Shown: positions 1 through 33,914 of the stretch, piece by piece | Layout of the letters: each line of letters starts with the position of its first letter | Position numbering within the stretch: position 1 is the stretch's first letter | Source of the DNA: Chloroflexota bacterium | GTDB lineage: Bacteria > Chloroflexota > Dormibacteria > CF-121 | Assembly (NCBI GenBank): GCA_005881215.1 | Contig: VBDZ01000007.1 | Span: 1 to 33,914, forward strand | DNA: 33,914 nucleotides | Direction of reading: 5' to 3' | Notes under the pieces: generated by a model | Told to the model about the DNA's origin: nothing | Database searches by the model: none | The model's input: the letters and a program-made list of their open reading frames with translations, nothing else | Translations under genes and position numbers: made by a program

Positions 1-624
1 TTCCAATCACGAGAAGAGAAGGTGGTCACCCTGGATGCGATCGCCGGTGCTCCCCCCACCGGAACGCAGATCCTGGAGACCGCGGCCGAACTCGGGATGC
101 ACGGGGAGCTGATCAAGACGTTTGACGAATGGCGGCAATGGGCGGCGTCGGTGCTGGAAAGCCACCTGGCATACCCGCCACTGCTGTTCTTCCGGTCGAG
201 TCACGACAACGAGGCCTGGGTCAATTCGTTCGGCGCCGTGATGGATGCGGCCGTTCTCGTAATGAGTACGGTGGCGGACGATTCCGAGGGGCCGGCGCGG
301 TTGATGTACACGGTCGGCAACCATCTTGTTGAGGATCTCGCCTGGTACTTTCAATACCACCGGCTCGACGATCCGATTGTCGAGCGAAGCGAGTTCGACC
401 AGGCGAAGGAGCGTCTCAAGATTGCCGGCTATCGATGCCGCGGCACGGAGGAGGCCTGGCGCGAGTTCGCCCGACTCCGATCAAAATACGCCTCGCCCCT
501 GAACCAGCTGGCGCGTCAGCTGGCGATCATTCCGGCGCAGTGGATCGGCGATCGCTCGTATCTTCCACACCGCGAACGCGAGCTGCCGCTGCGCAAGCGA
601 CGGACCGCGAGAAAGGAGCGCTAG
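1..624 (+). CDS. Conserved protein resembling the C-terminal region of ion-channel (two-pore K+ channel-like) family proteins; probably 5' truncated by the window edge
   Basis: Frame is open from base 1 through the listed start at 22 with no upstream stop; motif YPPLLFFRSSHDNEAWVNSFGAVMDAAVLVMST resembles the C-terminal tail of these proteins. Confidence 0.5.
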   Translation, partial: FQSREEKVVTLDAIAGAPPTGTQILETAAELGMHGELIKTFDEWRQWAASVLESHLAYPPLLFFRSSHDNEAWVNSFGAVMDAAVLVMSTVADDSEGPARLMYTVGNHLVEDLAWYFQYHRLDDPIVERSEFDQAKERLKIAGYRCRGTEEAWREFARLRSKYASPLNQLARQLAIIPAQWIGDRSYLPHRERELPLRKRRTARKER

Positions 625-625
625 G

Positions 626-1531
626 CTAGCCCTCGGCGAGCAGCTCGCGTCGAGCCGCGGCGAGCTCGCGCCGTTGCTGCGAGGTGGCTTTCGGATATCG
701 CGGATCGATCCTGACGAGCGCATCCACGATCACCGCCGCGGCCGCGATCCGCTCGAACCATTTATGGTCGGCTGGGATCACGTACCAGGGTGCCCACTCG
801 GTGCTGGTGTTGGTGAGGACGTCCGCGTAGGCCTTCTGATACGCGTCCCAATGTGCGCGCTCACGGACGTCGGCCGCAGTGAACTTCCAGTTCTTCTGGG
901 GTTTGTCGATCCGCGCCAGGAATCGCTGGCGCTGTTCCTCGCGGGAAAGGTTCAGGAACAGCTTGACCAGCTGGATGCCGTTCTCGGCCAGGTACCGCTC
1001 CCAGGCATTGATCGCCTTGAAGCGCTGCTTCCAGATGTCGGAGTCGCGATGGTCGGCAGGCAAGTGCTGGGTGTCGAGCAGCTCGGGATGAACCCGAACC
1101 ACGAGCACCTCCTCGTAGTGCGACCGGTTGAAGATGCCGATCATGCCGCGCCGCGGCAGCTTCTGTTCGTAGCGCCAGAGATAGTCGTGGTTCAACTCCT
1201 CGTCAGAGGGGACCTTGAAGGGGTGGACGTCCACCCACTGCGGATTCATGCCACTCATGACGTGCTTGATGGTGCTGTCCTTGCCGGCAGCATCGAGGCC
1301 CTGCAGGACCACGAGCAGGGCGTGCGTGTCCTGGGCGGCCAGCCGGTCCTGGTACTCGGTCAGCAGCGCGATGCCTTGCTGCAGCAGGTCCTGAGCCTTG
1401 CCGGCATCGTCCTTGCCGAAATCGGCCGTGAAGCCCGGATCGAAGTCCTTCGGCAACTTCACGCTCGCGCCAGGCTCGACGCGAAACCGCGCGGTCAGTT
1501 GCCGGAGGCGTTTCAGTCCGGGCTGGGCCAT
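626..1531 (-). CDS. ppk2: Polyphosphate kinase 2 family (polyphosphate:nucleotide phosphotransferase)
   Basis: 301 aa; LLVVLQGLDAAGKDSTIKHVMSGMNPQWVDVHPFKVPSDEELNHDYLWRYEQKLPRRGMIGIFNRSHYEEVLVVRVHPE is the typical PPK2 Walker A/lid region. Confidence 0.95.
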   Translation of the reverse strand: MAQPGLKRLRQLTARFRVEPGASVKLPKDFDPGFTADFGKDDAGKAQDLLQQGIALLTEYQDRLAAQDTHALLVVLQGLDAAGKDSTIKHVMSGMNPQWVDVHPFKVPSDEELNHDYLWRYEQKLPRRGMIGIFNRSHYEEVLVVRVHPELLDTQHLPADHRDSDIWKQRFKAINAWERYLAENGIQLVKLFLNLSREEQRQRFLARIDKPQKNWKFTAADVRERAHWDAYQKAYADVLTNTSTEWAPWYVIPADHKWFERIAAAAVIVDALVRIDPRYPKATSQQRRELAAARRELLAEG

Positions 1532-1640
1532 GCACTCAGCCTGTGCTGGCGTTGACAGTTACACAAATATGTAGTAGTTTGGGCCCGTGGCCCGAGTCGT
1601 GGGGGGCGGCGAACTCGATCGTCGACCGATGGCGAGGCGA

Positions 1641-3560
1641 TCAGTTCGCTGGACCGGGCGACCCGGCCCCGGTCGCCACCCGTTGCTGGCGAAGCCAGCG
1701 GACCAGCTCGGCGACGACCTCGTAGCGGCCAAAGGACGGCATCAGGTAGACGCCCTGGATCAGGTGGCGCGTATCGTCGAGCAACTCGCGCGATTGCTGC
1801 AGGCCTTCCGCGATGCCGTTTTCGCCGGCCTGGCGCATCCGCTCGCGCAACGGCTGCGGCACGACGATGCCGGGGACCTCGTTGTGCATGAACTCGGCGT
1901 GGCGGAAGGACTGCAGCGGGAGCACGCCGAGCAGGAAGGGAATCGGCAACGGGCCGGTCCGCTCGAAGAACCGCTCCAACGTGCTCAGGTCATAAAGGGG
2001 CTGGGACATGGCGACCTGCGCGCCGGCATCGATCTTCTGCCGAAACCGGTCGATCTCGTGATCGAGGTCCTCGGCCGACGGGTTCACCGCGCAGGCGATG
2101 GTGAAGCTCGCGGGCCGACCGATGGACGTGCCCAACCAGTCGTAGCCGTCGTTGAGCCGCTGGAGGATCTTGATCAGCCCAATGGAGTCGACGTCCCACA
2201 CGCCGGTGGCGGACGGGTAGTCGCCGATGCGGGGCGGGTCACCGGTCAGCGCGATGATGTTCCGGATGCCGAGGGCATGGGCGCCGATCAATTCCGCCTG
2301 CAGCGCCATCAGGTTCTTGTCGCGTGAGGTGAAGTGGATCAGGGTATCGATGCCCACCTGGGACTGGATCATCAGCGCCAGGGAGAGGGCGCTCATGCGG
2401 ACGCGCGCCATCGGGCTGTCGCCGATGTTGATGGCGTCCGCGCCGGCCTCCTTGACGAGTTGGGCGCCGGCGATGCATTTCGACGGATTGAGGCCCCGAG
2501 GCGGATCGATCTCGACGCTGACGACGAACTTGTGATCGGCGAGCCGCTGCGCGAAGGGGGTGGGGGGCAACTGCTCCGCGGGGTTTAGATCGACCGGGAT
2601 GGCGGTTGAGGCGATCGGTTTTCGAATGGGAGTGGTGGCCCCGATCGGCCTGAGGGCTGCGCGCATGGCGGCAATGTGGGCTGGGGTGGTGCCGCAGCAG
2701 CCACCGATGTAGGCCACGCCGAGGTCGGCCGCCTGCCGGGCGAAGGTTGCGAAGTACTCGGGGGTGGCGAAGTAGAAAAACCGCCCCTCGACGCGGGCCG
2801 GCAGTCCGGCGTTTGGCTGACCTGAGAGCGGAAGCCGGGTCTGCTGTCGCATGGCCTCGAGTACCTGCAGCGCGACCTGGGGGCCGACCCCGCAGTTGAC
2901 CCCGATCACGTCGACGCCCGCCCGCTCCAGTGCCTGGACCACCTGGCTCGGCTCTTCGGCGCTGAGGGTCAGGCCGTCCTCCGCAAACGTCATCTGGGCG
3001 ACGATCGGGAGGTCAGCCGTTTTGCGAGCGGCGCTGACCGCGGCCAGCAGCTCGGGCAGGTTGGTGAAGGTTTCCAGCACCAGCAGGTCGGCGCCACCTT
3101 CCAGGAGGGCGGCGATCTGTTCTTCGAAGGCGACGGTCGCCTGGGCGATCGTGATCCGCCCGATCGGCTCGAGTTGCTGGCCGATGGGGCCGACCGAGCC
3201 GGCGATGAAGACCGGTTCACCCGAGATTTCGCGGGCTTCGCGGGCCAGTTTGACGGCGCGGAAGTTGATGTCGCGAACCCGAGTTTCGAGGCCGTGGCGG
3301 GCGAGCTTGATCCGGTTGGCCCCGAAGGTATTGGTCTCGATCAGCTCGGCGCCCGCCGAAATGTACGCTCGGTGAATTTCCTCGACGATCCTCGGCTCGG
3401 TGAGGTTGAGCTCGTCGAAGCAGCGCTCGAAGCTGACGCCCCGGGCGTGGAGCTGGGTGCCCATGGCGCCGTCACCCAGCAGCGGCCCCCGCCGGAGCCG
3501 CTCCAGGAACGGATGGGCGCGCCGGTCTGTCGGAATCGAGCCTGCCGCCATGGAGCGCAA
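1641..3560 (-). CDS. Bifunctional homocysteine S-methyltransferase / methylenetetrahydrofolate reductase
   Basis: 639 aa; N-terminal GDGAMGTQLHARGV, GVNCGVGP and GGCCGTTPAHI (homocysteine methyltransferase), C-terminal MetF-like FVVSVEIDPPRG...DAINIGDSP...ALTGDPPRIGDYP. Confidence 0.93.
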   Translation of the reverse strand: MRSMAAGSIPTDRRAHPFLERLRRGPLLGDGAMGTQLHARGVSFERCFDELNLTEPRIVEEIHRAYISAGAELIETNTFGANRIKLARHGLETRVRDINFRAVKLAREAREISGEPVFIAGSVGPIGQQLEPIGRITIAQATVAFEEQIAALLEGGADLLVLETFTNLPELLAAVSAARKTADLPIVAQMTFAEDGLTLSAEEPSQVVQALERAGVDVIGVNCGVGPQVALQVLEAMRQQTRLPLSGQPNAGLPARVEGRFFYFATPEYFATFARQAADLGVAYIGGCCGTTPAHIAAMRAALRPIGATTPIRKPIASTAIPVDLNPAEQLPPTPFAQRLADHKFVVSVEIDPPRGLNPSKCIAGAQLVKEAGADAINIGDSPMARVRMSALSLALMIQSQVGIDTLIHFTSRDKNLMALQAELIGAHALGIRNIIALTGDPPRIGDYPSATGVWDVDSIGLIKILQRLNDGYDWLGTSIGRPASFTIACAVNPSAEDLDHEIDRFRQKIDAGAQVAMSQPLYDLSTLERFFERTGPLPIPFLLGVLPLQSFRHAEFMHNEVPGIVVPQPLRERMRQAGENGIAEGLQQSRELLDDTRHLIQGVYLMPSFGRYEVVAELVRWLRQQRVATGAGSPGPAN

Positions 3561-3635
3561 TAGTAAGGTAGCGGGCCGAATTCCGGGTTCGTAGTCGCAA
3601 GGTGAGTTGGGTGCAGGGAGTTACTTCTCTGCGGC

Positions 3636-5150
3636 ATGCCTGACCCGAGTTCGCCCGGTTCGACCAAGCATGTGGTCGTCATCGGTGCCGGGCCCGCCGG
3701 GTTGTCGGCCGCCTACGAGCTGACCCGGCACCGAACGCCGGTAACGGTGGTCGAAAAGGACCCCCTTACGGTCGGCGGCATCGCCCGGACCCTCGAGTTC
3801 ATGGGCTGCCGGTTCGATGTCGGCCCCCATCGGTTCTTCTCGAAAAGTGCCGAGATCGAGGCGCTCTGGACAGAGATCCTTGGCGATCGGATCCAGCCGG
3901 TTAGGCGGCTGACTCGGATCCAGTATCGAGGGAAGTTTTTTGACTATCCGATCCGGGCGTCCAACGCCTTTTGGAACCTGGGACCGTTCGAAACGGCACG
4001 CTGCCTGGCGAGCTACGCGCAGGCGCGGCTGCACCCGGTAGTCGAGCCCAAGTCCTTCGAGGACTGGGTCTCGAACCAGTTCGGTCACCGATTGTTCGAG
4101 ATTTTCTTCAAGACCTATACCGAGAAGGTGTGGGGGATTTCCACCCGCGAGCTGTCGGCCGATTGGGCGGGGCAGCGAATCCGCGGATTGAACCTGGTGG
4201 AGGTCATTCGGAACGCCCTGCTCCCGGCCGGACTGCGGGGCGGCGGTGAGCAGGCGATTGTGAAGACTCTTGTCGATTCATTCCGCTATCCACGCCTGGG
4301 TGCCGGTCAGATGTGGGAAACCGTCGCGGCCCGGCTCGCCGCCGACGGCCATCCGGTCCGACTGGGCGAGGAGGTGGTCGGCGTTCGGCATGCCGGCGGC
4401 CGGGTGCTATCGGTCGTGCTGCGCGACGGCCGAGGGTCCACCCTCGACCTGCTTGGGTCAGAGTTCATCAGCACGATGCCGATCCGCGAGCTGATCGCCA
4501 AGTTGCAACCGGCCGCGCCGTCGATCGTGCGTGCGGCGGCTGAGGCCCTCGGTTACCGTGATTTCATTACGGTGAACCTGGTGGTGGACCGCGCCGAAGT
4601 CTTTCCGGACCAGTGGATTTATGTGCATGACCCGGGCGTCAAGGTGGGGCGGATCGCGAACTTCAAGAATTTCAGTTCGGCGATGGTGGCGGACGGCGGA
4701 TTGAGCGGGCTCGGCATGGAGTATTTCTGTTTCGAGCACGACGGCATGTGGAGCTGGCCGGACCGGGATCTGCTGGACCTCGGCCGGCGCGAGCTGGTCG
4801 CGCTTGGCATCTGCCGGGCGGACGAGGTGAAGGCCGGCATGGTCTACCGGCAGCCGAAAGCCTATCCCGTCTATGACGGCGAATATCAACACCACCTCGA
4901 GGTGATCCGCGAATGGTTAACGCGGGCGCTGCCGAACCTGTGGTTGGTCGGGCGTAATGGCATGCATCACTACAACAACCAGGACCATTCGATGATGACG
5001 GGGATCCTGGTGGCGCGGAATATCGCGACGGGGACCAGCTACGATCCGTGGCTGGTCAACACCGACGCCGAGTACCAGGAAGAGGAACGGGCGGGGGAGG
5101 GGTCGTCAGTTGAGGGCGGCCGGCAGGTCCCACAGCGAATCGCGAGTTAG
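3636..5150 (+). CDS. FAD-dependent oxidoreductase (amine oxidase / UDP-galactopyranose mutase-like)
   Basis: 504 aa; N-terminal dinucleotide fold HVVVIGAGPAGLSAAYELTRHRTPVTVVEKD; C-terminal WLVGRNGMHHYNNQDHSMMTG. Confidence 0.88.
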   Translation: MPDPSSPGSTKHVVVIGAGPAGLSAAYELTRHRTPVTVVEKDPLTVGGIARTLEFMGCRFDVGPHRFFSKSAEIEALWTEILGDRIQPVRRLTRIQYRGKFFDYPIRASNAFWNLGPFETARCLASYAQARLHPVVEPKSFEDWVSNQFGHRLFEIFFKTYTEKVWGISTRELSADWAGQRIRGLNLVEVIRNALLPAGLRGGGEQAIVKTLVDSFRYPRLGAGQMWETVAARLAADGHPVRLGEEVVGVRHAGGRVLSVVLRDGRGSTLDLLGSEFISTMPIRELIAKLQPAAPSIVRAAAEALGYRDFITVNLVVDRAEVFPDQWIYVHDPGVKVGRIANFKNFSSAMVADGGLSGLGMEYFCFEHDGMWSWPDRDLLDLGRRELVALGICRADEVKAGMVYRQPKAYPVYDGEYQHHLEVIREWLTRALPNLWLVGRNGMHHYNNQDHSMMTGILVARNIATGTSYDPWLVNTDAEYQEEERAGEGSSVEGGRQVPQRIAS

Positions 5151-5178
5151 CGCCGATATACTGGTTCCCGCCTGGCGT

Positions 5179-5253
5179 TCCGGAGTAGCTCAACGGTAGA
5201 GCAGCGCGCTGTTAACGCGACGGTTCCCGGTTCGAATCCGGGCTCCGGAGCCA
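5179..5253 (+). tRNA. tRNA-Asn (anticodon GTT), CCA encoded
   Basis: Cloverleaf: acceptor TCCGGAG/CTCCGGA, anticodon loop CTGTTAA, T-arm CCCGGTTCGAATCCGGG, discriminator G then CCA. Confidence 0.95.
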
Positions 5254-5298
5254 ACCCCTTTCACACCTGCAATCGCGGGTAGGCCAAATCAGCCTGGG

Positions 5299-6549
5299 TC
5301 ACGCGGCGCGCTGTGAAGCGGAGCCCGCCGTGACGGCCTCGCGTCGGACGAGGTAAACCCCGGCGACCACCAGCAAGAGCCCGCCCAGGACGCTGGCATT
5401 GGCGTAGAGGCCGTGCCAGCCGGGGGCGGCTCGAGCCAGCGCGAAATACCAGTCGTCAACCGTCCCCGCGATCCATGAAAGTGCGATGAAAGCGACGGCT
5501 CCGGCAGTCAGCAGCCATGGGTCTCGGCGATGAAACCCGGCCGAGACAACCATCCACAGGAGAGGGAAAGAGAAGACGTAATAGTGCTGCCACGCATTCG
5601 GCACGACCAGCGGCAGGCATGCGAGAAGAAGCGCGTCGTGAAGGCGATCGTTGGGCCTCCCCATGACTGAGACCGCAACACCGGCCACGAGGGCGAGGGG
5701 CAGGACGATGCTGGTCACCGTGGCAAGCGTCGGGGAAACCAACAGCGGCTTCTGGAAGGGGTTCATGGTCAGCGTGCGAACCACGGCCGCCGCGATTGAC
5801 TGGTTTCCCGGCGACGGACTCGTTGCGCCCAGGTGGCCAACCAGGACGCCGGCCACGTATTCGGGCCACAGCGTAGCAACGAATGGCCAGGTGACGACGG
5901 TGGCCCCGCCGATGACCACGATTGCCCAAACCAGCGCGCGCCAACGGCCGCGGAGAATCAGCGAGCCGCCGACCAGCAAGGGAAAGAGCTTGAAGAGGCT
6001 TGCCAGACCGAGGGCCAGGCCGGCCCCAACCTCGGCGCGCTTCGAGGCCAGACGTCCGGCGATCCAGGCCCCGAGCAAGGCGACGATACCGACCTGTCCC
6101 AGGGCGAAGTTCGTCAGCAACGGATAAAAGAACACCGCGAGCAGGGTGACGGCCGCGAGCCGGGTGGGCGTTCGTGGCTTCGCCAGGTCCCACAGGAGCC
6201 ATGCAAGCGCCGCGACTCCGGCCAGCGTCCACAAACTGGCGGCGGCCTGCCGGGGTATATGCGCGAGGGCTAGAGCTAGCGGTAGCGTGAATGGCGGGAA
6301 GACGTAGCCACCGCCGATCTCCCCCGGCCTGTGACTGAGGTAGACGTGGTAAGGATCCAGACCACGCTGCCAGTCGAGTGCCCCGTCAAGGTGCGCATAG
6401 AGGTCCAACAGTGGCAGCGGACTGACCAGATAGCGAAAGAACGCCAGCACGCAGAGGGTTGCCACAAGCGCCGACAGCAGCGCCACGAACTTTGGGTCGA
6501 AGAACGTGCGCACACCCCACGGGGCACGCGGCGCTCCCTCCACGACCAT
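5299..6549 (-). CDS. Glycosyltransferase family 87 (DUF2029)-like polytopic membrane protein
   Basis: 416 aa with many TM helices; YAHLDGALDWQRGLDPYHVYLSHRPGEIGGGYVFPPFTLPLALAL and GLALGLASLFKLFPLLVGGSLILRGRWRA. Confidence 0.8.
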   Translation of the reverse strand: MVVEGAPRAPWGVRTFFDPKFVALLSALVATLCVLAFFRYLVSPLPLLDLYAHLDGALDWQRGLDPYHVYLSHRPGEIGGGYVFPPFTLPLALALAHIPRQAAASLWTLAGVAALAWLLWDLAKPRTPTRLAAVTLLAVFFYPLLTNFALGQVGIVALLGAWIAGRLASKRAEVGAGLALGLASLFKLFPLLVGGSLILRGRWRALVWAIVVIGGATVVTWPFVATLWPEYVAGVLVGHLGATSPSPGNQSIAAAVVRTLTMNPFQKPLLVSPTLATVTSIVLPLALVAGVAVSVMGRPNDRLHDALLLACLPLVVPNAWQHYYVFSFPLLWMVVSAGFHRRDPWLLTAGAVAFIALSWIAGTVDDWYFALARAAPGWHGLYANASVLGGLLLVVAGVYLVRREAVTAGSASQRAA

Positions 6550-6742
6550 TACCCAACTACAACCGGTCGAGTCTGGATAAGGTTCGCGTTTGCCGATTCA
6601 GGACCCAGCATTTCCCGATTCGTGACTCTGCCGTGACGACGCCTCGAACGGCGCGGCGAGCCACCCACCAGCCGGGGTCGGAGACAAACGGGTTTGCCTT
6701 TTCGCGCGAATGGGAACGTCTTATTTAGATGCGCTGTTTTCT

Positions 6743-6750
6743 GCTATAAC
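6743..6750 (+). promoter_or_regulatory. Possible extended -10 promoter element (TGCTATAAC) for the SPFH gene
   Basis: TGn-TATAAC about 45 bp upstream of the ATG; GGAGG Shine-Dalgarno just before ATG 6795. Confidence 0.4.
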
Positions 6751-6794
6751 GCGGGTTGGCGACACGGTCGCCGGATCCAGTTTTGGAGGTTTAG

Positions 6795-7898
6795 ATGGGT
6801 ATCTTCGGTCAGGAGGTCCGGCGCGAGTTCATCGCCCGTCCCGATACCGCGAAGGGCCAGATTCTGTTCAAGTGGCCCGACACCAACATCCGCAAGCTGA
6901 CCCAGCTGACGGTCGAGCAGGATGAACTGGCCGTCTTCTTCCGCGACGGTCGGGTGCAGGGCACCATCCAGCCCGGCCGGGTGACACTCGATTCCTCGGA
7001 GATTCCGTTCCTTGGCATCCTGGTCGACGCGGCCAGCGGTGGCAACCTCTTCCGGACAGAGCTCTATTTCATCTCGACCCGCGAGTTCCCAAATCTGCCC
7101 TTCGGTGGCGCGGTCGACAACGTCATGGATCCGCAGACCAACCTGGGGGTGGGCCTGCGCGTCTTTGGCGAGTACTCCCTCAAGGTGATCGAGCCGCAGT
7201 CGTTGATCGTCAACCTGGTGGGAACGCAAAATCTCTCGACCAATGACGAGATCACCGACTGGCTGCGGGAGCAACTGCTCAAGACCCTTCGGACCGACGT
7301 GGTGTCACACGTGGTGAGCAGCGGCTGGCCGCTGCTCGGCATCGCGGCGCATACCGACGAGATCGAATCCGAAACGATCGCCCAGGTGCAACGCAACATC
7401 AATACCTACGGCTTGCAGATCGTTCGACTCGGCAACTTCACCATCACCTTGAAGCCCGAGGACGAGGACAAGCTCAAGAACTTCCTGCATGACGTCCAGT
7501 ACACCAAGCTGGCCGGCGGGTTCCAGCAGTACGCGGCCGGCCAGGCGATGATCGGCGCCGGGCAGGGACTGGCGCAGGGCCCCGGCCAGGGCGGCGGCGT
7601 CAACCCGGCCTTCCTCGGGGTGGGCCTGGGCATGGGCGGACTGGTCGCCGGCCAGATGGGCCAGACGCTGGCGGCGGGCGGTCAGATTCAGGTCCGCTGC
7701 GCCAACTGTCACGCGCTGAACGCGGAGAACGCAAAGTTCTGCAGCAGCTGCGGCCAGGCGCTGTCGCCGGCCCCGGCGCCCGCCGGCGCCACCGTGGCCT
7801 GTCCAAAATGCGGCACCCAGAACGCCGCCAACGCGAAGTTCTGCACCAACTGCGGCCAATCACTCACCGGCGGAGGCACACCGGCTCCGGCGTCGTGA
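6795..7898 (+). CDS. SPFH-domain protein (virion-core/YdjI-like) with two C-terminal zinc ribbons
   Basis: MGIFGQEVRREFIARPDTAKGQILFKWPDTNI...TVEQDELAVFFRDGRVQGTIQPGRVTLDSSEIPFL; CANCHALNAENAKFCSSCGQ and CPKCGTQNAANAKFCTNCGQ; good SD. Confidence 0.88.
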   Translation: MGIFGQEVRREFIARPDTAKGQILFKWPDTNIRKLTQLTVEQDELAVFFRDGRVQGTIQPGRVTLDSSEIPFLGILVDAASGGNLFRTELYFISTREFPNLPFGGAVDNVMDPQTNLGVGLRVFGEYSLKVIEPQSLIVNLVGTQNLSTNDEITDWLREQLLKTLRTDVVSHVVSSGWPLLGIAAHTDEIESETIAQVQRNINTYGLQIVRLGNFTITLKPEDEDKLKNFLHDVQYTKLAGGFQQYAAGQAMIGAGQGLAQGPGQGGGVNPAFLGVGLGMGGLVAGQMGQTLAAGGQIQVRCANCHALNAENAKFCSSCGQALSPAPAPAGATVACPKCGTQNAANAKFCTNCGQSLTGGGTPAPAS

Positions 7899-8821
7899 GC
7901 CTGAAACGCCGATTCGCGCTCGCGGCACTGCTCGCGCTCGCCGTGCTGCTGATGAGCCCGCTGCTGGTTCTCGCCCGCGCCGGCGGCGGCGAGAGTTTTG
8001 GCGGCGGCGGGGGAAGTTTTGGCGGGGGTGGTGGCTACAGCGGCGGATACGGTGGCGGCGGGTTTGGCGGGGGCGGCTTCTTGCTGCCCTTCTTCCTGCT
8101 CGGGGGCGGCGGCGGCGGGTTCTTCGTCTTCCTCTTCATCCTCTTCGCGCTGTTCCAGCTCTATCGGCGGATGAGCTTCGGCAACCCGGTCCAGGCATCC
8201 AACTGGGGGCCGGCCTACGCCCCCATGGCGCAGATGCGTTCCACCGTGACCGAGGACCTGGCCGCGCTTCAGGCGAAGGATCCCAACTTCAACCAGCAGA
8301 TCTTTCTCGATCGCGCCCAGGCCGCCTTCTTCGCGCTGCAAAAGGCGTGGATGGATCGGAATCTCGAGCCCGCCCGGGTCTACATGTCGGATGGGATTTA
8401 CCATCGCTGGAGGACCCAGATCGATGCCATGATCGCGGCGCACAAGCGGAACGTGCTCGACAACCTGGTGATCGGCGGCGTCCAGATCGTCAAAGTGCAA
8501 ACCGACCCCAACTTCGACACCATCACGGTCCGGATCGACGCCAGCGCGGCCGACTACGAGGTCGATGACACGACCGCCAACAAGGTCATCTACGGCTCGC
8601 GCGACTCGAAGCCGTTCACCGAGTATTGGACCTTCATCCGCAGCGGTACCGCGCGGACCAAGGCCGGGGAGGCGGCCGAGGTCACCCAGTGCCCCAACTG
8701 CGGCGCCCCCCTGTCGATCAACGAGTCGGGCGTGTGCAGCTATTGCAAAGCGACCGTGACCAGCGGGCAGTTCGGCTGGGTCCTCGATAACATCACCCAG
8801 GCATCGGAGTGGCAAGGATGA
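7895..8821 (+). CDS. TIM44-like domain protein with signal peptide/TM, Gly-rich linker and C-terminal zinc ribbon
   Basis: GTG start in GTGA overlap with the SPFH gene; RAGGGESFGGGGGSFGGGGG; DRAQAAFFALQKAWMDRNLEPARVYMSDGIYHRW; CPNCGAPLSINESGVCSYC. Confidence 0.82.
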   Translation: MSLKRRFALAALLALAVLLMSPLLVLARAGGGESFGGGGGSFGGGGGYSGGYGGGGFGGGGFLLPFFLLGGGGGGFFVFLFILFALFQLYRRMSFGNPVQASNWGPAYAPMAQMRSTVTEDLAALQAKDPNFNQQIFLDRAQAAFFALQKAWMDRNLEPARVYMSDGIYHRWRTQIDAMIAAHKRNVLDNLVIGGVQIVKVQTDPNFDTITVRIDASAADYEVDDTTANKVIYGSRDSKPFTEYWTFIRSGTARTKAGEAAEVTQCPNCGAPLSINESGVCSYCKATVTSGQFGWVLDNITQASEWQG

Positions 8822-9174
8822 GCCAGCAAGACCAACCGCCGCCGGAGCCGACCCCGCCGCGCCTCCCGGAGCCGCCGCGGTCCTCGCCGCCACCCGCGGT
8901 GCCGGAACGCGCCGACTCGAGTGGCTGGTCGCAGCCGCCCGCCGCGCAATCGCCCGGGCCGCCCGGAGCGTTTGTCGACCGGCCGGCTGGCCCATCCGGG
9001 CCATCGCTGCCTCCAGGCGCCGGGTCGCCGGTGGCGCCAGGTCCCCCCATGTCGGTGCAGCCGCCCATCCGCGACACGCCGATCAATATGTCGGCCCTGC
9101 TGGCGATCGCGGGAGGCGTGATCGTCCTGATCATCGTCATCGTGGTGCTCGTTGCGGCGCTCCACCCGCGCTAG
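8818..9174 (+). CDS. Small Pro-rich protein with a C-terminal transmembrane helix
   Basis: ATG in ATGA overlap with the preceding gene; MSQQDQPPPEPTPPRLPEPP...ALLAIAGGVIVLIIVIVVLVAALHPR. Confidence 0.7.
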   Translation: MSQQDQPPPEPTPPRLPEPPRSSPPPAVPERADSSGWSQPPAAQSPGPPGAFVDRPAGPSGPSLPPGAGSPVAPGPPMSVQPPIRDTPINMSALLAIAGGVIVLIIVIVVLVAALHPR

Positions 9175-9199
9175 GTTTTCCGATTCAAGCGCTGTGGTG

Positions 9200-9228
9200 T
9201 CGACATATACACAACATTGTGTTAGTAT
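9200..9228 (+). promoter_or_regulatory. Candidate promoter TCGACA-17bp-TAGTAT with ACACAA-CA-TTGTGT dyad in the spacer
   Basis: -35-like TCGACA 9200-9205, -10-like TAGTAT 9223-9228, inverted repeat 9209-9222, GTG start 9 nt downstream. Confidence 0.5.
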
Positions 9229-9236
9229 GACCGGCG

Positions 9237-9833
9237 GTGTCGGGAGCCGACGAGCCCGGGCTGCTGGCGACAGTGGTCGGACAACGGGGTGACCTCTCGG
9301 GGGTAAAGGCCCTGCTCGCCGAGGGCGGGATCGTGGAACGGCCGGTGGTCGACCTCCGGGCGTCCGCCCGCCGGCATGGCCTTCGAGCCGGCCAGGTCCG
9401 CCGCCTGCTGGCCGTCCGGGAGCTGGCCCGGCGCTGGCACATACCGGCGGACAGTGCCGCTCCCGCGATCACCTCACCCCGGGAGGCGCTGCTCCAATTC
9501 CAGGATCTTCGCGCCAGTCCGAAAGAGTGCTTTGCCGTGCTCTATCTCAATACGCGAAACCAGCCGGTCGGCTGTGAGAAGGTCGCCGTGGGTGGCCTCA
9601 ATGTGGCGGCGCTTCAGCCACGCGAGGTGTTCGGCCCTGCCCTGACGTTCGGGGCCGCCGCTGTGATCCTGGCTCACAACCACCCGTCCGGCGACCCGAC
9701 GCCGAGCCCGGAGGACCTGGCGGTCACCCGACACCTGCAGGAGGCTGGCCGGCTACTCGGTGTGGAAGTCCTTGATCACCTGGTGATCTGCTCCGAGCGG
9801 TTCCGCAGCCTGCGGGAGTCGGGGGCCCTCTAG
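9237..9833 (+). CDS. radC: RadC-like JAB/MPN-domain protein
   Basis: 198 aa; EVFGPALTFGAAAVILAHNHPSGDPTPSPEDLAVTRHL (JAMM motif) and C-terminal LLGVEVLDHLVIC; divergent N-terminal region. Confidence 0.88.
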   Translation: MSGADEPGLLATVVGQRGDLSGVKALLAEGGIVERPVVDLRASARRHGLRAGQVRRLLAVRELARRWHIPADSAAPAITSPREALLQFQDLRASPKECFAVLYLNTRNQPVGCEKVAVGGLNVAALQPREVFGPALTFGAAAVILAHNHPSGDPTPSPEDLAVTRHLQEAGRLLGVEVLDHLVICSERFRSLRESGAL

Positions 9834-9990
9834 TCGGCTACGCGCATTACTCCGTTAGGTGATATCAGGACTGTCAGACCCCGAACTCGGAGGGACCGGC
9901 AAACCTGGGGCAAACTCCGACGGGCACGGCGGCCCCGGCAGTGAGAGAATATGGGAGCCGCCTGCCGGCGGACGGCCCTGACGGGGCAGG

Positions 9991-10028
9991 AAAACCGACC
10001 ACTGAGCGATGGTCGGTTTTCTGTTTTT
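9991..10028 (+). terminator. Rho-independent terminator, probably bidirectional between convergent genes
   Basis: AAAACCGACCA - CTGAGCGA - TGGTCGGTTTT perfect 11-bp stem followed by CTGTTTTT. Confidence 0.88.
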
Positions 10029-10055
10029 CAGGGCAAGAGAGCGAGCCCCAAAAGT

Positions 10056-10661
10056 TCAGATCCGATCAATTCGTGTCAACAACCAGCCGAACTTTCCGCT
10101 GATGACCGCGGCATCACAGTAGGGGCAGATGCTGGTGATGTCGACGTTGACCGAAGCGCCGCAGTTGGGACAACTCTGCGAGGTGATGGTCCCCGGTTGT
10201 CCGGTGATCAAGGTCGACGGTCGCTGGAAGATCCAGTCTTCGGTCCAGTCCCAGGGAATCGTGTCGCCGCGGACCACTGTGCCGGCGCCGTCGAGATCGT
10301 AATCGGCTGAGCTGGCGTTGATCCGCACCGTGACGGTGTCAAAGCCGCTGTCGCTGAGTGCACCGGCGATTACCGCACTGGTGAAGCTCAGCCTGTCGAG
10401 GACATTGCGCCAACCGCGCTGGGCATACGCAGCGACCTGCGCTTTCTGCTCTTCCCAGATGAGGGAGGCCATCACGCCCTGACTGAGTGCCGGTTTCAAC
10501 GCGGTCCACGCCTCGAACACAGCGAAGAACAGTCGCTGAACCTGGGCGAGGAAGACATTCTCGTCGAAGCCCGGATCGTGGGCCCGGATGTCAGCGATGC
10601 CCGCGATCTTGCCTTCGACCCCATCGCTATCGACATTGGGCGCCCAGGATCCGGGCATCAC
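10056..10661 (-). CDS. TIM44-like domain protein with C-terminal zinc ribbon (paralogue of 7895-8821); N-terminus uncertain
   Basis: DPGFDENVFLAQVQRLFFAVFEAW...SGFDTVTVRINASSADYDLDGAG...SQSCPNCGASVNVDITSICPYCDAAVISGKFGWLL parallels the first TIM44-like protein. Confidence 0.75.
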   Translation of the reverse strand: MMPGSWAPNVDSDGVEGKIAGIADIRAHDPGFDENVFLAQVQRLFFAVFEAWTALKPALSQGVMASLIWEEQKAQVAAYAQRGWRNVLDRLSFTSAVIAGALSDSGFDTVTVRINASSADYDLDGAGTVVRGDTIPWDWTEDWIFQRPSTLITGQPGTITSQSCPNCGASVNVDITSICPYCDAAVISGKFGWLLTRIDRI

Positions 10662-10857
10662 CTGCCCGTACCACGCGCGGCTCGGTCGATGCGTCGGGCC
10701 CTCGCCGGACGTGAGGTAGCCCTGGCTGGCGGTCGCCTCGCCTTCGGCGAGCCAGTCGGTGAGGTCTTTGATGCGATCAGCCAGGCCGATACCCGGTTCG
10801 ACGCGCCGGGCGGTCCGCTTCTTTCAACATCCCATCCCTACGTTGGGGGTGACATTT

Positions 10858-10895
10858 TCCCCTCCCCCGCTTGCGGGGGAGGGCAGGGTGGGGGC
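10858..10895 (+). repeat. GC-rich palindromic dispersed repeat, intergenic copy
   Basis: TCCCCTCCCCCGCTTGCGGGGGAGGGCAGGGTGGGGGC; core CCCTCCCCCGC-TT-GCGGGGGAGGG; near-identical core in the copy at 26149-26186. Confidence 0.85.
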
Positions 10896-10897
10896 AC

Positions 10898-12031
10898 TCA
10901 GCTCGTGCGGAAGATCTCGATAATTTGTCCGGTCCCGTAGTCGCCGACCAGCAGTCCGCCGTCCGGGGCCACGGTGATCGCCAGCGGATGCGAAAAACCG
11001 GTCGCGAAGTCGCTCACCTGGCCGTGCTCATCGCCACCGGAGCCCGAGAAGACGACTCGCTCCACCCGACGTCCGGTTGGGCCGCCAACGTTGGCGCCCC
11101 ACTGGGTGACGAAGGCGTTCTCCGCATAATCGGATCCGAACTCGGTCGCCTCGTAGAAGGCGAGCCCATCGGCCGAGCTGTGCGGCGTGAAGACCGCCAC
11201 CGGCGGCGTTACGCCGGCGCAGTTGCCGTGCAGGCTGCCGTCGGGATACGCAGGCCAGCAACGCGGCCATCCGGCATCCTCGCCGTCGGTTACCCGCAGC
11301 AGGTGGTCGGCCGGCTGGCCACCGATGTTGTCCTGGCCGTTGATGGTGACGTAGGCATCGCCGGTCGTGGCCTGCAACGCCAGGCCGTAGGGATTGCGGC
11401 TGCCGCGGACGACGACGCCGGCATAGCTCCAGTCGCTGTGGAAGCGCAGCACCGCGGCGCTGCGCGGATCCCGTTCGCTGCAGACATCGCAGGTCGACCC
11501 CAGACCCAGCAGATAGTCGCCGTTGGGCATCGGCAGGATCCAGTCATTCTGGTGGCGGCCGGTCGGCAGGCCCTGGACCACCGCGCCGCCTCCGGTGAGC
11601 GCCCCGTTGTTGAGCTGATAGGCGCGAACGCTTCCGCGAACGGAGACGAACAGGCTCGTGTCGCGCCAGGCGAGCCCAAGCGCCACCGGCAACCCACCGC
11701 GCAGCACCTGTGGACTGGCCCCCGGTGATGGCACGACCAGCAGGGTTCCGGCGCTGTTGACCACGTAGAGCCGGCCGTCCGGGCCGAAGGCGAACGCGGT
11801 CGCCGTTCCCAGGCCCCGCGCGTAGACATAGGCCGCAAAGCCGGCGGGTACGGCGATGCCGCCGGCCGCGGGTAGGTTGGGCGTCGGCGTTGGAGTGGGC
11901 GGCGGGGTTGGCGTGGGCGTGGGCGTCGCGGTGGTCAGCCGCGGCGACGGCGAGTGCAGTGGGGCCGCGGCCGGCCGGCCGCAGGCCGCCACCGACGCCG
12001 CCAGGATCACGGTCGCCACGATCCGTCTCAC
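10898..12031 (-). CDS. PQQ-type glucose/sorbosone dehydrogenase-like beta-propeller lipoprotein
   Basis: Lipobox LAASVAACG; PTPTP linker; IAVPAGFAAYVYARGLGTATAFAFGPDGRLYVVNSAGT...PLAITVAPDGGLLVGDYGTGQIIEIFR. Confidence 0.85.
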   Translation of the reverse strand: MRRIVATVILAASVAACGRPAAAPLHSPSPRLTTATPTPTPTPPPTPTPTPNLPAAGGIAVPAGFAAYVYARGLGTATAFAFGPDGRLYVVNSAGTLLVVPSPGASPQVLRGGLPVALGLAWRDTSLFVSVRGSVRAYQLNNGALTGGGAVVQGLPTGRHQNDWILPMPNGDYLLGLGSTCDVCSERDPRSAAVLRFHSDWSYAGVVVRGSRNPYGLALQATTGDAYVTINGQDNIGGQPADHLLRVTDGEDAGWPRCWPAYPDGSLHGNCAGVTPPVAVFTPHSSADGLAFYEATEFGSDYAENAFVTQWGANVGGPTGRRVERVVFSGSGGDEHGQVSDFATGFSHPLAITVAPDGGLLVGDYGTGQIIEIFRTS

Positions 12032-13065
12032 GACAGCGGAGGAATCGTCAGCACCAGCTTGCCGAATTGCTCGGCTCGCTCCATCCGTTCCTGCGCGGCC
12101 GCGGTTTGCTCGAGAGGGAAGGTTCGGTCGATCACCGGTGCGAAAACACCTGCCGCCAGTAGCCCGGTAACCCGTTCCCAGTCATGACGGGTGCCCATCG
12201 TCGAGCCGTAGATCGTGATCTGCTTGGTGAAGATCCGCCGGATGTCCTCTTCGGGTTTGGGGCCGGTGGTGGCGCCGCAGGTGACCAGCCGTCCGCCCCG
12301 TGCCAGCGCCCGGACGCTTCCCGGCCAGGTGGCCGCCCCCACATCGTCGATCACCACATCGACGCCACGCTTGCTCGTGATCGTCCATACCTCTTTCGAA
12401 AAATCTGCCGTCCGGTGATTGATCAGCACGTCGGCACCCATGTCCCTGGCGCGGCGGAGCTTCTCATCGTGGCTCGAGGTGACGAAGACGCGAGCCCCGG
12501 CGTGTTTGGCGACCTGGAGCGCCGCGATCGCGACCGCCCCACCGATTCCGAGGATCAAGACGGTCTCGCCCGGGGCCACCCGCGCCTTGGTGACCACCAT
12601 CCGCCAGGCGGTGAGAAAGACCAGCGGAAAGGCCGCCGCTTCCTCGAAACTCAGCCCTTCGGGGATCGGCCGGAGGTTGACCTCCGGCATGACAACCGCC
12701 TGGGCGAAGGTGCCATCGCGGTGCTCGCCGAGGATGTCATAGCGGTCGCAGAGGCTGTGCTCGCCTTGGGCGCAGTAATCGCAGGTTCCGTCACTCAGCC
12801 CCGGGTCGAAAAAGACCCGGGTCCCGACGGGGTACTTGGTGGCGCCCGCGCCATTCGCCGCCACGACGCCCGCCCCATCGGCGCCGCCGATGTGGGGGAG
12901 GGGCACTCCCGGGATCACCCCGGTGCGGGCGAACAGGTCCAGGTGGTTGAGGGCCGCCGCCCGCAGTCCGACCAGCACCTCGCCGGGGCCTGGTTGCGGG
13001 GTCGGCACATCCTCGTAGCGGAGCACCTCCGGCCCCCCGTGCTGGTGAAATCGCACCGCCTTCAC
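12028..13065 (-). CDS. Zinc-binding dehydrogenase (MDR superfamily alcohol dehydrogenase / quinone reductase-like)
   Basis: MKAVRFHQHGGPEVLRYEDVPTPQPGPGEVLV...GTCDYCAQGEHSLCDRYDILGEHRDGTFAQ...VLILGIGGAVAIAALQVAKHAGARV; 4-bp overlap with the downstream gene. Confidence 0.92.
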   Translation of the reverse strand: MKAVRFHQHGGPEVLRYEDVPTPQPGPGEVLVGLRAAALNHLDLFARTGVIPGVPLPHIGGADGAGVVAANGAGATKYPVGTRVFFDPGLSDGTCDYCAQGEHSLCDRYDILGEHRDGTFAQAVVMPEVNLRPIPEGLSFEEAAAFPLVFLTAWRMVVTKARVAPGETVLILGIGGAVAIAALQVAKHAGARVFVTSSHDEKLRRARDMGADVLINHRTADFSKEVWTITSKRGVDVVIDDVGAATWPGSVRALARGGRLVTCGATTGPKPEEDIRRIFTKQITIYGSTMGTRHDWERVTGLLAAGVFAPVIDRTFPLEQTAAAQERMERAEQFGKLVLTIPPLS

Positions 13066-13322
13066 GTCGCGTCATGCTACTCACTTACCGGGCGATGGCG
13101 TCGTCCAGCCCCCGCGGCGCACTCGGCCGAAATCACGACGGCCTCGTATGCTCGCACCGGCGGCATGCGACGCCCGCCCTGTTACGCGCGAAACCGCGGC
13201 GCGCTGAAGCGCGCTTTATCCCCGGCCAAGCGCGGACTCAACTCCGCAAGAACGTCACGGACAGTGACGTTGCAGTAGCAAAACCTACATTCGCGAATGC
13301 GGTTGTGTCAAAAATCATGACC

Positions 13323-13328
13323 TATAAT
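13323..13328 (+). promoter_or_regulatory. Consensus -10 element TATAAT immediately upstream of a GTG start (possible leaderless transcript)
   Basis: CCTATAATGTGGCGCACGTG; GTG at 13338 is in the histidine kinase frame, 10 nt after the hexamer. Confidence 0.55.
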
Positions 13329-13337
13329 GTGGCGCAC

Positions 13338-14957
13338 GTGACTGCCGACCCCGAGATTCAATTGCTGAACCGGCTCGGCGGTCTCTTCACCGCATCGCTG
13401 TCGCTGAACGACAACATCGACGCGATGCTGTCGGCGACATCCCAGATGGTGCAGTTCGATGCGGCCACCGTCTTCCTGCTCAACGAGGGCAGTCGCGAGC
13501 TGACCGCCTGCGCCACCTACCCGCACAAAGACGAGGTGCCGCACATCGCCCGATTCGTTTTGGGTGAGGGAATCCTCGGTTACGCCGTCGAGCAACTCGA
13601 GACCCTCAACATCGCGGACGCCACGCTCGACCCGCGCTTCAAGATCCTCGACCAGAGCCGGTCGCCGCGGGCGCTGATGGTGCAGCCGCTGGCCACCCCG
13701 CAGCGGGTGGTGGGCGCCATGACCATCTCCCGCCAGCGCGTCGATCCCTTCACCGAGCTGGACGCGGCCATTCTGAAAGTCATCACGAACCAGGCCGCCA
13801 TCGCGATCGAGAATGGTCGCCTCTACGAGCAGCTGCAAGGCCACCTGGGAGAGCTGGAGACCGCCAACGCGCAGATCGCCGAAGTCAGTCGGCTCAAGTC
13901 CGAGTTCCTGGCCAACATGTCGCACGAGCTGCGGACTCCGCTCAACGCCATCCTGGGATTCTCCGAGCTCCTGCGGGATGACCTGGCCGGAAAGATCACC
14001 GAGAAACAGCGCAAGGACTGCCTCGACAACATCTATAACAGCGGGCGACACCTGCTGTCCCTGATCAACGACGTCCTCGACCTCACCAAGATCGAGGCCG
14101 GCCGCATGGACCTCGTCTACGAGGAGTTCGGCGTCGAGTCGGCCACCCGCGAGGTGCTCAACGTGCTCCGCTCGCTGGCCATCAAGAAGGACATCGAGAT
14201 CACGTCCAGCGTCGAGCCATCGGACGCGCTGCTGATCGCGGACAAGAACAAGTTCAAGCAGGTGCTCTACAACCTGCTGTCCAACGCCATCAAGTTCACC
14301 CCACCGTCGGGCAAGGTTACCGTCCAGGCCCGGGCCCAGGACCAGCTGCTCAAGATCAGCGTCCAGGACAGCGGTATCGGCATCCCCAAGGACTTCCAGC
14401 ACAAAATCTTCGGCGCCTTCTACCAGGTACAGAGCGCAAGCAACCGGGAGTACCCGGGGACCGGCCTCGGCCTGGCGCTAACCAAGAAGCTCGTCGAGTT
14501 GCACGGCGGCAGCATCGGCTTCGACAGCGCCGATGGCCATGGGACGACCTTCACGGTCGAGCTCCCCCTTCGCCCCGGCCCCAGCAAGCGCAACCGGGTG
14601 CTGGTGGTGGAGGACAACCCGTCCAACCTGGACCTGGCCCGGATGGTGCTGGAGGGGAACGGCTTCGCCGTCGACACCGCTTCGAACGGCCAGGAGGGCC
14701 TGGAGAAGGCCCGCCACCTCCGGCCCGACCTAATACTGATGGATATGCAGCTTCCCGGCGTTGATGGATTAGCGGTGACTCGTCAGCTCAAAGCCGACCC
14801 GGCCACGGCGAACATCAAAGTGGTCGCCCTGACAGCGAATGCGCTGAAAGGGAGCGAGGAGCAGGCGCTGGCCGCGGGGTGCTCCGGCTACATCGCAAAA
14901 CCGATCGAACTCAAGAAATTCATGCTGCAAGTGACGAACTTTCTGGAGAAGGAGTAG
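13338..14957 (+). CDS. Hybrid sensor histidine kinase/response regulator (GAF-HisKA-HATPase-REC); start is 13338 GTG or 13317 ATG
   Basis: FLANMSHELRTPLNAILGFSELL (H-box), NLLSNAIKFTPPSG, GIGIPKDFQHKIFGAFYQ, GTGLGLALTKKLVELHGG; C-terminal VLVVEDNPSNLDLARMVLEGNGF...LILMDMQLPGVDG. Confidence 0.93.
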   Translation: MTADPEIQLLNRLGGLFTASLSLNDNIDAMLSATSQMVQFDAATVFLLNEGSRELTACATYPHKDEVPHIARFVLGEGILGYAVEQLETLNIADATLDPRFKILDQSRSPRALMVQPLATPQRVVGAMTISRQRVDPFTELDAAILKVITNQAAIAIENGRLYEQLQGHLGELETANAQIAEVSRLKSEFLANMSHELRTPLNAILGFSELLRDDLAGKITEKQRKDCLDNIYNSGRHLLSLINDVLDLTKIEAGRMDLVYEEFGVESATREVLNVLRSLAIKKDIEITSSVEPSDALLIADKNKFKQVLYNLLSNAIKFTPPSGKVTVQARAQDQLLKISVQDSGIGIPKDFQHKIFGAFYQVQSASNREYPGTGLGLALTKKLVELHGGSIGFDSADGHGTTFTVELPLRPGPSKRNRVLVVEDNPSNLDLARMVLEGNGFAVDTASNGQEGLEKARHLRPDLILMDMQLPGVDGLAVTRQLKADPATANIKVVALTANALKGSEEQALAAGCSGYIAKPIELKKFMLQVTNFLEKE

Positions 14958-14968
14958 GACCCGCCGAA

Positions 14969-15670
14969 ATGCCGTTCCCGAAGACGATTCTCATGATCGA
15001 GGACGACGCCCCGACCCGGGAGGTCGTCCGGATGGCATGTGTGGGTCAAAACCTGAACCTGATCGAGGCCGAGACGGGAGAGAAAGGCATGGAGATGATC
15101 GAGAAGTCCGAGCCCGACCTCGTGATCCTCGACCTGAACCTGCCGGGCGTCTCCGGCATGGATGTCTGCCGCCAGCTGCGGGCCGACGGCACCCAGGTAC
15201 CGGTCATCATGCTGACCGCGAAGAACGACACCATCGATGTCGTCGTCGGGCTCGAGGTGGGGGCCGACGACTATCTGACCAAGCCGTTTGAGGTACGGGA
15301 ACTCCTAGCCCGGGTGGGCGCGCACCTGCGCCGCAGCGAGCAGGCGGTCGCGCAGGCGCAGCCCAAGACGCGCTTCGAGTTCCCAGGCCTCATCATTGAC
15401 ATGAACAGCCGCCAGGTCTGGCGCGAGGGCAAGGAAGTTGCCCTGACGCTGACCGAGTTCAACCTCCTGTCGCTGCTGGCCTCACAGGCCGGCCAGGTAG
15501 TGAGCCGCGGCGAGCTGCTGCGGAAAGTCTGGGGCTATGAGGTGGAGATCGAGACCCGCACCGTGGATGCCCACGTCTACCGGCTGCGCAAGAAGATCGA
15601 GCGCGACTCGGAGAAGCCCCACTACATCCACTCCGTCCCGGGGATCGGCTACCGCTTCGTCGCTGAATAG
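14969..15670 (+). CDS. OmpR/PhoB-family response regulator
   Basis: ILMIEDDAPTREVV...DLVILDLNLPGVSGMDV...VIMLTAKND...GADDYLTKPFEVREL...winged helix TRTVDAHVYRLRKKIERDSEKPHYIHSVPGIGYRFV. Confidence 0.95.
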   Translation: MPFPKTILMIEDDAPTREVVRMACVGQNLNLIEAETGEKGMEMIEKSEPDLVILDLNLPGVSGMDVCRQLRADGTQVPVIMLTAKNDTIDVVVGLEVGADDYLTKPFEVRELLARVGAHLRRSEQAVAQAQPKTRFEFPGLIIDMNSRQVWREGKEVALTLTEFNLLSLLASQAGQVVSRGELLRKVWGYEVEIETRTVDAHVYRLRKKIERDSEKPHYIHSVPGIGYRFVAE

Positions 15671-15731
15671 CGGCAAGGCGCGCGGTCGGCGGTCGGCATC
15701 AGGTTGACGCCTACCGCTCGAGGCACCGATG

Positions 15732-16373
15732 CTACCGGGCGACCGGGGCGGCCACCACGCGCCGCTGGGGAGCGTGATCGGCCACCAACACGAGCGCTCC
15801 CGGCAGGCTGTAGAGGCCGCCGGCGATGGCGCCGGCCGCAGTGGTGCTCAGCAACGACAGCGACCATGGAAATCCCGGATACCAGATGAGCGCGGCCGCG
15901 ACCGCGCCGATGGCAGACGCGGCGACCCAGCGATTCGCCGAGACGTCGGGCTCCTCCATCAACATCCACTGGAGGGCGCCGATGATCCAGCCGGATGCCA
16001 CTGCGGCCACCAATGCGGCGGCCACCGAGCCCAGCAGCCACCCGGTGGTCAGGCTGATCAGGAACTGGGCCGCCATGTAGCCGAGGCCGGCAAAGGGCCC
16101 GATCAGCAGCCAGTCCGGCGGCAGCCGGTACCGCTGGCCGAGAACCAACCAATGGGCGGCCCAGCACACCAGCCCCGTGGCAGCCCACGGCCCGAAGAGA
16201 GCAAACGCCAGGCGCAGTCCAGCCGTAACCGCGCTACCATCGGCGGGTGCCGTGATCGGTGCAGAGTAGTTGGCGAAAAAGAGCCCGCTCACGGCCCCGG
16301 CCGTCACGTTGCCGGCTATCCACAAAACGGGAATGGCGGATCTCGCCCGGCTGGTCGCCGACCTTGCGGTCAT
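15732..16373 (-). CDS. Hypothetical polytopic membrane protein
   Basis: 213 aa with several hydrophobic helices (GNVTAGAVSGLFFANY, LLGSVAAALVAAVASGWIIGALQWMLM). Confidence 0.6.
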   Translation of the reverse strand: MTARSATSRARSAIPVLWIAGNVTAGAVSGLFFANYSAPITAPADGSAVTAGLRLAFALFGPWAATGLVCWAAHWLVLGQRYRLPPDWLLIGPFAGLGYMAAQFLISLTTGWLLGSVAAALVAAVASGWIIGALQWMLMEEPDVSANRWVAASAIGAVAAALIWYPGFPWSLSLLSTTAAGAIAGGLYSLPGALVLVADHAPQRRVVAAPVAR

Positions 16374-16472
16374 GCGCTTCTCCCAGGTCCATCATCTCGC
16401 CATTTCCTGCCGCTGGACATTGCGTTTTGACCTGATAGAGGCGGGCTCGGCACCCGATTCGCGGGCTGCGCG

Positions 16473-16492
16473 CGGTACTGTAAGCAGTACCG
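16473..16492. promoter_or_regulatory. Perfect inverted repeat CGGTACTG-TAAG-CAGTACCG upstream of 16511 CDS
   Basis: 8-bp arms, 4-nt spacer, 18 nt before the TTG start; operator or 5' UTR hairpin. Confidence 0.5.
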
Positions 16493-16510
16493 AACCGGGA
16501 GGGCGCAATT

Positions 16511-16807
16511 TTGGCGACTGAGGAAGAGCAGATCGCGGCGCTGCTCAAAGAAGCCAGCGAGACGCATCACACCGTCTATCGCATCGTGGACGGCGATGAT
16601 CCGGATTGGGCGTCCTGGTACGCGGACTGGCTGATCCGGCTGTCGGAGCTTCCCACGATCCTGCAGACGACGCCGGTTCGGAGCGAGCTCGTCTACGAGC
16701 TGGTCAGCCTCGACCGCGAATTCAATCGCTCCAAACCCACCGAGCCCTGGGAACGGTTTTACGCCCGCCAGCTCCTGCAGCGCTTTCAGCCCGCTCGCGC
16801 GAGCTAA
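16511..16807 (+). CDS. Conserved hypothetical small protein
   Basis: 98 aa from TTG with [48 protein letters not shown]. Confidence 0.75.
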
Positions 16808-16809
16808 CC

Positions 16810-17652
16810 GTGGCGCCCATCCCCACGACCCGGCTTCCCGCAGGTGAGGCCGTGCCGATCCTCGGACAGGGGACGTGGCACATGGCGGAACGGCCGCGCC
16901 GCCGGCAGCAGGAGATCGACGCCCTTCGCACCGGGCTCGACCTGGGTTTGACCCTGATCGATACCGCCGAGATGTACGCCGACGGCGGGGCAGAGGAGCT
17001 CGTCGCCGAGGCGATCGCCGGCCGGCGCGACGAGGTGTTTCTGGTGACGAAGGTGCTGCCGTCGCATGCGACGCGGCGTGGAACGGTCGCCGCCTGCGAG
17101 CGCAGCCTGCGTCGGCTGCGCACGGATCGAATCGATCTGTATCTCCTCCACTGGCGCGAGGACACGCCCCTCGCGCAAACGCTCGAAGGCTTCACAACCC
17201 TGTCCCGCGCCGGCAAGATCCGCTACTGGGGGGTCAGCAACTTCGACGTCGCCGACATGGAGGAGCTGGTCGGCCTGCCGGGCGGCGCCGGCGTCGCGAC
17301 CGACCAGGTGCTCTACAACCTGACCCGGCGCGGCATCGAGCACGATCTCCTGCCCTGGTGCCGCCAGCGGCAGATCCCGGTCATGGCCTATTCGCCGATC
17401 GAGGAGGGGCGCCTGGTCCGCCGACGCCCGCTCAAGCCGATCGCCAGTCGTCACGACGCCACGCCGGGGCAGGTCGCGCTGGCCTGGCTACTCCGGCAGG
17501 ATGGCGTGATCGCGGTTCCAAAGGCGGGCACGCCGGAACATGTCGGAGAGAACCGCGCCGCGGTCGACCTGCGTCTTACGAAGCAGGACCTGGCTGACCT
17601 CGACCGTGCCTTTCCGCGGCCAGCCGAGCCCGTTCCGCTCGAGGTGATCTAG
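16810..17652 (+). CDS. Aldo/keto reductase
   Basis: [11 protein letters not shown]...[27 protein letters not shown]...[13 protein letters not shown]...[11 protein letters not shown]...[12 protein letters not shown]...[17 protein letters not shown] start just after the previous gene. Confidence 0.95.
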
Positions 17653-17653
17653 G

Positions 17654-19075
17654 CTAGGCGCGGGTTTCGGCTGGAAGACTCGTCGGGGTTCGGTCGGGAA
17701 TTCCGATCGTGGCGATCTCCGACCAGAGCTGGGCGGCGGCCCGCCGACCGAGATAGAAACTATCCAGGTCGAGCCGTTCGTTCGGTGCGTGCGCGAAGCA
17801 ATCCGGCAGGACGAATCCGACCAGCAGGCAATCGGGGGTGAGCCGGCGCGTCATCACGTCGACGGCGCCGATCGACCCGCCAGTTCGAATCAAGGCTGGG
17901 TCTTTGCCGTAGACGCGCTTCAACGCCCGCTGTCCGGCCTGGATGAGCGGGTGGTCAACCGGTGTTACCCACGGCTCGGCTTGACCGCTCAGCTGGGTGA
18001 GGCTGATCCGCACCGTCTTCGGGCTGACCGCCTCGATGTACTCACGAAGGCCCCGGGTGACGGCGCTGGGATCCTGGTCGGGGACGAGGCGGCAACTGAT
18101 TTTCGCCGCGGCCCAGGCCGGGATGATCGTCTTCGCGCCCGGGCCCTGATAGCCGCCCCAGATGCCGTTTACGTCCAGCGTCGGCCGGGCCCAATTTCGC
18201 TCGGTCGGCGTGAAGCCGGCTTCACCGTGCAGCGATTGAAGGCCGTAGGTCTTCTTCACGTCGGCTTCATCGAATGGCACCTGAGCGAACAGTCGCCGCT
18301 CGTCGTCGGTCAATGGCCGCACGCCGTCGTAGAACCCCGGGATCAGGATGTGGCCGGCCGAATCCTTGAGTCGTACCAGGATCTCGGCCAGCGCGTTTGC
18401 TGGATTGGGCGCGATTCCACCCAGCTGGCCAGAGTGCATGTCCATTGTGGCGGCTTCGACCCGGAGCTCGAAATACACCAGCCCGCGCAACGCGTAGGTG
18501 ATTGCTGGAAAGCCTTTGGCGACCATCTGGGTATCGCTGACGACGCCATAGTCGCTGCGAAGCCGGTCGGTGTTGGCCGTCACGAACTCCTCGAAGTGCG
18601 TACTGCCAATCTCTTCCTCGCCTTCCGCGATCACCTTGAGGTTGAGGGGGAGCTCACCGGTTGTCTTCAGCCAGGCGTCGATGGCTTGCCAGTGCAGCGC
18701 GATCTGCCCCTTGTCATCGGATGAGCCACGCCCGAGCAGCAGGCCGTCCTGACGGATGGGCTCGAACGGTGGCGACGTCCACAGATCGATCGGATCAACC
18801 GGCTGCACATCGTAGTGGCCGTAGAGCAGCACCGTGGGTTTGCCGGGGGCCCTCAGCCAATCGGCATAGACGGCCGGATGCCCGCCCGTCTCGATCACTT
18901 CGGCGTTCTCCAAGCCAACCCGCTCGTACTGCTCGGCGAGGTGACCAGCCGCCCGCCGCACGTCATCGGCGCGCTCGGGTTGACTCGAGATGCTGGGAAT
19001 CCGCAGAAAATCCTCGAGTTCCTTGAGTCCCTGCTCGCGGGTTTGCTCGAGGAATTCCTCAGGCGTGGCCATCAC
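17654..19075 (-). CDS. M20-family metallopeptidase / dipeptidase
   Basis: TVLLYGHYDVQPVDPIDLWTSPPFEP...GRGSSDDKGQIALHWQAI...AEGEEEIGSTHFEEF. Confidence 0.95.
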   Translation of the reverse strand: MMATPEEFLEQTREQGLKELEDFLRIPSISSQPERADDVRRAAGHLAEQYERVGLENAEVIETGGHPAVYADWLRAPGKPTVLLYGHYDVQPVDPIDLWTSPPFEPIRQDGLLLGRGSSDDKGQIALHWQAIDAWLKTTGELPLNLKVIAEGEEEIGSTHFEEFVTANTDRLRSDYGVVSDTQMVAKGFPAITYALRGLVYFELRVEAATMDMHSGQLGGIAPNPANALAEILVRLKDSAGHILIPGFYDGVRPLTDDERRLFAQVPFDEADVKKTYGLQSLHGEAGFTPTERNWARPTLDVNGIWGGYQGPGAKTIIPAWAAAKISCRLVPDQDPSAVTRGLREYIEAVSPKTVRISLTQLSGQAEPWVTPVDHPLIQAGQRALKRVYGKDPALIRTGGSIGAVDVMTRRLTPDCLLVGFVLPDCFAHAPNERLDLDSFYLGRRAAAQLWSEIATIGIPDRTPTSLPAETRA

Positions 19076-19124
19076 AACCTATCTTAAGCAGCGCGCGTCG
19101 CCGGCCTGGCCTGGCGGTAGGCGC

Positions 19125-20039
19125 CTAGTAGATGAACCCCAGCAAATCGAGGCCCGCCGTCGACTTGATCGTCCGGTAGTCGACCCGGCCCCAGCCGGCG
19201 TAATTCATCTCCGATACGGTGAAGGACCCGTCGGCGTTCACCGACTCGACGTAGGAAACGTGCCCCACCGGTGATGTCCAGCTGATCCCCTGTACCATGA
19301 TGGCCCCCACCATCGGCACCTGACCCTCGGCATAGCCGAATTGTTGCGCGTTGTACCACCACTGCCAGGCATTGCCGGACCACGGGATGTAGCGTTTGTG
19401 GGCCACCCACCAGGTGCAATACCCGTAGGGGAATTTGCCACCGCTGCCGTATACCGGTGAGGTGCTGTAGGTGATGGTGTAGTTCGTCACCTGGCGGCCG
19501 AAACGATTCCAGGTGACCGTCTTGATGGTCTTTTTGCCGACCCCGCCCGAATCCAGGGCCGGACCGACGCCGTCCGGCAACATCACCATGACGCCGGCCT
19601 TCAGATGATCCGGGTCGCGGATGAGGTTGAAGTCGATGATGTCCTGCAGGTTGACGTGGTATTGCACTGCCAGGCCGCTCAGCTGGGTATTGGGCTGCAC
19701 CTTGACCAGGATGCCGTTCACCGGGGGAATGACCAGTCGCTGGCCTTGCACGACGCTGGTGACGTCGGCGATGTTGTTGGCCCAGCGGAGGGTGTCAACC
19801 GTCAGCCCGAACCGGCCGGCAACGTTCTCCACGGTATCGCCCGGCTTGATCGTGTAGTAGCTCACGTCGCGGCGGACCGGGGTGTCGACGCTGGAGGTGC
19901 TCATCTTCATGATGAAGCCGCCCTGGGCCAGAACCACGTCGTCGACATGCGTGGTCCGCACGGACGTTAGTGGAGTGGAATTTGCGCCGTAGGCTGTATC
20001 GGTGTGGAGTCGGTCGAAGGCTGTCAGTACCGGGATCAC
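19125..20039 (-). CDS. Secreted LysM + CHAP peptidoglycan hydrolase; true start possibly CTG at 20090 (see findings)
   Basis: YTIKPGDTVENVAGRFGLTVDTLRWANNI (LysM), second LysM-like segment, GGKFPYGYCTWWVAHKRYIPWSGNAWQWW...GHVSYVESVNADGSFTVSEMNY (CHAP). Confidence 0.88.
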   Translation of the reverse strand: MIPVLTAFDRLHTDTAYGANSTPLTSVRTTHVDDVVLAQGGFIMKMSTSSVDTPVRRDVSYYTIKPGDTVENVAGRFGLTVDTLRWANNIADVTSVVQGQRLVIPPVNGILVKVQPNTQLSGLAVQYHVNLQDIIDFNLIRDPDHLKAGVMVMLPDGVGPALDSGGVGKKTIKTVTWNRFGRQVTNYTITYSTSPVYGSGGKFPYGYCTWWVAHKRYIPWSGNAWQWWYNAQQFGYAEGQVPMVGAIMVQGISWTSPVGHVSYVESVNADGSFTVSEMNYAGWGRVDYRTIKSTAGLDLLGFIY

Positions 20040-20153
20040 GGCCGCCGCTAACAGAACAAGCGTGTGCGTTAAAAACCGGCTCTGTGCCAGATCACTTCCC
20101 CCGTGATAGCTCGAGTTGGTTTTTCAGGATGGTAGCACAGGTTAGGCCCCGGC

Positions 20154-20171
20154 AAGTGCCCCCGGGCACTT
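20154..20171. promoter_or_regulatory. Perfect inverted repeat AAGTGCCC-CC-GGGCACTT between divergent cell-wall hydrolase genes
   Basis: 8-bp arms, 2-nt spacer in the intergenic region. Confidence 0.5.
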
Positions 20172-20372
20172 CCCTAAAAGGTGAAAGCGGGCAAGGAGTG
20201 ACAAAAATGTGAAAATAGGACACAGTTGAGGCTCCCGCTCCGGGAAGCGGGCCGGGCGGTCGTCGAATACGAAACGGGCAAGAAGGGGCCCGCGGAGGCA
20301 GGGTTATTGGGGTCCGACTCGACAGGTGAAAGACGCCTCAGCCTTAACAGCTGTAAAGACTTTTGTAGAGCC

Positions 20373-21806
20373 ATGAATTCCCGACCCTACGTGGCGCGCC
20401 CGGGGCGCCGGCGGCGGGCGGTGGCAATCCTGGGCCTGACGCTCCTCGGGATCCTCGGCCTGATGCTCGCCCCAGCCGGCGCGTTCGCCGCCGTGCCGCC
20501 TCCCACGGTCGCCACCCCCTCTCCGTCCCCGACCCCGAGTCCGAGCCCCACCGGTGGAGTCACATCGTCGCCCAGCGCCAGTCCCTCTCCAACCGTGGCC
20601 GCCTCGCCGAAAAGCCAGTCGCTGCAGAATCAGCAAGCGCAGGGCCAGCTGATCGGAGCGCTCACCGCTTCTGAGGCGCACGCCCTGATGCTCGACAAAT
20701 CGCTCAACCAGTCCGAGCTGGGCCTGATCGCGCTCGGCCAGCAGATCCTCGACGGCGAAAAGCAGGTCTCTGGGCTGGACAGCCGGATCAGCGCCGTCAG
20801 CGCGCTGCACGATCAGGTCAGTGCCCGGCTCCTCCAGGACCGGGCGCAGCTGGCCACCGTGGTGCGGCGGCTCTACAAGCACCAGGACAACTTCTTTGCC
20901 AGCCTGGTGCGGGCGGGCGGCTTCGGCGGATTGCTGGAGACGCTCGGCTACAGCGACGTCATCATCGATCGTGAGCGAAACCTGGTGCGGTCGGTGCAAG
21001 CGGACGATGTGGCCCTGACGCATGCCCAGACCACCCTCGAACGCAGCCGGGCCGCCAAGAAAGACGTGCTATCCCGCCTCGTCGTCGCTCGCACCGCCCT
21101 GGCCGGAGCGATCGCCAACGAGCAGTCGCTCCAGACCCAACTGCAGGGGGCGATCGACGATGCGCTGCAGGCACTGGACGCAATGCAAACCGATTCGCCG
21201 GAGATGGCGGCCAGGCGGGCCAAGCTGGTTCAGCTGAAGACGGACAGCGTCCTCAGCCAGATCGAGCAAGCGGTCTTTGCCCTGCAGAACTTCCCGGGCA
21301 CCGCGCAGTCGATCGCGGAAGACCCGGTGCTGAGCGCGACCGGCAAATTGCTCTGGCCGATCCCCCACGCCACCATCTCCCAGGGATTTGGCCCGACCGC
21401 CTACGTCTTCGAGGCGGCCTACGCCGGGTTCCCGCATTTCCATACCGGTCTCGATCTCGCCGTTCCGCTGGGAACACCGGTCTTCGCCGCGGCCGACGGC
21501 GCGGTGGTGCTCGCCCGCTCGATGACCGATTCCAGCGGTGCCCTGGTCGGGTACGGCAACTACGTCGTCATCCAGCACGACGCCGGGTTGAAGACGCTCT
21601 ACGGCCACCTGTTGATGATCGGGGTCAAGGAGGGCGACCTGGTCAAGCGCGGCCAGCTGATCGGGCTGGTCGGATCAACCGGAAACTCCACCGGGCCGCA
21701 CACGCATTTCGAGGTCCGGATCGAGAACAGCCCGGTTGACCCGTTGCAGATGCTCCCGGCGCTCGCGCCGCAGGCAGCGACGCCGATCCCGGGGATCGCG
21801 AACTAG
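20373..21806 (+). CDS. Secreted coiled-coil M23 peptidase (murein hydrolase activator-like)
   Basis: Signal peptide after MNSRPYVARPGRRRRAVAILGLTLLGILGLML; coiled coil; HFHTGLDLAVPLGTPVFAAADGAVV...YGNYVVIQHDAGLKTLYGHL...GSTGNSTGPHTHFEVRIENSPVDPLQML. Confidence 0.93.
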   Translation: MNSRPYVARPGRRRRAVAILGLTLLGILGLMLAPAGAFAAVPPPTVATPSPSPTPSPSPTGGVTSSPSASPSPTVAASPKSQSLQNQQAQGQLIGALTASEAHALMLDKSLNQSELGLIALGQQILDGEKQVSGLDSRISAVSALHDQVSARLLQDRAQLATVVRRLYKHQDNFFASLVRAGGFGGLLETLGYSDVIIDRERNLVRSVQADDVALTHAQTTLERSRAAKKDVLSRLVVARTALAGAIANEQSLQTQLQGAIDDALQALDAMQTDSPEMAARRAKLVQLKTDSVLSQIEQAVFALQNFPGTAQSIAEDPVLSATGKLLWPIPHATISQGFGPTAYVFEAAYAGFPHFHTGLDLAVPLGTPVFAAADGAVVLARSMTDSSGALVGYGNYVVIQHDAGLKTLYGHLLMIGVKEGDLVKRGQLIGLVGSTGNSTGPHTHFEVRIENSPVDPLQMLPALAPQAATPIPGIAN

Positions 21807-21822
21807 CGCGGCCGGATCAGGC

Positions 21823-22317
21823 TCAGTACCCGGGTTTCGCCGACGCCGCCGGCGCCGCCGCCAGGTCGGGGGTAGCGGCGAACCATTTGCCGAAGAGGCC
21901 CTGGCCATAGGCATCACCGGAATCCCCATCCTTTGAATAGGTGTAGAGCGGATGGCCGTTGTAGAGGACCTGGCTGCCGTTCGATCCATTGAGCAGGCTC
22001 AGCGTTCCCGGTAAGGCCGGAGTGCTGGTCGGGGCCCCCGATGGGGAGAGCAGGGGCGGCCAGGTGCTGGCGCATCCACCGGTGCAGGCGATCGAGGTCG
22101 CCGTGTCGGGTGTGAAGTAGTAGAGCGTGAGTCCCCTGGCATTCTTCAGCACGGTTTCAGTTTTTCCGGCGACCTTCATGGACGCGGTATGGATCAGCGC
22201 CGAGCTACTCGCCGACGTCGCCGCCCCGGTACCGGCCGAGGTCGTGCCGCCGCAGGCAGCCAGCGAAACGGCCGCTAACCCCAGGATGATGGTGCCCGGA
22301 ATTCGAAGTGTCAGCAT
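21823..22317 (-). CDS. COG4315-type lipoprotein (secreted Yx(FWY)xxD repeat family)
   Basis: Lipobox LAAVSLAACG; GLTLYYFTPDTATSIACTGGCASTWPPLL...QVLYNGHPLYTYSKDGDSGDAYGQGLFGKWFAATPD. Confidence 0.88.
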   Translation of the reverse strand: MLTLRIPGTIILGLAAVSLAACGGTTSAGTGAATSASSSALIHTASMKVAGKTETVLKNARGLTLYYFTPDTATSIACTGGCASTWPPLLSPSGAPTSTPALPGTLSLLNGSNGSQVLYNGHPLYTYSKDGDSGDAYGQGLFGKWFAATPDLAAAPAASAKPGY

Positions 22318-22381
22318 GAAGGCCTCCTCGGCGCCAAGCCGGACGCCACAGGTGAATACCCGGGCTGGTTACGTTCGGCTC

Positions 22382-22410
22382 TTGCCAAGCGGACGGGCGC
22401 GTTGTACGAT
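22382..22410 (+). promoter_or_regulatory. Candidate sigma70-type promoter of the aromatic operon (TTGCCA-17bp-TACGAT)
   Basis: Hexamers at 22382-22387 and 22405-22410, exact 17-bp spacer, 10 nt before the leader ORF ATG. Confidence 0.6.
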
Positions 22411-22420
22411 GCCGAGCACG

Positions 22421-22495
22421 ATGATGCGGCGCATTCGATTTGGGTACTTTTACGCCTATCTCGGGCCGGCTCGGGTCCGGCTCGGGATGAGCTAG
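22421..22495 (+). CDS. Putative aromatic-rich leader peptide MMRRIRFGYFYAYLGPARVRLGMS
   Basis: 24-codon ORF with TTT GGG TAC TTT TAC GCC TAT, between promoter and aromatic operon. Confidence 0.6.
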   Translation: MMRRIRFGYFYAYLGPARVRLGMS

Positions 22496-22577
22496 CGCCG
22501 CTCCTTCCCAGCATCACCCGACGACCGGCCCTCCTCCAGCAGAGCGATAACGTGGCGCACCCAGGAGGTAGAGAGGA

Positions 22578-22946
22578 ATGCCGGTTCGAGGGATTCGCGG
22601 GGCAACGACCACACAAGAAGACAGCGAGGTGGCGATCATCGAGGCAACCAGCGAGTTGCTCGCAGAAATCGCGCGCGAGAACGCGCTCGATCCGGATGAC
22701 ATCGCGGCCGCCTGGTTCACGACCACACCCGATCTGACGGCGGAGTTCCCCGCCGCGGCCGCTCGTCAGCTCGGTTGGGGCGATGTGCCCCTGATGTGCG
22801 CGCACGAGATGGCGGTGCCGGCCTCGAATCCGCGCAGCCTTGCCCGTTGTATCCGGGTCCTCCTGCTGGTCAACACCACCGTGCCTTCGTCGGCGATCCA
22901 CTTCGTTTATCTGCGGGGCGCCGAAAAGCTCCGGGTGACGGCATGA
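22578..22946 (+). CDS. aroH: Chorismate mutase, AroH class
   Basis: 122 aa; VRGIRGATTTQEDSEVAIIEATSELLAEIARENAL...TTTPDLTAEFPAAAARQLGW...VPLMCAHEMAVP...IRVLLLVNT...HFVYLRGAEKLR. Confidence 0.95.
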   Translation: MPVRGIRGATTTQEDSEVAIIEATSELLAEIARENALDPDDIAAAWFTTTPDLTAEFPAAAARQLGWGDVPLMCAHEMAVPASNPRSLARCIRVLLLVNTTVPSSAIHFVYLRGAEKLRVTA

Positions 22947-23965
22947 TCATCGTGATGCGCCATGACGCGACCTCGGCGCAGGTGGCGGCGGTGGTCGCTC
23001 AGGTCCAGGCGCACGGGATGCGCACCCACCTGAGCGACGGCGACGAGCGGACCGTGATCGGCGTGATCGGAACCAATCCCTTCGCGCTGCGGGATCTCTT
23101 TATCGAGGCCCCCGGCGTGGCTGAGGTGGTTCCCATCACCAAGCCCTTCAAGCTGTCGAACCGCGAGTTCCGGTCGCGCGACACCCGGATCAAGGTCAAC
23201 TCCCACGAAGTCGGCGGCGATCGGATCTGGATCGTGGCCGGGCCGTGTTCGGTCGACAACGAAGAGCTGTACCTCGAAAGCTGCCGGCTGGTGCAGGCGG
23301 CCGGGGCCCACGCCCTGCGTGGCGGTGTCTTCAAGCCACGCACCTCGCCCTACAGCTTCCAGGGGCTGCGCGCGGGCGGGGTCGAGATCCTTCGCGAAGC
23401 GCGCCGCCAGACCGGTCTCCCGCTCGTCTGCGAGGTGCTGGCGCCGGCCGACATCGACACGCTGGCGGAGCTCGCCGACGTGTTACAGATCGGGGCCCGC
23501 AACATGCAGAACTTCGCCCTGCTGTCCGAGGTAGGCCGGCTACGCAAACCGGTCCTCCTGAAACGCGGCATGTCGGCGACGATCGAAGAGTGGCTACTGT
23601 CGGCCGAGTACATCCTGAGCCAGGGAAACTACCAGGTCATCCTTTGCGAGCGGGGCATCCGCACCTTCGAGACCTACACCCGCAACACCCTGGACCTCAA
23701 CGCCATCCCGCTGATCAAGGAGCTGAGCCACCTCCCCATCATCGTCGACCCCAGCCACGGCACCGGCCGGCGTTCACTGGTCACGGCGATGGCGCTGGCC
23801 GGCATCGCCGCCGGCGCCCACGGCCTGATGGTCGAGGTGCACGCCCAACCGGAGGTCGCGCTTTCCGATGGCGCGCAGTCGCTCACCCCCCAGGCATTCC
23901 GGCAGTTGGTCGAGCAGGTCGACGCCGTTGCCGCCGCGCTCCAGCGGCCGGTCGGAGTCTCGTGA
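22943..23965 (+). CDS. aroF: 3-deoxy-7-phosphoheptulonate synthase (DAHP synthase)
   Basis: VAGPCSVDNEELYLESCRLVQAAGAHALRGGVFKPRTSPYSFQGL...VLLKRGMSATIEEWLLSAEYI...IVDPSHGTGRRSLV; ATGA overlap with chorismate mutase. Confidence 0.96.
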   Translation: MIIVMRHDATSAQVAAVVAQVQAHGMRTHLSDGDERTVIGVIGTNPFALRDLFIEAPGVAEVVPITKPFKLSNREFRSRDTRIKVNSHEVGGDRIWIVAGPCSVDNEELYLESCRLVQAAGAHALRGGVFKPRTSPYSFQGLRAGGVEILREARRQTGLPLVCEVLAPADIDTLAELADVLQIGARNMQNFALLSEVGRLRKPVLLKRGMSATIEEWLLSAEYILSQGNYQVILCERGIRTFETYTRNTLDLNAIPLIKELSHLPIIVDPSHGTGRRSLVTAMALAGIAAGAHGLMVEVHAQPEVALSDGAQSLTPQAFRQLVEQVDAVAAALQRPVGVS

Positions 23966-24777
23966 TGCGAGTCGGGATCATCGGTCTGGGTTTGATCGGT
24001 GGCTCCCTGGCGCTTGCCCTGCGCCAGCTCGGACGCTCGATCGAAGTCATCGGCGTGGCCAAGCGGGCGGAAAGTGCGGCCGAAGCGACCCGGCGCGGTG
24101 CGGTCGATCGAGCCTCAACGGATCTGGCGGACCTCTCGGACTGCGACATCGTGGTCATCGCCACCCCGATCGAGGAGATTGCCGTTGTGATGGAACGGCT
24201 CGGTCCCCTCGTCGCGACCGAAACGCTCATTACCGATGTCGCCAGTGTCAAGCGGCCGGTTCTCGACTGGGCACAGCGCTTACCGAACCCATCGCGTTTT
24301 CTCGGTGGTCACCCGGTGGCTGGCAAGACGCGAACTGGGCTGGCGGCGAGCGATGCCGCCATCTTTGCGCACGAGCCGTGGATTTTCACGCCGGTCGAGG
24401 GTCAGGATGTCCGGCCGTTCGATACCTGGTTCGAGATCGTGCGCGCGATCGGCGGCACCGTGAGCTTCATGGGCGCCGACGCGCACGACCGGCAGATGGC
24501 CTTTCTCAGCCACCTGGCGTTCGTGGTGAGCGCGGCCTTCTCCGAAACGATCCAGAAAAACGCGGATCCGACGGCCGGCGGGCCCGGCTACCGCAGCCTG
24601 GTTCGTCTCGCCGGTGGGGAGCCTTCGATGTACGAGGCAATCGCGCGGGAAAACCGCGACGCCCTGGTCGACGCGATCGACCGCTTCGACGCCGTCCTGC
24701 ACCGCTATCGCCAGCGAATCGGCGACGGCGCTCGGGTGCGGGAACTGTTCGGCGGAGCCGTGCATGCCGGGCGCTGA
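23965..24777 (+). CDS. tyrA: Prephenate dehydrogenase
   Basis: MRVGIIGLGLIGGSLALALRQLG...VVIATPIEEI...LITDVASVKRPV...FLGGHPVAGKTRTGLAASDAAIF. Confidence 0.93.
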   Translation: MRVGIIGLGLIGGSLALALRQLGRSIEVIGVAKRAESAAEATRRGAVDRASTDLADLSDCDIVVIATPIEEIAVVMERLGPLVATETLITDVASVKRPVLDWAQRLPNPSRFLGGHPVAGKTRTGLAASDAAIFAHEPWIFTPVEGQDVRPFDTWFEIVRAIGGTVSFMGADAHDRQMAFLSHLAFVVSAAFSETIQKNADPTAGGPGYRSLVRLAGGEPSMYEAIARENRDALVDAIDRFDAVLHRYRQRIGDGARVRELFGGAVHAGR

Positions 24778-26191
24778 GGTGGACCAGATGGAGCTGGTGC
24801 AGCCGGCATCGCGCATTGCCGGGCAGCTCAGGGTCCCCGGTGACAAATCCATCGCGCACCGGGCGCTGATCCTGGGAGCACTCGCGGACGGCGACTCGGT
24901 GATCAGCGGCCTGCCCGAGGGTGAGGACGTGCGCGCGACGGTTGCCTGCCTGCGAAGCCTCGGCGTCACGATTGCTCCGTCGCCAATCTCTCCCTCCCCC
25001 TTGTGGGGAGGGCAGACAAAAGGTCCCTCCCCCTTGTGGGGAGGGTCGGGGAGGGGGTACAAGATCTCGCCTGCACCCTCTGCTGGAGGAGCCGGTTGGG
25101 GATTCGCAACCCCGCACGGTCCGCTCGACTGCGCCAACTCGGGGACAACGATGCGTCTGCTGGCGGGCGTGCTGGCCGGGAGCCGCGTGTCCGCCACGCT
25201 GGACGGCGATGCATCACTCCGGCGGCGGCCGATGGCTCGCGTCATCGAGCCCCTGCGCCGGATGGGCGCCCGGATCGACGCCAACGACGATCGCGCGCCG
25301 CTGATCGTGACCGGCACTCCACTACAGGGACGACATCACGTCCTCCCGGTGGCGAGTGCCCAGGTCAAGAGCGCCCTCCTCCTTGCGGGCCTGGCGGCCA
25401 GCGGACCCACCACGATCGTCGAACCCATGCCAACGCGCGATCATAGTGAGCGGTTGCTCACCGCCATGGGCGCGGAGCTCCGCGTCGAGGCGGGCACGGT
25501 CGAGTTGCGCCCGTCGCACCGGCCATTGCGTTCGATCGAACTGACGGTGCCCGGCGATTTCTCGTCGGCGTCCTACTGGTTGGCGGCCGCGGCGATGCGG
25601 CCCGGCTGGTCGGTAACGATTCAGGGTCTCGGACTGAATCCGACGCGCACCGCCTTCCTGCGCCTGCTCGAGTCCATGGGTGCCGAGGTCGTCGTCGAGC
25701 TCCGGTCGGGCGAGATCGAACCACTCGGCTCGGTCACCGTCGTGGGTGATCGACTCCGGGCGATCGACCTCGGAGCTGCTGACGTCGCGGCCGCGATCGA
25801 CGAGATTCCGGCCCTGGTCGCCGTCGCCACCCAGGCGAAAGGAGTGACCCGGATCGAGGGCGCGGCCGAACTCCGAGTCAAAGAGAGCGATCGGATCGCC
25901 GGCATGGCAGAGGGATTGCGTCGGATGGGCGCGCGGGTCGACGAGCGACCAGATGGGATCAGCGTCCACGGACCCACCGCCCTGCGGGGCACCACGGTCG
26001 GCTCGAATGGCGATCATCGGATCGCCATGGCGCTGGCGATTGCCGGGCTGGTGGCGTCAGGTCCGACGACCATCGCGGATGCCGACTGCGTCGCCGTCTC
26101 CTACCCGGGATTCTTCAGTGAGCTCCGGAGCATCTCGACCGAGCAGTTTCCCTCCCCCGCTGGCGGGGGAGGGTCAGGGTGGGGGCGGTGA
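24764..26191 (+). CDS. aroA: 3-phosphoshikimate 1-carboxyvinyltransferase (EPSP synthase) with repeat-derived insertion; start 24764 or 24788
   Basis: RIAGQLRVPGDKSIAHRALILGALADG; PLDCANSGTTMRLLAGVLAG; PGDFSSASYWLAAAAM; RIEGAAELRVKESDRIAGMAEGLRRMG; NGDHRIAMALAIAGL. Confidence 0.96.
   Translation: MPGAEVDQMELVQPASRIAGQLRVPGDKSIAHRALILGALADGDSVISGLPEGEDVRATVACLRSLGVTIAPSPISPSPLWGGQTKGPSPLWGGSGRGYKISPAPSAGGAGWGFATPHGPLDCANSGTTMRLLAGVLAGSRVSATLDGDASLRRRPMARVIEPLRRMGARIDANDDRAPLIVTGTPLQGRHHVLPVASAQVKSALLLAGLAASGPTTIVEPMPTRDHSERLLTAMGAELRVEAGTVELRPSHRPLRSIELTVPGDFSSASYWLAAAAMRPGWSVTIQGLGLNPTRTAFLRLLESMGAEVVVELRSGEIEPLGSVTVVGDRLRAIDLGAADVAAAIDEIPALVAVATQAKGVTRIEGAAELRVKESDRIAGMAEGLRRMGARVDERPDGISVHGPTALRGTTVGSNGDHRIAMALAIAGLVASGPTTIADADCVAVSYPGFFSELRSISTEQFPSPAGGGGSGWGR
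24991..25015 (+). repeat. Palindromic repeat copy A (partial) inside aroA
   Basis: TCCCTCCCCCTTGTGGGGAGGGCAG; arms CCCTCCCC/GGGGAGGG. Confidence 0.85.
25024..25058 (+). repeat. Palindromic repeat copy B inside aroA
   Basis: TCCCTCCCCCTTGTGGGGAGGGTCGGGGAGGGGGT; first 22 nt identical to copy A. Confidence 0.88.
26149..26186 (+). repeat. Palindromic repeat copy at the 3' end of aroA
   Basis: TCCCTCCCCCGCTGGCGGGGGAGGGTCAGGGTGGGGGC; arms CCCTCCCCCGC/GCGGGGGAGGG; encodes the AroA tail FPSPAGGGGSGWGR. Confidence 0.9.
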
Positions 26192-26976
26192 GCTCATCCG
26201 TCCTCCTCTTGGGCGACGCCGTTTCGCGGAGCCTCTCGCCCGCGATGCAGAACGCCGCCTTCGAGGCGCTGCAGATCGATTGCCACTACCTGGTTCGCGA
26301 GGTGGGACGCGCCGGCCTGGCGGCCGCCATCGCGGATGTCCGCGGCGACCATCAGATCCTCGGCGCCAACGTCACCATCCCGCACAAGGAATCGGTCATT
26401 CCCCTGCTCGACGAGCTCGACCCGCTGGCTCGTCGGGTCGGCGCGGTCAACACCGTCAGCCGGCAGGGCGGAAGGCTGAAGGGTTGGAATACTGACGTCG
26501 AGGGTTTCCGGTGCGCACTCGCCGAAATATCGTCCTCCCCCCTCGTGGGGGAGGGTCAGGGTGGGGGGTATGGTCGCGTTGCAATCATCGGCGCCGGTGG
26601 AGCCGCGCGGGCGGTTGCCGCGGCGCTGCCGCCCGCTGCTGAAATCTGGGTGATCGCGCGGAACATTGACCAGGCGCGACGCCTGTGCGACGACCTGAAT
26701 CTCGAGCGCGGCGGGCCGGTCGGCATCGAGGCGATGCAGACAACCGTCGACCGCGCCGAGCTGGTCGTCAACGCCACTCCCGCGGACCTGCCGCCGGCGT
26801 CCTGGCTGCGACCCGACCAACTGCGCTTCGATCTGCGGAGTCGTCGATCAGCCGAGGGCCGGGCCATGCTGCTGCATCAGGGCGCCGCATCGTTCGAGAT
26901 CTGGACCGGGCGGCCGGCGCCGCTCGCCGTCATGCGCGCCGCGCTGGAGCGTGCCGCTCAGGCGGTGCCGGCATGA
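26188..26976 (+). CDS. aroE: Shikimate dehydrogenase with repeat-derived insertion; start GTG 26188 (GTGA overlap) or 26179
   Basis: LGDAVSRSLSPAMQNAAFEAL...GANVTIPHKESVIPLLDEL...GAVNTVSRQGGRLKGWNTDVEGF...VAIIGAGGAARAVAAAL. Confidence 0.95.
   Translation: MSSSVLLLGDAVSRSLSPAMQNAAFEALQIDCHYLVREVGRAGLAAAIADVRGDHQILGANVTIPHKESVIPLLDELDPLARRVGAVNTVSRQGGRLKGWNTDVEGFRCALAEISSSPLVGEGQGGGYGRVAIIGAGGAARAVAAALPPAAEIWVIARNIDQARRLCDDLNLERGGPVGIEAMQTTVDRAELVVNATPADLPPASWLRPDQLRFDLRSRRSAEGRAMLLHQGAASFEIWTGRPAPLAVMRAALERAAQAVPA
26534..26568 (+). repeat. Palindromic repeat copy inside aroE
   Basis: CCTCCCCCCTCGTGGGGGAGGGTCAGGGTGGGGGG; shares GGGGGAGGGTCAGGGTGGGGG with the 26149 copy. Confidence 0.9.
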
Positions 26977-28118
26977 CGTTGCGGTTCCTCACCGCGGGCG
27001 AATCTCACGGCGAACGGCTGACGGTGATTCTCGACGGCGTTCCGGCCGGCCTGACTCTTCGCGAGGAGGACCTGGCGGCCGATTTGCGACGCCGGCAGGG
27101 TGGGCACGGCCGGGGCGGAAGGATGGCAATCGAACAGGATGCCGCCCACATCGTGGCCGGCGTTCGAGGCGGCCTCACGCTCGGCTCGCCGATCACGCTG
27201 GAAATCGCGAACCGCGACTGGGAGAACTGGCGGCAGGTGATGGCGGTCGACGCCGCGGAGGTCAAGCGGAAACCGATCACCCGGGTGCGCCCCGGCCACG
27301 CGGACCTGGCCGGCATGCTGAAGTACGGAGCCGATGACGCCCGCGACGTCCTGGAGCGAGCCAGTGCCCGCGAGACCGCGGCTCGGGTGGCGGCGGGCGG
27401 CGTGGCCAAGCTGCTGCTCGGCGAATTCGGCGCCCACGTCCGCAGCTACACGCGGTCGATCGGAGGCATAGATGCTGCCGTGCCGGCTTCGATCGACTGG
27501 GCGGCGGTCGAATCGTCACCGGTCCGATCTCCAGACCCGGAAGCCGGAGCGGCGATGGTGTCTGCGATCGACGCCGCCCGTGAATCTGGCGACACGCTTG
27601 GCGGGGTCTTCACCGTGATCGCCGACGGCGTCCCGCCGGGACTGGGCAGCTACCGGCAGTGGGACACCCGCCTCGACGGCCTGCTCGCCCAGGCGGTGGT
27701 CAGCATCCCGGCGTGCAAAGCGGTCGCCATCGGCGATGGGGAAGAGGCCGCGCGCCGGCCCGGCTCACAGGCGCATGACGTCCCGGTTTACGACGACGGT
27801 CGGTTGCGCCACGAGACCAACCGCGCCGGCGGCCTGACGGGCGGCATCACCAACGGCGAACCGGTGGTGGTGCATGGCTTCATGAAGCCGATCTCGACCC
27901 TGCTCAAGCCGCTGGCGACGGTTGACCTGAAGACGAAAGAGCCCGCCCGCGCCCACTACGAGCGGAGCGACATCTGTGTGGTGCCGGCAGCCGGTGTCGT
28001 GGGCGAAGCCATGGTCGCGCTCGTCCTGGCCGGCGCGCTTCTCGAAAAGTTCGGCGGCGACTCTGTCAACGAGCTCCGGCGAAATGTCGAAGCCTATCTG
28101 CAGCAGGTGCGCCGGTGA
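26973..28118 (+). CDS. aroC: Chorismate synthase
   Basis: LRFLTAGESHGERLTVILDGVPAGL...DLRRRQGGHGRGGRMAIEQDAAHIVAGVRGGLTLGSPITLEIANRDWENW...RPGHADLAGMLKYG...RASARETAARVAAG. Confidence 0.97.
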   Translation: MTLRFLTAGESHGERLTVILDGVPAGLTLREEDLAADLRRRQGGHGRGGRMAIEQDAAHIVAGVRGGLTLGSPITLEIANRDWENWRQVMAVDAAEVKRKPITRVRPGHADLAGMLKYGADDARDVLERASARETAARVAAGGVAKLLLGEFGAHVRSYTRSIGGIDAAVPASIDWAAVESSPVRSPDPEAGAAMVSAIDAARESGDTLGGVFTVIADGVPPGLGSYRQWDTRLDGLLAQAVVSIPACKAVAIGDGEEAARRPGSQAHDVPVYDDGRLRHETNRAGGLTGGITNGEPVVVHGFMKPISTLLKPLATVDLKTKEPARAHYERSDICVVPAAGVVGEAMVALVLAGALLEKFGGDSVNELRRNVEAYLQQVRR

Positions 28119-29707
28119 ATAACGTGGTGCTCGTCGGCTTCATGGGGAGTGGTAAGTCCACCGTCGGGCCGATCCTCGCCAGGCTCCGAAACCGGCCATT
28201 TGTCGATCTCGATGATGAAATTGCGCAGGAGGCCCACCGTCCAATCCCGCGAATCTTCGCCGAAGAAGGTGAAGAAGGGTTTCGGCGGCGCGAGTCGCGG
28301 GCGCTGGAGCGCGCGTTGGGCCGCGAAGATTGCGTGGTCGCCGTTGGAGGCGGCGCTCCGAAGAACGACGACAACTGGGAACGCATCCGGAGTGGCAACT
28401 GGGTTGTGGCGCTCACCGCCGAACCGGCAGAACTCGCCCGCCGACTCAGTGGGTCGACTGAACGGCCCCTGCTTCAGCCGGACCCACCGTCCGCGATTGC
28501 TTCGCTGCTACGGGAACGTCTGCATCGCTATCTCGAGGCGGATCTGGTGGTCAGCACCGATGACGTTGCCCCAGAGCTGATTGCCCGGCGGCTGAACGAC
28601 CGGCTGGCCTCTCGTGGAATCGAGCGGGTGCGTATCGAGGTACCAGGCTCGCCGCACGAAGCGACCGTCGGCACGCGACTGCGTCCGCTCATCGCGTCGA
28701 CCCTGGACCGGCTGGCCGTCTCTGGAACCGTTGTCATCGTCAGCGACCCGATCGTGGTCGAGGCACACGGCGCCACCCTGCTTGACGAACTGTCGTCTGC
28801 CGGCATCAACGCCCGGCTGCACCGGGTGCCGGTGGGGGAACCGGCGAAATCACTGGACGTGCTCGCGGGGATCTACGAAGCGCTGGCTGCGGCCGGCGTC
28901 GATCGGGCCGGTGCGCTGATCGCCTTCGGCGGCGGCGCGGTCGGCGACGTCGCCGGATTCGCCGCCGCGACCTGGATGCGCGGCATCCGGTACATCCAGG
29001 TGCCCACCACGCTACTGGCGATGGTCGACAGCAGCATCGGCGGCAAGACCGCGATCAACCTGCCGGCCGGTAAGAATCTGGCCGGGGCGGTCCATCAGCC
29101 CTCGGCGATCTTCTGCGATCTCGACTACCTCGCCACCCTTCCGGATGACGAGTACCGCGCGGCACTCGCCGAGGTCTTCAAGGCCGGCGTGATCGCCGAT
29201 CGCGCTTTCTTCGACTGGCTAACGACCAATCTGGCGGCGTTGCTGGGTCGGGAACCAACCGTTGTTCTCCAGGCGGTGGCGCGCGCCATTCGGATCAAGG
29301 CCGCCGTCGTGGCGAGCGATCCATACGAAACCGGTCCCCGCGCGATCCTCAACTACGGGCACACCGTCGCCCATGCGCTCGAACGGGCGGCCGGGTACGG
29401 TCAGTTGCGACACGGTGAGGCGGTGGCGTGGGGCATGACGGTGGCGGCGCGCCTCAGCGTGCTGGCCATGAACTGCCCAGCGTCGGCCGCCGAAGCGCAG
29501 GACGAGTTGCTCCGCGCCAGCGGTCTGCTCGCGACGCGTCCCACCATCCGGAGCGCCGACCTGGTCGAGGCCATGCGCCACGACAAGAAGTCACGGGATG
29601 GGAGTCCACGCTGGGTCCTGCTGCGCGAGATCGGCAGCGTGGACTATGGCCGTAGTGTCGCCCCGTCGACCGTCGAGGCCGCCCTGGCGGAGGTGATGGG
29701 CGGGTGA
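28115..29707 (+). CDS. aroKB: Fused shikimate kinase / 3-dehydroquinate synthase
   Basis: 530 aa; N-terminal VLVGFMGSGKSTVGPILARLRNRPFVDLDDEI; C-terminal AFGGGAVGDVAGFAAATWMRGIRYIQVPTTLLAMVDSSIGGKTAINLPAGKNLAGAVHQPSAIFCDL. Confidence 0.95.
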   Translation: MNNVVLVGFMGSGKSTVGPILARLRNRPFVDLDDEIAQEAHRPIPRIFAEEGEEGFRRRESRALERALGREDCVVAVGGGAPKNDDNWERIRSGNWVVALTAEPAELARRLSGSTERPLLQPDPPSAIASLLRERLHRYLEADLVVSTDDVAPELIARRLNDRLASRGIERVRIEVPGSPHEATVGTRLRPLIASTLDRLAVSGTVVIVSDPIVVEAHGATLLDELSSAGINARLHRVPVGEPAKSLDVLAGIYEALAAAGVDRAGALIAFGGGAVGDVAGFAAATWMRGIRYIQVPTTLLAMVDSSIGGKTAINLPAGKNLAGAVHQPSAIFCDLDYLATLPDDEYRAALAEVFKAGVIADRAFFDWLTTNLAALLGREPTVVLQAVARAIRIKAAVVASDPYETGPRAILNYGHTVAHALERAAGYGQLRHGEAVAWGMTVAARLSVLAMNCPASAAEAQDELLRASGLLATRPTIRSADLVEAMRHDKKSRDGSPRWVLLREIGSVDYGRSVAPSTVEAALAEVMGG

Positions 29708-30135
29708 GGGTCCTGGTGCTGAACGGTCCGAACCTCGGCTCGCTCGGTCGGCGCGAACCCGAGGTCTATGGCACCCGCACCCTCGCCGACCTGGAAGGGC
29801 TCCTGACGGCTCGCGCCGCGGAGCTCGGCATCCAGCTTCACTGCCTGCAGTCGAACCACGAGGGTCAGCTGATCGATTGGATCGAGCGAGAGGCGGTGGG
29901 AACCGACGCCATCATCATCAACCCGGGGGCGCTGTCCCACACCAGCCTGGCGCTGGCGGACGCCTTGCGCGGGTCCGCAAAGCCGGTGATCGAGGTGCAC
30001 ATTTCCAACGTGTTCGCTCGCGAGCCGGAGCGGCATCGGATGGTGACGGCCGCCGCGGCGAAGGGTGTGATTTCAGGTCTCGGCTTTGACGGATACCTGC
30101 TGGCTCTGAATTTCGTCGCGACCCTGCGCGCGTGA
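29704..30135 (+). CDS. aroQ: Type II 3-dehydroquinate dehydratase
   Basis: VLVLNGPNLGSLGRREPEVYGTRTLADLE...LQSNHEGQLIDWIE...IIINPGALSHTSLALADAL...EVHISNVFAREPERH. Confidence 0.96.
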   Translation: MRVLVLNGPNLGSLGRREPEVYGTRTLADLEGLLTARAAELGIQLHCLQSNHEGQLIDWIEREAVGTDAIIINPGALSHTSLALADALRGSAKPVIEVHISNVFAREPERHRMVTAAAAKGVISGLGFDGYLLALNFVATLRA

Positions 30136-31082
30136 TCGAATTCCCGCTGGTCGGGCCGGCGGGCGAGGTGATTGACCTTCGCCGGGTGTTCGTCTCGCAC
30201 GGCCTGGCGTCGCTGCCGCCGATGCGATTGGACGAGAAGGCGTGGACGTTCGAAATCACGGTTCCGTTAGCTGGCATCGGCGCCCGCACGCTGACGATTT
30301 CCCAGGCGCGGCCGGGTCATGGGCTGATCGCTGTCGCCGGGGGGATTCCAGATGCGAAGGTCGGCGAGGCCGTGATGCGGCAGGTCCGGCACGTCTTGAG
30401 CCTCGACCTGGACCTCATGCCCTTCTACGCGGTTGCCCGCAATGATTCCGAGCTGTCCTGGGTGGTGGACGGCGCGGGCCGAATGGTACGCAGTCCCACC
30501 GTCTTCGAGGATGTCGTGAAGACCATCTGTACGACCAACACTTCGTGGGGCGGCACCACCCGGATGGTCAATGCCCTGGTTGAGCACCTGGGCGTGAAGG
30601 CTCCGGGCGCGCCCGCGAGCGGTCCGTTCGGCCGAGCCTTCCCGACGCCGCAGGCGATGGCCGGCGCGCCACCGACCTTCTATAAGAAGGTTGTCGGCGC
30701 CGGGTACCGCGCCGCCTACTTGAAGACGCTCGCGACCGATGTGACGAAGGGTCGCGTCGATCTCGAGCGCCTTGGCACGGTCTCGCGGAATGAGCTTCCG
30801 GACGATGACGTGGCCAGACAGTTGCAGGCGCTGCCTGGCGTGGGTCCGTACGCCGCGGCGCACATCATGCTGATGCTGGGCCGCTACGACCGGCTCATCC
30901 TCGATTCCTGGACCCGACCCACCTACGCGCGCCTGCTTGGCCGCAAAGGGCCGGTGAGCGATCGAACGATCGTCCGTCGCTTCCAGCGCTACGGGCCCTA
31001 CGCCGGCCTCGCCTTCTGGCTGTTTTTGACTCGAGAATGGATCACGGACGAGGGGCAGGCATATTCTTGGGTACAACCGTGA
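30132..31082 (+). CDS. HhH-GPD superfamily DNA glycosylase
   Basis: CTTNTSWGGTTRMVNALVEHLG...FPTPQAMAGAP...GAGYRAAYLKTLA...LQALPGVGPYAAAHIMLMLGRYDRLILDSW. Confidence 0.85.
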   Translation: MIEFPLVGPAGEVIDLRRVFVSHGLASLPPMRLDEKAWTFEITVPLAGIGARTLTISQARPGHGLIAVAGGIPDAKVGEAVMRQVRHVLSLDLDLMPFYAVARNDSELSWVVDGAGRMVRSPTVFEDVVKTICTTNTSWGGTTRMVNALVEHLGVKAPGAPASGPFGRAFPTPQAMAGAPPTFYKKVVGAGYRAAYLKTLATDVTKGRVDLERLGTVSRNELPDDDVARQLQALPGVGPYAAAHIMLMLGRYDRLILDSWTRPTYARLLGRKGPVSDRTIVRRFQRYGPYAGLAFWLFLTREWITDEGQAYSWVQP

Positions 31083-31723
31083 CTGTGGCGGAGCTCCGGG
31101 TCTTGATCGTCTCTCCCAACCCGCTCGCGCGAGGCGGTCTTACCTCGCTGGTCGAGGGCATGACGGGTGTCAAGGCGGTCGGCGCAGCGGGCGTGGCCGA
31201 GGCGGCGTCGCTCGCCGGCCAGCTCCTTCCCGACGCCGTGCTGCTCGATGCCGGTGACGGGGAGCCGGAGGATCTGGACGCCGTAGCTCGGCTCGCCTCG
31301 GCCCAGCCGGGGCTGCCGATCGTGGCGCTGGCCAGTGACCAGGGGGCGGTCGCTCAAGCGCTGACGTTCGGCGCGTCGGCCTTACTGCCGGTTGGGATCG
31401 ATGCCGAAACCCTGGCCGCGGCATTGCTGGCCTCCGCCAAAGGCCTGGCGACCATCTCCCGGCGCGACCTCGCCATCTTGCTGCCGGAAGAGGAGCGGAT
31501 CGATCCGCTGGTCAAGGCGCCGACCGAAACGCTCACGCCTCGCGAGCTCGAGGTGCTGCAGTTGATGGCGCGCGGGCAGACCAATCGCCAGATCGCCAGG
31601 CGGCTGCAGATCAGCGAGCACACCGTCAAATTCCACGCCGGCGCCGTCCTCGGAAAATTGAGTGCGCGATCCCGGGCCGAAGCCGTGGCGCGCGCCATTG
31701 GACTGGGCTGGATTCTCGTCTAG
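31079..31723 (+). CDS. NarL/LuxR-family response-regulator-like protein with degenerate receiver
   Basis: GTG in GTGA overlap; C-terminal TETLTPRELEVLQLMARGQTNRQIARRLQISEHTVKFHAGAVLGKLSARSRAEAVARAIGLGWI. Confidence 0.92.
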   Translation: MTVAELRVLIVSPNPLARGGLTSLVEGMTGVKAVGAAGVAEAASLAGQLLPDAVLLDAGDGEPEDLDAVARLASAQPGLPIVALASDQGAVAQALTFGASALLPVGIDAETLAAALLASAKGLATISRRDLAILLPEEERIDPLVKAPTETLTPRELEVLQLMARGQTNRQIARRLQISEHTVKFHAGAVLGKLSARSRAEAVARAIGLGWILV

Positions 31724-31732
31724 CCCGAAAGA

Positions 31733-32425
31733 TCAGTCGAGGCGGGGCGTTTCCTGGACCTGCAGCGGGTTCAACTCGATATCCGTGCAGAAGATGAACG
31801 GCGCGCCGGCTGCCGTTTGTGCGGCGATTCTGAGCGCCGCCGTCTCATCGGGCGGCCATATTTCAAGCAACGCCACCGGGTTTTGACTGGTGTCGCACAG
31901 GACGTCATTGGTCACGACGTTGAAGAAAGCGTGCCCGGTTCCTTGCCCCGAGCCGAGCGCGGCGGTGTCCGAGGGAAGCAGGATACGGCTTGGCGGGTCA
32001 CTTCGGCCGAAAGACAACTCGGTCGTCCATTTGATCGTCTGGGCTAGCGCGCGACCGTTAGGGGCGATGGTTTGAAAGCCCACAAAGCCGTAGACCCAGC
32101 ACGGGTTCTTCGATTGATTACGCCATTCGAAGGTGTATGCGATCCTGCCCGCGGCAGCCCCGTCAGACCTGAACGAGACTTCCAACTGGGAGGTGTGACA
32201 CCGCGGAGTCCCAGCAGGAATCGGGAGCCTCGGATAGGAAGTCATTGGAACCGCGGATGCAAAGTTCGAAGGAGGCGGTGATGGGGTCGGCGGGGCGGGG
32301 GCTGAGGCGGCGACGCTCGTCCGCGCGGATGACGGCGACCGGATGGCAGCAGGCGGTGACGATGTACACGCGGCGACGGTCAGGCCGACCAATGCCGAGA
32401 CCATGGCGTTGAAAGTGCGCCCCAT
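31733..32425 (-). CDS. DUF4232-like lipoprotein
   Basis: Lipobox VGLTVAACTSS; CHTSQLEVSFRSDGAAAGRIAYTFEWRNQSKNPCWVYGFVGFQ. Confidence 0.75.
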   Translation of the reverse strand: MGRTFNAMVSALVGLTVAACTSSPPAAIRSPSSARTSVAASAPAPPTPSPPPSNFASAVPMTSYPRLPIPAGTPRCHTSQLEVSFRSDGAAAGRIAYTFEWRNQSKNPCWVYGFVGFQTIAPNGRALAQTIKWTTELSFGRSDPPSRILLPSDTAALGSGQGTGHAFFNVVTNDVLCDTSQNPVALLEIWPPDETAALRIAAQTAAGAPFIFCTDIELNPLQVQETPRLD

Positions 32426-32505
32426 CTCAACTGTCTCCTCGCGTGTAACGGACGATGGCCCGGGATCGTAACGCTGGGCTAACTCCTAGACTTTGAGGCT
32501 GACCT

Positions 32506-32952
32506 ATGGGAATAGACGCAGAGGGATACGGGTACCGGGCCGGCGACGAGGGGATCGACCGGCTCTTGCGCGACGGCAGGACGCTGTCGCCCGCCGGCAT
32601 CGAGCGCGCGGCGTGGGGCTGGGACCGGCACGAAGATCCAGCCCTGATGCAACGGTTTCACGATGCCGAACGAGCCGCGCTGCGGGCGCTGGAGCAGGCC
32701 GACCGCAGTTCGACCTGGGACGACGCGCGAAAGCGAATCCTTGACCTCACCGAAGGACGCTCCTCGCTCGTGTCGTGGAAGGCGGAGCACGGCGATATCG
32801 GACACAAGGCGGAGCGCGCGATGCTGGGCGCCGCCCTCGCCCTGTTGACCCGCGACAAGCTGAGTCACGAGCAATACGCCACGCTGGCGCGCCCGATGGC
32901 CGAGGCGCTGCCCTGGCTGCTGCCGGAAGCGCCTCCCGAGCCCCGCCGATGA
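32506..32952 (+). CDS. Hypothetical protein
   Basis: 148 aa; MGIDAEGYGYRAGDEGIDRLLRDGRTLSPAGIERAAWGWDRHEDPALMQRFHDAERAALRALEQ; ATGA overlap with the next gene. Confidence 0.7.
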   Translation: MGIDAEGYGYRAGDEGIDRLLRDGRTLSPAGIERAAWGWDRHEDPALMQRFHDAERAALRALEQADRSSTWDDARKRILDLTEGRSSLVSWKAEHGDIGHKAERAMLGAALALLTRDKLSHEQYATLARPMAEALPWLLPEAPPEPRR

Positions 32953-33392
32953 TGATTCTTGCCCCGCGGGTCGATCCCGCGACCGCGAAGGCGAGGTTCG
33001 ACTCCGGCGCAGCCGTCCCACTCGACGTGACGAGCTCGCTCGTGTATCCAGCGATCAGCCATCGCATTCCGGGCTCCATCCGGATCCCGCCGGAGCCAAT
33101 CATTCGCGGGCTCAACGCGGCCAGACCCGTAGCCCAAATCCTGAAAAACCTCGAGAGCCTGCCGGCTGACCGGGAGATCATCGCCTACTGCACTTGACCG
33201 GACGAAGGCACCAGCGCCCGTGTGGCGCAATTCCTCCAACAGCAGGGCCGCCGCGCGTCGGCGCTGAAAGGCGGGCTGGCGGCCTGGCGGGCCGCCCAAT
33301 TTCCGATGGAATCGAAACACGCCGGGCATGCGCCCGGCCCGGAAGAAGAATGCCCCGACTGCCACGAGGAAGTCGGGGCACACCTCGCCTGA
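32949..33392 (+). CDS. Rhodanese-like domain protein with in-frame UGA at the catalytic Cys position (candidate selenoprotein; otherwise a disrupted gene)
   Basis: MMILAPRVDPATAKARFDSGAAVPLDVTSSLVYPAISHRIPGSIRIPPE...EIIAYCT[UGA]PDEGTSARVAQFLQQQGRRASALKGGLAAWRAAQFPME...ECPDCHEEVGAHLA*; UGA at 33195-33197. Confidence 0.75.
33214..33228 (+). promoter_or_regulatory. Candidate bacterial SECIS apical hairpin
   Basis: GCGCC-CGTGT-GGCGC, loop beginning 21 nt after the UGA, G at loop position 2. Confidence 0.45.
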
Positions 33393-33400
33393 CTGCGGCG

Positions 33401-33914
33401 TTAGTCCGTTAGCTCGTAAACCACCGCGACGTCGACGGTGACGTTCGCCTGGCCGGCCTGGATCGGCGCGCCGCCACCGCCGCCGCAGCCGCCATAGCCG
33501 CCGCATGGCGAGCTGGTCGAACCATTGGACACCACTTCCGAAACCGACAGCACCTTGCCCAGGTGCCGGCCCGCAAGCGTCGCCCACTCTTTGGCGCGAG
33601 TTGCGGCGGCGGCCATCGCGGCCTGGCGGGCGCCCTTGAGCTGGGTCGTGTTGTCGCTCAGCTGCAGCGTGATCCCGTTGAGTTGGATGTCATCGCCGAC
33701 GGCTTTCTGCGCCGCCGCGATCACGCTGCCGACGTTGCTAATGTGATGAATCTTCACATTGACCGAATTCCCCGCCCGGTAGCCAATGGCTCCGTACTGC
33801 GTGTCCTGGTAGACGGAAATGCCGGTGGTCTGGATGTCGACGTCCACCACCCCCTGGCCCTTGATCGCGTTGAGCAGGTTGGTCATCTCGGCGTTGGCGG
33901 CGTTCATCGCGTCC
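33401..33914 (-). CDS. SIMPL (DUF541) domain protein, N-terminus beyond the window
   Basis: AEMTNLLNAIKGQGVVDVDIQTTGISVYQDTQYG...GYRAGNSVNVKIHHISNVGSVIAAAQKAVGDDIQLNGITLQLSD...ARQAAMAAAATRAKEWATLAGRHLGKVLSVSE. Confidence 0.88.
   Translation of the reverse strand, partial: DAMNAANAEMTNLLNAIKGQGVVDVDIQTTGISVYQDTQYGAIGYRAGNSVNVKIHHISNVGSVIAAAQKAVGDDIQLNGITLQLSDNTTQLKGARQAAMAAAATRAKEWATLAGRHLGKVLSVSEVVSNGSTSSPCGGYGGCGGGGGAPIQAGQANVTVDVAVVYELTD

Follow-up and report, generated by a model that had tools for sequence, protein, structure and literature searches.

Does a short open reading frame (ORF) dense in Phe and Tyr codons, lying in front of the shikimate operon of a soil Chloroflexota bacterium, serve as a leader peptide for that operon, and if so, through which output? 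Leader-peptide attenuation is textbook knowledge in Proteobacteria and is known in Actinobacteria, and no description of it in Chloroflexota was found in the open-access library searched. The window analyzed here is the whole stretch of 33,914 nucleotides that contains this locus. A first-pass annotation of the window had pointed out a 24-codon ORF with a Phe/Tyr run, a TTGCCA-17-TACGAT promoter 10 nt before it, and chorismate mutase and DAHP synthase genes downstream. The sequence and translation of the ORF matched exactly, the promoter was present as described, and Pfam confirmed both genes (table 1). A promoter scan of the region agreed, returning the leader promoter and one site on the opposite strand; a shuffled region averages 0.1.

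Table 1. Features of the leader and of the shikimate operon in the window
Feature	Position	Strand	Basis or remark
Promoter-like TTGCCA-17-TACGAT	22382-22410	+	TTGCCA 22382-22387, TACGAT 22405-22410
Leader peptide ORF, 24 codons	22421-22495	+	Translation MMRRIRFGYFYAYLGPARVRLGMS*
Sensor codons TTT GGG TAC TTT TAC GCC TAT (F-G-Y-F-Y-A-Y)	22439-22459	+	
S1, local hairpin within the ORF, arm A (CUCGGGCCGG) pairing with arm B (CCGGCUCGGG)	22460-22486	+	Predicted fold
S2, long hairpin GGGCCGG...CCGGCCC	22463-22531	+	Covariation; UAG stop and GCGCC in apical loop
S3, predicted hairpin using the 3' arm of S2 and pairing the Shine-Dalgarno and aroH start	22496-22606	+	Folding statistics
GGCGC adjoining the Shine-Dalgarno	22554-22558	+	Complementary to the S2-loop GCGCC that comes after UA of the stop codon
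Shine-Dalgarno AGGAGG of aroH	22563-22568	+	
aroH, chorismate mutase type I, first structural gene	22578-22946	+	Pfam
DAHP synthase (aroF)	22943-23965	+	Pfam; only DAHP synthase found in genomes of the genus
tyrA, aroA, aroE, aroC, aroK-aroB fusion, aroQ	23965-30135	+	Pfam

The operon is compact: its gene junctions overlap or abut, and aroH and aroF share an ATGA. According to Pfam, its products are chorismate mutase type I, DAHP synthase, prephenate dehydrogenase, EPSP synthase, shikimate dehydrogenase, chorismate synthase, a fusion of shikimate kinase and DHQ synthase, and dehydroquinase II. As a separate observation, in-frame segments of aroA and aroE, for example PSPLWGGQTKGPSPLWGGSGRG and SSSPLVGEGQGGGYG (24900-25080, 26150-26190, and 26520-26560), resemble copies of a palindromic repeat that entered the coding sequence and are translated with it.

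The leader ATG of the window copy lies 10 nt past the end of the -10 box, and in most leaders inspected about 8-10 nt separate a -10-like box from the start codon. Such a gap places the expected transcription start at about the ATG and leaves no space for a Shine-Dalgarno (SD) sequence. The leader ORF is probably leaderless or nearly so, with the transcription start deduced from the promoter. In most aroH leaders, a motif GGTTACG(T/A)(T/C)G was conserved upstream of this promoter, directly 5' of its -35 box (window 22360-22381), and the upstream region of one of them (L004) has it in duplicate. It may represent a regulator site or a piece of the divergent promoter. A divergent lipoprotein gene (21823-22317, minus strand; Pfam Lipoprotein_15, a secreted repeat of unknown function) shares one intergenic region with the leader.

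The first-pass annotation had conceded that it would fail if the ORF were not conserved at the peptide level. This objection falls away, since both the Phe/Tyr run and the whole ORF proved to be conserved in the genus. A search with the AroH protein found aroH in 15 of 15 same-genus genomes, and the leader was kept in 14 of them (e.g., MTGRVRFAGFYFYAYLGPARDRLGMG and MSRRLRFAYFYAYLGPARVRLGMS), together with the promoter, a spacing of 9-10 nt between the -10 box and the ATG, and the Phe/Tyr run. The sensor run reads FYFYAY in most orthologues versus FGYFYAY in the window copy, and the N-terminus of the leader varies. Only one indel inside the ORF was seen between clades, and it was in frame (6 nt); a 1-nt insertion at the stop changed TAG to TAA, and the noncoding spacer 3' of the stop had several 1-nt indels. 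Thus, the reading frame has been preserved as expected of a leader-peptide attenuator, and the short ORF is rich in codons for amino acids made or used by the downstream gene. In the fifteenth genome (L015, G004:C326), the promoter, the aromatic codons, and arm A were gone upstream of aroH, and the 3' half of the leader, from arm B onward, was intact; the loss of the 5' half is a natural deletion or an assembly join. All compared genomes are drafts; the named ones among them are metagenome-assembled genomes (MAGs).

Runs of this kind were rare in the background. Short-ORF starts numbered 4967 in 398,720 strand-bases, which comprised the strand sequence of the window and related loci rather than a full genome; at least five aromatic residues in seven codons occurred only in the leader and its orthologues. 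Moreover, a degenerate DNA pattern for FYAYLGPAR matched 13 stretches in a collection of genomes from 85,462 species, and all of them lay in Chloroflexi MAGs.

The element was not confined to aroH. A first covariance model, built from 14 aroH leaders and run over 110 genomes of the class, detected second copies within the same genomes. With both covariance models combined, seven genomes of the genus carried the element between rplT and pheS in the order rplT-leader-pheS, which corresponds to 7 of the 13 pheS genes of the genus. The peptides of these pheS copies were Phe-only, Tyr having been lost altogether (e.g., RFIFSRPARGRHELS and MANTMRRSDRFIFSRPARGRHELS). In two sister genera, the element was located 5' of a stand-alone DAHP synthase gene and encoded the peptides WFTFTGPARGRHGSS, FSFTFTGPARGRHGSS, MGRWRAWFTFTGPARGRHGSS, and MRRRAFSFTFTGPARGRHGSS. 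The second covariance model gave three weak matches in another family (E 2e-5, 0.003, and 0.02); all three loci precede DAHP synthase and have F-rich leaders such as RIWRYFFGFTGPAGGRSRTK*, followed by UAGCGC. When the regions in front of DAHP synthase genes were inspected directly, WSYWYSFTEPAGSRSRTS came to light in that family. Families f2 and f4 yielded RFYFYFEYATSAPGPVRVLLSK, RFYFWFEYLTGHSAGAGAALR, HFYFYFYAGPAFGLPARVTT, and RFYFYFINTSPAVGSALGAAR*, with the aromatic runs FYFYFEY, FYFWFEY, FYFYFYAGPA, and FYFYF. DAHP synthase was preceded by aromatic leader peptides in three further families of the class, and aromatic codon runs recurred with different nucleotide sequence in four families.

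A covariance-model scan of a 399-genome sample of the phylum gave no matches outside the class, and twenty additional aroF upstream regions, mostly of second or operon copies, had no such leader. In the assembly of the window's own genome, neither a second copy of the element nor pheS was found. In the window's genus, there is a single DAHP synthase per genome, in the aroH operon that carries the leader, and in g2 and g4 the leader sits on a stand-alone DAHP synthase gene; the leader thus appears to follow the main DAHP synthase, and the arrangement suggests that it sits wherever that gene is. The presence of the element before pheS and DAHP synthase, with Phe-centred peptides, fits the prediction for a sensor of Phe/Tyr-tRNA. 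Three pheS leaders, L106 (G013), L172 (G015), and L077 (G010), keep F-x-F or FF and PAR but deviate from S2 or are cut short by a one-base deletion; they are possibly decaying or re-wired copies.

At the RNA level, the best supported structure was the long hairpin S2, which starts at most a few bases away from the last aromatic codon. In 22 leaders from three targets, 89% of cells in S2 were paired versus 30-52% when the helix was slid. Its covariation score was 0.123 versus 0.064 in shuffles, and none of 500 shuffles reached the former value, a significance that is overstated by the relatedness of the sequences. Changes on both sides were seen at five pairs. An A/U pair beside CGGG:CCCG covaries in aroH leaders and was rejected as general support, because it breaks in pheS and one aroF copy; thus, the support for S2 rests on its P3 part. 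S2 was absent from two pheS leaders (L106 and L172). Among leaders of the four families, an S2-like architecture was predicted in f2, f3, and f4 despite quite different sequence, with arms such as GAGCUGAG:CUCAGCUC in pheS copies versus GGACGA:UCGUCC in f3. The local hairpin S1 was paired in 91% of cells and is compatible with S2; no covariation was detected for S1 in the aligned leaders. A further helix, P1, joining the start of the leader to the region after the stop, appeared in the fold of the window and was set aside as inconsistent across the set.

Downstream of the leader stop, the SD was predicted to be buried, on average, in all five target groups, below the values of shuffles. The mean probability of an unpaired SD was 0.10 in the 14 aroH leaders versus 0.37 with the spacer shuffled, and 0.08 versus 0.24 in the pheS leaders; the DAHP synthase groups gave 0.09, 0.30, and 0.12 versus 0.23, 0.44, and 0.30. 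In the window copy, however, the value was 0.46 versus 0.39 in shuffles, so SD burial is unsupported by the window's own sequence alone, and together with its two nearest relatives (0.46, 0.35, and 0.41) the window was not clearly better than shuffles. At codons 2-9 of aroH, which take part in S3, the choice among synonymous codons is unusually conserved (rank 3 of 113 windows). The GGCGC next to the SD was found in 21 of 22 leaders (A5 columns 113-117) and the GCGCC in the S2 loop in 22 of 22 (columns 49-53), with virtually no variation; their pairing is a candidate pseudoknot. Pairing against the SD through CCUCC after C2 alone was discarded as a general rule, several pheS copies having no good match.

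The first-pass annotation had classified the locus as a pheL-type attenuator. The stalling logic of this proposal is supported, but no intrinsic terminator-like site was found in 22000-23000, and the leader is likely to act by blocking the ribosome-binding site. No U-run followed a hairpin in the aligned leaders, and the element matched no Rfam family, T-box included, which speaks against a T-box. In f2 and f4, five DAHP synthase leaders (L119, L121, L123, L128, and L129) have a very stable hairpin CGAGAUCC...GGAUCUCG 3' of the stop, which is terminator-like but without a U-run.

Comparison among the loci brought out the leader ORF, its aromatic codons, S2, and the recurrence of the element before three Phe/Tyr targets, and the Phe/Tyr sensing logic of the leader is well supported. 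We consider it quite likely that the element is a ribosome-mediated attenuator sensing charged tRNA-Phe/tRNA-Tyr, near-leaderless and probably with translation initiation as its output. We infer that ribosomes stall in the leader, that their position decides between S2 and S3, that the output is initiation and not termination, and that the SD is released. Transcription would start on the leader ATG or a few bases ahead of it, and translation of the leader would do without an SD. When Phe/Tyr-tRNA is plentiful, the ribosome would pass the Phe/Tyr codons up to the UAG and melt arm B, and S2 would lose arm C. After release of the ribosome, or without translation, the local A:B hairpin (S1) would form, and the free arm C would pair with the SD region (S3), so that expression of aroH and of the DAHP synthase coupled to it stays low. 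Under a shortage of Phe or Tyr, the ribosome would stall on the FGYFYAY codons and mask arm A; B could then pair with C (upper S2), S3 would be prevented, and aroH would be translated. Because of the ATGA overlap, opening aroH should also raise DAHP synthase by translational coupling. In equilibrium folding with an imposed stalled ribosome, the SD was still buried in most aroH leaders, and the release step would therefore depend on folding during transcription.

The same sensor could instead act through premature transcription termination, either Rho-dependent or intrinsic without a good U-run, by which the eight-gene operon would be controlled at once. One promoter and a compact operon would suit such an output, as would the very stable post-stop hairpin of f2 and f4, and the mycobacterial cys leaders are also without terminators and have a Rho model proposed for them (PMC1262725). 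However, the absence of a terminator-like site around the leader and the position of the SD itself inside the competing hairpin, on average in all target groups, speak against termination, and we regard it as rather unlikely.

A larger departure would be that the conserved peptide itself acts, as an arrest peptide or a trans-acting small protein that includes the aromatic run. The GPAR/GPAG that follows the aromatics is indeed conserved across targets and families, but the codons of this C-terminal part form the S1/S2 arms, and the conservation is explained by RNA pairing; moreover, the N-terminus varies, the order of the aromatics varies (FGYFYAY, SFYFYAY, FIF, FTF, and FYFYFEY), and Tyr is missing from the pheS leaders, which makes a peptide function improbable. 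Still more doubtful is an RNA that binds a protein or metabolite, with the ORF incidental: the near-invariant UAGCGCC and GGCGC would be natural in such an RNA, whereas the in-frame indels of the ORF (the TAG-to-TAA insertion excepted), the recurrence of aromatic runs in differing nucleotide sequence, and the lack of an Rfam match would not. A chance ORF before a biosynthetic operon can hardly be entertained, being refuted by conservation in the genus, by the lack of an equally aromatic background ORF, by the copies found with the covariance models, and by the covariation of S2.

The best reading is therefore a Phe/Tyr switch that acts like pheL, pheM, or aroR with an RNA architecture of its own. 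Whether it belongs to a lineage-specific class of near-leaderless, terminator-free Chloroflexota switches, in which one scaffold was moved among Phe/Tyr genes and its codons were re-tuned for each target, seems to us evenly balanced. The scaffold of such a class would consist of sensor codons, a stop-in-loop hairpin, an SD-burying competitor, and possibly a GCGCC:GGCGC pseudoknot; its targets would be DAHP synthase, pheS, and the shikimate operon. These three targets provide a candidate regulon for bacteria that are represented here mostly by metagenome assemblies. In addition, leaderless translation is predicted in them, one RNA scaffold is carried between different target genes, and the covariance model can be used for annotating more genomes.

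Judged by its anatomy in the sequence, the element can be assigned to the leader-peptide attenuators, and it falls outside the terminator-type pheL/pheM class, having neither an intrinsic terminator nor a match to an Rfam leader. In Escherichia coli, pheM lies between rplT and pheS, and the pheL-pheA attenuator is terminator-based. Both pheM-pheST and pheL-pheA are described, the former as regulated by attenuation and the latter by stalling on the Phe codons of a short leader (PMC11802643). The pheS copies of the genus resemble pheM-pheST in following rplT directly and in their Phe codons; in contrast, the window copy targets the shikimate operon, has no U-tract terminator, and has an RNA scaffold common to the aro leaders. 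Stalling on Phe codons in a short leader would be shared with pheL-pheA, whose target, unlike the operon of the window, is chorismate mutase-prephenate dehydratase.

Actinobacteria offer other parallels. In mycobacterial cys operons, leaderless polycysteine ORFs are reported as amino-acid-responsive attenuators (Canestrari et al. 2020, cited in PMC13236596); these leaders had been predicted in 2005, with no conserved hairpins reported there (PMC1262725). They resemble the Chloroflexota element in their short ORF, leaderless there and probably near-leaderless here, and in having no obvious terminator, and differ in sensing cysteine and in being actinobacterial. The LEU element upstream of leuA in Actinobacteria combines a leader peptide containing regulatory codons with conserved alternative structures reaching the SD (PMC1262725), as predicted here, but it is specific for leucine and is built differently, with a conserved pseudoknot. 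The actinobacterial cys leaders and LEU elements are the nearest systems as regards the want of a clear terminator. In Corynebacterium glutamicum, the leader AroR, with Phe-Tyr-Phe, precedes the DAHP synthase operon (aroR-aroF; Neshat et al. 2014, summarized in PMC11802643); stalling under Phe limitation enhances expression, and the mechanism is described as transcription attenuation. Here, too, an aromatic leader peptide stands upstream of an operon containing DAHP synthase, but the Chloroflexota element is also found on pheS and aroH, has a predicted SD-burying hairpin, and has no recognizable terminator; aroR-aroF comes from another phylum, and the comparison with it covers leader peptide, target, and described mechanism. 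In logic, the nearest known systems are AroR of C. glutamicum and pheM before pheST.

Follow-up and report, generated by a model that had tools for sequence, protein, structure and literature searches.

A rhodanese gene with a conserved in-frame UGA, very likely read as selenocysteine, in an uncultured soil Chloroflexota genome

The goal of this analysis was to determine whether an in-frame TGA in a rhodanese gene of a Chloroflexota bacterium is read as selenocysteine (Sec). The window, by which we mean the whole stretch of DNA analyzed (33,914 nucleotides of contig VBDZ01000007.1), belongs to a MAG of 2.79 Mb in 255 contigs that is 88% complete (G000); its congeners come from soil, in samples named by soil depth. 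An initial annotation had proposed that the frame 32949-33392 encodes a rhodanese selenoprotein, that its UGA lies exactly on the catalytic Cys, and that standard ORF callers would truncate the gene at 33197. The frame was exactly as described, and plain ORF calling did stop the gene at 33197. The gene and its neighbors are as follows.

32506 to 32952, plus strand: upstream ORF, function not known; overlaps the rhodanese start (ATGATGA) and is retained in nearly all congeners
32949 to 33392, plus strand: putative rhodanese selenoprotein gene; 147 residues and a stop codon, with Sec at codon 83
33195 to 33197, plus strand: UGA codon predicted to be read as selenocysteine (Sec83); conserved codon in relatives, Cys in paralogues
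33401 to 33907, minus strand: SIMPL (DUF541) gene; convergent neighbor, used only as a synteny marker

The internal TGA is codon 83 of the frame, and the terminal TGA occupies 33390-33392. Around the internal TGA the frame reads REIIAYCT-TGA-PDEGTSARVAQFLQQQGRRASALKGGLAAWRAAQFPME, and 64 sense codons lie between it and the final stop. The start ATG at 32949 overlaps the upstream ORF's stop codon (ATGATGA), so the gene coordinates are right; the two genes are probably co-translated. The order of ORF, rhodanese, and SIMPL gene was retained in all congeners with contigs reaching the region. The read-through product matched the Pfam Rhodanese model (PF00581) end to end with 44.9 bits, against a cut-off of 22.2. 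A search of the whole G000 genome for Rhodanese gave eight matches, two of them with an internal TGA, one of which was the window locus.

Two further features bear on the protein.

33189 to 33191, plus strand: Cys81 codon, two residues before Sec; invariant part of the C-x-U motif
33351 to 33362, plus strand: C-terminal C-P-D-C (Cys135, Cys138); CPxC is retained in the family and missing from more distant homologues

A confident AlphaFold2 model made with ten relatives as input had a mean pLDDT of 86.6, and the modeled fold was that of a rhodanese. Solved rhodaneses (3gk5, 3nhv, and E. coli GlpE, 1gmx) share this fold with Z of 12.5 to 14.3 (14.3 for 3gk5, 12.5 for 1gmx), but they are only 17-26% identical to the window protein and have a catalytic Cys and no Sec. 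A gapless count back from the loop Ser placed Sec83 at the catalytic-Cys position, at the loop start (U-P-D-E-G-T-S), whereas the HMMER alignment to 6mxv placed Sec83 at the catalytic position in one domain and Cys81 there in the other. The proposed placement of the UGA on the catalytic Cys thus stands as the best alignment but not as the sole one: Sec83 most likely replaces the catalytic Cys that opens the rhodanese loop, with Cys81 as the other candidate. In the mechanism that we propose, the selenol of Sec83 would accept a sulfane sulfur, donated by thiosulfate or by a persulfide, to give Sec-Se-S- and then hand the sulfur on, a loading step that follows general rhodanese chemistry. Cys81 could serve as a resolving thiol, via a selenenyl-sulfide intermediate. 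The product would be a rhodanese-fold selenol enzyme engaged either in sulfane-sulfur transfer or in persulfide/thiol redox chemistry.

It is possible, although we hold it to be the lesser part of the probability, that the selenoprotein is mainly a thiol/selenol redox enzyme, reducing persulfides or peroxides with the Cys81-Sec83 pair, and not a sulfurtransferase. Plain sulfur transfer needs no such Cys, yet all Sec homologues of this type that were found had Cys81, even when the search pattern did not demand Cys. The C-terminal CPxC is family-specific, and a redox function is presumed for the majority of predicted selenoproteins (PMC9312934). Against this, the rhodanese fold is preserved, the rhodanese loop and the GG-x-x-W regions are intact in the Sec protein, and no link of the gene to a reductase was observed.

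The initial annotation had made its case depend on the presence of sel genes, and all of them were found in G000. The selA gene scored 679 bits, with selB (354 bits, cut-off 242) directly behind it. A tRNA-Sec with anticodon UCA scored 58 bits with Rfam (gathering score 47) and was also reported, as tca, by ARAGORN. The selD gene is itself of the Sec type, with an in-frame TGA at SHGAG-U-ACK. Two fdhA-like genes (L167, L168; G000:C44, G000:C234) have an in-frame TGA at ARV-U-HGPTV and ARI-U-HSSTV, the classical Sec sites of their families. With selA, selB, tRNA-Sec, and selD all found, we conclude that G000 has a complete route from UGA to Sec, with other genes using it. Near the N-terminus of the selA frame (L009:2-1477, G000:C177) a stretch of about 100 residues is repeated in tandem, perhaps as an assembly artefact. 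Among the relatives, selD was not found and no selB scored above the cut-off in G008, and selB was not found in G135, despite a UGA rhodanese gene in each; missing contigs would explain these gaps most simply.

A SECIS candidate behind the UGA adds to the observations of the initial annotation.

33214 to 33228, plus strand: candidate bSECIS, with the upper hairpin GCGCC-CGUGU-GGCGC at a spacing of 21 nt from the UGA and its apical loop at 33219-33223

Among 11 congeners, dS was 0.42 across the 20 codons that follow the TGA, compared with 1.0 before it and 0.88 further downstream, a drop that we attribute to this hairpin. Homologues from several families had the identical 21-nt spacing between UGA and hairpin in 19 of 20 cases. 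Across 19 distinct Sec sequences the Ser was always encoded by AGC, the Arg by CGT, and the second Ala by GCG, whereas 18 Cys homologues used several codons at the same sites, with no fixation. Both the loop (CGUGU or CGUGC) and the Arg codon CGT were found in 36 of 37 Sec homologues; CGT makes up about 8% of the Arg codons in neighboring genes. When 24 sequences were aligned without gaps, the five stem pairs were formed in 98.3% of the cells, and three of the five showed compensatory changes on both sides. These pairing and covariation values were reached by none of 500 shuffles, and the pairing signal was gone when the partner arm was slid by one to three columns. The clearest compensation was in L164, where the Ser codon is changed from AGC to TCA and the opposite arm is altered with it; in L150 an A-U pair replaces G-C in the stem.

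The published limits for a bSECIS are a stem of 4-16 bp, a loop of 3-9 nt, a distance of 16-37 nt from the UGA, a G in the first two loop positions, and an MFE of at most -7.5 (PMC13188914). The window hairpin lies within them (stem 5, loop CGUGU, spacing 21), with an energy of -7.6 kcal/mol when the 15 nt are folded alone and -10.3 when flanks are included. Folding of the 51 nt behind the UGA as a single sequence gave a result no better than shuffles (z 0.30), so the SECIS claim rests on sequence comparison. In the proposed mechanism SelB and tRNA-Sec would act on the hairpin at 33214-33228 to insert Sec at the UGA at 33195-33197.

The UGA might instead be handled in another way: the genetic code could have changed, the codon could be passed by near-cognate read-through, or the short product of 82 residues could itself be functional. 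The part upstream of the UGA is by itself a complete open frame, and short and long products could coexist, as in any UGA-decoding gene. A short form, however, would lack half of the fold, including the active-site loop, and the genome holds the whole Sec route together with an element behind the UGA that fits the bSECIS model. The terminal stop of the gene is TGA in the window but TAA or TAG in the orthologues L023, L030, and L033, which argues that TGA is an ordinary stop elsewhere, while the internal TGA was never swapped for another stop in the orthologues. A changed genetic code was rejected on these grounds, and we consider this whole group of explanations very unlikely.

Read-through searches identified an orthologue with TGA at codon 83 in 12 of the 15 genus members and in two other genera from the same family, for a total of 14 family genomes; the remaining members had the Cys paralogue only. 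Beyond the family, 90 of 400 Chloroflexota genomes matched the alignment at E 1e-14, many of the matches having one TGA inside, and 37 distinct Sec sites were readable in the available loci of this wider set. A TGA shared by 14 family genomes and by homologues numbering in the dozens is more than chance would give, and the codon was common to independent assemblies. Two pattern matches, L045 (minus strand, VCSU) and L161 (plus strand, VCNU), were judged to be due to chance and excluded from the Sec set. Several TGA-bearing Chloroflexota matches (G247, G305, G417, G406, and others) lie within open frames of 500-700 codons, so that fusions to other domains may exist among the UGA rhodaneses.

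In 11 congeners, dN/dS by the Nei-Gojobori method was 0.125 upstream of the TGA (72 codons) and 0.071 downstream of it (64 codons). The latter value indicates strong protein-level selection on the part behind the TGA, and bears out the earlier view that the downstream frame is not decaying. One orthologue (L031:1470-1501, in G013) has a TAG just upstream of the conserved start region, and its first ten codons are missing from the frame, perhaps because of an assembly frameshift. A pseudogene dying behind its stop, or a sequencing or assembly error in a codon that is truly TGC or TGT, could draw on the fragmentation of the source MAG and on the defective start of L031, but it is ruled out by the conservation of the TGA in 14 family genomes and many other families, with purifying selection behind the TGA and compensatory changes in the hairpin also against it, and we regard it as extremely improbable.

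Together, the conservation of the UGA, the sel genes, and the SECIS hairpin strongly support the proposal that the window rhodanese is a selenoprotein, and we consider this very likely. On these comparisons of sequence we hold with high confidence that the gene encodes a Sec rhodanese in which UGA is read as Sec through SelB and tRNA-Sec on a SECIS element, Sec83 most likely lying at the catalytic Cys.

The pairing of Cys and UGA at this column that the initial annotation had anticipated was found within G000 itself. Its second rhodanese copy, on C7, is a YCTC Cys form with 49% identity to the window protein, and such a Cys copy was also present in most congeners. Cys rhodaneses of the YCTCPDE type (C7, L035-L038, L059-L073) have the same loop and domain as the Sec protein and 43-50% identity to it within the family; they differ in having TGC or TGT in place of TGA and in leaving the synonymous sites of the hairpin unfixed. 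The tree required at least two Sec/Cys changes, of a direction not readable from an unrooted tree sampled mainly through searches with Sec proteins. In a Methylomirabilota MAG with selB, a homologue (L075:3193-3240) has the Cys codon TGT yet carries the exact hairpin AGCGCCCGTGTGGCGC. This single sequence would fit an exchange between Sec and Cys in which the SECIS persisted, possibly as a fossil.

Rhodanese-related selenoproteins have been predicted in Sargasso Sea data (PMC1088965) and in GOS data (PMC2398784). A review lists several forms, including "COG0607 form 2, CxU" (PMC9312934), and in the newest list the CxU rhodanese is form 3, with NCBIfam model NF041203, rhodanese_LYCAU (PMC13188914). 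Among the NCBIfam models, NF041203 matched the window protein best, with 60.3 bits over residues 8-123. Membership in that family was rejected at its cut-off of 115 bits, which was passed by no relative among 151 genomes. The two forms are alike in having a single rhodanese domain with Cys-x-Sec in the loop, but the window protein has A/I-A-Y-C-T-U and a C-terminal CPxC tail where NF041203 has L-Y-C-A-U. As far as the sequence indicates, the window protein would work like the NF041203 CxU form. Other predicted rhodanese selenoproteins (COG0607, COG2897, pfam00581) also have a UGA at an active-site Cys and a predicted bSECIS (PMC1088965, PMC2398784, PMC9312934); they differ in their UxxS or UxxG motifs or the two-domain structure of COG2897, and come from marine or other hosts. 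Rhodanese selenoproteins, the CxU form included, are thus already catalogued, and the window protein is a further member of a wider group. In the openly licensed literature we found no publication dealing with Sec rhodaneses from Chloroflexota, which does not imply that there is none.

A more far-reaching and, in our judgment, doubtful reading is that the C-x-U rhodaneses of Chloroflexota constitute a distinct, unrecognized selenoprotein subfamily in which the Cys-Sec pair serves in redox chemistry or as a selenium carrier and not in plain sulfur transfer, and in which the Cys paralogue may take over when selenium is short.

Whichever chemistry applies, the locus appears to add a conserved selenoprotein with a covarying SECIS, truncated by ordinary ORF calling, to uncultured soil Chloroflexota, in a C-x-U branch recognized by no current family model. 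With Sec and Cys copies in one genome, a near-identical short hairpin across many families, and a Cys gene that retains the hairpin, the locus offers a clean case in which to study both the exchange of Sec and Cys and a minimal SECIS. Since rhodanese selenoproteins are only predicted in the cited papers, an assay would tell what benefit selenium brings to a rhodanese.

The second UGA rhodanese of G000 (L006, C43:4513-4866, minus strand) is a fusion to a CBS domain with the loop YCNDFG-U-DMS, of the UxxS form. Relatives of this gene occur across the class (30 genomes), with TGA in all that were found. Codons +6, +7, +9, and +10 behind their TGA are fixed (GCC GCG ... CGG CTC), and a SECIS-like hairpin is present.
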